Part shown: in pieces, positions 1 to 49,308 of the stretch | Position numbering within the stretch: the first letter of the stretch is position 1 | Layout of the letters: the number at the start of each line of letters is the position of its first letter | Assembly (NCBI GenBank): GCA_017463445.1 | Contig: JAFTPF010000073.1 | Span: forward strand, 1 to 49,308 | DNA: 49,308 nt | Reading direction: 5' to 3' | Source: Clostridia bacterium | Lineage (GTDB): Bacteria; Bacillota; Clostridia; Oscillospirales; CAG-272 | Notes under the pieces: model-generated | Databases searched by the model: none | Told to the model about the DNA's origin: nothing | What the model saw: only the letters and a program-made list of their open reading frames with translations | Program-made: the position numbers and the translations under genes

Positions 1-11
1 CGAACCGAAGA

Positions 12-35
12 GGACGCGCGATGCGCGCCCCTACG
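12..35 (-). repeat. Family B short palindromic repeat, copy 1
   Basis: Read on the minus strand this is GTAGGGGCGCGCATCGCGCG followed by TCC, a hairpin whose arms are GGGGCGCGC and GCGCGTCC. The same unit occurs at 764-787 (degenerate), 29694-29717 (different stem) and 47122-47150. It lies just beyond the 3' end of ruvA, where ruvB would be expected next outside the window. Confidence 0.7.
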
Positions 36-52
36 GGTGAAACGAAAACCGC

Positions 53-658
53 TTACTTCATCAGCTTCTTTAGACCTTCCCGAATCAGCGTTTCCGTGTC
101 CTTTTGGGGGTCAAGCCCCTTCAGCGCATATACTGCTTCCTGCTTGGAGTAGCCCAGCACCATCAGAGCTGCCTCGGCATCGGCAAGATTATTGCCCGGA
201 GTGGTGGCAGAGAAGAGATCGGCATCCTCTTCGCCCTCCGCGGAGGTAATGTCGGCTTTCAGCTTGTCCTTCAGCTCCAATACCACCCGCGCGGCGGACT
301 TTGCGCCCACGCCCTGGGCTTTGGAGATGGCTTTGGCGTCTCCGGTTGCCACGGCGATCGCCAGCTTTTCGGGGGTCATTACTGAGAGGATCGCCATCGC
401 CGCCTTGGGTCCGATGCCCGACACCGAGGTCAGTAGCTGGAAGGTGTTCTTCTCTTCCTCGGTGTAGAAGCCAAAGAGCTCGTGGGCATCCTCACGGATG
501 GACAGATGGGTGTAGAGCAGGGCGTTCTGCCCTTCCTTGCCCGACAGCTTGCCGAGAGTGGTGGCGGATATGGTCAGCTTGTAGCCCACACCTCCCGCAT
601 CAATCACCGCAGTAGACAGCCGAGCCAAAATCAATTTACCGGAAATATAGTAATACAT
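53..658 (-). CDS. ruvA: Holliday junction branch migration protein RuvA
   Basis: RuvA binds the four-way Holliday junction as a tetramer and loads the RuvB motor, so that branch migration can proceed before RuvC cuts the junction. The 201-residue product has the family length and order: N-terminal OB-fold beginning MYYYISGKL, two helix-hairpin-helix motifs (SVSGIGPKAAMAIL near residue 80 and AQGVGAKSAARVVLELKDKL near 115), an acidic linker, and a small C-terminal RuvB-binding domain. The start ATG has the ribosome site AAGGAG six bases upstream, and that site directly abuts hairpin I of a repeat (668-697). ruvC lies upstream on the same strand, but a broken GNAT gene and repeats intervene. 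ruvB is not in the window. Confidence 0.97.
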   Translation of the reverse strand: MYYYISGKLILARLSTAVIDAGGVGYKLTISATTLGKLSGKEGQNALLYTHLSIREDAHELFGFYTEEEKNTFQLLTSVSGIGPKAAMAILSVMTPEKLAIAVATGDAKAISKAQGVGAKSAARVVLELKDKLKADITSAEGEEDADLFSATTPGNNLADAEAALMVLGYSKQEAVYALKGLDPQKDTETLIREGLKKLMK

Positions 659-667
659 AGGTTCTCC

Positions 668-746
668 TTAGGGGGACTTCTTGAAAGAAGCCCCCCTAAA
701 ACCCCCGAAGAACTTCTTATAAAGCAAAATTACTGCGTAATTTTGC
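668..746 (+). repeat. Family A two-hairpin repeat, copy A1
   Basis: Hairpin I is 668-699 (arms TTAGGGGG.CTTC and GAAG.CCCCCTAA around loop TTGAAA). A linker containing GAAGAACTTCTTATAAA follows, then hairpin II GCAAAATTAC-TGC-GTAATTTTGC at 724-746, a perfect 10-bp stem. Unlike most copies it runs against the flanking genes and lies just before the ruvA ribosome site. Confidence 0.8.
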
Positions 747-763
747 GGGAATGCAGTGATTGC

Positions 764-787
764 TTGTAGGGGCGCCGGTCCCTACAA
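764..787. repeat. Family B short palindromic repeat, copy 2
   Basis: TTGTAGGG and CCCTACAA form an 8-bp stem around GCGCCGGT. It shares the TGTAGGGGCGC start and CCCTACA end with the other family B copies but has lost most of the inner stem. It lies directly after the stop of the GNAT remnant. Confidence 0.6.
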
Positions 788-795
788 GGTTTGTG

Positions 796-1547
796 CTAAT
801 TGTTTGTGTATCTGTATTTGGTACCTAAATAGCCGAGTCCGATGGCTTGCGCTAAGTGATTGGATGCGGTGTTTTGCGTATCCACGCCGTAGGTGATATC
901 GCAGTCGGCGTAGTGCTTGGCAAACACGGTTATCAAAAGTGTAGCGGCAATGCCTTGCTTTCTGTAATTTACTGCTGTATAGACGGTAGGCTCGACGATC
1001 GATTTGCCGTTATGATTTGCGCTGTGCGGACTCAAACGGACGTAGGCGAGGCATTCGCCTTCGGAAACTGCTCCGTATAATGCAAGCTGATCGCTTAAAA
1101 CGGAATCCCGGAGAAAAGCGTAGGATTCAAACTGAGATCGTGTGATCTCCTCTTTTAGCTGATCCAGCAACCCGATTGGATCACTTGAAGCTCGGCAATT
1201 TTACAATGCGCAGGGACGATCTTGGCTCCGCTGCCGCCGTAGAGGTTGCGCATTCCGCATAGTCCTTTCTCACCAAGGGAGAGATTGGCATGCACTTCGG
1301 CGAAAGGGGGATTCTTTTGCAAGAAATCAAGGATCGGCGTCGTGTGTTTATCGAAAGAGAGGGCATAGCAGATGGGTCTGCCGAAGAAAAGATAGGAGAA
1401 GCAGTAAGCGTTTTCGGCAAGCTTGCTCACTTCCACGGTATTGCGGATGAATTGGGGCAAACCGTCGGTGAGCAGACTGATTTCATCCTTGTAGTAGAGG
1501 TGGTTTTCACGGAGCAGCTCTAACAGCTCGTCTTTGCAACTTATCAT
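796..1547 (-). pseudogene. GNAT-family N-acetyltransferase, frameshifted
   Basis: Two overlapping reading frames together make a roughly 250-residue protein with a C-terminal GNAT fold. The 5' frame starts at ATG 1547 and ends at 1155 (last residues IQSGCWIS). The 3' frame, open from about 1201, continues LLDQLKEEITRS and carries the acetyl-CoA-binding region YRKQGIAATLL and a C-terminal half typical of GNAT enzymes, to a stop at 796. Joining them needs a shift of -1 (or +2) somewhere in 1155-1200, where both frames are open. No slippery heptamer is visible, so a one-base indel or an assembly error fits better than programmed shifting. It interrupts ruvC-ruvA. Substrate unknown. Confidence 0.65.
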
Positions 1548-1560
1548 AGATAAATACTTC

Positions 1561-1650
1561 GCAAAATTGCATAGCAATTTTGCTTTTTAGAAGTTCTTTG
1601 CCCCGCTTTCTTTCAAGAAAGCGGGCAGGATCCAAGGGCGGCGCCCTTGG
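1561..1650 (-). repeat. Family A repeat, copy A2, behind ruvC
   Basis: Starting on the base after the ruvC stop and reading minus: a GC-rich stem (CCAAGGGCG/CGCCCTTGG, 1632-1650), hairpin I (CCCGCTTTCTT/AAGAAAGCGGG, 1602-1625), the linker CAAAGAACTTCTAAAAA, and hairpin II GCAAAATTGC-TAT-GCAATTTTGC (1561-1583). The last hairpin lies in the leader of the GNAT remnant. Confidence 0.85.
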
Positions 1651-2151
1651 TTATTTCAAATTATAAAATTCCTTTAACCTGCTTCCACCGGTGTGGGCGT
1701 GGCAGATGGCGATGGCGAGCGCGTCGCAGGTGTCGTCCAGCTTTGGAGCGTTTTGGAGGGAGAGGATGGCGGCGACCATATGCATGACCTGCGCTTTGGT
1801 GGCTTTGCCGTAGCCCACCACCGACTGCTTGACCTGCATAGGGGTGTATTCGTAGATTTTCACGCCTTTTTCAGCGGCAGTGAGAAGGATCACGCCCCGG
1901 GCTTCGGCAACGGCGATGCCGGTGGTGATATTATTGGTGAAGAACAGCTCCTCAACCGCCACCGCATCGGGATGGTACATCGTCAGCAGAGCGGAAAGCT
2001 CCTCGTGAATCTGTGTCAGGCGCGTCTCGATGGGAGTGTGAGCGGGGGTCTGGATCGCTCCGTGTGCCAGCGTGCGGAAGCGGGAATTTTTATATTCGAT
2101 GACTCCCCAGCCTACGATGGCAAGCCCGGGGTCGATGCCGAAAATGATCAT
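1651..2151 (-). CDS. ruvC: Crossover junction endodeoxyribonuclease RuvC
   Basis: RuvC makes the paired, symmetric cuts that resolve Holliday junctions. The product is 166 residues with an RNase H-like fold and the four acidic metal ligands: Asp7 in FGIDPG, Glu67 in VAVEELFF, and Asp140 and Asp143 in LDDTCDALAIAICH. The Lys/Arg-rich DNA-binding helix VGYGKATKAQV is present. The ATG follows a 17-bp-spaced minus-strand promoter (2197-2225) with a leader of about 40 nt. Its stop is followed at once by repeat A2, a broken GNAT gene and then ruvA, so the usual tight ruvCAB order has been loosened here. Confidence 0.97.
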   Translation of the reverse strand: MIIFGIDPGLAIVGWGVIEYKNSRFRTLAHGAIQTPAHTPIETRLTQIHEELSALLTMYHPDAVAVEELFFTNNITTGIAVAEARGVILLTAAEKGVKIYEYTPMQVKQSVVGYGKATKAQVMHMVAAILSLQNAPKLDDTCDALAIAICHAHTGGSRLKEFYNLK

Positions 2152-2196
2152 GTTACCTCAAAAAGGAAAATACTTCCCCATAATAGTTTACTCTAT

Positions 2197-2225
2197 ATTT
2201 TAACATAGAATTCCCACTCCGTCAA
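2197..2225 (-). promoter_or_regulatory. ruvC promoter
   Basis: On the minus strand TTGACG (2220-2225) and TAAAAT (2197-2202) are separated by 17 bp, and ruvC begins about 45 nt downstream. Confidence 0.65.
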
Positions 2226-2275
2226 TGCTTTTTTCCTCAAAATCTTCCTTTAATTGTGTAAACTTTTTTGTATAC

Positions 2276-2314
2276 AAAATCACTCTCCCGAACCGAGTTC
2301 GGGAGAGTGATTTT
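2276..2314. terminator. Bidirectional rho-independent terminator
   Basis: A 13-bp stem, CACTCTCCCGAAC with GTTCGGGAGAGTG, lies between AAAAT on the left and ATTTT on the right. It would end the transcript of the small DUF6514 gene before the ruvC promoter. Confidence 0.8.
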
Positions 2315-2475
2315 GCGGGACAGCTATCAAAGGAGCGCCCAAAAGATGAGTTTGTCGTTTTGACGAAAATCGGATGATAATTTTGTCGATTTTGCATAGT
2401 CGCTGATTTTTGCCCGTTTGCATGCAAAAATCGGGTTTGGAAGGTCGATGCGTTGATCGGACATAACTTTCGGCG

Positions 2476-2736
2476 TTATTTCAGCGGTAGCATATCCTCC
2501 AATATGTAGTGCAAATGACATGGTTCCGCGCCCTCGCGGTGTAAAAGATGCAGAAAACGTTCCGCCGCACATTTGTCGTCGGTGACATCTTCTGCCCAAA
2601 CGCATCTCGAACGCTCATCGCAAATCGAGATCGAGAAGGAGTCTCTGCCGTCGCGAATGCTCTGATACAGAGAGTAACGGAGAAGGGAAGAATTAACAGT
2701 ATTATGCAGTGTTTCTATTCGTGTTGTGCCAACCAT
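2476..2736 (-). CDS. DUF6514 family small protein
   Basis: An 86-residue cytoplasmic protein of unknown function. The pattern SLLRYSLYQSI...FSISICDERS...VTDDKCAAERFLHLLHREGAEPCHLHYILEDML resembles the DUF6514 family of Clostridia: an N-terminal strand pair, then a helix ending in PCHLHYILEDML. This assignment is from remembered family features and is moderate. The start is well supported by the ribosome site AGGAGG seven bases before the ATG. It is monocistronic, with a terminator at 2276-2314 behind it. The 287 bases upstream (2737-3023) hold only a terminator of the next gene and no other gene that I can see. Confidence 0.65.
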   Translation of the reverse strand: MVGTTRIETLHNTVNSSLLRYSLYQSIRDGRDSFSISICDERSRCVWAEDVTDDKCAAERFLHLLHREGAEPCHLHYILEDMLPLK

Positions 2737-2955
2737 GTTGCCTCCTGAGAGTAAATTGCGCGCGGAACGGGATCTTTTCTATAATCCCGACCACATCTTT
2801 ATTTTACCACTTTTTTACTCATTTGAAAAGACTGCGAAGCGCATTATCGTTCGCGCGGATAAGAGTGAATTTGCAGAAAAATACCATCTTAATCATTAAC
2901 AGGATGTTTGTCGAATTTTGAGTGAGAAAAATGACCCACAATTCTTATTTTGGTG

Positions 2956-2999
2956 AAAAATTCCCCGATCCGACGGCAATAGTCCGTCGAATCGGGGAA
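2956..2999 (-). terminator. Terminator of the Thr/Pro-rich protein gene
   Basis: TTCCCCGAT.CGACGG and CCGTCG.ATCGGGGAA form a 15-bp stem with one mismatch, followed on the minus strand by TTTTT. It lies 25 bp after the stop at 3024. Confidence 0.8.
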
Positions 3000-3023
3000 T
3001 GAGTGCAAGGGTTGGCGTCGGGA

Positions 3024-3830
3024 TCAGAATACCAGATCTGCTTTTACCGAGAGCCACTCGGCGTGTACGCCGGAGTAGCTTGCCTGGAAGTGCCAGAAGA
3101 ATTCCAGTTCCAGCGTCACGGGGGCGTTGCCGTTCTTTTTCACGGTAGTCTCGTACTCGTACAAGACCGATTGCGTCAGCGGCGTTTTGTCGGGGAGGTT
3201 GATGGCATCGCTGTCCAGACCGCTGATCTTTTCGCCGTTGACCAACAGATAGTTGTCGGTGCGTGCGCCGATGCGTAGGCCGTAGCTTTCTGCATAGAAG
3301 GTCACCTTAACGGTAATTGTATCTTTGTCGGCAGTACTGCTTTCGGTAGTGTAGGAAGCGTAGATACCCAGCGAGCCGGCTTTATCTCCGGCGATCACTC
3401 CGCTTGCTCCGCCGGGAATGGGTGTGGGCGTCACGGGTTTAGTGGTGGTCGCGGGCTTCGTGGTGGTGGTAGGCTTAGCGGTAGTCGTGGTAGAGGGAGG
3501 AGGAGCCGTGGTAGTAACGGACGGCGTTACGGGGGGAGTAGGCGGTGTTTTGGTGGTCGTTTGGGTAGGGGCGGGCTTGGTCGTGGTCACGGACGGAGCG
3601 GGAGCGGTGGTCGTGGCAGAGGGTGATACGGGTGTGGTGGATGGCGTTTTGGTAGTCGTATCGGGAGCAGGTGTTTTCTCCACGGTGGATACGGTAACGG
3701 AAGTGTCGTCTGCCCCGTTGTTTTCAGAGCCGCTGTCGCTGAGGACTACGATCAGCAAGATGCCCGTAATGAGGATGACGGTGATCAGTGCCGCCAATAT
3801 GAGCGTTAGGTATAGATTGGTTTTTTTCAT
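3024..3830 (-). CDS. Membrane-anchored Thr/Pro-rich surface protein
   Basis: 268 residues, function unknown. After MKKTNLY comes one hydrophobic segment (about residues 7-30), either an uncleaved signal anchor or a signal peptide. A long low-complexity spacer of Thr, Pro, Ser and Ala follows (about 45-140) made of imperfect TTTTKP/TPP units, typical of extended, wall-spanning linkers. The C-terminal 120 residues (from GGASGVIAGDKAG) are predicted beta-rich and look like a small binding or carbohydrate-interacting module, but I do not recognise the family. AGGAGGG precedes the ATG with suitable spacing. The gene stands alone between gpsA and a terminator. It could equally be an anti-sigma-type sensor, though no sigma gene is adjacent. 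Confidence 0.75.
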   Translation of the reverse strand: MKKTNLYLTLILAALITVILITGILLIVVLSDSGSENNGADDTSVTVSTVEKTPAPDTTTKTPSTTPVSPSATTTAPAPSVTTTKPAPTQTTTKTPPTPPVTPSVTTTAPPPSTTTTAKPTTTTKPATTTKPVTPTPIPGGASGVIAGDKAGSLGIYASYTTESSTADKDTITVKVTFYAESYGLRIGARTDNYLLVNGEKISGLDSDAINLPDKTPLTQSVLYEYETTVKKNGNAPVTLELEFFWHFQASYSGVHAEWLSVKADLVF

Positions 3831-3863
3831 GGGAATGATCCCTCCTGTGCGAACTTAAAGCGA

Positions 3864-4850
3864 TCAGAATTCGTTTTTCAGACTGCGGGAGAAAAGAGAT
3901 TCCAAAATATCGTCGGGGGAAGCGTTTTCGTAGAGGATCTGATAGATTCCTTGGCAGATGGGCATTTCCACGCCATATTTGCGGCAGAGATTTTCGATAG
4001 CAGCGGCGGTATAGTAGCCTTCGGCCAGCTTCTCGAACTTCTCGCCCTTCACATAAGCCTCGCCGAAGGCGCGGTTGTGGCTGAACTTGGAGAAGACGGT
4101 GGCCTCGTAATCGCCCAGATGGCAGAGACCGTAGGCGGAGCGCATATCGCCGCCCATGGCTTCGATCAGTCGGGCAACCTCGCTGGTGGCGCGGGACATC
4201 AGCGCGCCCTTCAGGGAAGAGACGCCCTTGCCGTCCAGCATACCGGCGGCAATGCCGATGACGTTCTTGGCGGCGGCACCCACCTCGTTACCGATCAGAT
4301 CACGGCCGTAGTAGAAGCGGATCAGGGGAGAAGAAAATTCGTCCACCAGCTTTTGCTTGGTAGGTGCGTGCGCGCTGTCGATGACCATGCAGTTCGGCAC
4401 GCCGCGGGCAAATTCCTGGGGATGTCCGGGGCCGATCCAGACGGCAACGTGGTTATTGTCTGCCTCGTCGGCGCACATAAATTCCGAGGTGATCTCGGAC
4501 AGGCGGCGACCGGTGGTGATCTCGATGCCCTTCATACAGAGGATGAAAGTCTTATTCTGCGGCTTGTGGGGGACGATCTCGCCCATCAGTGAGCGGAGCA
4601 CCTGCGAGGGGATGGAGATGACCACCACGTCGGATGCCAGTGCTTCGGTCAGATCCACCGTCAGCTTGATGGACTCGGGATAGGTGAGAACGCCGTTAGT
4701 GCGGGTCGCCAGTAATTCCTTCATGGCGGGCGAGTCGGCTTTGTCGTATACGGTCAGGTTGTGTCCAATGCTGTCCAGATACCATGCGATAAAGGAACCC
4801 CATCTTCCGCATCCGATTACTGTAATATTCATATGAGTCGTAGGCAGCAT
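3864..4850 (-). CDS. gpsA: Glycerol-3-phosphate dehydrogenase [NAD(P)+]
   Basis: Reduces dihydroxyacetone phosphate to sn-glycerol 3-phosphate for phospholipid synthesis, in the cytoplasm. The N-terminal Rossmann motif is ITVIGCGRWGSF, with the Trp-Gly of this family. The C-terminal helical domain contains GNEVGAAAKNVIGIAAGMLDG with the catalytic Lys, and the SRATSEVARL and ENLCRKYGVEMPICQ regions. About 328 residues, a normal length. I chose ATG 4850 because AAAGGAG lies eight bases upstream. A GTG at 4859 lies on top of that site, and ATG 4832 would give the most compact family start. The second half of the nucleotide motif reads CGRWG instead of the common AGAWG, which should not impair binding. 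Confidence 0.95.
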   Translation of the reverse strand: MLPTTHMNITVIGCGRWGSFIAWYLDSIGHNLTVYDKADSPAMKELLATRTNGVLTYPESIKLTVDLTEALASDVVVISIPSQVLRSLMGEIVPHKPQNKTFILCMKGIEITTGRRLSEITSEFMCADEADNNHVAVWIGPGHPQEFARGVPNCMVIDSAHAPTKQKLVDEFSSPLIRFYYGRDLIGNEVGAAAKNVIGIAAGMLDGKGVSSLKGALMSRATSEVARLIEAMGGDMRSAYGLCHLGDYEATVFSKFSHNRAFGEAYVKGEKFEKLAEGYYTAAAIENLCRKYGVEMPICQGIYQILYENASPDDILESLFSRSLKNEF

Positions 4851-4975
4851 TGCTGCCACTCCTTTCCAAATGTCTGTCTATTGTTCGGGTAAATCCCCGT
4901 AAATGTCTGATCGTGCCTTAGTATATCATATCATTGTGAACGGATTATAACGAAAAAGAGCGAAATTATGAAACT

Positions 4976-5458
4976 TTAACCCACTTTTTCTTCAATTTGC
5001 TCACGCAGTAGGTTGAGGGCGGCCTTGGCGGCACCCTCTCGCACCGCGTCCCGATCGCCGGATAGTGTCATACGGCGGACGATAGTTTCTCCAAACAAGG
5101 TCGCGGCGATATAGACCGTGCCCACGGGATCGTCCTCGTCTCCGCCTCCGGGACCTGCGTAGCCGGTGAGGGCGATGGCGCAGTCTGCGGCAAAGAGCTT
5201 TGCCGCGCCCTCCGCCATTGCTTTCGCACATTCGGCAGAGATCACGCCCACCTCGTAGAGGATGGAGGGATCAATATCGAGAAACCGTCCCTTGACCGCG
5301 GGGGAATAAGTGACGATGGCGCCGTCCAGCACTGAAGATGCTCCGGGAATGGCGGTAATGGCAGCAGAGACCAGCCCGCCCGTGCAGGATTCGGCGGTGG
5401 TAACGGTGAGTCCGTAGCGGGTCAGCAGCTCCACCAGACGTGCGGCGGTGGTTTTCAT
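4976..5458 (-). CDS. pncC: CinA C-terminal domain protein, nicotinamide-nucleotide amidase type
   Basis: A stand-alone 160-residue CinA C-terminal (PncC) domain. Members of this family convert nicotinamide mononucleotide to nicotinate mononucleotide and ammonia, a salvage step in NAD turnover. Family marks are TTAESCTGGLVSAAIT with the serine/cysteine active-site region, SYSP-type YSPAVKGRFL, and TGYAGPGGGDEDDPVGTVYIA. The N-terminal molybdopterin-binding-like CinA domain is absent, as in PncC. The start is ATG 5458, whose A and TG overlap the nth stop as ATGA, with AAGGAGG just upstream. Translation is therefore probably coupled to nth. A longer reading frame back to 5503 lacks such support. 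Confidence 0.9.
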   Translation of the reverse strand: MKTTAARLVELLTRYGLTVTTAESCTGGLVSAAITAIPGASSVLDGAIVTYSPAVKGRFLDIDPSILYEVGVISAECAKAMAEGAAKLFAADCAIALTGYAGPGGGDEDDPVGTVYIAATLFGETIVRRMTLSGDRDAVREGAAKAALNLLREQIEEKVG

Positions 5459-6102
5459 TTTGCCTCCTTGTCCGCCGAGGGACAGAGCGCGCGGATGGGG
5501 CATTCAACGCATCGGGGGGCGCGGGCGGAGCAGTATTCTCTGCCGAACAGCACGATCCGATGGCAGAAATCGCTTTGTCCGCTGCCGACAAGGTCGGCAA
5601 GGGCGGCGGTGAGGATCCGCTCGATCTTCACGGGATTCTTTTCGCCCGCGGGAACCAGTCCCCACCGACCCGACAGACGGATGCAGTGAGTGTCCACCAC
5701 CACGGCGGGAAGCTTATACAGATCGCCCAGCAGGAGATTTGCCACCTTTCGTCCCACGCCGGGGAAGCGGAGTAGCTCCTCCATAGTGTCGGGAACACGG
5801 CCGTTGTACTCATCTCGAAGCATCACGCACTCGGCGATGATCTCGCGCGCCTTGACGTGATAGAGTCCGCAGGGGCGGACGATCGCCTCTACCTCCTCAA
5901 GCGGTGCATCGGCAAGAGCTTCATAGGTAGGGAAGCGGTCAAAAAGGATCTCGCAGACCTGATTGACCCGCAGATCGGTGCATTGGGCGGAGAGCCGCGC
6001 CATCACCATCAGCCGCCAGGGCTCGCCGTCGTAGCGAAGCGCGCATAGGGCTTCCGGGTAGACCCTCTCCAGCGCGGCGGCAATTTGGAGTGCTTTCGTC
6101 AT
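5455..6102 (-). CDS. nth: Endonuclease III
   Basis: A base-excision-repair DNA glycosylase with AP-lyase activity that removes oxidised pyrimidines. All the key parts are visible in 215 residues: helix-hairpin-helix LLRFPGVGRKVANLLLGD with catalytic Lys119, catalytic Asp137 in VVVDTHCIRLSGR, and a C-terminal 4Fe-4S loop with Cys spacing 6-2-5 (CSARAPRCVECPIRALC). It ends in an ATGA overlap with the CinA-like gene and begins 15 bp after maf, so it is part of the run DUF4321-maf-nth-pncC. The oxygen-damage repair role fits with the rubrerythrins elsewhere in the window, but they are not linked. Confidence 0.97.
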   Translation of the reverse strand: MTKALQIAAALERVYPEALCALRYDGEPWRLMVMARLSAQCTDLRVNQVCEILFDRFPTYEALADAPLEEVEAIVRPCGLYHVKAREIIAECVMLRDEYNGRVPDTMEELLRFPGVGRKVANLLLGDLYKLPAVVVDTHCIRLSGRWGLVPAGEKNPVKIERILTAALADLVGSGQSDFCHRIVLFGREYCSARAPRCVECPIRALCPSADKEAK

Positions 6103-6117
6103 AAAGATTTTACCTGT

Positions 6118-6765
6118 TCAAACGGATTCGGGAGCGGAAAAGTCCGAGAGCTTCTTTCCGAAGAGCTTCAGGATCGCGTCCTCCAGCGCGGGCATAGGAA
6201 GTCCTACTACGTTGGTGAAATCGCCCTCCAACGCTTCCACGAAGGAGCCGCCCAGTCCCTGGATGGCGTAGCTGCCAGCTTTCCCCATGGGCTCGCCCGA
6301 GGCAATGTAGCCGTCAATATCGACGTCGGTCAGCGCGCGGAAGCGCACGCCGCTGGCTACCGATTCGGTGTAGATGCCCCCCTTCCACAGTAGGGTGAAG
6401 CCGCTGTAGACGTAATGGAGCGTGCCGGAGAGGGCGCGGAGCATGGACTTTGCGTCGGCTTCGTCGGCGGGTTTGCCGAGAATGGTGCCGTCGGGGGCCT
6501 CCACCACCGTGTCGGCGGCAAGGACGAGCACGTCCTCGGGAAGCTCATTCCACAGCGCGGCGGTAGCCTCCGCTTTTCGGACGGACAATAGCTTCACCAG
6601 CTCGGCGGCAGGGATAGAAGGATCGGCGTGCTCATCCGCATCGCTGGGCAGGACGGAAAATCCTGCGCCTGCCTTCTCCAGCAACTCACGGCGACGAGGA
6701 GAGGCGGAGGCAAGCACCAGCCGATCGGGGTAAAGCTCAGAGGTCCTGATACTGCTCATTGTCAA
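6118..6765 (-). CDS. maf: Maf family nucleoside triphosphate pyrophosphatase
   Basis: Maf proteins hydrolyse non-canonical or surplus nucleotides (dTTP/UTP or modified bases) to monophosphates, acting as house-cleaning enzymes linked to division arrest. The 215-residue product has the signature LVLASASPRRRELLEKAG near its start, the catalytic region VLAADTVVEAPDGTILGKPAD, and GSYAIQGLGGSFVEALEGDFTNVVGLPM. The ATG at 6765 lies 29 bp inside the upstream DUF4321 gene with only a weak ribosome site, so coupled translation is likely. A start nearer to RLVLASAS is possible. Adjacent DUF4321-maf is a recurring arrangement in Clostridia. Confidence 0.93.
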   Translation of the reverse strand: MTMSSIRTSELYPDRLVLASASPRRRELLEKAGAGFSVLPSDADEHADPSIPAAELVKLLSVRKAEATAALWNELPEDVLVLAADTVVEAPDGTILGKPADEADAKSMLRALSGTLHYVYSGFTLLWKGGIYTESVASGVRFRALTDVDIDGYIASGEPMGKAGSYAIQGLGGSFVEALEGDFTNVVGLPMPALEDAILKLFGKKLSDFSAPESV

Positions 6766-7072
6766 TGTACTCGTTCTGCTGATCGTCGCCCTCGTCCAGA
6801 TCTGCGAAATTCCGCTTTTGCTCGGACAGGGTCTTTTTCAGCAGGCGTCCACCCACTACTGCCAGCAGAGGGAAGAGGACTACGGCGGGATTCAAGTGGA
6901 TGGAAATGCTCACCAGCACCAGATCCAGCGTGCCGGAGACCTGGAAGGACAGCCACTTGAGAAATCCGATATCGCGGACCAGATAGGCGATCAGCTCACC
7001 GAAGACCAGACCGCCCACAAAGAATACGGTGTCCAGTACGATGGGTTTGAGACTCTTTTTCTTTTTTGCCAT
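6737..7072 (-). CDS. DUF4321 domain membrane protein
   Basis: A 111-residue protein with two hydrophobic stretches (about 11-31, VLDTVFFVGGLVFGELIAYLV, and 46-75, ending FPLLAVVGG) and a Lys-rich start (MAKKKKSLK). The C-terminal tail is acidic (DLDEGDDQQNEYIDNEQYQDL). This matches the DUF4321 family, often next to maf in Clostridia; its function is unknown. The acidic tail is longer than I would expect, and its last nine codons are overlapped by maf. AAGGATG precedes the ATG. Confidence 0.8.
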   Translation of the reverse strand: MAKKKKSLKPIVLDTVFFVGGLVFGELIAYLVRDIGFLKWLSFQVSGTLDLVLVSISIHLNPAVVLFPLLAVVGGRLLKKTLSEQKRNFADLDEGDDQQNEYIDNEQYQDL

Positions 7073-7103
7073 GATTTTTGCATCCTTTCGGTAGATAATT
7101 CGA

Positions 7104-8825
7104 TTATTTCATTCTCCGCACTTCTTTTTTCGTGGGGAGAGAGCGTTCGTAGGAGGAGAGGGTGACTTTTACCTCTTGCGGTCCCTCTTTGGTGAAGATA
7201 TAGTGGTAGCCAACGCCCGTTGGCTTCAGCAGGGTCTGCTTATCCGCCATATAGATGGGTAGGGAGTTGAGCACCAGCTCGCGCCCGCCCTCGGGGATGA
7301 CGGGGAAGTCCTTCTTCATCCGATCGGTGAGTCGAGTGGCACCGCAGGGCTTTTCCAGCAGCATCAGCGGGAGGCGTCCGTACACGATAGCGGATCTTTT
7401 AGCGGGGATGTCCCGCATCTGCGCCAAGAGCAGCTCGGGAGAGAGAATCAGATCGGCAAGATCTGCGAACACCGCTGCGGAGTAGCTGTTTTGCAGATTC
7501 AGCCGCCAATCGCCGTGAATCACAAGACCTGATCGGCGGGCGATCTCCATCTGCCCTACATTGCCCACCATCACATGGCGGGCGCCGTTTCGAGCGGCAC
7601 GGGAGAGAGAGGCTTCCACGGTCTCCAGTTCACCGTCGGGGATGACGGGGGGGAGGAGCACGCCGTTTGCCACTCTGCCGTCATACTTTTCCAGCGGCAG
7701 GTAGACTATCTCCAGCGAATGCTCGGTTGGGATTGTGTCGGGCTTATAGAACCGTGCCGAGGGCTTTACCGTTCCCTTCGGCTTTGGCGGCAGGGGAGGG
7801 AGGATGGGCGCGTGTGGGGGGCGTTCGGGCGGCTCGATGGGCGGAAGCGGCTCTTTTCGCACGGGCGCGTGCTGTTTCAGCGTGTGGGACGCCTTTAATG
7901 TAGCGGACTTGTCCGCTTCACTGCGGACGCCGTTCATTTTGGAGGTATCGCCCACATAGTAGCCGTCGGTAAAGCCCTGACGGGAGAAGACCGCTTCCAG
8001 CGCGGCGATCTCGGCAGGCGTTGCGGCACGCCGCTCGTCCAGCAGACGGCGGTAGATGGAGGTGACACGGTAAACGTAGTCGGGGGACTTCATCCGCCCC
8101 TCGATCTTCAGCGATGCGACGCCTATCTCGATCAGCTCGGGGATGTGGGTTGCCAGCGAGAGGTCCTTCAGCGACAGCGGTGTTTTATTGTTGTACTGCA
8201 TCCGACAGGGCTGTGCGCACTCGCCACGGTTGCCGCTTCTGCCGCCCACAATGGAGGAGAAGAGGCATTGTCCCGACGCGGAAACGCAGAGCGCACCGTG
8301 GACAAAGACCTCGATGGGAATGGGTGATTCTTTGATCAGCCTCCGCAGATTGTCGGCGGACAGCTCGCGGGCGGCGACCATCACCGAAAATCCGCGTTCG
8401 GAAAGCCATTTTGCGGCGTGGGAGTTGTGTCCCGAGCATTGGGTAGAAGCGTGGAGCGGAAGGTCGGGGTAATTCTCCCGACAAAGCTTTGCCAGACCCC
8501 AATCGGCAACGATCAGCGCGTCCACACCTACCTCGTAGGCGTAAGCCACCAGATCCATCGCCGCGCGCATCTGGCGGTCTGTGATCAGAGTGTTGACCGT
8601 CAGGTAGACTCTGACGCCTGCAGCGTGGGCGTCCTCTACCGCCTGCTTCAGGGCGGGACGGTCGAAATTCTTGGCGTAAGCTCGTGCGCCGAACTGGGTG
8701 GAGCCCAGATAGACAGCGTCCGCCCCCGCAGCAATGGCGGCGGCAAGGGCTTCGGGGTTTCCAGCAGGGGCGAGAAGCTCGGGCAATCCGCTCAAAATAT
8801 AATTTTTTATCGATTTTTCTTGCAT
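7104..8825 (-). CDS. U32 family peptidase-like protein (tRNA/rRNA hydroxylation type)
   Basis: 573 residues. The N-terminal half is a U32 TIM-barrel-like domain (PELLAPAGNPEALAAAIAAG, ADAVYLGSTQFGARAYAKNF) with the family Cys cluster in GALCVSASGQC and GNRGECAQPCR. Characterised relatives (RlhA, TrhP) take part in hydroxylation of cytidine in 23S rRNA or uridine 34 in tRNA rather than proteolysis; which target applies here is unknown. Residues about 315-360 form a proline-rich linker (PPIEPPERPPHAPILPPLP). The C-terminal 200 residues look like a second, degenerate barrel domain. First gene of a minus-strand run ahead of DUF4321-maf-nth-pncC, with 31 bp to the next gene. AGGAT lies 10 bases before the ATG. 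Confidence 0.88.
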   Translation of the reverse strand: MQEKSIKNYILSGLPELLAPAGNPEALAAAIAAGADAVYLGSTQFGARAYAKNFDRPALKQAVEDAHAAGVRVYLTVNTLITDRQMRAAMDLVAYAYEVGVDALIVADWGLAKLCRENYPDLPLHASTQCSGHNSHAAKWLSERGFSVMVAARELSADNLRRLIKESPIPIEVFVHGALCVSASGQCLFSSIVGGRSGNRGECAQPCRMQYNNKTPLSLKDLSLATHIPELIEIGVASLKIEGRMKSPDYVYRVTSIYRRLLDERRAATPAEIAALEAVFSRQGFTDGYYVGDTSKMNGVRSEADKSATLKASHTLKQHAPVRKEPLPPIEPPERPPHAPILPPLPPKPKGTVKPSARFYKPDTIPTEHSLEIVYLPLEKYDGRVANGVLLPPVIPDGELETVEASLSRAARNGARHVMVGNVGQMEIARRSGLVIHGDWRLNLQNSYSAAVFADLADLILSPELLLAQMRDIPAKRSAIVYGRLPLMLLEKPCGATRLTDRMKKDFPVIPEGGRELVLNSLPIYMADKQTLLKPTGVGYHYIFTKEGPQEVKVTLSSYERSLPTKKEVRRMK

Positions 8826-8829
8826 CGTC

Positions 8830-8859
8830 TTGCAAATCCTATCCGATGTATGGTATAAT
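8830..8859 (+). promoter_or_regulatory. Candidate promoter for the transglutaminase-like lipoprotein
   Basis: TTGCAA (8830-8835) and TATAAT (8854-8859) with an 18-bp spacer, about 115 bp before the ATG at 8974. It overlaps the 5' end region of the divergent U32 gene. Confidence 0.55.
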
Positions 8860-8973
8860 AAGCGAAGATACTTTTATATGGGCAATGTTTGCTTTTCGCA
8901 AACTGCTCCACTGTTAGTATAACACAGATTTGTGAATAAAGAAATAGCAAAATACAAAAAAACGAGTTTTTTC

Positions 8974-9954
8974 ATGAAAAAGATTTTTCAATCGACCAAG
9001 ACTGTCACTGCGGTGCTATGCCTGCTCCTTATGCTGAGTGCTTGCGGAGGCACGACGGGCAGGACGGTATTGGATACGCGCGACACGGCGGCTACCTCCG
9101 CGCTCACCACCGTTTCGGGTATTGCAGGAGAGACCAACGCACCCTCCGCTACCGGCGCGCCCGCGTCCAAACCGCTCACAAAGCCGGAGCCCCTTCCCGA
9201 TGCGGCGTACAGCTGGGATCCTTACTGCTTTGACCGTCTCGTCGGCGATTACGAGACGGATGCTCGGCTCCTTGCCGATGCGATTCTGGGCTACGAGTCG
9301 ACCGTCACCCTCTCCGCAGAGCACGCAGAGACGGTGGTGGACAATATCGCCTTTGAGTTTCCGCCCGCCGCGCTGGCGGACTTTACGGTTGCGGAGGGGG
9401 TGGTGACCGTCACCTATTTCTGCAACGAGAACGAGCACGCCCGTCAGATCGAAGCCTTCGGCTCGGCGGTGAACCGCGCACTGTCCATTCTTTCGACCGA
9501 GGACAGCGAGGTGCGTCGCGCTACACTGCTCTACAACTGGGTAGTGGAAAACGTTTCCTACTTTACTACCGACTACACCGAAAAAGAGATAACCGCCTTC
9601 TCGGCGTTGGCGGCAGGCGAGACCATCTGCTACGGCTTTGCCGACGCTTTTGGCTATCTGCTCCGTCAAACGGGGATCGAGGCGCACCTCTGGCGAGGCG
9701 GCACCTACACCATCACCGGCTTTTCCGATCACGGTTGGTGCTACGCAAAGATCGACGGGGCATATTATCATTTCGATCCCACCTGGGAGCGGAGTAATTA
9801 CAAGACCCTCGGTGAGAATCGATACACCTACTTCGGCTTGTCGGATAAAAAACGGTTCACCTCGCTGTCTAAAACCTGCGTCAGCGGCTTCGGCGCGCTG
9901 GAGGAGGTCTGCGACGTGACGGGGGCGGATCGGAAGTTGGAGCCCTTGAGGTAA
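8974..9954 (+). CDS. Lipoprotein with transglutaminase-like domain
   Basis: A 326-residue exported lipoprotein. The signal peptide MKKIFQSTKTVTAVLCLLLM ends in lipobox LSAC, predicting a lipid-modified Cys. A Thr/Ala/Pro-rich spacer of about 50 residues follows, then a domain with the papain-fold transglutaminase triad: Cys in ETICYGFADAFGYLLRQTGI, His in DHGWCYAKIDG, and Asp in YYHFDPTWE. Such proteins may act as cysteine proteases or cross-linkers at the cell surface; the substrate is not predictable. I prefer ATG 8974 over an upstream GTG (8932) because it gives a regular signal peptide. It is divergent from the U32 gene and followed by a terminator. Confidence 0.88.
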   Translation: MKKIFQSTKTVTAVLCLLLMLSACGGTTGRTVLDTRDTAATSALTTVSGIAGETNAPSATGAPASKPLTKPEPLPDAAYSWDPYCFDRLVGDYETDARLLADAILGYESTVTLSAEHAETVVDNIAFEFPPAALADFTVAEGVVTVTYFCNENEHARQIEAFGSAVNRALSILSTEDSEVRRATLLYNWVVENVSYFTTDYTEKEITAFSALAAGETICYGFADAFGYLLRQTGIEAHLWRGGTYTITGFSDHGWCYAKIDGAYYHFDPTWERSNYKTLGENRYTYFGLSDKKRFTSLSKTCVSGFGALEEVCDVTGADRKLEPLR

Positions 9955-9973
9955 CGATGATCCCTTATACGGC

Positions 9974-10050
9974 GACAGCCAAGGAGATGAGAGGGGAATA
10001 GTTGCGCTTGGCGCAACTATGAGGAGAGAAGGAACTTCGGCGTTTGAGAT
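9974..10050 (+). repeat. Family C mosaic repeat, copy C1
   Basis: Starts ACAGCCAAGGAGATGAGAGG, contains hairpin ATAGTTGCG-CTTG-CGCAACTAT (10000-10022) and ends ACTTCGGCGTTTGAGATGG. The same blocks recur on the minus strand at 24715-24825, and the first block recurs at 49171-49200. Confidence 0.65.
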
Positions 10051-10072
10051 GGCCCTTCTCTCCCCACCGATC

Positions 10073-10094
10073 AAAACCTGCTTTGGCAGGTTTT
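10073..10094 (+). terminator. Terminator behind the transglutaminase-like lipoprotein
   Basis: AAAACCTGC-TTTG-GCAGGTTTT, a 9-bp stem running into a T-tract. It separates this gene from thiI, 80 bp downstream. Confidence 0.75.
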
Positions 10095-10174
10095 GTACCT
10101 ATTATGACAAACAATGACAACAAAACAAAAACACAACATAAAGGAGCGGCAATTGATGTTGCCAAAATACAAAC

Positions 10175-11365
10175 ATGAAAGAATTGATTCTCTGCAAATA
10201 CGGCGAAGTGGTGCTAAAGGGACTCAACAAAGCCCATTTCGAGCATATCCTGATGTCCGAGGTGCGCCGCCGTCTGGAAGGACTGGGTACCTACGCTACC
10301 TGGTGGTGCCAGTCCACCATCTACATCGAGCCTGAGACCGACGATTGTGATCTGGACGAAGCCTTCCGTCGGATGAAGCTGGTCTTCGGCTTTGCCACAA
10401 TTACTCGTGCCATCGCCGTGGACAAGACTCCCGAGGCGATCCTGGAGGCGGCAAAAAACGATCTTCCCGAGCGTCTTTTGGGCGTTCGCACCTTCAAAGT
10501 AGAGGGCAAACGCTCCGACAAGCGATTCCCTCTGTCCTCCCCCCAGCTGTCTGCTGAGGTAGGCGGTGCCATTTTGGAGGCAATGCCTCATCTGAAGGTG
10601 GATCTGTACCATCCGGAAGTAGTCGTGCGGGTGGAGATCCGCGAAAAGTACGCCTTTCTCCACGCAGGTGCCGACAAGGGCGCCGGAGGTCTTCCCGCAG
10701 GCGGCTCCGGACGGGCGATGCTCCTGCTTTCGGGCGGTATCGACTCCCCCGTTGCGGGCTACATGATCGCCAAGCGCGGTGCAACCATCGAAGCCACCCA
10801 CTTCGACTCCTTCCCCTACACCTCCGAGCAGGCAACCGAAAAGGTGCTGGAGCTTGCGAAAAAGCTCTGCGCCTACACCGGACGGATGAAGGTGAACATC
10901 ATCTCCCTGACCAAGATCCAGGAGCAGCTGAAGCGTACCGTGAATGAGGAATACTTCACTCTGCTGCTCCGTCGCTCCATGATGCGTCTTTCCCAGCGGA
11001 TGGCAGAGGCGCACTTTTGCACCGCCCTTATCACCGGCGAATCGCTGGGGCAGGTCGCTTCCCAGACCATGCAAGCCCTGGGTGTTACCGACTGCGCCGT
11101 GAATATGCCCATCTTCCGCCCCTGCATCGGCATGGATAAGGAAGAGATCGTGCAGATCGCCCGTAAGATCGACACCTTCCAGACCTCTATCCTCCCCTTC
11201 GAGGACTGCTGCACCGTCTTTACTCCCAAGCACCCCAAGACCCGCCCCGAGCTGGACAAGGTTCTGATTGAGGAAGCCAAAGCCGATCTCGCCGCGCTGG
11301 AGGACGAAGCCTTCGCCGCCGCCCGCCGTCTCACCCTCCACGGCTACGCGGCTGAGGAGGAGTAA
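10175..11365 (+). CDS. thiI: tRNA 4-thiouridine sulfurtransferase ThiI
   Basis: Activates U8 of tRNA by adenylation and transfers sulfur to form 4-thiouridine; in many bacteria it also supplies sulfur for thiazole synthesis. 396 residues: N-terminal ferredoxin-like plus THUMP domain (to about 165), then the PP-loop pyrophosphatase AMLLLSGGIDSPVAGYM. It has no C-terminal rhodanese domain, the usual form in Bacillota. ATG 10175 is the only usable in-frame start, because an in-frame TGA lies at 10154-10156. The clear ribosome site AAGGAG (10141-10146) is 28 bases away and instead suits an out-of-frame ATG at 10156, an oddity discussed in the findings. Repeat A3 follows the stop. Confidence 0.96.
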   Translation: MKELILCKYGEVVLKGLNKAHFEHILMSEVRRRLEGLGTYATWWCQSTIYIEPETDDCDLDEAFRRMKLVFGFATITRAIAVDKTPEAILEAAKNDLPERLLGVRTFKVEGKRSDKRFPLSSPQLSAEVGGAILEAMPHLKVDLYHPEVVVRVEIREKYAFLHAGADKGAGGLPAGGSGRAMLLLSGGIDSPVAGYMIAKRGATIEATHFDSFPYTSEQATEKVLELAKKLCAYTGRMKVNIISLTKIQEQLKRTVNEEYFTLLLRRSMMRLSQRMAEAHFCTALITGESLGQVASQTMQALGVTDCAVNMPIFRPCIGMDKEEIVQIARKIDTFQTSILPFEDCCTVFTPKHPKTRPELDKVLIEEAKADLAALEDEAFAAARRLTLHGYAAEEE

Positions 11366-11367
11366 AA

Positions 11368-11444
11368 TTAGGGGAACTTCTTGAAAGAAGTTCCCCTAAA
11401 ACCCCTCAAGAACTTTTGATAAGCCCGACGAATACTCGTCGGGC
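11368..11444 (+). repeat. Family A repeat, copy A3, behind thiI
   Basis: Begins two bases after the thiI stop. Hairpin I is TTAGGGGAACTTC/GAAGTTCCCCTAA with loop TTGAAA (11368-11399), linker CTCAAGAACTTTTGATAA, and hairpin II GCCCGACGA-ATAC-TCGTCGGGC (11423-11444). Confidence 0.9.
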
Positions 11445-11454
11445 GGAAATGAAA

Positions 11455-11505
11455 AATATCGCTCCGAATAATGGATTACGATGATCCGTAATTCGGAGCG
11501 ATATT
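11455..11505. terminator. Long hairpin between two convergent repeats
   Basis: A perfect 15-bp stem, AATATCGCTCCGAAT (11455-11469) with ATTCGGAGCGATATT (11491-11505), encloses a smaller GGAT/ATCC pairing. It lies exactly between the convergent copies A3 and A4. No run of T on either side makes it a classical terminator, so termination is only one possible role. Confidence 0.5.
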
Positions 11506-11513
11506 GCTATTTT

Positions 11514-11602
11514 GCCCCGCAAGTATTTACGGGGCTTTATAAAAGTTTTTGAAGATTCCAAAGAAACTTTTTTCAAAAAGTTTCTTTGGCCGCCGAAGGC
11601 GT
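11514..11602 (-). repeat. Family A repeat, copy A4, behind the solute-binding lipoprotein
   Basis: Read minus, beginning five bases after the stop at 11607: small stem CGCC-TTC-GGCG (11592-11602), hairpin I CCAAAGAAACTTTTT/AAAAAGTTTCTTTGG (11558-11589), linker AATCTTCAAAAACTTTTATA, hairpin II GCCCCG...CGGGGC with AAATACTT in the loop (11514-11535). Confidence 0.9.
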
Positions 11603-11606
11603 TCAA

Positions 11607-12899
11607 TCACTCCCCGTAGATTAGTTTGCGATCGAAGGAGAGGGTACCGATGCAGTAGGGGAGCATCAGGAAGGAGCCGTTGTCACGGACGTGGGTCTCG
11701 GCGCTCTGGAGGAAGATCTCCTCCACCTCGTCGCAAGAGGCGGCATTGAGGGCGGAGAGCATGATGCCGGTGCCGGCGGTGGAGGTAACATTGATGGGGC
11801 AAGCAAGGATGGGAAGCTCGGACTGATCCACCAGATAGGGGTAGTCCTCGTCAGAGCGATCGAATTTGGGCAGGGGAAGCAGACCAGAGACCAGCTCGGC
11901 TTGCGAGAGGTCGGTCAGCTCGCCCAGTGTGCCGATATAGAAGAGCGTTTTGCCGGATCGGAAGGCGTCCGCTGCGCTTTCTTCTTCGGGGATGTAACGG
12001 CAGGCTTCGAAAGCGGCGGTAAGCTCGGCGAAGGCTGCGCTTTCCAGAAGGGCTTTCCCTTCTTCGGATGCTGAATTGACTCCCGAAAGGGCCGGGAGCA
12101 GGTCGGAGACGTCGCCGTCAAAGACCAGTTTCCCCTCTTCGGCATATTCCAACAGCGCGCCGAGATCCCAGGTGCCGTCGATGACGCTTTGGTAGAGATT
12201 CGGGCAGTCCATCGCTTCCGCTTGGGCGATGTTATAGTAGACCGCGTATGCGCGTCCGGGCTGACGGAGCGCGTCACCCCAGATGCCGTAGATGCCCGAC
12301 CATCCGCTGTTGATCTCGGTGGTGGCGTCGGAACGGATGCACACCGAGTCGATCTCGAAGAAGGGCAGGGGATCCAGTGCCTGCAAAAGCCCTTTGCTCT
12401 TCAGTTGTTTGAACAGTGAGGGTGAGACGATCAGAAGATCGGCAAAGTAGGAGCCGGTAGTCTTGGCTGCGGACAGCTCGCTGACGATCTCGTCGGCAGT
12501 CTTGGTGATGCAGGCGAATTCCACGTTATATTTCTCTGCGATCAGGCGGTTGCGGCGATCAGCGTATACGTTGATCAGATCATCGTCGGAGGGAAAGATG
12601 GCGTTTTCCAGACCTTCCTCCTGTATAGCCAGAAAGATGCCTTCCTCAAAATCCCGCTCCGCAAGAAGCTGGAGCTGGTATTCCGGGGTGTAGGTCTCGT
12701 CGGTGTTGGGATCCTCGGGAGTGTAGTAGGAGGGCGTGGTCAGCGCGGGAATCTCGCCGACGGTACCGGTAGTCAGCGCGGACTCGGTCTGCCCGGTCTC
12801 CGAAAGGAGCGCGGAGGTGCCGCATCCGGTGAGCATCGGCGCAGTAACGGCGGCGGTCAGTAGTATTGCCGTGAGCGCGGCAAATGATCGTTTGTTCAA
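11607..12899 (-). CDS. Solute-binding-like lipoprotein
   Basis: 430 residues, exported and lipid-anchored. MNKRSFAALTAILLTAAVTA is followed by lipobox LTGC. The remainder resembles family 1 extracellular solute-binding proteins (sugar type): NVYADRRNRLIAEKYNVEFACI, SGIYGIWGDALRQPGRAYAVYYN and the late segment GTGIMLSALNAAS. No ABC permease or ATPase is adjacent, so it may be an orphan receptor or a protein of another function. The start is a TTG, chosen because AGAGGAG lies immediately upstream at good spacing and the signal peptide begins there. It starts 44 bp after resC and may be co-transcribed with resB-resC. Confidence 0.75.
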   Translation of the reverse strand: MNKRSFAALTAILLTAAVTAPMLTGCGTSALLSETGQTESALTTGTVGEIPALTTPSYYTPEDPNTDETYTPEYQLQLLAERDFEEGIFLAIQEEGLENAIFPSDDDLINVYADRRNRLIAEKYNVEFACITKTADEIVSELSAAKTTGSYFADLLIVSPSLFKQLKSKGLLQALDPLPFFEIDSVCIRSDATTEINSGWSGIYGIWGDALRQPGRAYAVYYNIAQAEAMDCPNLYQSVIDGTWDLGALLEYAEEGKLVFDGDVSDLLPALSGVNSASEEGKALLESAAFAELTAAFEACRYIPEEESAADAFRSGKTLFYIGTLGELTDLSQAELVSGLLPLPKFDRSDEDYPYLVDQSELPILACPINVTSTAGTGIMLSALNAASCDEVEEIFLQSAETHVRDNGSFLMLPYCIGTLSFDRKLIYGE

Positions 12900-12943
12900 G
12901 GATACTCCTCTTTTCGTAAAGAAGTGATTTCAGGATCAGCGGG

Positions 12944-13723
12944 TTATGACGAATAAGAGTGAACGCTGCCCGTGTTCAGAACGTTGGCAAACAGGAAGGT
13001 GAAGATGATGCCTACGAAACCGATTAAGGCAAGGGCGCGGGCATACTTCTTCAGCTTGACATTTCTGCGGAAGTGGAGATAGAGCATATAGATCAACCAG
13101 GTCACCAGGGAGAAGTTCTCTTTGGTGTCCCAGGACCAGAAGTGACCCCAGATCTCGTTCGCCCAGATGGACCCGAAGAACAGACCCATGGTCATAAACG
13201 GGAAGACCACCGTCACGCAGTCGTAGATGCCGTCCTCGTAGCGATGCAGATCGCGTTTTTTTACAAAGAAGGAAAGGATCGCCAGGATGAAGGCTACCGC
13301 GCCCATGCAGTAGGAGATCATGTAGACCAGAACGTGGGGGATAAAGAAGGGAGATTGGAGAGCGGGGGCAAATTCCCATACCGACTGGGCGTCCATGAAG
13401 CACAGACCGGTCATGACAAAGCCTGCGGCGAACATAAAGTAGGGTGCCATCCATCCGCTGCCGCGCAAATAACGCATCATGAGCCAGATGGGCAGGAAGC
13501 AGACGCCCAGGAAGGTCAGCACCTGATACATACTGACGAAGGGAACGTAGCCGTTGACCAGATAGTTATTGATCACCAGCGTGGCGTTGAGTGCAAAACC
13601 CACTGCCCACAACGCGCGGGAGACGATAACGGGGCATTTTTTCTTGAGAAGCTCGGTGGCAAAGGCGGAGTAGTAGAAGATCGCCGCGAAGAGCGCGATG
13701 AGTTTCAGAACGGTCGGGGTCAT
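12944..13723 (-). CDS. Cytochrome c biogenesis protein ResC/CcsB type (CcsA family)
   Basis: A 259-residue polytopic membrane protein (about seven to eight hydrophobic segments) of the haem-handling CcsA/ResC family. The hallmark Trp-rich loop is present: WGHFWSWDTKENFSLVTWLIY. With ResB it forms the system II synthase, which carries haem across the membrane and attaches it to CxxCH apocytochromes. It overlaps resB by ATGA (13720-13723). Neither a ResA/CcdA thiol-redox partner nor a c-type cytochrome is encoded in the window, which is notable in an otherwise fermentative-looking gene set. Confidence 0.9.
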   Translation of the reverse strand: MTPTVLKLIALFAAIFYYSAFATELLKKKCPVIVSRALWAVGFALNATLVINNYLVNGYVPFVSMYQVLTFLGVCFLPIWLMMRYLRGSGWMAPYFMFAAGFVMTGLCFMDAQSVWEFAPALQSPFFIPHVLVYMISYCMGAVAFILAILSFFVKKRDLHRYEDGIYDCVTVVFPFMTMGLFFGSIWANEIWGHFWSWDTKENFSLVTWLIYMLYLHFRRNVKLKKYARALALIGFVGIIFTFLFANVLNTGSVHSYSS

Positions 13724-15393
13724 CTCTTTCTACCTCCTTTTGCTTTCTTGCGCTTTTTACTCTGTGATGGACGGGACGGCGGAGCCTGATTGCCGGTGGA
13801 TTGAGATGCGGGGATCTCTTCCGCAGGGACCTGCGTTACGGGAACCTGGGATGCGGGGATCTGATCGTCATCTCCGTCGTCTTTCACTTTCTTGTTCTTG
13901 CGTCCGCGGATCAGACACATCATCACGCCGCCCAGCATCACCAGGACCATACCGATCACGGTGGCGTATTCGCCGGGGTCCCGCTTGAGCAGCAGGAGGT
14001 TGGAAAGGGGATGGACGAAGATCACCAGGGAATCTCCCATATTCACGGCGTAAGCATTCAGCACGCCTTCCTCGGCATAGACCTGTTCTTCTGCCACGGT
14101 AACATACCAGCCGGATTTAGCGTCGTAGATCTGGAAGGTGGGAGCGGAAGCGGCTTTACCGTATTTTTCGGAAAGGGTAGCCAGCATGGCACTGCCGCCC
14201 TCGGTGGTGGAATAGGAAGCATCGGGAGTGATCTCCTCCTCCAAAATGTACACCTTGACCTTACCGCTTGCGTCAACGCAGACATATGCGTGTACCTGAT
14301 CGGTGATCTCGGCAAGAGGATTGCTCTCGGCATCTCCGGTCGAGGGGGTGGTCGCAGGTGTTTCTCCGGTTACAGGAGCGGTTACAGGAGCGTCCTCTGT
14401 CGTTACTTTGGGCGCGTCCACAGTATACAGGAGTTTGGCGGAGCGGTAGTCGGTGCGATAAGGGTCGGTGATGAATTCGTAATAACGGATCTCGGCGTCG
14501 GGATAGCCTTCCTCCACGCGGGCAAGGACATCGTTGCCCGTACCCGAGATCTTTTCGGCAGAGGCACTTTGTGTCAGATAAACCAGTACGTAGTCATCCT
14601 GCCGGAAGGTATATGCCCAAAGGTTGCCGCCGATGGCGCTGATCTTCTCTTCGCTCACCGGTTCCAGACGATTGGTATCTTCATTGTACAGATAATAATC
14701 GTACCACTTGCCCTTAATATCAGCATAGACTTTATCCACGATGTCGGCACCGGCGGTCTTTCCTTGCGCACTGTAGGTGGTGTGGACCATATTATAAATA
14801 CTGTTACCGCGACCATCGTCCATCGCCCGCAGGGTGCTGACGCCGTCGGAGTAGCTCATCAGATAGATCTTCCAGCCATTTTTCCGAAGGGTGCGGTTGA
14901 CCTCCAGATAATCGCCCTCGGTGGCAAGGGTGGTGGGATCTGTAAAGGTCATGTCGGTTCGGTAGTACTTATCGCTGCCCGATTCGTACTTTTCCAAGGT
15001 GAATTTGTCCAGCTTGAAGGCAAATCCCAGGTCGATATTCTCGCCTTTTTCGTTGGTTACATAGCGATAATAATTTCCGGTCTCCGAAATGGGAACCTGA
15101 ACGTTGATGCTCTCGCCTACGAGCGCGTATGCGGCAAGACCTGCCAGCAGGACGAGCAGTCCGACGTGCATCAGATAGAATCCGATTTTATATACCGATA
15201 GACCGGGCTGATACATTGCAAGACAAACCACCTGCACGATGGCAAAGACCACGAACACAAACGCCGCCAGTCCTCCGGAGAGCGCGCCGATGTCGCCTGT
15301 AAGCACTGCAATAATGGTTCCTGTCGCCATCAGCAGTGTTAGCACCAGCAGGATCAGATAAGCGTAGAAATGAAGTTTTTGAAGTGATTTCAT
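13720..15393 (-). CDS. resB: Cytochrome c biogenesis protein ResB family
   Basis: 557 residues. Three N-terminal membrane helices (about 7-30, 38-62 and 72-92) precede a large extracytoplasmic domain (SETGNYYRYV through GWYVTVAEEQ) and a final helix (EYATVIGMVLVMLGGVMMCLI), the standard ResB/Ccs1 plan. A Thr/Ala/Pro linker (TAPVTGETPATTPSTGD) is inserted in the outer domain, and the cytoplasmic tail is very basic (KKRKKAKGGRKR). ResB is thought to channel haem together with ResC. I chose ATG 15393 because AAAGGA precedes it; an ATG five codons earlier lies in that site. A promoter and an inverted repeat lie at 15415-15474. Confidence 0.88.
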   Translation of the reverse strand: MKSLQKLHFYAYLILLVLTLLMATGTIIAVLTGDIGALSGGLAAFVFVVFAIVQVVCLAMYQPGLSVYKIGFYLMHVGLLVLLAGLAAYALVGESINVQVPISETGNYYRYVTNEKGENIDLGFAFKLDKFTLEKYESGSDKYYRTDMTFTDPTTLATEGDYLEVNRTLRKNGWKIYLMSYSDGVSTLRAMDDGRGNSIYNMVHTTYSAQGKTAGADIVDKVYADIKGKWYDYYLYNEDTNRLEPVSEEKISAIGGNLWAYTFRQDDYVLVYLTQSASAEKISGTGNDVLARVEEGYPDAEIRYYEFITDPYRTDYRSAKLLYTVDAPKVTTEDAPVTAPVTGETPATTPSTGDAESNPLAEITDQVHAYVCVDASGKVKVYILEEEITPDASYSTTEGGSAMLATLSEKYGKAASAPTFQIYDAKSGWYVTVAEEQVYAEEGVLNAYAVNMGDSLVIFVHPLSNLLLLKRDPGEYATVIGMVLVMLGGVMMCLIRGRKNKKVKDDGDDDQIPASQVPVTQVPAEEIPASQSTGNQAPPSRPSQSKKRKKAKGGRKR

Positions 15394-15414
15394 ACTGATT
15401 CCTTTCATTTTCGA

Positions 15415-15474
15415 AAATTGTGCAAAATTAAATTGAGCACAATTTATTATAAATTATACAGAAGAATTTGTCAA
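15415..15474 (-). promoter_or_regulatory. resB promoter with downstream inverted repeat
   Basis: Minus-strand TTGACA (15469-15474) and TATAAT (15446-15451) have a 17-bp spacer. Just downstream, AAATTGTGC (15415-15423) and GCACAATTT (15437-15445) form a perfect 9-bp inverted repeat with a 13-base spacer. It could be an operator or a leader hairpin. The rest of the 351-bp gap to the next gene (15475-15681) shows no gene. Confidence 0.65.
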
Positions 15475-15681
15475 TAGCGGAATGGAAAAAGTTTTATTCA
15501 TATTACATTATAACAGATTACCGGTGAAAATCAAGGGCGGGAGGAGAACGAAATGTAAACATTTTTGAAAAAACTGTACCGTATGAGCGGTAGCATCGGG
15601 AAAGGGGGAGGCAAACTGATCCGAGTAGTATCTCTTTTTCGCTGACGATGCAACATATTTACCAAAAATCGCAACAAGAAT

Positions 15682-15712
15682 CATAGCAAATTGCTATGTA
15701 CAGAGGTATAAT
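15682..15712 (+). promoter_or_regulatory. Promoter with palindromic operator before the GH36-like gene
   Basis: TATAAT lies at 15707-15712. The -35 position is covered by the perfect palindrome CATAGCAAATTGCTATG (15682-15698), which replaces a recognisable -35 hexamer. A repressor or activator binding there would control the glycosidase gene 32 bp downstream. Confidence 0.6.
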
Positions 15713-15744
15713 GATAACAACAAAGAAAAGAAAGGAATAACGAA

Positions 15745-17319
15745 ATGAATCCGATCACAAAAATTCCCGATTTTATGAATGTCCGTTCCGACCGTCCCGA
15801 GGGGACGGCAGACGACGCTGTCCTTCGCTTTGCCGAGACGGAGGAAGGACTTACCGTCCATCTCACCGCCACGGTGTCGAGACCCCGCACCGTTACGCTC
15901 CGCTGGAAGAATCCCATCACCCGCCCCGTAAAGGTGCTGGGTGACGCGTGGGAGCGGGGCTATGGCACCTTCGGCTGGAACAGTCTTTGCGCCGAGCGCT
16001 GGATGCCCTGGTACTTCCTCCTCTGCGAGGATCACCCCAAGGGTGAGACCACCAATGTCACCGGCTACGGCGTGAAAGTCCTCCCCTCCGCCATGGCAAG
16101 CTGGGAGTGCGACACCGAGGGCGTCACCCTTTGTCTGGACGTGCGCTGCGGCGGTGTGGGTGTAGAGCTTTGCGGCAGAGAGCTGGAGGTCTGCACCGTT
16201 GTCAGCCGCAGATATGAGAACACCCATAGCTATCCCGCGGTGAAGGCGTTCTGCTCCGTCATGTCTCCGAATCCGCTTCTGCCCGAAAAACCGGTCTACG
16301 GCGGCAACAACTGGTACTACGCCTACGGTCACTCCTCCTACGAGGAGATCGTCTCCGACTGCTCTTTGCAGGCAAAGCTCTCCGAAGGGCTGGAAAACCG
16401 TCCTTTTATGGTCATTGACGACGGCTGGCAGCCGAATCCCTGTGCGGGTCCTTGGGTCCCCAATGAAAAGTACGGCGATATGAAGAAGGTCGCCGACGCG
16501 TTCAAGGCAATGGATGTGCGCCCCGGCATCTGGGTTCGCTTCCTCCGTGATGAGCGTCCCGAGATTCCCGCGGAGTGGAGACTGAACAAGCAGGGCTATA
16601 CACAGGACGATCCTCGCTTCCTGCGGGATTGCTTTCTGGATCCCTCCCATCCCGAAGTGGCGAAGTTTATCGCCGATGACGTGAAGAAGATCGTCCACCA
16701 GTGGGGTTACGAGCTGATCAAGCACGATTTTTCCATGATTGATATGTTCGGCGCATGGGGTAAGGATCGCAACCGTCTCATCACAAACGACGGTTGGTCT
16801 TTCTATGATAAAAAGAAGACTTCCGCCGAGATCGTGAAAGATTTCTACCAAAACATCCTAGACTCCACCGACGGAAAGTGCTTGATTTTGGGTTGTAATT
16901 GCATCGGTCACCTGCTGGCAGGACTGGCGCACCTGAACCGTACCGGTGACGACACCAGCGGCAACGATTGGTCCCGCACCCGCCAGATGGGTGTGAACAC
17001 GCTGGCATTCCGGATGTGCCAGCATAACACCTTCTTTGCCGCTGACGCCGACTGCGTGGGCTTCATCCCCGGCAAGATCGACTGGCGTCTGAACCGTCAA
17101 TGGGCGACTCTGGCGGCGTGCTCCGCAACGCCCCTCTTCATCTCCAGTGCGGCTACCACCCTCACCGACGAGCAGTTTGCCTACATGAAGGAGCTATACG
17201 CCCGCGCCTCTAAGGCGGAGGACGAGCTGATCCCGCTGGACTGGGAGTATACCACCACGCCCAGACGGTATCTGCTGAATGGCGAAGTGGTGGAGTTTAA
17301 TTGGTTTGATGGGGAGTAA
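15745..17319 (+). CDS. Alpha-galactosidase-like glycoside hydrolase (clan D, GH36-like)
   Basis: 524 residues, no signal peptide, so probably cytoplasmic. A beta-sandwich N-terminal region precedes a TIM barrel with marks of melibiase-type enzymes: GGNNWYYAYG, FMVIDDGWQPN, ELIKHDFSMIDMFG with the likely nucleophile Asp near residue 328, and NRTGDDTSGNDW with the likely acid/base Asp near 402. It is shorter than full GH36 enzymes (about 700 residues) and has only a brief C-terminal cap, so the exact substrate, probably an alpha-galactoside or related sugar, is uncertain. AAAGGA precedes the ATG. It is monocistronic, with its own palindromic operator and a MITE-like element behind it. Confidence 0.8.
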   Translation: MNPITKIPDFMNVRSDRPEGTADDAVLRFAETEEGLTVHLTATVSRPRTVTLRWKNPITRPVKVLGDAWERGYGTFGWNSLCAERWMPWYFLLCEDHPKGETTNVTGYGVKVLPSAMASWECDTEGVTLCLDVRCGGVGVELCGRELEVCTVVSRRYENTHSYPAVKAFCSVMSPNPLLPEKPVYGGNNWYYAYGHSSYEEIVSDCSLQAKLSEGLENRPFMVIDDGWQPNPCAGPWVPNEKYGDMKKVADAFKAMDVRPGIWVRFLRDERPEIPAEWRLNKQGYTQDDPRFLRDCFLDPSHPEVAKFIADDVKKIVHQWGYELIKHDFSMIDMFGAWGKDRNRLITNDGWSFYDKKKTSAEIVKDFYQNILDSTDGKCLILGCNCIGHLLAGLAHLNRTGDDTSGNDWSRTRQMGVNTLAFRMCQHNTFFAADADCVGFIPGKIDWRLNRQWATLAACSATPLFISSAATTLTDEQFAYMKELYARASKAEDELIPLDWEYTTTPRRYLLNGEVVEFNWFDGE

Positions 17320-17348
17320 GTATCGAATCGATTGCAAAAGCGTACGAA

Positions 17349-17489
17349 CCAAGGCTCCCCTGTGTAAGGGGAGCTCCGCCGAAGGCGGTGAGGGGTTGTT
17401 TGATATTGAATATTTAACTTTAACAACCCCTCCGTCGCAGTAAGCGAAGCGTCTGCTAGACACACTCCCCTTGCGCAGGGGAGGCTTGG
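17349..17489. mobile_element. MITE-like nested palindrome
   Basis: About 141 bp bounded by CCAAGGCTCCCC (17349-17360) and GGGGAGGCTTGG (17478-17489), inverted with one mismatch. Inside lies a second perfect inverted repeat, GAGGGGTTGTT (17390-17400) and AACAACCCCTC (17422-17432), plus small hairpins such as CCGCC-GAA-GGCGG. There is no coding capacity. I recall similar sequences as common intergenic elements in gut Clostridia, but cannot check this here. Confidence 0.7.
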
Positions 17490-17526
17490 GGGGTAAAATC
17501 TTTTTCAAAAAATTCCCCAAAACCCC
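17486..17526 (-). repeat. Family A fragment, hairpin I only
   Basis: On the minus strand: AAGGGGTTTTGGGGAATTTT, then TTGAAAAAGATTTTACCCCC. It has an imperfect stem around TTGAAA and adjoins the MITE-like element. Hairpin II is missing. Confidence 0.5.
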
Positions 17527-17559
17527 TTTACAAAACCCATTTCATCGCATATAATAGAA

Positions 17560-17805
17560 CTAACGACTGCGATCGGGAAGATTCGGAGCAAAAGTCTCGT
17601 CAGAGAGGGACCGCCATGGGCTGGAAGCGGTCTTGGGGACAGCGACGGTTGTGCGCCCGTGAGTCGGAGCAGGGAAGTTCTCGCCGCGGCGAGGATGCGT
17701 ATCTGCTCCCGGGTGTCCCCGTTACGGATCAATGAGTGAAAAAGCAAAGTGGAACCGCGATCATTCGCCTTTGTCTCCCCAAGGGGAGAATGGGCGGATT
17801 TTTTG
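17560..17805 (+). promoter_or_regulatory. T-box leader, cysteine-specific, before cysE
   Basis: A T-box riboswitch that senses uncharged tRNA and controls termination. Visible parts are the stem I apical motif CAGAGAG (17602-17608 region) and the specifier loop between stems GGAGCA/TGCTCC and CTCG/CGAG, holding GATGCGTATC, hence codon UGC (17696-17698) for Cys. The CCGTTAC...AATGAG linker follows, then the T-box AAAGTGGAACCGCGA (17746-17760) that pairs with the tRNA acceptor end, and the terminator CGCC..CTCCCC-AA-GGGGAG..GGCG plus TTTTTT (17766-17805). It agrees with downstream cysE and cysS. Confidence 0.92.
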
Positions 17806-17850
17806 TTTTCTCAAATGCCGCTCCCTCATTCCGACAGAAAGGAGTTTTCT

Positions 17851-18567
17851 ATGAAGATTCAGATCGGAATCGGCAAGCCGAAACCAACCAAACCGAAAAC
17901 AACTCCGAAAAACGACCGCGTATCGCTATTCAAAAAGCTGCTGACCCTGTGTGACGAGCTGGAATACGATATGGATCGCATCCGCGAGCGAGATCCTGCC
18001 GCCCGCAACAATCTGGAGGTCGCGCTCCTTTATTCGGGCTTCCACGCCGTCACGGCGCACAGACTTTCCCATTATCTCCACCAAAAGGGCTACCGTCTCA
18101 CCGCCCGCACCCTGAGCCAGTTTGTGAAAATCATCACCGGCATCGAGATCCACCCCGGTGCTACCATCGGAAAAGGGCTGTTCATCGACCATGGATCGGG
18201 CGTCGTCATCGGCGAGACAGCAGAGATCGGCGACGATTGCACCCTCTATCAGGGCGTGACTCTGGGCGGTACCGGCAAAGACTCGGGCAAACGTCACCCC
18301 ACGCTGGGCGACCACGTCATGGTGGGTGCCGGGGCAAAGGTGCTGGGTCCCTTCAAGGTTGGCAATCACGCTAAGATCGCCGCGGGAGCCGTGGTGCTCA
18401 AGGAGATCCCCGAAAACTCCACCGCCGTGGGTATCCCTGCCAAAATCGTCCGCAGAGACGGTGCAGTGGTGGAGGATATGGACCAGGTCAATATCCCCGA
18501 CCCTATTGCCCGCGAGCTTGCCGAGCTACGCGAAGCGATTGCTGTGTTAAAGGAAAAAATAAAATAA
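17851..18567 (+). CDS. cysE: Serine O-acetyltransferase
   Basis: Transfers acetyl from acetyl-CoA to L-serine, the committing step to cysteine. 238 residues: an N-terminal helical domain (LCDELEYDMDRIRERDPAARNN...LLYSGFHAVTAHRLSHYLH) and a left-handed beta-helix of hexapeptide repeats (GIEIHPGATIGKGLFIDHGSGVVIGETAEIGDDC) with the catalytic His in IDHGSG, then VPAKIV-like GIPAKIV. A Lys/Pro/Thr-rich start (GKPKPTKPKTTPKN) is extra to the family, and the C-terminal tail is a charged helix. GAAAGGAG precedes the ATG. It lies 46 bp after the T-box terminator and upstream of cysS, so charged tRNA-Cys controls both synthesis and use of cysteine. Confidence 0.95.
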   Translation: MKIQIGIGKPKPTKPKTTPKNDRVSLFKKLLTLCDELEYDMDRIRERDPAARNNLEVALLYSGFHAVTAHRLSHYLHQKGYRLTARTLSQFVKIITGIEIHPGATIGKGLFIDHGSGVVIGETAEIGDDCTLYQGVTLGGTGKDSGKRHPTLGDHVMVGAGAKVLGPFKVGNHAKIAAGAVVLKEIPENSTAVGIPAKIVRRDGAVVEDMDQVNIPDPIARELAELREAIAVLKEKIK

Positions 18568-18568
18568 A

Positions 18569-18666
18569 TTGGGGCGCTGCCCCAAACCCCGCCAAAGGAA
18601 CTTTTTGAAAAAAGTTCCTTTGGAATCTTCAAAAACTTCTATTAAAGCCGACAAGTACTTGTCGGC
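18569..18666 (+). repeat. Family A repeat, copy A5, behind cysE
   Basis: The clearest full copy, one base after the cysE stop: stem TTGGGGC-GCT-GCCCCAA (18569-18585); hairpin I CCAAAGGAACTTTTT/AAAAAGTTCCTTTGG with loop GA (18592-18623); linker AATCTTCAAAAACTTCTATT; hairpin II GCCGACAAGTACTTGTCGGC (18647-18666), a perfect palindrome. Confidence 0.92.
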
Positions 18667-18706
18667 TTGGAAAAAATAAATATCCCCCGAAAGTTTTTGG
18701 GAGGGT

Positions 18707-18738
18707 TTGGGAGACCTTTTTTCAAAAAGGTCTCCCAA
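18707..18738 (-). repeat. Family A fragment, copy A6, before cysS
   Basis: TTGGGAGACCTTTTT/AAAAAGGTCTCCCAA with loop TC, a perfect 15-bp stem. On the minus strand it is followed by ACCCTCCCAAAAACTTTC, a family A linker. It ends 13 bases before the cysS start and lies within the cysE-cysS spacer, where it could terminate or stabilise the transcript. Confidence 0.75.
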
Positions 18739-18751
18739 GAAAGGAATTCTT

Positions 18752-20149
18752 ATGAAAATCTACAACGATCTGACCCGTCAGAAAGAAGAATTTATCCCTC
18801 TGGAGGAGGGAAAGGTCAAGATTTACGCTTGCGGACCTACGGTCTACAACTATTTCCACATCGGCAACGCACGTCCCATCGTGTTGTTCGATCTCTTCCG
18901 CCGCTATCTCAAATGGCGGGGCTGGGACGTGACCTTCGTTCAGAACTTCACCGACGTGGACGACAAGATCATCAAGAAGGCAAACGAGGAGGGGGTCACC
19001 TCCACCGAGATCGCCGAGCGTTACATTGCCGAGTATTTCACCGACGCGCAGGGTCTTGGCGTGGAGGCGGCAGACATTCATCCTAAAGCCACCGAAAATA
19101 TCGGGCAGATCATCGGTCTGGTGTCCACGCTGGTGAAGAAGGGACACGCCTACGCCGCCGAAAACGGCGACGTTTACTACCGCACCAAGTCCTTCCCCTG
19201 CTATGGCTGCCTCTCCCACATGCCCATCGAGGATCTGGAGTCGGGCGCACGTATTGCCGTGGGCGAGATCAAGGAAGATCCGCTGGACTTCGCTCTCTGG
19301 AAAGCCGCAAAGCCCGGCGAGCCTGCATGGAAGTCTCCTTGGGGCATGGGAAGACCCGGCTGGCACATTGAGTGCTCCGCCATGGTCAAGCGTTATCTGG
19401 GCGAGACCATCGACATCCATTGCGGCGGCGTGGATCTGACCTTCCCCCACCACGAGAACGAGATCGCTCAGTCCGAGGCGGCGACCGGAAAGCCTTTCTC
19501 CCGCTACTGGATGCACAACGGCTTCATCAACGTGGACAATCAGAAGATGTCCAAGTCCCTGAACAACTTCTTTACCGTCCGCGACGTGGCGAAGGTCTAC
19601 GGCTATATGCCCATCCGCTACTTCCTCGTGTCCAGTCATTACAGAAAGCCCATCAATTACAGCGCCGACATCATCGAGGCGGCGCAGAATTCGGTGGACC
19701 GCATCCAGAACTGCTACGACAATCTGGCGTTCTATCTGAAGAATGCAACCTCCGGCGAGCCTCTGTCCGCTGATGTGCGGGCGGCGTTCGAGGGCTATAA
19801 AGCCCAGTTCATCGAGAAGATGGAGGACGATTTCAACACCGCCGACGCTGTTTCCGCCCTCTTTGAGATGGTGCGCGAGCTGAACAGTCTCCTTGCGACG
19901 AATCCCTCCAAAGAAGCCGCCGAGGAAGCAGGTGCCTACTTCACCGAGATCGCAAATCTCATGGGACTGGTAGGCGAATCCGCCACCGACAAAGCCTTCG
20001 CCGAGGAAGTGGAAGCCCTCATCGCCGAGCGTGCCGCCGCTAAAAAGGCGAAGAATTTCGCTCTTGCCGACGAGATTCGCGGAAAACTCTCCGATATGGG
20101 CGTGACTCTGCAGGACACCGCGCAGGGAACCAAGTGGAAGAAGAATTGA
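18752..20149 (+). CDS. cysS: Cysteinyl-tRNA synthetase
   Basis: Class I synthetase that charges tRNA-Cys. 465 residues, normal length. The catalytic Rossmann fold shows the zinc-binding start YACGPTVYNYFHIGNARP (HIGH variant HIGN), QNFTDVDDKIIKKA, the Cys-selective GWHIECSAM and GGVDLTFPHHENEIAQSEA, and KMSKSLNN. The helical anticodon domain ends ...LADEIRGKLSDMGVTLQDTAQGTKW. AAAGGA precedes ATG 18752. It belongs with cysE downstream of the T-box; two family A hairpins in the spacer may modulate read-through. Confidence 0.97.
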   Translation: MKIYNDLTRQKEEFIPLEEGKVKIYACGPTVYNYFHIGNARPIVLFDLFRRYLKWRGWDVTFVQNFTDVDDKIIKKANEEGVTSTEIAERYIAEYFTDAQGLGVEAADIHPKATENIGQIIGLVSTLVKKGHAYAAENGDVYYRTKSFPCYGCLSHMPIEDLESGARIAVGEIKEDPLDFALWKAAKPGEPAWKSPWGMGRPGWHIECSAMVKRYLGETIDIHCGGVDLTFPHHENEIAQSEAATGKPFSRYWMHNGFINVDNQKMSKSLNNFFTVRDVAKVYGYMPIRYFLVSSHYRKPINYSADIIEAAQNSVDRIQNCYDNLAFYLKNATSGEPLSADVRAAFEGYKAQFIEKMEDDFNTADAVSALFEMVRELNSLLATNPSKEAAEEAGAYFTEIANLMGLVGESATDKAFAEEVEALIAERAAAKKAKNFALADEIRGKLSDMGVTLQDTAQGTKWKKN

Positions 20150-20252
20150 GCAGGGGGTTCACCCCTGCACCCCACCAGGAACTTTCTTGGAAGAAAGCTC
20201 CTGGACTTCAAAGAACTTTTATGAAAGGCGTCGTTCTGTTTACACAACGACG
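20150..20252 (+). repeat. Family A repeat, copy A7, behind cysS
   Basis: Begins at the base after the cysS stop: stem GCAGGGG/CCCCTGC (20150-20168), hairpin I CCAGGA.CTTTCTT/AAGAAAG.TCCTGG (20175-20204), linker ACTTCAAAGAACTTTTATG, hairpin II CGTCGTT/AACGACG (20229-20252). Confidence 0.85.
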
Positions 20253-20284
20253 GTGCAACATTTTTGCCGCCTGCAATGAAACTA

Positions 20285-20330
20285 CCGCTCCGAGGGGTGG
20301 ATCGTGTGATCCTTCCCTCGGAGCGGTTTT
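20285..20330 (+). terminator. Rho-independent terminator of cysS
   Basis: CCGCTCCGAGGG (20285-20296) pairs with CCCTCGGAGCGG (20315-20326), with an inner GGATC/GATCC pairing, followed by TTTT. It lies between the convergent cysS and the membrane protein ending at 20334. Confidence 0.85.
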
Positions 20331-20333
20331 CGT

Positions 20334-21413
20334 TTATTTGGGGGTCTTGGGACCTCGCTCGCCATAGTTTGCATTCGTCCATGTCACCGTTTCGGGTGTT
20401 TCATTTTCAGCATAACCGGAATCCTCTACCTCCTCTACCAGCCGATAGCCGGTAAGATTATCCTCCAGATAATCGAGGAAGGCTCTCGCCCGCTCGGCGC
20501 CCACATAAACCGCCTTGCCCGCCTTCAATGCACTGAAGGTGATATAGCCGTCGGAGGTGACGCAAAGAATGCTGTTGTATTGGAGCAGATCGTGTCCGAT
20601 ACTGATCCGCAGCCAGTCGCCGTCCTCGCCGTCATAATCCACCGTCTCGCCGCACACAAGAAGCTCGTTCCACAGAATGTCGGCGGTCATACCCTCAAAA
20701 ACGAGATTTACTTCTTCGCCGCTACTGTTCTTCGTGGTGTGGAAAATGTTCGCCGATGCGGTGAGATGCTCGTCAAATCCCGCCTTTTCGATCAGTTCCT
20801 CCAGCGAATCGGCGTATTTGGCGGTACGGTAGAGGACTGCGCCCTCCACGCCTTCCATGGTCAGCACTGCTCCGAAGACGGGATCGATCCCTTTGTATGC
20901 GGAAAGGGTGGCGGAAAGAGTGGCACTCTTTTCGTGATCCGCAACGCCGTGGGCAGTTATTTCTGTCTCGAAGAGCACATCCCCGATCTCATCGGTGGAA
21001 ACGCTGACGAAGGAATTGTGGTCTTGGGAGAGATAATAGGTCTCTCCGTTCCATTCAACGGGCGGAAATTCCAGCTGAACATTTTCTCCGTTGATGGGGT
21101 ATTGGAAGGTGAAAATCCGCCAGCTTGCTTCGTTCATTGTTACATAGCCGTTCCAAGACCGCACGGGATAGTGCCCGTAAGCATCGTCTGCTACGCTCTC
21201 GTCGGGGTCGTCGATTCCGCCAAGCAGCGGATACGCACCTACGGCGATCAGCGCAACGCAGGCGGCAATTGCTCCCCAGCCGATGATACGGCGGCGCAGA
21301 CTCCTTTTCGGCAGAGGGATCACTTTCGAAGTCTTGGCGGCATCAGGCGCCGCCTCTTCAATATAGTCCTCCCGAATATCGGAGAGACTTTTCCAAATTA
21401 CTTCGTGTTTCAT
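20334..21413 (-). CDS. Membrane protein, probable anti-sigma partner of the upstream ECF factor
   Basis: 359 residues. A cytoplasmic N-terminus of about 40 residues (MKHEVIWKSLSDIREDYIEEA) precedes one membrane helix (GWGAIAACVALIAVGAYPLL), and a long extracytoplasmic part follows with no family I recognise. The topology and position, 62 bp downstream of an ECF sigma gene on the same strand, match many Clostridial sigma/anti-sigma operons, so it is inferred to hold the sigma factor at the membrane and sense an outer signal. No zinc-type HxxxCxxC anti-sigma motif is seen. I chose ATG 21413 because GAAGG lies just upstream; a TTG six codons earlier is less likely. Confidence 0.7.
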   Translation of the reverse strand: MKHEVIWKSLSDIREDYIEEAAPDAAKTSKVIPLPKRSLRRRIIGWGAIAACVALIAVGAYPLLGGIDDPDESVADDAYGHYPVRSWNGYVTMNEASWRIFTFQYPINGENVQLEFPPVEWNGETYYLSQDHNSFVSVSTDEIGDVLFETEITAHGVADHEKSATLSATLSAYKGIDPVFGAVLTMEGVEGAVLYRTAKYADSLEELIEKAGFDEHLTASANIFHTTKNSSGEEVNLVFEGMTADILWNELLVCGETVDYDGEDGDWLRISIGHDLLQYNSILCVTSDGYITFSALKAGKAVYVGAERARAFLDYLEDNLTGYRLVEEVEDSGYAENETPETVTWTNANYGERGPKTPK

Positions 21414-21475
21414 AAAAACCTTCTTTCGCAAATCGTGTTTAGGGTACGGGAAAGACTCTTGTGAATACTTCGATC

Positions 21476-22048
21476 CTACAAAATTCCTTCCTTCTCAAGG
21501 AGGAGCTTCAGCTGACTCCGCAGGCGGTGGAGGATGGACTTCACCTTTGACTCGCTCAGCCCCATGTCACGGGCGATCTCGGCAACCGATGCGTTGTACC
21601 AGTAACGGCGCAGGAATACGACCCGCTTTTCCCGGGAAAGTCCGCCCAGAAAACGGTCGAGGGCATCGGTCAGCGCGTTTTTGGAAAATCCGTCCTCGGC
21701 GGAGGATGTGTCGGGCACGCACTCGGCAAGCTCGGACAGTACCAGCGGTACTTCGCCGCCACCTCGCTTTTCGGCACGCTCTTTTTCCCGGCGATGGATC
21801 GCCAAATTGCGGGTAATCTTCGCCAGATACGCCTTTAGGTTATGCGGACGGTTCGGCGGGATCGAGTCCCACGCCTTTAACCAGGTGTCGTTCACGCACT
21901 CCTCGGTGTCCTCGTCGGAGCAAAGGATCGAGCCGGCGATCTTTTTGCAGTAGGCGCCGTAGCAGGCGGCGGTTTCGGCGATCGCCTCCTCCGAGCGGGC
22001 GAAGTAGAGGTCGATGATCCGCGTCTCGGCAGTTTGGTTGTGATCCAT
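21476..22048 (-). CDS. ECF RNA polymerase sigma factor
   Basis: 190 residues with both core sigma regions: region 2 around CSDEDTEECVNDTWLKAWDSIPPNRPHNLKAYLAKITRNLAIHR (-10 recognition) and region 4 RRYWYNASVAEIARDMGLSESKVKSILHRLRSQLK (helix-turn-helix for -35). This is the RpoE/SigV-like type common in gut Clostridia. GGAG precedes the ATG. It is probably co-transcribed with the membrane protein behind it. Its own promoter was not identified. Confidence 0.93.
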   Translation of the reverse strand: MDHNQTAETRIIDLYFARSEEAIAETAACYGAYCKKIAGSILCSDEDTEECVNDTWLKAWDSIPPNRPHNLKAYLAKITRNLAIHRREKERAEKRGGGEVPLVLSELAECVPDTSSAEDGFSKNALTDALDRFLGGLSREKRVVFLRRYWYNASVAEIARDMGLSESKVKSILHRLRSQLKLLLEKEGIL

Positions 22049-22199
22049 ATCAAAACTCCTCCTTTCGGTAGTGTGTATCAGAAGGTCCCTTCATCCTTAT
22101 AGACCGATTCTCAGGGAAAAGGTTGCATGAAATACAGAATTTCCGCGAAAATAGTATACCACATTTGCCAATGCTTGTAAAGCAGGAACGATGGCTTAG

Positions 22200-22229
22200 A
22201 AAAACCGACCCCGTGCAGGGTCGGTTTTT
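22200..22229 (-). terminator. Terminator of the second sigma module
   Basis: AAAAACCGACCC (22200-22211) with GGGTCGGTTTTT (22218-22229): a 12-bp stem and a T-tract on either strand, six bases after the stop at 22236. Confidence 0.85.
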
Positions 22230-22235
22230 GGGAGA

Positions 22236-23999
22236 TTACTGTTCGGTCGGCTGTGTCAGCCCTTCCACATACGCGGCCAGTGCAGCCACATCTGCCGCAG
22301 GGGCACTGTACAAGGCGATGGCGAGCTGTTCTCCGTCCGGACTTATCAGGTTGAATCTGATAAATCCGTTGTCGGGATCCAAGAGGACGACTGCGGAATA
22401 TTCATCCAGTACCCATTCCACCGCAAATCGACCGGAAACATCCGTGGAGAAAGAGTCGGAAAGGCGGGTGGGAGCCATATTGCGCAGTGATGTCAGCACA
22501 TAGGCGATTTCTTCGCCGGTGCCGCTGTACTCGTAGCGGATGGAGGACGCAAGATGGGGATAGACATACAACGCGTTTGCCGTAGGATGGAGGAACGTGA
22601 GGAGATCCTCTAACATGGGGTATTGGGGCTCCGGCGGTGTTTGCGTACCGTACATGATCTCTTCCACTACGGCGGCGAAGGCGGCGACCTCGTCGGCGGG
22701 GATCTTGTACCCTTGGAAAAGTCTAGTTTGCGTATAATCTGCAGAAAAACATCTCATTTCCATATAGCCGGAGGGATCAAACATCAGTACGATCCGAACG
22801 TCTCTTACTGCGAGGGTAACGGTGGCACCGGAGGGGCGGTTCACCATAGGCTCCGATTTGCTCTTGGTCAGCTTTTTCAGCTCTGCAACGATCCGCTCGA
22901 TCTCTTCAGCAGAACAGCTGTGAGAATGAGATTGAGTAGAAAAACTGCTGAGATGGATAGAGCTGATTGCACTGTTCAGAGAAGTGTTCCACACCTGATC
23001 GGGGTCGAATGTGGGGTGTTTGCTTAGCGAGGATTCGCCGTGGAGCAGTTCCTCTACGCAAATCACCAGTGTTTTTGCTTTGGCGGGCGTTGTGCGGTAA
23101 TACGATGCAGAGAGCATCTGATCGTTTGTGTCGAATAGCTTCGCCTCCAGCCAGCCGGTGTAGGGATCGACGCTGACGTCCATTGCATACTGATCCAAAA
23201 CCAGTCGGACGGCGGTTTCGGGATACCAATTCAGAGACGATACGTCGGGCATGGTCAGATCCAGCTCTCTCAGCAATCCCATCACTGTGGTGGTCTCGGG
23301 GGCGGAGCCGGAGAAGCTGACCCAATCGGCGATTTGCTTATAACCGCCCAAGCGGATCTCGTTGACCGCGGAAGCGAGAATTTCATCCAGCGTGGGGGAT
23401 CCGTAGTCGGATGCCATCATTCTCAAATAAGATGCAAATTCCGCCATCTCGTCTGTGGGGATTTGATAATATTCAAGTATTTTACTTAGCGTTTCGTCAC
23501 CGGGGGAATGGAGCAATTGGATGCTACCGGAAGGGTCAAGGGATAGTTGGACGGTGGATGTGTCTGTGAATTTGAAGAAAAGATAAGGCATTGATTGGCC
23601 GGAGCTAAAGCTCGGCGCATTGGTTTTGCTTATCGATAATTTAAGGATTTTGGTGAGCATTTCATCAATTTCATCTTTCGTGCAAGTATGGAGTGTGTAG
23701 TAATCGCCACCGGCACAATACACCTCTTCGATGGGACGGTTCAGATATTTTGCCAGCGGATGCTCTTCCGGCAGAGCTTCTTTGAGTTCTTCCTTCACCG
23801 TGGTCGTCTCCTCCGGCTCATCCGCCACGGGTGCCGTTCCGAGCATTCCTAGGATAGTCGGCAACCACAGTACGCCTGCAATAAACACGCAGAAGATCAG
23901 CGGGGCGGTTGCCAGCAGGCGCAGATTTCGCCGATTGCGCTTTTGCACGCCGTAACGGCGAAAAATTTCTTTCTTAAAGGCTTCGTCATCTCGTCTCAT
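22236..23999 (-). CDS. Large membrane-anchored protein with four internal repeats, coupled to a sigma factor
   Basis: 587 residues. A basic cytoplasmic start of about 25 residues (MRRDDEAFKKEIFRRYGVQKRN) leads into one membrane helix (LLATAPLIFCVFIAGVLWLPTIL). The outside part is built from four diverged units of about 90-110 residues, each ending in an ADEVAAFAAVVEEIM-like helix: about 85-185, 205-320, 335-455 and 480-585. Each has a helix pair, a hydrophobic strand pair around LSLDPSG, VSVDPYTG, LMFDPSG or VLLDPDNG, and that closing helix. The start overlaps the upstream sigma gene by ATGA, implying coupled synthesis. It is inferred to be an anti-sigma or signal receptor; the repeat family is not one I can name. 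Confidence 0.7.
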   Translation of the reverse strand: MRRDDEAFKKEIFRRYGVQKRNRRNLRLLATAPLIFCVFIAGVLWLPTILGMLGTAPVADEPEETTTVKEELKEALPEEHPLAKYLNRPIEEVYCAGGDYYTLHTCTKDEIDEMLTKILKLSISKTNAPSFSSGQSMPYLFFKFTDTSTVQLSLDPSGSIQLLHSPGDETLSKILEYYQIPTDEMAEFASYLRMMASDYGSPTLDEILASAVNEIRLGGYKQIADWVSFSGSAPETTTVMGLLRELDLTMPDVSSLNWYPETAVRLVLDQYAMDVSVDPYTGWLEAKLFDTNDQMLSASYYRTTPAKAKTLVICVEELLHGESSLSKHPTFDPDQVWNTSLNSAISSIHLSSFSTQSHSHSCSAEEIERIVAELKKLTKSKSEPMVNRPSGATVTLAVRDVRIVLMFDPSGYMEMRCFSADYTQTRLFQGYKIPADEVAAFAAVVEEIMYGTQTPPEPQYPMLEDLLTFLHPTANALYVYPHLASSIRYEYSGTGEEIAYVLTSLRNMAPTRLSDSFSTDVSGRFAVEWVLDEYSAVVLLDPDNGFIRFNLISPDGEQLAIALYSAPAADVAALAAYVEGLTQPTEQ

Positions 24000-24562
24000 G
24001 AAAACAAATCTCCTTCCATAGAAAGTGTGGTGCGCAGAGCCGATTTAGCGCGTGTCAAGAGATTATCCACCTGCTTGGGGGAGATCTTCATGACTTTCGC
24101 CGCCTCTTTGTAGGACAGCTTCTCCAGATAGACCAGATGCATCGCGATCTGCATCTCGTCGGGGAGTGCCTGCATTGCGCGGCTGAGTGCACGGCTCTGC
24201 TCGTTTTTCAGAAGGATCTCCTCAGGCGTTTGACCGTCGGCGGTCTCGTTCTCCGCCTCGGACAGCTCCACGGTGGCGAATTTCTTCGCGTGGCGCAGAT
24301 AGTCCACGGCACGGCTGCGGGCGACAATGAAGAGGTAATTCTTCAGCGGGATCTTGAAATTGTAGCGGCGTTTGTGAAGCAGCAGCTCCATAAAGGTGTC
24401 GATGCAAAGATCTTCCGCGATGCTCTCGTCGTGGACGTAGCGCAGGATGAAAAAGGTCAGCGAGTCGCGGTGTGTTTTCAGCAGCTCGTCGAAGCCGCTC
24501 TCGTCGCCGTCCAGATAACGGCGCCAACACTCAGCTCCGCAATCCATAACTCTGCGATCCAT
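23996..24562 (-). CDS. ECF-type RNA polymerase sigma factor
   Basis: 188 residues. Region 2 is visible in TFFILRYVHDESIAEDLCIDTFMELLLHKRRYNFKIPLKNYLFIVARSRAVDYLRH and region 4 in ALPDEMQIAMHLVYLEKLSYKEAAKVMKISPKQVDNLLTRAKSALR. ATG 24562 has AAAGGAG seven bases upstream; a longer open frame to 24766 runs through a repeat and is not expected to be translated. It overlaps the four-repeat membrane protein by 4 bp. It is clearly diverged from the other sigma factor at 21476, so the two modules are not a recent duplication. Confidence 0.92.
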   Translation of the reverse strand: MDRRVMDCGAECWRRYLDGDESGFDELLKTHRDSLTFFILRYVHDESIAEDLCIDTFMELLLHKRRYNFKIPLKNYLFIVARSRAVDYLRHAKKFATVELSEAENETADGQTPEEILLKNEQSRALSRAMQALPDEMQIAMHLVYLEKLSYKEAAKVMKISPKQVDNLLTRAKSALRTTLSMEGDLFS

Positions 24563-24714
24563 AGGAGGTCTCCTTTCCGAAAGCGATCTTTCCCGGGATG
24601 TGCTTTCATATAGTAATACGCTTGAGATGGCGATTTTCCTTATGCGTTTGAGGAAATTTTTTGAAAAAATTCGTAGTGTAGCATTGGTCTTTTGAGGGGG
24701 AGGGGATCCGGAGT

Positions 24715-24825
24715 TCGCAGACGGCGAACTCCGATAGTTGCGCAAGACGCAACTATCGACCATCACTCAAACGCCGAAGTGCTCTTCCTCCCCCTCAAAC
24801 TCCCCCTCCTACTTCCTTGGCTGTG
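24715..24825 (-). repeat. Family C mosaic repeat, copy C2
   Basis: On the minus strand: CAGCCAAGGAAGTAGGAGGG, GCACTTCGGCGTTTGAGTGATGG, hairpin ATAGTTGCG-TCTT-GCGCAACTAT (24735-24757 region), then a further hairpin GAGTTCGC-CGTCT-GCGAACTC (24711-24731). The blocks match copy C1 but in a different order. This is the main content of the 310-bp gap 24563-24872, where I see no gene. Confidence 0.65.
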
Positions 24826-24872
24826 TGCTTTCGAGTGGTAAGATCGGGGAATTAGTATATGTTATTATACCC

Positions 24873-25763
24873 TCACACCGTCTCCTTCACCGCCACGGCG
24901 TCTGCCAGATAGCGAAGCGCGGCGGGAAGGATCTCGATCTCTGCCGAATCGGCCTCGATCACCTCGCCGTCGATGCAGACCTGTTTCGTGCCGCGCACAG
25001 TGATGGATGTGATCCGCTTGTAGGTGACGATGTGGGCGTATTTTTCATATACGTCGCCCGATGCGGGATCGATGAGCGTGCCCTTCTTGTACTTACCGAT
25101 GAGGGTGATGAATTTCAGTCTGCTGACCTTTTTCACCAGCAGCAGCTCCATCACGCCGTCGCGCATATCCGAGAGAGGGGAATTGTGGAAGCCTCCGCCG
25201 CACCACTGTCCGTTGCAGACGGCGCAAAGAAGGGTGTCTCCCTCAAATTCGAAGGTGTCGCCGTCTGCCTCGGTGGCTTTCACCGAGAATCTCCAGCCAA
25301 ACGGCTTGAAAAACTCGGTGACGATCCCCAGCAGATAAGACAGACTGCCTGCGATACCGTGCTTCTTCTTGAACCGACTGGCCGAGGAGACCACATTGCA
25401 GTCGAATCCGATGTTGACCATATTGACGCCGTGGCGTCCGTTGCAAAGATAGGCGTCCAGAGGAAAATCCTCACCCTCCATTGCCGCCAACGTGCGAACG
25501 GTGTCGTTACCCGAGCCTGCGGGGACGAAGGTGAGTCGGGCAGTCTCTCCCGCACCTGCCGCCAGTACGCCCGCCACCGCCTCGTTGATGGTGCCGTCGC
25601 CGCCGTGGACGACGAAGTGGGTGTAGGGATCTTCTTTGCAACATTCTGCGATATATCGGCGGCAGTCGCCTGCGGATTTCGTGATGTAATGGTTCTCGGG
25701 CAGGGCGTCCTTGATGCCGCTTCCTGCGGCGGGATTATAAATGTGAATAGTTTTCATAGCCAT
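24873..25763 (-). CDS. Diacylglycerol/lipid kinase (DAGK catalytic domain, YegS/DgkB type)
   Basis: 296 residues. The nucleotide-binding motif VVHGGDGTINEAVAGVL and the following FVPAGSGNDTVRTLAAM are diagnostic of the DAGK family, as is the C-terminal QVCIDGEVI. Soluble members of this family phosphorylate diacylglycerol, recycling it into phosphatidic acid; others act on sphingosine or related lipids, so the substrate is inferred. Start ATG 25763 or the ATG two codons later; AAAGGAAG is upstream. It lies 38 bp behind the NodB-like gene on the same strand. Confidence 0.9.
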   Translation of the reverse strand: MAMKTIHIYNPAAGSGIKDALPENHYITKSAGDCRRYIAECCKEDPYTHFVVHGGDGTINEAVAGVLAAGAGETARLTFVPAGSGNDTVRTLAAMEGEDFPLDAYLCNGRHGVNMVNIGFDCNVVSSASRFKKKHGIAGSLSYLLGIVTEFFKPFGWRFSVKATEADGDTFEFEGDTLLCAVCNGQWCGGGFHNSPLSDMRDGVMELLLVKKVSRLKFITLIGKYKKGTLIDPASGDVYEKYAHIVTYKRITSITVRGTKQVCIDGEVIEADSAEIEILPAALRYLADAVAVKETV

Positions 25764-25801
25764 TTTGACCGAAGTCTTCCTTTGCTGTTATTTCCGGGAT
25801 G

Positions 25802-27340
25802 TCATGCTTCGTTGCGTAGATTGAGTTCAATCCTTCCACTCCGAGATGCGATCACCGTGGGGGAGAGGAAGCTGCCCTGCTTAGCGCGTAGGGTGTAGGG
25901 CGTACCTTGGTAGGAGAGGGAGAGCTTGGTGCTGTCCCATTCTTCCACCGTGGGGATATGATCTTGTTTGCCGATGCGGTTTTCCACGGTGAACTCACGG
26001 GGATAGGTGAGGATCAGCCGATCCTCGAAGAGCTCGATCTGCAGATCGCCGTAGCTGACGCGGGCTCTGCCGCCGCCAAGGTCGGCAAATTCCATCTTGC
26101 CTAGATTCAGCGCACGGCCGTCCGCTTCGGTGAGATATGCGCCTGCCAGCACACCGTTTCCGCTGTGGCGGTTGCCGTCCGCTACCGGGAGGGTCTCGTA
26201 GGTGGCCTCGTTGCCTTTGCAGACTGCCGCCTCAAAAGGATCGGGGAGCAGGGGAGAGAAGAGGTGCAGGTCACGGATGCGGAAGCTGCCGTGATCCAAG
26301 TAGAGATTCACACGGTAATATTTCGAGGAATACCACACCGAGGACTTTTCAGCATCGTCATAGGCGGTGTGTGCGGTGATGGCAGAGGGAGGAGTAGACT
26401 GATAGGTCGCCTTATACCGCCGTCCGCTGTCGCCCAAGGGTTCAACGGTGAGCTTTCCCTCTGCTTGGAGCTTTTCGAAAAGGGCGAACTGATAGCCGAG
26501 TCCGTCCTTCATGGCATCCCAGCCGAAGCTGTTTTCCTGTCCCGCTTGAGTGTAGCCGAAGGAGAGACAGTCGCCGTTGAAGTTCTCACGAAGATACCAG
26601 TCCACCCACTTTTCCGATCCGCCGCCCGCGTTTTTGTAGACCGGCTCTAAGGTGATGACCCCCTGCCGGGAGGGCGCGCCGCTCTCGGGAGTGGTGCCGC
26701 AGTCGTACTGGTAGACGGGATCGGAGCCCAGCATCCGGAAAAGGGGAGCGTTTATCTGATCCGCCGCGCTTTGGGCAGGCATGAAAATGTTGGTGCGGGA
26801 GGGGTAATAAGCCTGTCCGTAGTAGCCGCCCCAGAGGGTGTAGCCGTCGGTGCCGTACTGCTCCTTGCAGTTGCAAAGGGCGTCGATGCCGTACTTGTCG
26901 GCGATATAGCGGACGGTGTGGGAATCGTAGAACCATGATCCGAAGACTTTTGGATAATAGCCGAACACTTCCTTAAAGCGCGCGTAGAGTACATCCACCA
27001 GTTTCTCCCGCTCCGACCGGGTGTAGCCCACGGAAAATCCGCAATGGGCGTGCCAGTCCCAGGGGAATCTGCCTCGCCAGACAAGACCTGCCGCCTCTAC
27101 TTGAGGCTGTACGATCTCAAACCACACGCCCATCTCGAACTGCGCAGAGTCAAGGGGTAGGAGCAGATCGGTGAAGGCGGGATCGATAAGGGCGTCGTAC
27201 TGGAGCAGGAAGGTGCCGCGGAGGTTATGTTTCTTCATCAGCGCGATCTGTTCTTTCACGGGCGTGACCAGATTCACAGGCTCTCTCGGCTCCACGGCGC
27301 GGATGAAGTTGACGATGTTCACGATTTGTCGCTTGTTCAT
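25802..27340 (-). CDS. NodB-like (polysaccharide deacetylase superfamily) protein
   Basis: 512 residues without an export signal. The N-terminal part resembles glycoside hydrolase/deacetylase barrels: NLVTPVKEQIALMKKHNLRGTFLLQYDALID, FEMGVWFEIVQPQVE, WHAHCGFSVGYTRSEREKLVDVL and GYYPKVFGSWFYDSHTVRYIADKYGIDALC, which correspond to motifs of a carbohydrate esterase 4-like fold. The usual TFDDG metal motif is not clear, so deacetylase activity is uncertain. The C-terminal 150 residues are beta-rich. AAAGGAG precedes ATG 27340, and a consensus promoter lies at 27372-27400. The lipid kinase follows and may be in the same operon. Confidence 0.65.
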   Translation of the reverse strand: MNKRQIVNIVNFIRAVEPREPVNLVTPVKEQIALMKKHNLRGTFLLQYDALIDPAFTDLLLPLDSAQFEMGVWFEIVQPQVEAAGLVWRGRFPWDWHAHCGFSVGYTRSEREKLVDVLYARFKEVFGYYPKVFGSWFYDSHTVRYIADKYGIDALCNCKEQYGTDGYTLWGGYYGQAYYPSRTNIFMPAQSAADQINAPLFRMLGSDPVYQYDCGTTPESGAPSRQGVITLEPVYKNAGGGSEKWVDWYLRENFNGDCLSFGYTQAGQENSFGWDAMKDGLGYQFALFEKLQAEGKLTVEPLGDSGRRYKATYQSTPPSAITAHTAYDDAEKSSVWYSSKYYRVNLYLDHGSFRIRDLHLFSPLLPDPFEAAVCKGNEATYETLPVADGNRHSGNGVLAGAYLTEADGRALNLGKMEFADLGGGRARVSYGDLQIELFEDRLILTYPREFTVENRIGKQDHIPTVEEWDSTKLSLSYQGTPYTLRAKQGSFLSPTVIASRSGRIELNLRNEA

Positions 27341-27371
27341 GGTGTGCTCCTTTTGTCGACTTTGTGCTACC

Positions 27372-27400
27372 ATTATACCACCTCGATACCGACTTGTCAA
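27372..27400 (-). promoter_or_regulatory. Promoter of the NodB-like gene
   Basis: On the minus strand TTGACA (27395-27400), 17-bp spacer, TATAAT (27372-27377): perfect consensus, 31 bp before the ATG. Confidence 0.85.
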
Positions 27401-27530
27401 CCGGTGAAGAATTTCCTCGTTTTTTACCGAAATCTGCCGGCATTTTCGGAATGATTTTCCTGATCTGAAAATGCGGATGAAAATCCTCTCTTTTTTATGG
27501 AAAAAAACGAAAAAATTTTTTCGCAAATTA

Positions 27531-27559
27531 TTGCAATTGAGCGAGAAAAAGTGTATAAT
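27531..27559 (+). promoter_or_regulatory. gdhA promoter
   Basis: TTGCAA (27531-27536), 17-bp spacer, TATAAT (27554-27559), 33 bp before the gdhA ATG. Confidence 0.8.
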
Positions 27560-27586
27560 AATACCATTCTATGTTGTAGGAGGTAA

Positions 27587-28942
<1,356 letters not shown>

Positions 28943-28944
28943 TT

Positions 28945-29039
28945 CGAGACTCCGTCTCGAGCTCTGCCAAGAACCCTTTTGAAAAAGGGTTCTTGGAACT
29001 CCTAAAACTTATATTAAGGGCGGCAAATACTTGCCGCCC
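28945..29039 (+). repeat. Family A repeat, copy A8, behind gdhA
   Basis: Two bases after the gdhA stop: stem CGAGAC-TCC-GTCTCG (28945-28959), hairpin I CCAAGAACCCTTTT/AAAAGGGTTCTTGG (28967-28996), linker AACTCCTAAAACTTATATTA, hairpin II GGGCGGCAAA-TAC-TTGCCGCCC (29018-29039). Confidence 0.9.
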
Positions 29040-29097
29040 ACAGTTTTTGTGAGAATAAATGTGTGGGGCGACTATCAGCCGCCCGCTCGTTTTTTTC

Positions 29098-29126
29098 TTG
29101 CATTTTTCCAAATTTTGTGCTATAAT
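29098..29126 (+). promoter_or_regulatory. Promoter before the kinase remnant
   Basis: TTGCAT (29098-29103), 17-bp spacer, TATAAT (29121-29126), 32 bp before ATG 29159. The promoter is intact although the gene is broken. Confidence 0.75.
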
Positions 29127-29158
29127 AAGCCCAAACCAACCTGCGGGAGGCGACCAAA

Positions 29159-29674
29159 ATGGAAAAGGGAAAGATCATTTACCTGAACGGTGTAACCAGT
29201 ACGGGAAAAACATCCATCGTAGAGGCACTTCAAGCGCGGGATGACTATTTCTTTTACGTTGTTGCAAATGACTTGTTTGAAGAGATGGTAGGAGACAAAT
29301 ATTTGCAACAGAATTATTGGAAATATTTGAGTGAAGTCATTATTTTGATGTAACATACCGCAAAATTGTTTTCCGATATGGGGAAGAATGTCATCATTGA
29401 CGGAATGCTGGTGGAAAGAGATGAATTGAAGCCGCATTACGGGCAAGTGCTGGAGATATTCAAAGATAATCCTCTGGATATTGTGGAGGTCTATTGTCCT
29501 TTGGAAATTTGCAGAGAACGGAATATTATTCGCGGCAACAGATACGAAATGCAGTCCCATGACCAGCATCACTATATGGCAAAGAATGTGCAACATAGTC
29601 TGCGAGTAGATACAAGCGTACATAGTTCGACGGAATGTGCCGATATTATCGCTCGCGAGTTGTTTGAATCATGA
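29159..29674 (+). pseudogene. Chloramphenicol phosphotransferase-like P-loop kinase, interrupted by a stop
   Basis: Two stretches in the same frame are separated by one TAA (29351-29353). The first carries KGKIIYLNGVTSTGKTSIVEAL with a Walker A motif. The second continues HTAKLFSDMGKNVIIDGMLVE and ends VDTSVHSSTECADIIAREL, with the CPLEICRERN segment of CPT-like kinases. Without the stop it would be 171 residues, a usual length. A single base change from a Tyr codon (TAC or TAT) would explain it. Composition is A+T-richer than gdhA and glnN on either side, which suggests acquisition. The ribosome site GGGAGG is intact. Substrate unknown; resistance is not implied. Confidence 0.75.
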
Positions 29675-29693
29675 ACATTGTTCATTCGTCGGC

Positions 29694-29717
29694 AGGGGCG
29701 GAGCAAGCTCCGCTCCT
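29694..29717. repeat. Family B-like repeat, copy 3
   Basis: AGGGGCGGAG-CAAG-CTCCGCTCCT, a 10-bp stem with one mismatch, preceded by GGC and followed by ACCGG. The outer AGGGGCG resembles family B but the inner stem is different. It lies 20 bp behind the kinase remnant. Confidence 0.5.
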
Positions 29718-29815
29718 ACCGGTGCGATGGAAAGGCGATGGCGCCGACACCGTGCAAGTTGGCGGAAGGCGGCAAACTCCTCCGAAAAACTCCCTGTCAA
29801 AATCCCCCCAAACTA

Positions 29816-29844
29816 TTGACAAATTCCGATGAATGGTATATAAT
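29816..29844 (+). promoter_or_regulatory. glnN promoter with short leader hairpin
   Basis: TTGACA (29816-29821), 17-bp spacer, TATAAT (29839-29844): full consensus. The leader of about 105 nt ends in a hairpin, GCGGTATT/AATACCGT (29917-29940), immediately before the ribosome site AAGGAG, which might affect translation. Confidence 0.85.
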
Positions 29845-29955
29845 GCTACTGAATATACCTCCGCAGCTTCGAACGGCGTCTGCCGCCTTCCGACCTGCGT
29901 ATTTTTGATTGAAAATGCGGTATTCTCTGTAAAATACCGTCAAGGAGAACCATCT

Positions 29956-32013
29956 ATGGGAACGATTACCGAAGTTTTTGCCGCTTCCGTGTTCAGCGAT
30001 AAGGTGATGAAGGAGCGCCTTCCTGCCGACGTTTACGCCGCCATGAAGCGCACCATCCATCACGCCGAGGCGCTGGATCCCGCATATATTAACACTGTCG
30101 CCGCCGCAATGAAGGACTGGGCGATCTCCATGGGCTGTACGCACTTCAGCCATTGGTTTCAGCCGCTGACCGCTTCCACCGCCGAAAAGCACGACTCCTT
30201 CCTGCTCCCCAAGGGCGGAATGGCGGCAATCGAAGCCTTCACCGGAAAAAATCTCCTCCAGAGCGAGCCTGATGCCTCCAGCTTTCCCTCCGGTGGACTC
30301 CGCGGTACCTGCAACGCCCGCGGCTACAGCGTGTGGGATCCCACCTCCTACGCCTTCGTGAAGAATAAGTGCCTCTACATCCCTGCTTGCTTCGTCTCCT
30401 ATACCGGCGAGGCAATGGATAAGAAGATCCCCCTCCTCCGTTCGGTGGAAGCATTGTCGAGAGAGGCAGTCCGCCTCCTCCATCTCTGCGGCAAGACCGA
30501 CGTTCACTACGTCCGTACCACCGCAGGTCCCGAGCAGGAGTACTTCCTCATCCCCTATGAGATGTACGCCAAGCGGAAGGACCTCCAGTACACCGGCAGA
30601 ACGCTGTTCGGCGCCAAGCCCTCCAAGGGTCAGGAGCTGGACGATCAGTATTTCGCCGCCATCAAGCCTCAGGTGAAGGAATTCATGGAGGACTGCAACG
30701 TGGAGCTGTGGAAGCTGGGCATCAACGCCACTACCGAGCATAATGAGGCGGCTCCCTGTCAGCACGAGCTGGCACCCATCTTTGACACTACCAACATCTC
30801 CAACGACACCAACCGCCTTGCGCTGGATGTGATGAAGACTGTTGCCCAGCGTCACGGCTTTGCTTGCCTCTTCCACGAGAAGCCTTTTGCAGGCATCAAC
30901 GGTTCGGGTAAGCACAATAACTGGTCTATGGCAACCGATCAGGGGGAGAATCTCTTGAATCCCACCTCCGATCCCTACCATAACACCCAGTTCCTCCTCT
31001 TCCTTGCCGCCGCTATCCAGTCGGTGGCAGACTACAGCGAGCTGCTCCGCATCTCTATCGCTACTGCGGGCAACGATCACCGCTTGGGTGCGCTGGAAGC
31101 ACCTCCCGCCATCCTGTCGGTCTATCTGGGCGATGAGCTGACTGCCGTGGTCAACGCCATTGCCGACGGCAAGAAGTATGTTTCGCCCGTCAAGACCACC
31201 ATGAGCGTGGGTGTTGCTGCGATCCCTGAGCTGAAGAAGGATACCACCGACCGCAACCGCACCTCGCCCTTTGCCTTCACCGGCAATAAGTTCGAGTTCC
31301 GTATGTCGGGTGCGTCCCAGTCTATCTCCGAGCCTAATATGGTGTTGAATACCATTATGGCAGAGACCCTGAAGAAGTTTGCCGATCGTCTGGAGAAGAA
31401 GTCCGACTTTGAGGCTGCCGCTCGCAAGCTGATCCGCGAGGTGTTTAAGGCGCAGAAGGATCACATTATTTTCAATGGCAACGGCTATTCCAAGGAATGG
31501 CAGGAGGAAGCGGCGCGTCGGGGACTCCCCAACCACGCTACCACGCCCGAAGCCATTTCTGTCTACGATAGACCCGAATACGTGAAGCTGTTCGCCGATC
31601 ACGGCGTACTGACCCCCGCCGAGCTACGCTGCCGTAAGGCGGTGATGTTCGACAACTACGTTAACCAGATCAAGATCGAAGCACAGACCATGTGCGAGAT
31701 GGTGATCCGCGATATTCTCCCCGCCTGCTTTAGCTATTCCACCGAGCTATCGGTAGCGGATTGCAGCTGTGCGACAGAGATCGGCGCAGAGGTGAACGCC
31801 CTCACCGATACTCTCTACGCCGCCACCAAGGCGTTGGAGGAAGCGTTGACAGGACTGAAGTCCGCAGGAACTGCCGAGGAAAAGGCGTACTACACCCGCG
31901 ACGTGATCCGTCCTGCCATGAACGCCGTCCGCATCCCCGCCGACAAGCTGGAGACCATCGTGGGACGTGAGTATTGGCCGCTCCCCACCTACGGCGATAT
32001 GCTGTATTATTGA
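29956..32013 (+). CDS. glnN: Glutamine synthetase type III
   Basis: ATP-dependent synthesis of glutamine from glutamate and ammonium. 685 residues, the length of the dodecameric GSIII class. Characteristic segments are MGCTHFSHWFQPLTASTAEK, GRTLFGAKPSKGQELDDQYF, GINATTEHNEAAPCQHELAP, NGSGKHNNWSM and NKFEFRMSGASQS (ATP and glutamate sites). ATG 29956 has AAGGAG at ideal spacing; an earlier in-frame start at 29833 would lie upstream of the transcription start and is rejected. Its own consensus promoter and a strong terminator (32024-32056) make it monocistronic. No GlnR or PII gene is nearby. Confidence 0.97.
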   Translation: MGTITEVFAASVFSDKVMKERLPADVYAAMKRTIHHAEALDPAYINTVAAAMKDWAISMGCTHFSHWFQPLTASTAEKHDSFLLPKGGMAAIEAFTGKNLLQSEPDASSFPSGGLRGTCNARGYSVWDPTSYAFVKNKCLYIPACFVSYTGEAMDKKIPLLRSVEALSREAVRLLHLCGKTDVHYVRTTAGPEQEYFLIPYEMYAKRKDLQYTGRTLFGAKPSKGQELDDQYFAAIKPQVKEFMEDCNVELWKLGINATTEHNEAAPCQHELAPIFDTTNISNDTNRLALDVMKTVAQRHGFACLFHEKPFAGINGSGKHNNWSMATDQGENLLNPTSDPYHNTQFLLFLAAAIQSVADYSELLRISIATAGNDHRLGALEAPPAILSVYLGDELTAVVNAIADGKKYVSPVKTTMSVGVAAIPELKKDTTDRNRTSPFAFTGNKFEFRMSGASQSISEPNMVLNTIMAETLKKFADRLEKKSDFEAAARKLIREVFKAQKDHIIFNGNGYSKEWQEEAARRGLPNHATTPEAISVYDRPEYVKLFADHGVLTPAELRCRKAVMFDNYVNQIKIEAQTMCEMVIRDILPACFSYSTELSVADCSCATEIGAEVNALTDTLYAATKALEEALTGLKSAGTAEEKAYYTRDVIRPAMNAVRIPADKLETIVGREYWPLPTYGDMLYY

Positions 32014-32023
32014 TCCCTATACG

Positions 32024-32056
32024 AAACATCCCAACGGGTAAACCGTTGGGATGTTT
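32024..32056. terminator. Terminator between glnN and the RCC1 protein gene
   Basis: AAACATCCCAACGG (32024-32037) and CCGTTGGGATGTTT (32043-32056) form a 14-bp stem followed by TT. It serves glnN and the convergent gene ending at 32065. Confidence 0.85.
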
Positions 32057-32064
32057 TTATTGGT

Positions 32065-34692
32065 TTATTCGATTCCGAACACTCCTGCGCGCCATGCGGC
32101 GGGGAGCTTCGGAGTGGTGCTACCCGACAGGAGCACGGTGCTCAGGGTGCCGTCTCGATGCAGGATGGTGACGGCTTGCTTGCCCACTGATACCCAAACG
32201 GCATCGGTAATGTCGGAAAGCAGATCGGAGGCCTTGTTGTTGACCGAGCAGAGCAGGGTGCCGTCCGACTTCAGCGCAACGGCGTTGGTGGCAGTGGAGA
32301 ATACGGCTACCACGTCGGTCCAGCCGGTGACATTGCAGTTGCCCTTGACCACCACGGTGCCGTCGGCCTTCAGACCGATGCTGTGGAGCGAGCCTGCAGA
32401 AATGGCGATGATGTCTGTCCAATCTTTGGTGTCGCAGATACCGGCAATGTTGTAGCCCAGCGCGGTAACAGTGCCGTCGGCGTGGAGGATCAGGCTGTGA
32501 TTGTCGCCGGCAGAAATAGCCACGGCGTCCCGCAGAGCGGCGGTGTCGCACTGTCCGTATACGTTGCTACCTACGGCAACTACCGTGCCGTCTGCTTTGA
32601 GACCCAGCAGATGATAGTAGCTTGCACTGATGGCGACGATGTCGGTCCAGCTCTCGATGTCGGTCTGTGAATAGGAATTGCTACTGCCCTCCGCGATGCG
32701 GACGGTACCGTCGGTCAGTAGGACAACTACTGCGCTGTCACTGCAGCAGACCGAGACGGCAGGGATGTAGTTGGTCTTGTAGACGGGTTCGCCGGTGATA
32801 GGATCTACGGCAGGTTCACCGGTCTCGGGATCCAAGACGGGAATATAACGGACCGACTCGTAGATCAACGTGTCGCCCAGATAGACGTTGCCGCTGGTGT
32901 CGATGGCGGCAACTGCCGTCGGCTTGGAGCCCAGTGTGACTGCGTGGACCTTTTGCATCTTCTCGATGCTTAGCAAGGAGAAGAAGGTGGGCAGATGGCG
33001 GCGAAGCTGCGCATCGGTGAGCTGATCGAGAACGGTCTGCTTCTTTTCGACATTACCGGTCAGCCCGACGTAATTGGCAGCCTTATCAAAATCGTTCTGG
33101 GAGATATAGTAGTCAACGGCAGAGGATGCGGCGGTGATCACCAGAGTGGGCAGCTTCATTTCTTCTGCCAATGCGATGGCGTCGTCGTATTTGTTCTGAT
33201 TTAGCAGAGCCTGTACCGCGCTTTCGGCGATCATCTGGGGAGTGGTAGCAGTGGCGTATTTTTGAGCAGCCGCCATTGCTTCGGTGTATTTTTGTGCCTC
33301 AACCAGTTTGTTCACATAGGCTTGGGCAGGCTCTGCTTTCTGATCCTCGGGCAGACCGTCCAGCAATTGCTCGGCGGTGGCGAATTCGCCTTTGTTCAAC
33401 GCATTGTGGAACAGCTGAAGGGTGATCGCACTTACATACGCGGTATTGTTGTTGACCTTCTGTGCCCATTCCAGTGCTTTCTCCAGCTGACCGTTCTGCT
33501 GATAATACTGCATTGCGGTGAGACAGATCTCTTCGATCAGTTCTTGATCGCAACCGGATGCGGTGGCATATCCCAGCGCGTTGGTGAAATCGTTCTGGGC
33601 AAGATAGGTGCGGACTACCTTTTCTGCTGCATCGTCGCTGCCTACGGGATCGGTGACGGCAGGGCTGTCGGTAGCGTCGGTTTCACCGTCTTCCGAGCTA
33701 TCTTTACCGCAAAGGGTCAGGATCAGCAGAAGAATGATAGCAAGCAGTACCACCGATGCCGCCGTGATGGCGATCAGCAGGATGTTGCGGGTCTTGTTGT
33801 CGGGTGTCTCGTTCTGAGGAGGACGGACGGGAGGTACGGCAGGAGAGTCCTGCTCCTCGTCGTTCGCGTCGTCGCTTTCCGAAAACTCGCCGTTTTCGGC
33901 TTCCATAGCGGCAAGCGCGGCTTTGGCGGCGGTGGTGGAGTATTCGGCGGTCTGATCACCGGCGGGAGGAAGAGGAGTCTCCGGGCTTGCGGCAGGATCG
34001 GCAGTAGGTTCGGGAAGGGGAACCACCACCGGCTTTTTGGTCTTGGGGGCTGTCAGTGCATCGAAGGCGGCAAACAATTCGCCCTTGTTGCGACTGCAGG
34101 TAAGACAGGTGTCCGACTCGGAAAATTCGCCGCAGGTGCATCGCCAGACGATCTCGGTAAGCTTTTCGGGAACGTAGAGGGCACCTTCGCCTAATGCTTC
34201 AATGGCGGCGTCCGGATCCTTTTTGAATCTTTTAGTAAGCAGAACGCCCTCGCCGGGCAGGTCGAAGAAATCGCCCCGAACGTAGTCGGTGACGGTGCCG
34301 TCGGTATAACGGATACGGCTGATGTAAACTTCGGTGTCCTCTACACGGGTTCCACCGTCGCAGTCGGGGAGCAGGCGGAAGGTGATCCGCGCGCTGCTTT
34401 CCAGTCCATTCTCACCGAAGCGCAGGAGCTTTGCGAAATATTCGTTCTCTCTGCAAGGATGGATTTTGCCGTCAGCGTCGAAGAGACGCACCACCAGCAC
34501 CGCGGATTCCACGGTATCGCTGGCAAGACCGCCGCCGCCCATATTTTCTACGGTCATACAGACCTGCAGGGCAGAGGTATCGTAGTTATATTCCAGATCG
34601 GTTCGCTCGATGGAGAGGGGACAGCGAAGAGAGACCCGTTTGCCTTTGGCCTTCTTCACTTTGATTCCGGTTTGCTGTTTGGATGCTTTCAT
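32065..34692 (-). CDS. Membrane protein with zinc ribbon, helical repeats and RCC1-like propeller
   Basis: 875 residues, an unusual combination. Residues about 1-180 form a beta-rich cytoplasmic domain. About 183-205 is a zinc ribbon-like WRCTCGEFSESDTCLTC. A Pro/Glu-rich stretch follows, then one membrane helix (ILLIAITAASVVLLAIILLL, about 305-325). Outside are alpha-helical repeats of TPR-like character (YLAQNDFTNALGYATASG, EKALEWAQKV, KYDDAIALAEEM; about 345-570). The last 290 residues are RCC1-like repeats, each with a WTDIVAISASYYHLLGLKAD-type unit ending in DGTVVAVG, at least five. RCC1 folds are beta-propellers for protein contacts; here it would be at the surface. The cellular role is unknown. 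A consensus promoter lies upstream. Confidence 0.8.
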   Translation of the reverse strand: MKASKQQTGIKVKKAKGKRVSLRCPLSIERTDLEYNYDTSALQVCMTVENMGGGGLASDTVESAVLVVRLFDADGKIHPCRENEYFAKLLRFGENGLESSARITFRLLPDCDGGTRVEDTEVYISRIRYTDGTVTDYVRGDFFDLPGEGVLLTKRFKKDPDAAIEALGEGALYVPEKLTEIVWRCTCGEFSESDTCLTCSRNKGELFAAFDALTAPKTKKPVVVPLPEPTADPAASPETPLPPAGDQTAEYSTTAAKAALAAMEAENGEFSESDDANDEEQDSPAVPPVRPPQNETPDNKTRNILLIAITAASVVLLAIILLLILTLCGKDSSEDGETDATDSPAVTDPVGSDDAAEKVVRTYLAQNDFTNALGYATASGCDQELIEEICLTAMQYYQQNGQLEKALEWAQKVNNNTAYVSAITLQLFHNALNKGEFATAEQLLDGLPEDQKAEPAQAYVNKLVEAQKYTEAMAAAQKYATATTPQMIAESAVQALLNQNKYDDAIALAEEMKLPTLVITAASSAVDYYISQNDFDKAANYVGLTGNVEKKQTVLDQLTDAQLRRHLPTFFSLLSIEKMQKVHAVTLGSKPTAVAAIDTSGNVYLGDTLIYESVRYIPVLDPETGEPAVDPITGEPVYKTNYIPAVSVCCSDSAVVVLLTDGTVRIAEGSSNSYSQTDIESWTDIVAISASYYHLLGLKADGTVVAVGSNVYGQCDTAALRDAVAISAGDNHSLILHADGTVTALGYNIAGICDTKDWTDIIAISAGSLHSIGLKADGTVVVKGNCNVTGWTDVVAVFSTATNAVALKSDGTLLCSVNNKASDLLSDITDAVWVSVGKQAVTILHRDGTLSTVLLSGSTTPKLPAAWRAGVFGIE

Positions 34693-34738
34693 TTTATCTG
34701 TCTCCTGTGCGGAAATTCAATGTAAACTCGTTCAGTTT

Positions 34739-34767
34739 ATTGTAACGCAAATTCTGCGGTTTGTCAA
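34739..34767 (-). promoter_or_regulatory. Promoter of the RCC1-like membrane protein
   Basis: On the minus strand TTGACA (34762-34767), 17-bp spacer, TACAAT (34739-34744), 47 bp before the ATG. Confidence 0.8.
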
Positions 34768-34797
34768 GAGAATCCGAAATAGTTTACAGACTATTAT

Positions 34798-35571
34798 TCA
34801 ATTTGAAACAAAATTGTGTTTTTTTGGATAGAGATCTGCGTCGGAGGATCGAAGCAGAGCGCATCCCGCTACCCACAGACGACCGATCCGCCCGGGTGCG
34901 TGCAGGATGCGCCACAGCCATTCGATGCCTGCCGCCTGCCAAAGATAAGGTGCACGAGAGACCTCGCCCGCCCAGACGTCCAGACTGCCGCCCAGCGGCA
35001 GGAAGAGACGCGCCGACGGCAGATACCGCCGATTGGCGGCGATCCACTCCTCCTGCTGCGGACTGCCCAGACAAACGATCACAATCTCCGCACCCGAGGC
35101 ACGGATCCTGCCGCGCAGAGCGGGAAGATCTGTTTTGCTGAAAAATCCGTGGGCAGTTCCCGCAATTTGCAGACCGGGGAGCGAGGACATCAGTTGTTTT
35201 GCCGCACGTTTTGCCACTCCGGGACGTCCGCCCAGCAGAAAAACGGAGGTTTCTCTCTTGGTGGCGAGTGTCAGCAGGGCATATCCCAGATCGATGCCCG
35301 GGATGCGGGGGACTATACTGTTGGGACGACCCCGCCGAAGCAGGATCGCTCCGCCGATCCCGTCGCAGATGTGGTAGTCGGCGGAGCGCAGGAGCGCGGC
35401 GAAACCGGGATCCGCGATTCCACGGGCGATCAGCTCAAAGTTCAGCGTCGCAACGAAAACGCCGCCCTTTGCACAGAGCAGCAGGCGGGCGGCTTCCTCG
35501 GGCGTATATACAGGCAGAAGGGCAGGGTGGATGCTCTTTCGTTTGCCGTTCACAAGGATCGCTCCATTCAT
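34798..35571 (-). CDS. WecG/TagA/CpsF family glycosyltransferase
   Basis: 257 residues. Members transfer N-acetylmannosamine or a related sugar to a lipid-linked acceptor, for wall teichoic acid linkage units (TagA) or exopolysaccharide. Family segments are VATLNFELIARGIADPGFAALLRSADYHICDGIGG, the conserved FLLGGRPGVAKRAA, and VCLGSPQQEEWIAANR with PLGGSLDVWAGEVSRAPYLWQAAGIEWLWRI. No good ribosome site precedes the ATG at 35571, so translation may be coupled to, or follow, a longer transcript with rnhA (109 bp upstream). The upstream LCP protein, which attaches polymers to the wall, is a plausible functional neighbour. Confidence 0.92.
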   Translation of the reverse strand: MNGAILVNGKRKSIHPALLPVYTPEEAARLLLCAKGGVFVATLNFELIARGIADPGFAALLRSADYHICDGIGGAILLRRGRPNSIVPRIPGIDLGYALLTLATKRETSVFLLGGRPGVAKRAAKQLMSSLPGLQIAGTAHGFFSKTDLPALRGRIRASGAEIVIVCLGSPQQEEWIAANRRYLPSARLFLPLGGSLDVWAGEVSRAPYLWQAAGIEWLWRILHAPGRIGRLWVAGCALLRSSDADLYPKKHNFVSN

Positions 35572-35679
35572 CGTATGAGAAGAGGCGTTGACTTATGCCT
35601 CTCTATGTACGGTGATCGTTTTTTGCCCCGCCAAAACGGCGAGACAAATACGGGGAGCGCCTACAACAAACTGCTCGGT

Positions 35680-36117
35680 TTATTTGAGTTTGTCGGCTTC
35701 TGCTGTCGCGAGCGCGTCACAGCGTTCGTTGTAGGGATGACCGGCGTGACCCTTCACCCAGCGGAAGGCGATCTCGTGAGGGGCGATGGCGGAAAGGAGG
35801 CGCTCCCAAAGCTGGGGATTTAGGGCGGGGGAGCCGTCGGCCTTTTTCCAACCCCGTTTTTTCCAGTTTTCCGCCCAGCCTTTCTCCAGACCGTCGATGA
35901 CGTATTTGGAGTCGGAGGTGAAGGTGACTACGCATGGTTCTTTCAGCGCCTCGAAGGCGGCGATGGCACCCATCAGCTCCATACGGTTGTTGGTGGTGTC
36001 TCTCTCGCCGCCAGACATCACCTTTTCCTTTTGTTTATAAACCAGAATAGCCCCCCAGCCGCCGGGACCGGGATTTCCGCGGCAGGCGCCGTCGGTGTAG
36101 ATTTCGACTTTTTTCAT
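35680..36117 (-). CDS. rnhA: Ribonuclease HI
   Basis: Cuts RNA in RNA-DNA hybrids during replication and repair. 145 residues with the complete catalytic set: Asp in [17 protein letters not shown], Glu in [10 protein letters not shown], Asp in [12 protein letters not shown], and Asp in [16 protein letters not shown], together with the handle region [19 protein letters not shown] that binds hybrid. I chose ATG 36117 with AGGAT upstream; a TTG five codons earlier is possible. It lies between the WecG-like and LCP genes. Confidence 0.95.
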
Positions 36118-36202
36118 CGGATCCTCGCTCAATAGATGGAATATACTCTATTGTAGCACATTCCCCACCGTTTTGCAAGGGCGATCCTGTAAAAAAGCAG
36201 GC

Positions 36203-37330
36203 TCAGCGGATCTTTATTGAGTCAGCGTCGTCCGCGCTCACGCCTGATTCATTGAAAGGGCTTTCGCTTTGGTAGATCCGATCGATCTCTCCGGGAGCGG
36301 TGAAGACGCCGTTGGGATCAAATTTCAGCTGTGACGACTTGGCACCCCGAGGGAGCAGATAGTCGGTCAAGAGGTCGATGGCGTATTCGCGGGACAACAC
36401 TTCGCACACCACGCCGTTTTCGTCCTTGGCAGACTGTCCCTTGAGGGTGATCATTTTCACGTTCTCCTCCGACACCTGCATCGCACCTCGGATCAGCGGG
36501 ATCAGATCGACAAGTCCCAGATCGCTTTCGGTGTGGCGGAAGCAGGAGGTGGCAAGCTTGATGGCGGTGGATAGCGTAAACTCGTTCTTAATCTTCCGAA
36601 AGAGTGCCGAAAGGAATATCTTTTGCGCGTCCATTCTACCGTAGTCGGCGGTTAGGTAGCCGCTGCGAAAGCGAACGAACTGCTCCGCTGCCTTGCCGTC
36701 CAACACCTGCTCGCCTGCTCTCAGATGGATGTGCAGATCCTGACTGTTGTCGTCGTAGTCGATGTCCATAGGGACGTTCACCGTCACGCCGCCGATCGCA
36801 TCCACCACGGCGCGCAGACCGCCCGTGCTGATGGTGACGTAGTGGTCGATCTCCACGCCTAGGTTGGTCTCCAGAAAGGAGACAAGCGCGCGGCTTGCAG
36901 TGTGAGTTGCCTGCTCGTCGGTCTGACCGCCGGATCGCGCCTCTGCAGCGGCGTTTGCGAAGACCGAGTTCAGCTTATGATTGCTGTTTCCAGGACGGTT
37001 GATATAGGTGTCCCGCGGGATCTGCACGATGCGCACGCTGCCTGCGGTAACATCCAGCGACGCCAGCATGATCACGTCGCTGCCGCTCCAGGCATCGTCT
37101 ATACCGGTGATGAGAAAGTTCACTTCTGTAGCGGTGGCGGCTTCGACGAGCTCGTTCCCTGCCTCCTCTGCATTTTGAACGGCACGGATGGCGGCACCGC
37201 CAACGACCGCGATCTTCTCACTCCCGGTACGGACGATGCTCTGCAGTCTTTGCCCGACCAGCCAGATGCCGGAGAGCACTCCTGCAATCAGTAAAAGGGA
37301 GAGCAGTTTTTTTCTTGCGTATTTGAACAT
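36203..37330 (-). CDS. LytR-CpsA-Psr (LCP) family protein
   Basis: 375 residues. LCP enzymes transfer lipid-linked anionic polymers such as teichoic acid to peptidoglycan on the outer face of the membrane. One N-terminal helix (KKLLSLLLIAGVLSGIWLVG) is followed by the LCP domain: NFLITGIDDAWSGSDVIMLASLD, the catalytic Arg segment RIVQIPRDTYIN, DAIGGVTVNVPMDIDYDD and FVRFRSGYLTADYGRMDAQKIFL. The Arg residues that bind the pyrophosphate are present. ATG 37330 with GAGGGA upstream. The terminus of about 45 residues after the domain is variable. It is divergent from the phosphatidyltransferase gene. Confidence 0.92.
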   Translation of the reverse strand: MFKYARKKLLSLLLIAGVLSGIWLVGQRLQSIVRTGSEKIAVVGGAAIRAVQNAEEAGNELVEAATATEVNFLITGIDDAWSGSDVIMLASLDVTAGSVRIVQIPRDTYINRPGNSNHKLNSVFANAAAEARSGGQTDEQATHTASRALVSFLETNLGVEIDHYVTISTGGLRAVVDAIGGVTVNVPMDIDYDDNSQDLHIHLRAGEQVLDGKAAEQFVRFRSGYLTADYGRMDAQKIFLSALFRKIKNEFTLSTAIKLATSCFRHTESDLGLVDLIPLIRGAMQVSEENVKMITLKGQSAKDENGVVCEVLSREYAIDLLTDYLLPRGAKSSQLKFDPNGVFTAPGEIDRIYQSESPFNESGVSADDADSIKIR

Positions 37331-37457
37331 AGAGATCCCTCGCTTCGTTGAATTTGCCATTAGTGTTGATCGGGGAACGGCTGACTATGCTTGGTAAATA
37401 CCGGGAGAAAATGTTTTAAAAAATTGCATATTTTCAAAAAATAACTACAAAAATGTG

Positions 37458-37486
37458 TTGACTATATGAAGAAAAAGGAGTATAAT
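37458..37486 (+). promoter_or_regulatory. Promoter of the CDP-alcohol phosphatidyltransferase gene
   Basis: TTGACT (37458-37463), 17-bp spacer, TATAAT (37481-37486), 43 bp before ATG 37530. Confidence 0.8.
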
Positions 37487-37529
37487 TATAGTGGATGTAT
37501 TTATGACCGGCTTGCCGGAGGATGCGCCT

Positions 37530-38135
37530 ATGCGAAACGGATGGTTGAAAATTAATATTATGAAAAAAATACTGAATCTCCCCAACTGTATTACAGCAAT
37601 ACGGCTGGTGGGCGCAGCGTTGCTGTTCTTTATTGAACCGCTGGCGGCACCCTACTATATAATCTACACGCTCTGTGGTCTCAGCGACGCCATAGACGGA
37701 ATGGTGGCAAGAGCTACCGGAAGCAGTAGCGAATTCGGCGCACGGCTGGACAGTATTGCCGACCTGACCTTCTACACCGCTATGCTGGTGAGTCTCCTGC
37801 CGAAACTGAAAGAGGTGTTCCCTTGGTGGCTGTGGTATCATGTTGTCTTGCTGGTCTCGCTCCGCCTGCTGGGCTATGTGGTGGCGGCACTCCGCTACAA
37901 AAAGTTTGCTTCTCTGCATACATATATGAATAAGGCAACCGGAGCCACGATGTTTGCGGTACCTTACTTTCTCCCCACATCCCTGGGTCCGGCATACTGC
38001 GTGGGCGTCGGCGTGATCGCCCTGATCGCCGTAGTGGAGGAGCTGCTGATTCATCTCACCTCCAAGAGCTACACCCCCGGCAGAAAGACCATACTAATGA
38101 AAAAGCCTGTGGCATCCGATGCTACTGTCAAATAA
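37530..38135 (+). CDS. CDP-alcohol phosphatidyltransferase
   Basis: An integral membrane enzyme of 201 residues that transfers a phosphatidyl group from CDP-diacylglycerol to an alcohol. The class motif is complete: DAIDGMVARATGSSSEFGAR followed by LDSIAD, with the aspartates that bind metal. About five to six hydrophobic helices. The substrate could be glycerol phosphate (PgsA) or another alcohol; sequence alone does not decide. I chose ATG 37530 because GGAGG lies eight bases upstream; ATG 37560, nearer to the family start KKILNLPN, lacks a site. Only the DAGK gene elsewhere in the window is of related lipid metabolism. Confidence 0.88.
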   Translation: MRNGWLKINIMKKILNLPNCITAIRLVGAALLFFIEPLAAPYYIIYTLCGLSDAIDGMVARATGSSSEFGARLDSIADLTFYTAMLVSLLPKLKEVFPWWLWYHVVLLVSLRLLGYVVAALRYKKFASLHTYMNKATGATMFAVPYFLPTSLGPAYCVGVGVIALIAVVEELLIHLTSKSYTPGRKTILMKKPVASDATVK

Positions 38136-38148
38136 ACCCGCACAAATG

Positions 38149-38187
38149 AAAAACCTGCCGACGAACTCAGTTCGTCGGCAGGTTTTT
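38149..38187. terminator. Bidirectional terminator
   Basis: AAAAACCTGCCGACGAACT (38149-38167) and its exact inverse (38169-38187) make a 19-bp arm pair with tails of A and T. It lies between the convergent phosphatidyltransferase and GH76-like genes. Confidence 0.92.
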
Positions 38188-38203
38188 CATAATGCTTGCA
38201 GGA

Positions 38204-39700
38204 TCACTGCGCTGCGGCGATCTGCGAGTAGAGGATGGACAGAGCGGCGTACATTTCTGCGTAGGACGCCTGGTCCATAATGTCTTTGTCCAGGTCGGGA
38301 CGTCTGCCGTCGTCGTTGGAGACGGTGGCGGTCTTGTTCCAGCCGTTATAGAGATCGCGGGGCATCAGACCTTCCTCGGTCTTGTGATTCTCGTAGGCGT
38401 AGTCCAGCGATTCCTGATAGGTGGCAAGGTAAGTGGCGCATCTGGTGTCGTAGGGGAACAGGTCGATAAAGCCTTCCAGCAAGACCAGATTGAACCAGGT
38501 GTTGCTGCGGTAGATGCCGGCAGGGTTGGCAACGTACTGCTTATAGGCCTCGCCGTTCAGTTTGGTGTTGATGGTAAAGGAGCTGTAGGCTCTCTTGGCG
38601 CTGGTCTTGGCTTCCTTCAGATAAGTCTCTTCGCCGGTGGCGCGGTAGAGCGCAACGGCACCCGAGATCATCGCGCCGGTGTTGTAGGAGTAGGTGGTGG
38701 GGTCAAGGCTACCCAGAGGACCGGTGGACTCCCAATGTTTGCCCTTGCCGGAGCCTACCAGCTCGCGGCCCTGGGGTCTGACCAGGTCACCGTACAGACC
38801 GCTGGACAGACGCAGGTGTTTGTTGGTCCAGTCGTAGATCTTGATCGCCCAATCCAGATAATACTGCGCGTTCTCACGGCCTTCGGCGGCGAAGATCTCG
38901 TAGATCTCGACCAAAGGCTCGATAATGGGCGCATTGGAGCAGGTGTGCTTAGAGCTGTAGCCGGGGCCCCAGTCTATGCCGCCCACTTCTCCGCCATTGC
39001 CGTCGTCAGAGACGTCCCATGCGTCCAGGCATACCTGGGCCAGAGCAAGAGCTTGGGTCATGTAATCCTCCACGCCGGTAAGCTTATAGCAGTAGACCAG
39101 CTCGCGGACAATCCACATCTGGTCGTCGTAAACGGCAGCTACATCTGCCAGCGATGCGGTGCCGGGAGAGCCTGCGCGGTTAACGGCGTACATGGTCTGC
39201 TCCACGTTGCCGTCGTAATTGGCGATGTACGCGGTACCCTTGTAGTATTCCATAGCGGTCAGCGTCTTGGCGTGGAGCGTGGCGTAATTTGCGCCTCTTC
39301 CTCCTGCGTTGATAGCCCACAGCTTGGACATCATCGTCAGAGCGGAGGTGATATGCCATACCGAGGCGATGTTGCTGGTGGAAAAATTATTGGTGTTCAG
39401 ATACATAGCGAACTGAATGTTGTCACCGCGTCCGGAGATATAGTATTCCTCGATCACCGATCCGAGAACGTTGGCTCGTTCGGCGTTTTGCGCGGCAAGC
39501 GCGGCGTAAGCGGCGATCTCCTCAGCGGTGAGGGAATCGATGCCGGGGGTTTTAGAGTCTTCCGCAGAAGGAGCCTCTGTGGTGGTGGCAGCGGTGGTAG
39601 TAGTGCTGCCGGCGGTTTCTCCGCCGCAACCGGTGAGCGGCACCAGCATCAGCGCGGCAAGCAGAGCGGAACAGGAGCGTTTGAAGAGTGTCATTTGCAT
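38204..39700 (-). CDS. GH76-like glycoside hydrolase lipoprotein
   Basis: 498 residues. Signal peptide FKRSCSALLAALMLVPL and lipobox LTGC, then a Thr/Ala/Glu-rich spacer and an (alpha/alpha)6-type domain. The catalytic-type pair YDDQMWIVRELVYCYKLTG, then NGGEVGGIDWGPGYSSKHTC and YLDWAIKIYDWTNKHL, correspond to GH76 proteins, whose known activity is endo-alpha-1,6-mannanase, as used on fungal mannan. Substrate here is inferred only. Two ATGs (39700 and 39694) are possible; AAAGGA precedes both. Consensus promoter at 39749-39777. No transporter is nearby. Confidence 0.8.
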   Translation of the reverse strand: MQMTLFKRSCSALLAALMLVPLTGCGGETAGSTTTTAATTTEAPSAEDSKTPGIDSLTAEEIAAYAALAAQNAERANVLGSVIEEYYISGRGDNIQFAMYLNTNNFSTSNIASVWHITSALTMMSKLWAINAGGRGANYATLHAKTLTAMEYYKGTAYIANYDGNVEQTMYAVNRAGSPGTASLADVAAVYDDQMWIVRELVYCYKLTGVEDYMTQALALAQVCLDAWDVSDDGNGGEVGGIDWGPGYSSKHTCSNAPIIEPLVEIYEIFAAEGRENAQYYLDWAIKIYDWTNKHLRLSSGLYGDLVRPQGRELVGSGKGKHWESTGPLGSLDPTTYSYNTGAMISGAVALYRATGEETYLKEAKTSAKRAYSSFTINTKLNGEAYKQYVANPAGIYRSNTWFNLVLLEGFIDLFPYDTRCATYLATYQESLDYAYENHKTEEGLMPRDLYNGWNKTATVSNDDGRRPDLDKDIMDQASYAEMYAALSILYSQIAAAQ

Positions 39701-39748
39701 TTTCCTTTCGATGTGGATTTGTAGAACGAAACGAGATAGTTCATTACT

Positions 39749-39777
39749 ATTGTAGCATAAAAATTTCCTTCTGTCAA
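39749..39777 (-). promoter_or_regulatory. Promoter of the GH76-like gene
   Basis: On the minus strand TTGACA (39772-39777), 17-bp spacer, TACAAT (39749-39754), 49 bp before ATG 39700. Confidence 0.8.
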
Positions 39778-39821
39778 TCGAATTTTTGTGATTTGCTACA
39801 AAAAAGTGGAAAATCTTCAAA

Positions 39822-39856
39822 AAATACATCCCGCACGAACAATGCGGGATGTATTT
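39822..39856 (-). terminator. Terminator of the multidomain surface protein
   Basis: AAATACATCCCGCA (39822-39835) and TGCGGGATGTATTT (39843-39856), a 14-bp stem, then TTTT on the minus strand; it begins five bases after the stop at 39862. Confidence 0.9.
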
Positions 39857-39861
39857 CCGGT

Positions 39862-42822
39862 TTAATTGAGGATGGTATCCTCCAGCCACTTCTTGGTGAC
39901 GGGATCGGTTCCTTCTGCGTCTGCCAGTTTCCGGGCTTCGGCGTAAAGGCTGGTGGAATATCCGCTTGCAAAAGCGTTCTCGCCTGTGACGGTGAAGTAG
40001 TGGGTGTGGGTGATGCCGTTGGCGTCGGAGTAGGTTAGGTAGGGACGGGCGATGAAGTCGGATCTGTAATACTCTGCCGTATATCCGCAGACGAAGGCGT
40101 TGAAAAGGATGTAACCGTTGTAGGCGGCGTAGGTTCGTTGGGCGGGAACGGTTACTGTTCCGTTTTGATAGAGGTAGTTGGCGTTAGCTTTCACCAAAGC
40201 AGCGGTGGAGGAGCCGCGCATCCGCACCACCATACCAAAGCCTATGCCGGTATCGGTGGCTTTGGAGGGCTGTAGCGACCGATTGGATTTGTGAATGCTT
40301 TCCAGCTCGGTGATCAGTGCGGTACTGATCCGCCCGATGTAGCGCAGACCGGTAGCGTCACCGGCGACCCGCAGTTCTACGCCCGCAAAACCGAACGGAG
40401 CGACGGTCTGTCCGTCGGAGAAGGGATCGGAGCTGTCACGGGCGATGGCATCCAGGGGGATCCAGCCGGCGTAGAGCAACAGGTCCTCGGAAATGGTGAT
40501 CTTGGAGGGCGCGGCGTAGTCAGTGTTATGGGACTCTGCGGAACTGGGATCGTAGTACCAGCCGGTGAAGAGATAGCCCTCTCTGGTCATGGTATAGCTG
40601 GCAAGATTGATGACCTGGTTGAACTCGACCGTGAACAGCTCCACCGTCTGACCGTCCAGCGTGTTGACGAAGGTAGCGGTGAATGAGCGGAACTGACACT
40701 GATAACCCACCAGATCGGCAGGGATATTGTCGTAGATCCATTCTCCCCAGCCGTTGCCCTTGGGCAGACGGTAGCGAATGGAGTAGTCCACCGGCTCGAT
40801 ACCGAGGGGAAGGGAGGTCAGAGGTTGACCGTCCACGGTAGCCGACCAGTTGGTGCCGGTAGGCATCTTGATGACCGTGACGTTACAGACGGCACTGAGT
40901 CCGTTCTGTGTCATTGCCACAACGGTGGAGCTTCCCGCTTTCACCGCTTTGATGGTGCCGTCCGAGACGGTCACGGCAGAAGTGTCGGAGGAGGTCCAAG
41001 TGATGGTCTTCTGGGTGGTATCGGCAGGCAGAAGGGTGTAGTCCATCTCGTAGGTGTCGCCTACGATCAGCGTCAACTCGCCCCTCTCCAGGGTGATGGA
41101 GGTAGGCGGGATGTTCTTTTCTTTAACAGTGATGGTAAAAGTGTCGCTGAAGCTGCTGTAGCTGACCTTGACGGTATATGTTCCCGCTTTGTTCAGATTA
41201 TAGCCCGAGCAGGAGTAGCCTGCGATCTCGAAGGCGGTGCCGTCGCTGAATTTGGCTTGCACTACCATTCCGGCGGTAGAGAATTTATCGCCTACGGTAT
41301 AGGTGGTTTTGGTGGGCAGAGTGGTGATCTCAATAGAGGAGATGGACGAGCTTTGGTACATAGCGTAGTCCAGCCGGATCCAACCGGATTTACCGCCGTA
41401 GGTGGTATAGCCCCAGTAGTAGCTTCCTGATTTTTGCACGGCAGTGACCTGCACGATGGTATTGTTGGGGATGGTCACCAAAACGGTAGAGGAGGTGGTG
41501 GGCTCGGAGCGCATATTCAGACCGCCGTTGGCGGTGATCTGATAAGAGCCTACCTCGTAGCTTTCCTCGGTCACGTTTCCGCTGCCATCGAAATCGTAGG
41601 GCATATTGTAATACAAGAGGTCACGGGAGCCTGCGTAGGAGTAGAAGGTGTCCCAGGTCCATTGGCGGGTATAGATCAGACAGTCCTTGTTGGAGGTGTT
41701 GCACTCGTAGGTGATAAAGCCGCTGGCGCTGACCGAGATCACGAACAGCGAGTGTCCCGCACCGGTACGGATATGCCCGCCGGGACCTACTGAGGTAAAG
41801 GTGTTTTTGATGGTATTGGCGGTCCAGCTGCCGGCAGACAGCTTTTTGCCGAAGGCGTTATAGAAATCACCGGGAGCCGCTTTATCGTGACTGCCGAAGA
41901 GCCGCCATTGGCAGAAGCGGGCAAAGCCCATGCACTGCACGCCTAAAAGGTCTACCTGGCGGTTGGATCTGCTGGGCCAGTAACGGAGACAGTTCTCCCA
42001 GGATTTACTGTTATCTACACAATAGCCCTTATCGTGGCAGGAGCAGGCGGATCCGTTGTAGGTGAAATATGTGCCGACAGGATAATCCGAGAAAGGAAGC
42101 GTCCAGCCGTTGATAGAGATGCCCTCCGAGGAGGAGGCGAAAGAGGAATTATCCTGCTGATCGTGGTAATCATAAGCAGACAGCAAATCCTCCGAAATGG
42201 TATAAGCGTAGGTGATGTATGTATCGTTGTGCTCGGCAAGCAGGTAGCCCGGAACAACGTCTTCGTCCTGATAGTCGGGATTGTTCAGATAGAGCAGGAT
42301 TCGGTCGACTTCGTGTAGCTCAAAGTCGCAAACGGCGGACAGGGGGGTGCCGTCGGGAGCGGTGCGGGAGGCAAGATCGATCAGCACATCGGTACCGCAG
42401 AGGAGCTTGTCCCCACAAAGGTAGTAGACGGTGTCACCGCACAGGGCGAAAGTAGTGATCTCAGCTGTCTGCTCGGTGTAGACCGCCCGCTGACCGGTAG
42501 CCAGATCGTAGGTACATAGGGTGTTGCCCGAAGTGTACCACAGCGTGTCGCCCGAGATGCAGATCTGGGTGGCGGAAAGCTCTGCCATTTTGGTGGTGTG
42601 ATCGATATAGCTTGCCCACAGATCGCCGTTCTCGTCCAGATAATAGGTCATATCGCCACGGTCCACGGCTCTTGCTGAGGTGAGCGGCTCGTCCGCCGAA
42701 GGAGCGGTATCGGCAGGGGACTGCACAGGCTCCTCTTCAGTGGAGCGGCAGGAAACCAGTCCCGCGGCAGTGGGAAATAGCATTGACGCCGCCATCAGCA
42801 ATGCCAACCAACGTGTTTTCAT
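39862..42822 (-). CDS. Large multidomain surface lipoprotein with peptidase-like, SH3 and Ig-like domains
   Basis: 986 residues. Signal peptide MKTRWLALLMAASMLFPTAA and lipobox GLVSC. Next a beta-propeller-like segment (MTYYLDENGDLWASYIDHTT, ISGDTLWYTSG; about 45-190), then a Cys/His hydrolase-like domain of NlpC/P60 or CHAP type: Cys in DLLGVQCMGFARFCQWRLFG, His in RTGAGHSLFVISVSASGF. An SH3-like repeat follows (NGGLNMRSEPTTSSTVLVTI...SGWIRLDYA), two Ig-like repeats (Big_3-like TYTVGDKFSTAGMVVQAKFSD; Big_2-like LERGELTLIVGDTYEMDYTL), an InlB-type unit (YLFTGWYYDPSS) and an unrecognised C-terminal domain. It probably acts on cell wall or host glycoprotein. GGAGAG precedes ATG 42822. Confidence 0.82.
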   Translation of the reverse strand: MKTRWLALLMAASMLFPTAAGLVSCRSTEEEPVQSPADTAPSADEPLTSARAVDRGDMTYYLDENGDLWASYIDHTTKMAELSATQICISGDTLWYTSGNTLCTYDLATGQRAVYTEQTAEITTFALCGDTVYYLCGDKLLCGTDVLIDLASRTAPDGTPLSAVCDFELHEVDRILLYLNNPDYQDEDVVPGYLLAEHNDTYITYAYTISEDLLSAYDYHDQQDNSSFASSSEGISINGWTLPFSDYPVGTYFTYNGSACSCHDKGYCVDNSKSWENCLRYWPSRSNRQVDLLGVQCMGFARFCQWRLFGSHDKAAPGDFYNAFGKKLSAGSWTANTIKNTFTSVGPGGHIRTGAGHSLFVISVSASGFITYECNTSNKDCLIYTRQWTWDTFYSYAGSRDLLYYNMPYDFDGSGNVTEESYEVGSYQITANGGLNMRSEPTTSSTVLVTIPNNTIVQVTAVQKSGSYYWGYTTYGGKSGWIRLDYAMYQSSSISSIEITTLPTKTTYTVGDKFSTAGMVVQAKFSDGTAFEIAGYSCSGYNLNKAGTYTVKVSYSSFSDTFTITVKEKNIPPTSITLERGELTLIVGDTYEMDYTLLPADTTQKTITWTSSDTSAVTVSDGTIKAVKAGSSTVVAMTQNGLSAVCNVTVIKMPTGTNWSATVDGQPLTSLPLGIEPVDYSIRYRLPKGNGWGEWIYDNIPADLVGYQCQFRSFTATFVNTLDGQTVELFTVEFNQVINLASYTMTREGYLFTGWYYDPSSAESHNTDYAAPSKITISEDLLLYAGWIPLDAIARDSSDPFSDGQTVAPFGFAGVELRVAGDATGLRYIGRISTALITELESIHKSNRSLQPSKATDTGIGFGMVVRMRGSSTAALVKANANYLYQNGTVTVPAQRTYAAYNGYILFNAFVCGYTAEYYRSDFIARPYLTYSDANGITHTHYFTVTGENAFASGYSTSLYAEARKLADAEGTDPVTKKWLEDTILN

Positions 42823-42911
42823 AAAAAGTTCTCTCCGAATCATATATAATATAAAGAAGAAAATCGAATGTGAAATAGAATCTTCCCACAAGGGAACACT
42901 CTCCTTCCTAC

Positions 42912-42940
42912 ATTATACCATTCAATTTGGCAGAATGCAA
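42912..42940 (-). promoter_or_regulatory. Promoter of the multidomain surface protein
   Basis: On the minus strand TTGCAT (42935-42940), 17-bp spacer, TATAAT (42912-42917). The 321-bp gap 42823-43143 holds this promoter and the divergent rubrerythrin promoter, and no gene. Confidence 0.75.
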
Positions 42941-43046
42941 CAGGAACAATTGTTAATTTTTCGAAAGAACGCATCCAATTATTTGAAAAGTGTCGAAAAG
43001 GCGAATGAGTTCACATTTTGTTTACAAAATATCTTGCAAAACCCTA

Positions 43047-43082
43047 TTGACAAATACAGAATCTATGTTATAATTATGATAA
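43047..43082 (+). promoter_or_regulatory. Rubrerythrin promoter with PerR box
   Basis: TTGACA (43047-43052) and TATAAT (43069-43074), 16-bp spacer. Over the -10 lies TTATAATTATGATAA (43068-43082), which differs at one base from the 15-bp PerR box TTATAATNATTATAA. Binding there would block the promoter until peroxide inactivates PerR. No perR gene is in the window. Confidence 0.75.
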
Positions 43083-43143
43083 CAGTAATCATTCCTAAAA
43101 ATCAACAAGGCAAAGGAATGAAATAATAATTGAGAGGTAAGTT

Positions 43144-43683
43144 ATGGCAAAGTATGTATGTCCCGTTTGCGGTTATGTTTATGAAGGCGAGAACGCTCCC
43201 GAGAAATGTCCCATTTGCGGCAAAGATATGGTAAAGGAAGAGGCTGAGAATAAGACCTGGGCAGCCGAGCACATTGTAGGCGTTGCACAGGGCGCACCCG
43301 AAGATATTATGGAAGATCTCCGCGCCAACTTCAACGGCGAGTGCATGGAAGTTGGTATGTATCTGGCAATGGCAAGAGTGGCACACCGCGAGGGCTATCC
43401 CGAGATCGGTCTCTACTGGGAGAAGGCAGCTTGGGAAGAGGCTGAGCACGCCGCTAAGTTCGCAGAGCTGCTGGGCGAGGTCCTCACCGATTCCACCAAG
43501 AAGAATCTGCAGATGAGAGTAGACGCCGAGAACGGCGCTACCGCAGGCAAGACCGACCTTGCAAAGCGCGCAAAGGCGCTGAACCTGGACGCAATCCACG
43601 ATACCGTTCACGAGATGGCCCGCGACGAGGCAAGACACGGCAAGGCATTCGAGGGTCTGCTGGCAAGATATTTCAAGGACTGA
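43144..43683 (+). CDS. Rubrerythrin with N-terminal rubredoxin domain (reverse rubrerythrin)
   Basis: A 179-residue cytoplasmic protein that reduces hydrogen peroxide (and probably oxygen) at a non-haem diiron site. The rubredoxin-like domain is at the N-terminus (Cys 6, 9, 22, 25 in [23 protein letters not shown]), the order of the reverse rubrerythrins, opposite to classical rubrerythrin. The four-helix diiron domain follows: Glu66 in [21 protein letters not shown] (Glu99, His102) and [21 protein letters not shown] precedes the ATG. The gene is first behind the PerR-box promoter and 118 bp before the fusion gene, whose C-terminal half is a close copy. Confidence 0.95.
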
Positions 43684-43704
43684 TCGTAGTCTGATCCGTA
43701 AAGT

Positions 43705-43730
43705 TACCCGCAGTTATATAACTGCGGGTA
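43705..43730. terminator. Perfect palindrome after the rubrerythrin gene
   Basis: TACCCGCAGTTA (43705-43716) and TAACTGCGGGTA (43719-43730) form a 12-bp stem. No T-tract follows, so it may be an attenuator or RNA end-stabilising hairpin in the transcript rather than a full terminator. Confidence 0.55.
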
Positions 43731-43734
43731 TAGT

Positions 43735-43773
43735 CGCATAGCGACGGCGCATAGCGACAGCGCATAGCGACGG
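43735..43773 (+). repeat. Three tandem 13-bp repeats
   Basis: Three adjacent copies of CGCATAGCGACGG (third position before the end A in the middle copy) at 43735, 43748 and 43761. Each can fold as GTCGC-ATA-GCGAC or GCGC-ATA-GCGAC. They lie between the two rubrerythrin genes, 28 bp before the fusion start. Confidence 0.85.
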
Positions 43774-43801
43774 CATACTATGATCGAAATGAGGGACGAA
43801 C

Positions 43802-45010
43802 ATGAATCCGAAGGCATTATATAACATCACCTACGGCGTTTACCTGCTGTCTGCTAAAGAGGATGGCAAGGATAACGCCTGCATTATCAACACCGCCGTG
43901 CAGGTGGCAAACAATCCCACTCGCGTCTCCATCGCAGCTATTAAGGGCAATCTCACTCACGATATGATTCTGCGCACGGGAGTGTGCAATCTGTCCGCCA
44001 TCACCACCGACGCCGATTTCTCGCTCTTTAAGCATTTCGGTATGCAGTCGGGCAGAGATGTGGACAAATTCGCCGATTTTTCCGATGTGGTGCGGAGTGA
44101 GAACGGACTGTACTATCTCACCAAGTGGTCCAGCGCGTTTTTGTCGCTGAAGATCACAAAGTCCCACGATCTGGGCAGTCACACCCTCTTCATTGGTGAG
44201 GTTGTGGACGGAGAAGTGCTGTCGGCAAACGACAACTGCACCTACGGCTATTACCAGACCGTTATCAAAGCTGCTGCACCCAAGCCCGCCGCCAAGACCG
44301 GCTGGCGTTGCAAGGTCTGCGGTCACGTCTACGAGGGCGAGAACCTGCCTGCCGATTACGTCTGCCCGCTGTGCAAGCACGGTGCCGAGGATTTTGAGAA
44401 AATCGGCGGCGAGCCTGCGGCTGTTCCTGCATCTGCTCCGGTTGCCCCCGCTCCTGCGGCAGGCGGAAAGAAGTACGTTTGTGCCATCTGCGGCTACGTT
44501 CACGAAGGCGACCAAGCTCCCGATAAATGCCCCATCTGTAACGCGCCTGCGGAAAAGTTCACCCTGCAGAGTGACGACCGCACTTGGGCGGCGGAGCACG
44601 TGGTAGGCGTGGCAAACGGTGCGCCCGAGGACATCATCGCCGACCTGCGGGCGAACTTCAATGCCGAGTGTATGGAAGTGGGTATGTATCTGGCAATGGC
44701 GCGGGTCGCACACCGCGAGGGCTATCCCGAGATCGGCAAGTACTGGGAAAAGGCGGCATGGGAAGAAGCAGAGCACGCCGCAAAGTTTGCAGAGCTGCTG
44801 GGCGACATCGTCACCGGCTCCACCGAGCAGAACCTGCGTGTCCGCGTGGACGCCGAGTTCGGTGCTACCGCCGGCAAGTTTGACCTTGCAAAGCGCGCTA
44901 AGGCGCTGAATCTGGATGCGATTCATGATACCGTGCATGAAATGGCACGGGACGAGGCAAGACACGGCAAGGCATTCGAGGGATTTTTAAAGAGATATTT
45001 TGGTAAGTAA
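43802..45010 (+). CDS. Four-domain fusion: flavin reductase - rubredoxin - rubredoxin - rubrerythrin
   Basis: 402 residues in one intact frame. About 1-158 is a flavin reductase-like FMN-binding domain (MNPKALYNITYGVYLLSAKE, NNPTRVSIAAIKGN) as in high-molecular-weight rubredoxin. About 167-200 is rubredoxin 1 (Cys 170, 173, 188, 191). An Ala/Pro linker (201-222) follows. About 223-255 is a second rubredoxin (Cys 227, 230, 243, 246), and 260-402 a diiron domain with Glu289, Glu322-His325 and Glu385-His388. Electrons would pass from NAD(P)H through FMN and rubredoxin to the diiron site, giving a self-sufficient peroxide/oxygen reductase; this is inference. GAGGGAC precedes the ATG. The C-terminal half is nearly a copy of the upstream gene, so fusion followed duplication. 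Confidence 0.93.
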   Translation: MNPKALYNITYGVYLLSAKEDGKDNACIINTAVQVANNPTRVSIAAIKGNLTHDMILRTGVCNLSAITTDADFSLFKHFGMQSGRDVDKFADFSDVVRSENGLYYLTKWSSAFLSLKITKSHDLGSHTLFIGEVVDGEVLSANDNCTYGYYQTVIKAAAPKPAAKTGWRCKVCGHVYEGENLPADYVCPLCKHGAEDFEKIGGEPAAVPASAPVAPAPAAGGKKYVCAICGYVHEGDQAPDKCPICNAPAEKFTLQSDDRTWAAEHVVGVANGAPEDIIADLRANFNAECMEVGMYLAMARVAHREGYPEIGKYWEKAAWEEAEHAAKFAELLGDIVTGSTEQNLRVRVDAEFGATAGKFDLAKRAKALNLDAIHDTVHEMARDEARHGKAFEGFLKRYFGK

Positions 45011-45026
45011 TGGCCCGTATTGGGTA

Positions 45027-45057
45027 GGGTGAAGCATAAGCTTCACCCTTATTTTTT
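45027..45057 (+). terminator. Terminator of the rubrerythrin transcript
   Basis: GGGTGAAGC-ATAA-GCTTCACCC (45027-45048) followed by TTATTTTTT, 16 bp after the fusion stop. Confidence 0.92.
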
Positions 45058-45148
45058 ATATAGTTTCAATTAATATGTAACACTTTAGTTTGCGATGTGT
45101 ATATAAAAATGTAGACATAACAAAACACAAATAAAGGAGAATAATACT

Positions 45149-45505
45149 ATGAACGAAATCAATATCAAGAAAATGGAAGAATTGCTGAGCAACGAAGAAT
45201 TTGCACAGAAAATTGCAGATGCAGGATCTTATGAAAATGCATACAAGCTTTTTATCGAAAATGATGTAGCTGTCACGTATGAAGAGTTTATTGGCTTTAT
45301 TAACGAAACCGGAAAAACGCTAAAAGCTACCGGATTGATTTCTGATGGTGGAGAAGTTGGTCCCGAATTGCTTGATTTGGTTAGTGGTGGTGGAAAAGGC
45401 GCGGCAATTTTCACTTGGGTTGTTGCAGGTGTGGCTGCATCTGTATGTCCTCCTGCTGGTTTTGCGCTTTGGCTTGCTGGCGGATTGGTCTGGAACGCAA
45501 AATAA
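45149..45505 (+). CDS. Bacteriocin/RiPP-like precursor with Nif11-like leader
   Basis: 118 residues in two parts. Residues 1-82 look like a Nif11-type leader: helix IKKMEELLSNEEFAQKIADA, then NAYKLFIENDVAVTYEEFIGF, ending in GPELLDLVSGGG, a double-glycine-type cut site (Gly80-82). Residues 83-118 are a hydrophobic, Gly-rich core of 36 residues (KGAAIFTWVVAGVAASVCPP, then AGFALWLAGGLVWNAK) with a single Cys100 and GxxxG-like spacing, like membrane-active bacteriocins. AAAGGAG lies upstream of the ATG with good spacing. No modification enzyme, C39 peptidase-transporter or immunity gene is adjacent, so it is an orphan precursor or acts with machinery elsewhere. Base composition is more A+T-rich than the rubrerythrin genes. 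Confidence 0.7.
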   Translation: MNEINIKKMEELLSNEEFAQKIADAGSYENAYKLFIENDVAVTYEEFIGFINETGKTLKATGLISDGGEVGPELLDLVSGGGKGAAIFTWVVAGVAASVCPPAGFALWLAGGLVWNAK

Positions 45506-45534
45506 GAAGATACAACTAATTCTTTTCAGAAAGT

Positions 45535-45590
45535 GTCGATACGAAGCTCCACACGGTAAGGCGTTCGAGAGATTTTTGAGGAGATATTTT
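45535..45590 (+). pseudogene. 3'-end remnant of a further rubrerythrin copy
   Basis: This short stretch translates as RYEAPHGKAFERFLRRYFS. It matches the last residues of both upstream genes ([19 protein letters not shown]), and the DNA match is strong (GGTAAGGCGTTCGAGAGATT against GGCAAGGCATTCGAGGGATT). It is preceded by unrelated sequence, so only the final 18 codons of a copy survive. The precursor gene sits exactly between the intact fusion gene and this remnant. Confidence 0.8.
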
Positions 45591-45595
45591 TCCAT

Positions 45596-45624
45596 TTGCA
45601 CTTATCGATAGAATGAGCTATAAT
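45596..45624 (+). promoter_or_regulatory. Promoter of the DUF4177 gene
   Basis: TTGCAC (45596-45601), 17-bp spacer, TATAAT (45619-45624), about 30 bp before the ATG. It begins inside or next to the rubrerythrin remnant. Confidence 0.75.
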
Positions 45625-45654
45625 TAAACTATCAATATAAAGGAGGGTTATATT

Positions 45655-45861
45655 ATGCCTCAATACGTAGTTTTGCAAGTTACTTTGAAAGAAAAATTTA
45701 TCGGTACCGGTTCGAAGAATCTGGCAGAGCTGGAAGCTGTGATCAACGCGCAGGCAGCCAAGGGCTACCGCCTCCACACCATCTCCACCTCCACCGGTCA
45801 CAGTACCGGCTTTGGCGGCGGCGACCGCATTCAGGCGACCATGGTGTTTGAGAAACTGTAA
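45655..45861 (+). CDS. DUF4177 family small protein
   Basis: 68 residues, cytoplasmic, function unknown. The pattern PQYVVLQVTLKEKFIGTGSKNLAELEAVINAQAAKGYRLHTISTSTG...RIQATMVFEKL fits DUF4177, a small alpha/beta fold in which strand YVVLQV, a helix around LAELEAVINAQAAKGYRL and strand ATMVFEKL recur. AAAGGAGG precedes the ATG. It is monocistronic, with a strong bidirectional terminator behind it. Confidence 0.85.
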   Translation: MPQYVVLQVTLKEKFIGTGSKNLAELEAVINAQAAKGYRLHTISTSTGHSTGFGGGDRIQATMVFEKL

Positions 45862-45874
45862 GAATGGGATTAGC

Positions 45875-45908
45875 AAAAGAGGCAACGGAGCGATCCGTTG
45901 CCTCTTTT
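45875..45908. terminator. Bidirectional terminator
   Basis: AAAAGAGGCAACGGA (45875-45889) and TCCGTTGCCTCTTTT (45894-45908): 15-bp stem with A- and T-rich ends, between the convergent DUF4177 and zinc-ribbon genes. Confidence 0.92.
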
Positions 45909-45921
45909 GAAGGGGGCGATA

Positions 45922-46623
45922 TTAGTGCTTGCTTCTGACCGCACGAATCATGAACACCACGGTAATGATAAGTGCCACAAACATCAGAAAGTAGAAAATA
46001 GCTGCATAGGACGAAAACCTGTCGGCAGAATCAGGGAGTTGTCTGAACCAGCTTTCTCCGATTACATCGCCTCCAAAGAAAGCGGGTGCGGATTTCATAT
46101 CGTAATAGTATCTAGAAAGCAAATTAACTCGTGCTTGAAATGCAGTGGCAATCGAAAAGAATAATCCTGCAAGTGCATACGTAGAGTGGAATAGCCAATT
46201 ATCTGTGTTTAGTCTAGACCAAGAAGACTTGATGTTGGCTATCAAAAGCAATAAATCCGACGCTAATACGAACAGCATAATTACAAATACGTGACCGCTA
46301 ATGCCGATCGGGACGGATGCGGTATCCATATCATAAATGTGTGTCGTGACCAATTCTCGTGCGCTGAATGCTACAACAATACCGATGAACAGGATGAATA
46401 GTGCGGTGATCATCAAAAATATGGCAAAGTTTGATTTTTTACGTGGCATCGATTTGTATTGATTAGGTAAATTTTCGGCAACCCTCAACTGATTGTTGCG
46501 TAGCAATATCCACTCCGTCTGTTCCGGGATTGAAGTGTTGCTGATTACCCGCTTCCCGCAATAGGGGCAATAAGTGCTGGTCTCTTGAATAGCTTTTCCA
46601 CAATAAGTGCAGAATTTTGACAT
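45922..46623 (-). CDS. Zinc-ribbon membrane protein
   Basis: 233 residues. An N-terminal zinc ribbon (MSKFCTYCGKAIQETSTYCPYCGKRV, CxxC-14-CxxC) is followed by a short basic segment and four hydrophobic helices (about 65-90, 113-135, 145-165 and 205-230). Such zinc-ribbon membrane proteins are widespread in Clostridia and mostly uncharacterised. ATG 46623 has GGAGG at ideal spacing; an in-frame ATG four codons upstream overlaps the site. It is divergent from the XRE regulator and shares its operator region, so it is the likely target of that regulator. Confidence 0.8.
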   Translation of the reverse strand: MSKFCTYCGKAIQETSTYCPYCGKRVISNTSIPEQTEWILLRNNQLRVAENLPNQYKSMPRKKSNFAIFLMITALFILFIGIVVAFSARELVTTHIYDMDTASVPIGISGHVFVIMLFVLASDLLLLIANIKSSWSRLNTDNWLFHSTYALAGLFFSIATAFQARVNLLSRYYYDMKSAPAFFGGDVIGESWFRQLPDSADRFSSYAAIFYFLMFVALIITVVFMIRAVRSKH

Positions 46624-46651
46624 AGTATCCTCCAATGTTTTGTTCTTCCGA

Positions 46652-46735
46652 TTTGGAATTATTTATATTATAATTCCAAAACGGAATTTTGTCAACCCCT
46701 TTTGGAGATATAATTCTAAAAAAGAATTATATCTC
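46652..46735. promoter_or_regulatory. Palindromic operator array between divergent genes
   Basis: Three overlapping inverted repeats with a common GGAATTAT/ATAATTCC half-site: TTTGGAATTAT-N7-ATAATTCCAAA (46652-46680, perfect 11 bp); AATTCC-AAAAC-GGAATT (46673-46687 region); and GAGATATAATTCT-N5-AGAATTATATCTC (46705-46735, perfect 13 bp). TATAAT-like hexamers lie inside the arms, so repressor binding would cover both divergent promoters. Confidence 0.7.
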
Positions 46736-46748
46736 AAGGGGAATTTGG

Positions 46749-47006
46749 ATGAAACTACGCAAACAAGCCTACGGCGACGCCAACATGGTTGGGCGGAACA
46801 TCGAGCGACTTCGCAAAGCGCGAGGTATTAAGCAGAAGGATTTCATTGCGCAGATCCAGACCATGGGCTGCGACATGAACCCCACCAGCTACTCCAAGCT
46901 GGAAGGACAGGTGCGCTCTGCCACCGATCGGGAAGTGTATGTGATCGCGAAACTGCTGGGCGTTCCCATGGAAGCGTTGTTTGAAAAAGGAGAATTGAAT
47001 CAATGA
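46749..47006 (+). CDS. XRE family transcriptional regulator
   Basis: 85 residues, essentially one helix-turn-helix domain: NMVGRNIERLRKARGIKQKDFIAQIQTMGCDMNPTSYSKLEGQVRSATDREVYVIAKLLGVPMEALF. It should bind the palindromic array upstream and control itself and the divergent membrane protein. AAGGGGAA precedes ATG 46749; an earlier in-frame start at 46689 lies in the operator region and is rejected. Its stop overlaps the start of the RAYT remnant (ATGA at 47003-47006), so the two were probably co-translated. Confidence 0.88.
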   Translation: MKLRKQAYGDANMVGRNIERLRKARGIKQKDFIAQIQTMGCDMNPTSYSKLEGQVRSATDREVYVIAKLLGVPMEALFEKGELNQ

Positions 47007-47339
47007 ATGAAAAATTCCCTGTCAGAAAAACCAATCGACTAAAGAATTACGATTACAGCCGACCGGGAGCGTATTTTATTACTATTTGTACTGCAAATCG
47101 ACAGAACTATTGCTGGAGCACTGTAGGGGCGCGCATTGCGCGTCCCTACAATGTTCCCCTCGATTGATACGGTGATATGTCAGATGAAGGGGTATATATC
47201 GAAGCGAATAGGGAGATCAATCTGGCAGAAATTATATCATGATCATGTTGTAAGAGGTCGAGATGATTATGAAGAGATTGCAAAATATATTTATGAAAAT
47301 CCTTTGCGATGGCAAGAGGATTGTTTTTATAATGAGTAA
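47003..47339 (+). pseudogene. RAYT (REP-associated tyrosine transposase) remnant
   Basis: The 5' part (54 codons) begins RKTNRLKNYDYSRPGAYFITICTANR, the characteristic RAYT/IS200-like start, then reads VGARIARPYNVPLD and stops at 47165. The 3' end, in another frame, gives VPSIDTVICQMKGYISKRIGRSIWQKLYHDHVVRGRDDYE and ends KYIYENPLRWQEDC, the RAYT C-terminus. The middle, with the HUH (His-x-His) motif and catalytic Tyr region, is missing. A family B hairpin (47122-47150) lies in the gene exactly at the VGARIARPYN codons, at the junction. AAAGGAG precedes the start. Confidence 0.88.
47122..47150 (+). repeat. Family B repeat, copy 4, inside the RAYT remnant
   Basis: TGTAGGGGCGCGC (47122-47134), loop ATT, GCGCGTCCCTACA (47138-47150): a stem with one G-T pair. 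It is read in frame as VGARIARPY. It suggests the family B repeats are the REP sites of this transposase family. Confidence 0.85.
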
Positions 47340-47355
47340 AGCATAGGCAAACAAA

Positions 47356-47386
47356 AATCGGGAGACTGTTCACAAGTCTCCCGATT
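47356..47386 (-). terminator. Terminator of the LUD-domain gene
   Basis: AATCGGGAGACT (47356-47367) and AGTCTCCCGATT (47375-47386), a 12-bp stem, followed on the minus strand by TTTTTG; seven bases after the stop at 47393. Confidence 0.88.
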
Positions 47387-47392
47387 AATCAC

Positions 47393-47998
47393 TCAATACC
47401 CCAACTCTTCCTCCACCAGAACGACCTCAAAATCCCCGCCGAGGGGTGCTTCCCACAGCACCGACAGGGAGCGGCAGATGCGGTCGGGCGAGGAGCAGTC
47501 GTAGCAGCGATCCGCGTGGACGGCGCAGGGGGTCTTTTTCCCCAGCCGCTGTGCGTTCAAAGGAGCGGCGATGTTGCGGGCGCGGTGGAGCGCGCTCTCG
47601 TAATCGGGGGCGATCTTATTCACACCCGCCACCAGATACACCTTTTCATGACCGTAGAGGATCGCCGCCACCCGATTGCAGGTAGCGTCGATGTTGACGA
47701 TCTCGCCCGTCTCGGCAACGCCGTTCACCGAGGAGAGGTAGACCTCGGTCGCATTCGCCTCGGTGCGCAGATCGGCAACCGTTTTGCCCTCGGGAATGCG
47801 CCAATGCCAGCGGACGTCGTTGTGGAGGGCGAGCTTTTCGTACAGCCCCAGCTGATCCAGCGTTACCGATCCGCCCAGTCCTACGGTCTTGCCGTCAATC
47901 TCGGCGTCCAGATAGGCGGCAGCCTCCACAGCGGTGGAAAAGCAGGAGACTTTGTAGCCCAGGCGGGTCAGATTAGCGGTGATTTTGGTGAGATCCAT
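47393..47998 (-). CDS. LUD domain protein (DUF162, LutC-like)
   Basis: 201 residues of the lactate-utilisation-associated LUD family, which otherwise includes LutB/LutC. Family segments: GKTVGLGGSVTLDQLGLYEKLA, NATEVYLSSVNGVAETGEIVNIDATCNRVAAILYG, VYLVAGVNKIAPDYESALHRARNIAAPLNAQRL. The C-terminus has four Cys (CYDCSSPDRICRSLSVLW plus an earlier Cys), a metal-site arrangement common in stand-alone LUD proteins. The exact activity is unknown. GGAGG precedes the ATG. No lutA or lutB lies nearby. It is divergent from fruK. Confidence 0.85.
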   Translation of the reverse strand: MDLTKITANLTRLGYKVSCFSTAVEAAAYLDAEIDGKTVGLGGSVTLDQLGLYEKLALHNDVRWHWRIPEGKTVADLRTEANATEVYLSSVNGVAETGEIVNIDATCNRVAAILYGHEKVYLVAGVNKIAPDYESALHRARNIAAPLNAQRLGKKTPCAVHADRCYDCSSPDRICRSLSVLWEAPLGGDFEVVLVEEELGY

Positions 47999-48101
47999 AA
48001 TCGTCCTCCGAAATGCACATAAGATTTCCTATATTATACCGCGCACCAATGATTTTGTCAATCCCCGCCACCGCTTGGGGAAATTTTTTTGCGCGAAATG
48101 C

Positions 48102-48129
48102 TTGACATTTCGAAAAAATCGGCAATAAT
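48102..48129 (+). promoter_or_regulatory. fruK promoter
   Basis: TTGACA (48102-48107) and AATAAT (48124-48129), 16-bp spacer, 34 bp before the ATG. Confidence 0.7.
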
Positions 48130-48163
48130 AGAAGCAGAAGAATGATTTACACAGGAGCAAGTT

Positions 48164-49075
48164 ATGATCTATACCGTAACCTTAAACCCCGCAATCGACT
48201 ATATCCTCCGCACCCCGCCCCTGGAGACGGGCGAGGTTAACCGCACTTCGGGCGAAGAACTGCTCTACGGTGGCAAAGGCATCAACGTGTCTGTGATCCT
48301 TTCCCGATTGGAGGTGCAGACGGTTGCCATGGGCTTCGTGGCAGGCTTTACCGGTGACGCACTGGTGGAGATGGTACGGCAGGCGGGGGTGGACAGCGAT
48401 CTGATCCCGCTCAAGGAAGGCAACACCCGCATCAACGTAAAGCTGTGGGGGAGCGACGGCGCCATCACCGAGGTCAACGCCCGGGGACCTGTCATCGACG
48501 GCGAGGCGATGGAGACCTTCTACCGTAAGATCGCCCGGCTGACTGAAGAAGACACCCTTGTGCTGGCGGGCAGCGTGCCCGATTCGCTCCCACGCGACAT
48601 CTACCGACAGATCCTCGAGCGCATCTCCGACCACGGCGTGCGGACGGTGGTGGATGCCACAGGCGATCTCTTATTGAATGTGCTGGCGTACCGTCCCTTC
48701 CTGATCAAGCCCAATCGCGCCGAGCTGGAGGAGGTAGTGGGCAGACCGCTCCCCGACGATGCCGCCATCGAAGAAGCAGCGCGTCAGCTCCAAGGAAAAG
48801 GCGCGCGGAACGTCCTCGTTTCGCTGGGCGGTGACGGCGCGCTGCTCTTAGACGAAGACGGAACCGTCCACCGCGCCGCGGCGATGTGTAAGAAGGCGGT
48901 CTATACCGTGGGCGCGGGCGACTCTATGGTGGCGGGATTCCTTGCCGGTGTGGACAATGGGAAGGGCTACGAATATGCCCTCCGGCTGGGCACCGCCTGC
49001 GGCAGTGCTACGGCAGGCGCGGAAGGACTGGCGACTAGGGAGGAGATCGAAAATTTGTTAAGGGAACCTTTCTGA
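48164..49075 (+). CDS. fruK: 1-phosphofructokinase (PfkB family)
   Basis: Phosphorylates fructose 1-phosphate (or tagatose 6-phosphate) with ATP. 303 residues, normal length. PfkB family marks: MIYTVTLNPAIDYILRTPPL with the Asp that binds sugar, GGKGINVSVILSRLE, LVLAGSVPDSLPRD, and the C-terminal signature TVGAGDSMVAGFLAGVDNG with the catalytic Asp. CAGGAGC precedes the ATG. The usual partners (FruR-type DeoR regulator before, fructose PTS after) are not in the window, so the substrate is less certain. The last five codons and stop lie in hairpin I of repeat A9. Confidence 0.9.
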   Translation: MIYTVTLNPAIDYILRTPPLETGEVNRTSGEELLYGGKGINVSVILSRLEVQTVAMGFVAGFTGDALVEMVRQAGVDSDLIPLKEGNTRINVKLWGSDGAITEVNARGPVIDGEAMETFYRKIARLTEEDTLVLAGSVPDSLPRDIYRQILERISDHGVRTVVDATGDLLLNVLAYRPFLIKPNRAELEEVVGRPLPDDAAIEEAARQLQGKGARNVLVSLGGDGALLLDEDGTVHRAAAMCKKAVYTVGAGDSMVAGFLAGVDNGKGYEYALRLGTACGSATAGAEGLATREEIENLLREPF

Positions 49076-49133
49076 AGAAAGGTTCCCTTAAACCCTCCAA
49101 AGACTTTTATAGAGGCGGCAAATGCTTGCCGCC
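49058..49133 (+). repeat. Family A repeat, copy A9, overlapping the fruK 3' end
   Basis: Hairpin I is TTAAGGGAACCTTTCT (49058-49073), loop GA, AGAAAGGTTCCCTTAA (49076-49091). The linker is ACCCTCCAAAGACTTTTATA, and hairpin II is GGCGGCAAATGCTTGCCGCC (49114-49133). The loop supplies the TGA stop of fruK. Confidence 0.9.
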
Positions 49134-49170
49134 TTCAGTCTGTCGATAAAGTATAAATTTAGAATGCCGC

Positions 49171-49200
49171 CAGCCAAGGAATGGGGTAGGAGGTCTGGAG
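49171..49200 (+). repeat. Family C partial repeat, copy C3
   Basis: CAGCCAAGGAATGGGGTAGG followed by AGGTCTGG resembles the start of copies C1 and C2. The TTCGGCG part is missing. Confidence 0.45.
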
Positions 49201-49224
49201 GAAGGTCTTTTTCGACACGCCGCA

Positions 49225-49303
49225 GCCCCGAAAGTATTTGCGGGGCTTTATAGAAATTTTGGGATCCAACCCCTTTTTCAAAAGGGATTGGTCGCCGAAG
49301 GCG
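49225..49303 (-). repeat. Family A repeat, copy A10, at the right edge
   Basis: On the minus strand: small stem CGCC-TTC-GGCG (49293-49303), hairpin I CCAA.CCCTTTT/AAAAGGG.TTGG (49266-49291), linker, and hairpin II GCCCCG...CGGGGC (49225-49246). It resembles A4 closely and would lie behind a minus-strand gene that ends just outside the window. Confidence 0.85.
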
Positions 49304-49308
49304 AAACA

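Follow-up and report, generated by a model that had tools for sequence, protein, structure and literature searches.

A Reverse Rubrerythrin Encoded in One Frame with a Putative Flavin Reductase–Rubredoxin Donor Module in a Clostridia Bacterium

Introduction

High-molecular-weight rubredoxin (Hrb) of Moorella thermoacetica consists of a flavin-reductase module followed by one rubredoxin, and its gene is clustered with rubrerythrin and flavodiiron genes. Clostridia such as Clostridioides difficile scavenge peroxide and oxygen with reverse rubrerythrins, and the literature has left open which protein donates electrons to these enzymes. According to a 2020 study, when Escherichia coli donors are supplied, C. 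difficile revRbr1 reduces H2O2 at 2.1 per s and O2 at 1.2 per s, revRbr2 does so at 7.7 and 2.0 per s, respectively, and their natural electron donor is stated to be unknown (PMC7482061). The same study gives Glu67/His70 and Glu130/His133 as the predicted diiron ligands of revRbr1 and reports that PerR represses rbr3A/B in Clostridium acetobutylicum (PMC7482061). The class F flavodiiron protein of C. difficile (FDP_F, CD1623) is reported to be a single chain that passes electrons from NADH to a diiron site via a short rubredoxin without any partner (PMC6033852). HydR of Clostridium perfringens is likewise reported to function alone as one chain and to reduce H2O2 (PMC11926857).

Here, we analyze a gene that appears to join an Hrb-like module to a reverse rubrerythrin. 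It lies in a 49,308-nucleotide stretch of DNA from a Clostridia bacterium (contig JAFTPF010000073.1), which we refer to as the window.

Results

Domains and ligands of the fusion protein

The fusion gene occupies positions 43802–45010 of the plus strand as one stop-free frame of 402 aa, and all of its modules are given below in plus-strand coordinates. Residues 1–158 (43802–44275) form a flavin-reductase module (PF01613), for which Pfam matches Flavin_Reduct at residues 7–155 with 91.5 bits (cut-off 27). The nearest solved structure to this module is the top PDB match, 1i0r (E 4e-23), an archaeal ferric reductase. Rubredoxin 1 (residues 166–203, 44297–44410) is assigned from the spacing of Cys170, Cys173, Cys188, and Cys191; the NCBIfam rubredoxin model matches residues 180–200 under its cut-off. 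Pfam reports two RUBY_RBDX stretches (92.7 bits, cut-off 26.5), giving a position for the best stretch only, and the other is presumably at rubredoxin 1. An Ala/Pro linker follows (residues 204–222, 44411–44467), which holds no ATG, GTG, or TTG in frame and resembles the remainder of the gene in GC content and folding. Rubredoxin 2 (residues 223–257, 44468–44572) is identified by RUBY_RBDX at residues 225–253 and by Cys227, Cys230, Cys243, and Cys246. The chain ends in a reverse-rubrerythrin diiron four-helix module (residues 258–402, 44573–45007; PF02915), matched by Pfam Rubrerythrin at residues 282–353 with 45.3 bits (cut-off 22.8). A first-pass annotation of this DNA had claimed four domains with their ligands in one open frame, and this holds: the 402 aa are stop-free, the Pfam modules are present, and the eight Cys are exactly where it had placed them.

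In an alignment of 11 fusions (A1), the candidate ligands Glu289, Glu322, His325, Glu352, Glu385, and His388 are invariant. By sequence, the Glu322/His325 and Glu385/His388 pairs are 63 residues apart, a spacing identical to that of the revRbr1 ligand pairs. Ala355, also invariant among the fusions, sits at the position where classical rubrerythrin has the second Glu of helix C. Two CxxC motifs 12 residues apart (C227/C230 and C243/C246) lie N-terminal to PF02915, and this arrangement, with the predicted ligand pairs E322/H325 and E385/H388, is that of a reverse rubrerythrin. The order of a PF01613 module and then a Cys4 rubredoxin is that of Hrb. Pfam found in the 402 aa neither the metallo-β-lactamase and flavodoxin core of flavodiiron classes F, G, and H nor the [FeFe] hydrogenase domain that marks HydR. 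Among the 33 PDB matches listed, and among the best 60 of 98 in a second search, no best stretch covers both the flavin-reductase and the diiron parts. As judged from its sequence, the protein is a reverse rubrerythrin that also carries an Hrb-type donor module.

Recurrence and selection

Fusions of a flavin reductase to a reverse rubrerythrin occur in 17 distinct genomes, the window's included. Full-length fusions were found in at least 5 of 196 genomes of the window's family (the four others being 58–86% identical), 3 of 5 genomes of its genus (the window's genome, G000, with G139 and G182), at least 4 of 394 genomes of its order (the fourth being G229), at least 1 of 391 genomes of its class (the window's own), and at least 6 of 400 genomes of another family, f13; these samples overlap. 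The order, class, and f13 searches scored at most four candidates per genome, and in these and in the family search the counts refer to the matches listed; fusions whose flavin-reductase part is weak can therefore be missed, and the counts are lower bounds. Some match was returned for 192 of the 196 family genomes, those listed being mostly a stand-alone reverse rubrerythrin or a flavin reductase–rubredoxin in another context. Among the best 80 matches in a scan of named genomes, the same fusion is present in Pseudoflavonifractor sp. MSJ-37 (taken as G355, with matching coordinates) and in metagenome assemblies. The arrangement is rare, not unique. The annotation's statement that known Clostridia have these parts only as separate proteins or pairs is not supported, given these genomes and a RefSeq flavin reductase–rubredoxin–classical rubrerythrin from Roseburia sp. 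831b (WP_075681311.1), and the search that it had suggested for the same domain order yielded fusions of this kind in 16 genomes besides the window's. We found no description of this fusion among the papers listed in the open-licence literature, a weak result, as most subscription papers lie outside it.

Selection was analyzed in four genomes (the window's G000, G182, G139, and G107). Among the three genus members, G000, G182, and G139, dN is 0.04–0.16 per module and 0.22–0.30 in the linker, with dS ranging from 0.64 up to saturation; between G000 and G107, dN is 0.12–0.24 in the modules and 0.53 in the linker. Purifying selection acts on each module when the window is compared with its closest relatives. 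The window comes from a draft assembly of 147 contigs, in which an assembly or sequencing error could merge two genes into one frame. We reject this and consider it extremely improbable, given the same kind of fusion in 16 further genomes, among them Pseudoflavonifractor sp. MSJ-37, which is not labeled a metagenome assembly, and given the low dN across all modules. The four other full-length fusions in the family, together with the low dN of each module, thus argue that the frame is no accident of assembly.

A plasmid origin was also rejected, as 0 of 11 matching plasmid records reach 80% query cover. A single origin of all fusions is unsupported: the reverse-rubrerythrin tree requires eight changes, at least two of them forced by starred branches (this is a quick tree in which 44 of 87 inner branches are weak), and a flavin-reductase tree including the other architectures requires five, at least two of them forced.

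Putative operon and regulation

A free-standing reverse rubrerythrin of 179 aa (43144–43683, plus strand; Pfam Rubrerythrin and RUBY_RBDX) lies 118 nt upstream of the fusion on the same strand and is 80% identical to fusion residues 224–400. It is preceded on the plus strand by a sigma-70-type promoter, TTGACA-16-TATAAT (43047–43074), with 12 of 12 consensus matches, in a region (42900–45300) where 10 promoter-like sites were found against 2.5 expected from shuffles. Overlapping the −10 element is a PerR-box-like site (43068–43082, plus strand) with one mismatch to the consensus TTATAATNATTATAA; it is the sole match in the window at up to two mismatches, with 0.02 expected by chance. A putative box thus lies at the promoter, as in genes of a PerR regulon. 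The plus-strand promoter-like sites listed include none in the interval separating the free reverse rubrerythrin from the fusion. Downstream of the fusion, a hairpin (45026–45049, plus strand) with a 10-pair stem followed by TATTTTTTAT resembles an intrinsic terminator, and the number of terminator-like sites in 42900–45300 is not above chance (2 found versus 3.0 in shuffles). The fusion gene seems to stand second in an operon running from promoter and PerR-like box through the free reverse rubrerythrin and the fusion to the hairpin, and we infer that the two genes are cotranscribed. A PerR-like box also lies upstream of the free copy in G182 (one mismatch) and G139 (two mismatches) and is not kept in G355 or G229 (five mismatches each). 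A PerR box at all fusions was rejected, since of the reverse-rubrerythrin fusions examined outside the genus only that of G547 has fewer than three mismatches.

Two further features flank the fusion. At 43700–43780, in the spacer that separates the fusion from the free copy, a 22-nt hairpin, CCCGCAGTTATATAACTGCGGG, which lacks a T run, is followed by short repeats GCATAGCGAC. On the 3′ side, a 50-nt relic of a reverse-rubrerythrin 3′ end (45541–45590, plus strand) is 82% identical to 44952–45001 (blastn E 2e-8 over 40 nt), and a 118-aa frame (45149–45502) preceded by AAAGGAG and without a Pfam match lies between the fusion gene and the relic. The interval 45050–45590 resembles the product of an insertion event in which the 3′ end of the fusion gene was duplicated.

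Electron donors in the genome

The donor search covered flavin reductase–rubredoxin modules, PF00301 (rubredoxin), and PF18267 (Rubredoxin_C) in a genome of 147 contigs and 99.5% completeness. No further flavin reductase–rubredoxin module was found besides the fusion, and there were 0 matches to PF00301 and PF18267; among 14 control genomes, PF00301 matched in 7 and PF18267 in 4. PF00301 could miss a free short rubredoxin, because it does not match even the genome's own short rubredoxins; searches with short rubredoxin domains in the query detected no further one in this genome at E up to 0.001. Contig C122 encodes a remote flavin reductase (26% over residues 37–137).

Two other proteins of this genome need a donor: the free reverse rubrerythrin and a flavodiiron–rubredoxin protein, encoded by a separate gene and without a flavin-reductase part. 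Because no other flavin reductase–rubredoxin was found, the fusion may also feed both. Arguing from this absence, the fusion would be the best donor candidate for all three acceptors. The first-pass annotation had proposed that electrons could run from NAD(P)H to peroxide or oxygen without a soluble carrier. Analogy with measured proteins favors such an internal path; as the whole story it is doubtful, given the other acceptors and the lack of another detected donor.

Variant architectures of the donor module

Of 13 fusions compared, 10 consist of flavin reductase, rubredoxin, and the rubredoxin of the reverse rubrerythrin. Three rubredoxins in tandem are found in the fusions of G229 and G547, the latter gene running off its contig, and the G549 protein is still fused with rubredoxin 1 missing. 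At the G229 locus (L194, 796–2106), the three rubredoxins are consecutive between the flavin reductase and the diiron module.

The donor module is fused to a classical rubrerythrin at four loci (G064, G127, G022, and Roseburia sp. 831b) and to a flavodiiron protein in other genomes. The Roseburia fusion is annotated in RefSeq (WP_075681311.1) simply as "rubrerythrin"; its gene follows an annotated transcriptional repressor and is surrounded by oxidative-stress genes, with those for desulfoferrodoxin, YaaA, and thiol peroxidase nearby. Two other loci illustrate the range of arrangements: at L033 (5021–6328), one 435-aa frame with a junction start encodes flavin reductase, rubredoxin, a small Cys4 domain, and classical rubrerythrin, and at L039, a flavodiiron–flavin reductase is followed by three rubredoxins before the contig end cuts the gene. 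Unfused neighbors also occur, with a flavin reductase–rubredoxin gene directly before a reverse rubrerythrin (G548) or a classical rubrerythrin (G162), or with the reverse rubrerythrin gene preceding it (G551). Exactly one flavin reductase–rubredoxin module is present in 20 of 23 genomes (that of G549 being without the rubredoxin part), while two are present in G107 and none in G190 or G065; these genomes were picked mostly because they or their kin carry a fusion. The pattern resembles that of a single donor module in each genome that has become attached to differing acceptors.

Within the window's genus, the flavodiiron protein carries both flavin reductase and rubredoxin in G035 and G096, which have no fusion, and rubredoxin only in G000, G139, and G182, which have one. 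This distribution is suggestive of fusion-bearing members having transferred the flavin-reductase module off their flavodiiron protein. Such a transfer was not upheld, since both occur in G107 and no direction can be read from the flavodiiron tree.

Junction starts and separate reverse-rubrerythrin copies

An in-frame ATG with a Shine–Dalgarno sequence is present at the junction of 9 of the 17 reverse-rubrerythrin fusions and of all four classical-rubrerythrin fusions, where the next module's own gene would begin. Shine–Dalgarno matches of at least 5 nt precede 13 of 15 linker ATGs versus 14 of 157 other internal in-frame ATGs, and matches of at least 6 nt precede 11 of 15 versus 2 of 157; the weakest at a junction is AAAGG in G195. 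The 13 junction sites fold weakly, with a median energy at the 3.5th percentile relative to the in-frame positions within each gene (28th in G550), and are mostly open, with a median at the 4th percentile (less so in G022, 52nd; G549, 37th; G1189, 24th; and G064, 17th). The equivalent place in the eight genes without a junction start, which we call sealed, is unremarkable, with medians at the 40th (energy) and 67th (openness) percentiles. Of six junction-start genes checked, five have a site whose surroundings are clearly A+T-richer than the gene and thus resemble intergenic DNA; those in G550 are barely so (48% versus 51% GC). In G545/G546 and in G373/G1189/G982, the junction site is kept despite changes in the surrounding linker. 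The junction start likely derives from read-through of a former intergenic region, and it is possible that it is a mere relic.

All eight sealed genomes, the window's included, have a separate reverse rubrerythrin directly upstream of the fusion, of which only the tail is on that contig, at the contig end, in G107 and G1221. The searched assemblies of the nine junction-start genomes yielded no further complete copy of a reverse rubrerythrin; four of these assemblies have completeness figures (G195, 86%; G982, 84%; G1189, 78%; G373, 98%); a 27-residue reverse-rubrerythrin fragment occurs in G982, and remote matches at 31–36% occur in G545, G982, and G1189. The pattern was seen in the first 13 genomes, and the last four, found later, conform. 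Fisher's test of the 8-versus-9 split gives p 4e-5. The sealed group requires one change on the flavin-reductase tree of the 17 fusions (support 77/89), and we therefore do not count the split, a single independent contrast, as independent evidence.

Fused and upstream reverse rubrerythrins are 96.6% identical in G355, 97.9% in G993, and 78–80% in G000, G139, and G229, a comparison that leaves out G182. Relative to the window, the G993 fusion is 67% alike in its reverse-rubrerythrin module and 79% in its flavin reductase–rubredoxin, and for this reason its catalytic module was probably exchanged with its neighbor. At the G993 locus (L260), both the fused and the upstream copy belong to a long-loop type that differs from the window's, whereas the flavin reductase of the fusion is of the window type, probably a case of module replacement or gene conversion.

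Discussion

The modules, their ligands and conservation, the gene order, and the lack of another recognized donor can be read from the DNA itself. We consider it probable that the gene encodes a peroxide- and oxygen-reducing reverse rubrerythrin with its own NAD(P)H-driven electron supply, which would also serve as a hub for other acceptors; the cofactors, electron path, activity, PerR control, and role in trans are what we infer. NAD(P)H would reduce the FMN of the flavin-reductase module, from which single electrons would pass to rubredoxin 1. The flexible Ala/Pro linker would allow rubredoxin 1 to reach rubredoxin 2, which would reduce the diiron site, where H2O2 and, more slowly, O2 would be converted to water. 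Support for this internal path from NAD(P)H to diiron comes by analogy with the class F flavodiiron protein and with reverse rubrerythrins given a foreign NADH/rubredoxin donor. The fusion would be produced together with the free reverse rubrerythrin from one operon bearing the PerR-like box. It would probably reduce this protein and the separate flavodiiron–rubredoxin protein in trans, as a hub and not only a closed circuit; the trans role is probable because the fusion carries the only flavin reductase–rubredoxin module found in the genome.

The protein might instead be a self-sufficient enzyme only, using its electrons in cis while the neighboring reverse rubrerythrin and the flavodiiron protein draw on other donors. 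Class F flavodiiron proteins are reported to function alone from NADH (PMC6033852), and the Ala/Pro linker is compatible with an intramolecular tether. We nevertheless regard this restriction as unlikely: the genome yielded no other flavin reductase–rubredoxin, PF00301, or PF18267 match, and a free copy is directly upstream in 8 of 8 sealed genomes (two seen just as a contig-end tail). All 17 fusion genomes have a separate copy (8) or else a junction start that could make a free form (9), which raises a different possibility, in which the reverse-rubrerythrin tail is mainly an anchor and mixed oligomers with free reverse-rubrerythrin subunits seat the reductase on the rubrerythrin particle, where it feeds its neighbors. 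Fused and free copies that are 96.6% (G355) and 97.9% (G993) identical, as though kept interchangeable, would fit an anchor, but the copies are just 78–80% identical in G000, G139, and G229, the contrast between separate and retained forms is one change on the tree, and likeness between neighbors is equally expected from plain gene conversion. An anchor is thus conceivable, if rather doubtful. Finally, the flavin-reductase part may not drive the diiron site at all, a flavin or ferric reductase and a peroxidase having been joined by chance, as could be suggested by 1i0r, an archaeal ferric reductase, being the nearest solved structure and by the G549 protein remaining fused without rubredoxin 1. 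The flavin reductase–rubredoxin unit is, however, joined to three kinds of diiron scavenger (flavodiiron protein, reverse rubrerythrin, and classical rubrerythrin), and purifying selection acts on the modules of the fusion in the window, leaving a chance joining very unlikely.

Beyond the hub that we favor for the window's protein, a joint reading of all the fusions can be offered tentatively, at somewhat less than even confidence. Junction-start fusions would be two-product genes, the junction Shine–Dalgarno sequence and ATG yielding a free reverse or classical rubrerythrin beside the reductase-tethered form, and lineages without a junction start, such as the window's, would retain an independent free copy within one operon with the fusion. 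A mixed oligomer, in which tethered rubrerythrin is combined with free rubrerythrin, would act as the working unit and would be served by the flavin reductase–rubredoxin module, and this mobile donor module would shift in evolution among flavodiiron protein, classical rubrerythrin, and reverse rubrerythrin. Use of the junction starts would let a single gene supply the enzyme in tethered as well as in free form, which would be economical for a stress enzyme and would make a usable single-gene NADH peroxidase. For the donor question of the reverse rubrerythrins, the fusion, the adjacency, and the shared gene clusters point to the flavin reductase–rubredoxin unit as a concrete donor to test.

Among known systems, Hrb shares the order of flavin reductase and rubredoxin with the fusion and differs in that no diiron module is joined to it. 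revRbr1/revRbr2 of C. difficile and Rbr3A/B of C. acetobutylicum resemble the fusion in their short-spaced N-terminal rubredoxin, diiron module, and equal Glu/His spacing, and in stress regulation, which the PerR-like box here would fit, the C. acetobutylicum genes being PerR-repressed; unlike the fusion, they stand alone and require an external NADH reductase and rubredoxin (PMC7482061). FDP_F (CD1623; PMC6033852) and its Trichomonas homologue (PMC9364112) similarly place an NADH-to-diiron chain with a short rubredoxin in one polypeptide that needs no partner, but combine a metallo-β-lactamase/flavodoxin core with an FAD-containing NADH:rubredoxin reductase and prefer O2. HydR, the [FeFe] hydrogenase–rubrerythrin chimera of C. 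perfringens, also unites electron source, rubredoxins, and rubrerythrin in one chain, whereas its electrons come from H2 via the H-cluster (PMC11926857). The Roseburia protein WP_075681311.1 and its three relatives follow the same logic with the same donor module but carry a classical rubrerythrin, with its rubredoxin C-terminal.
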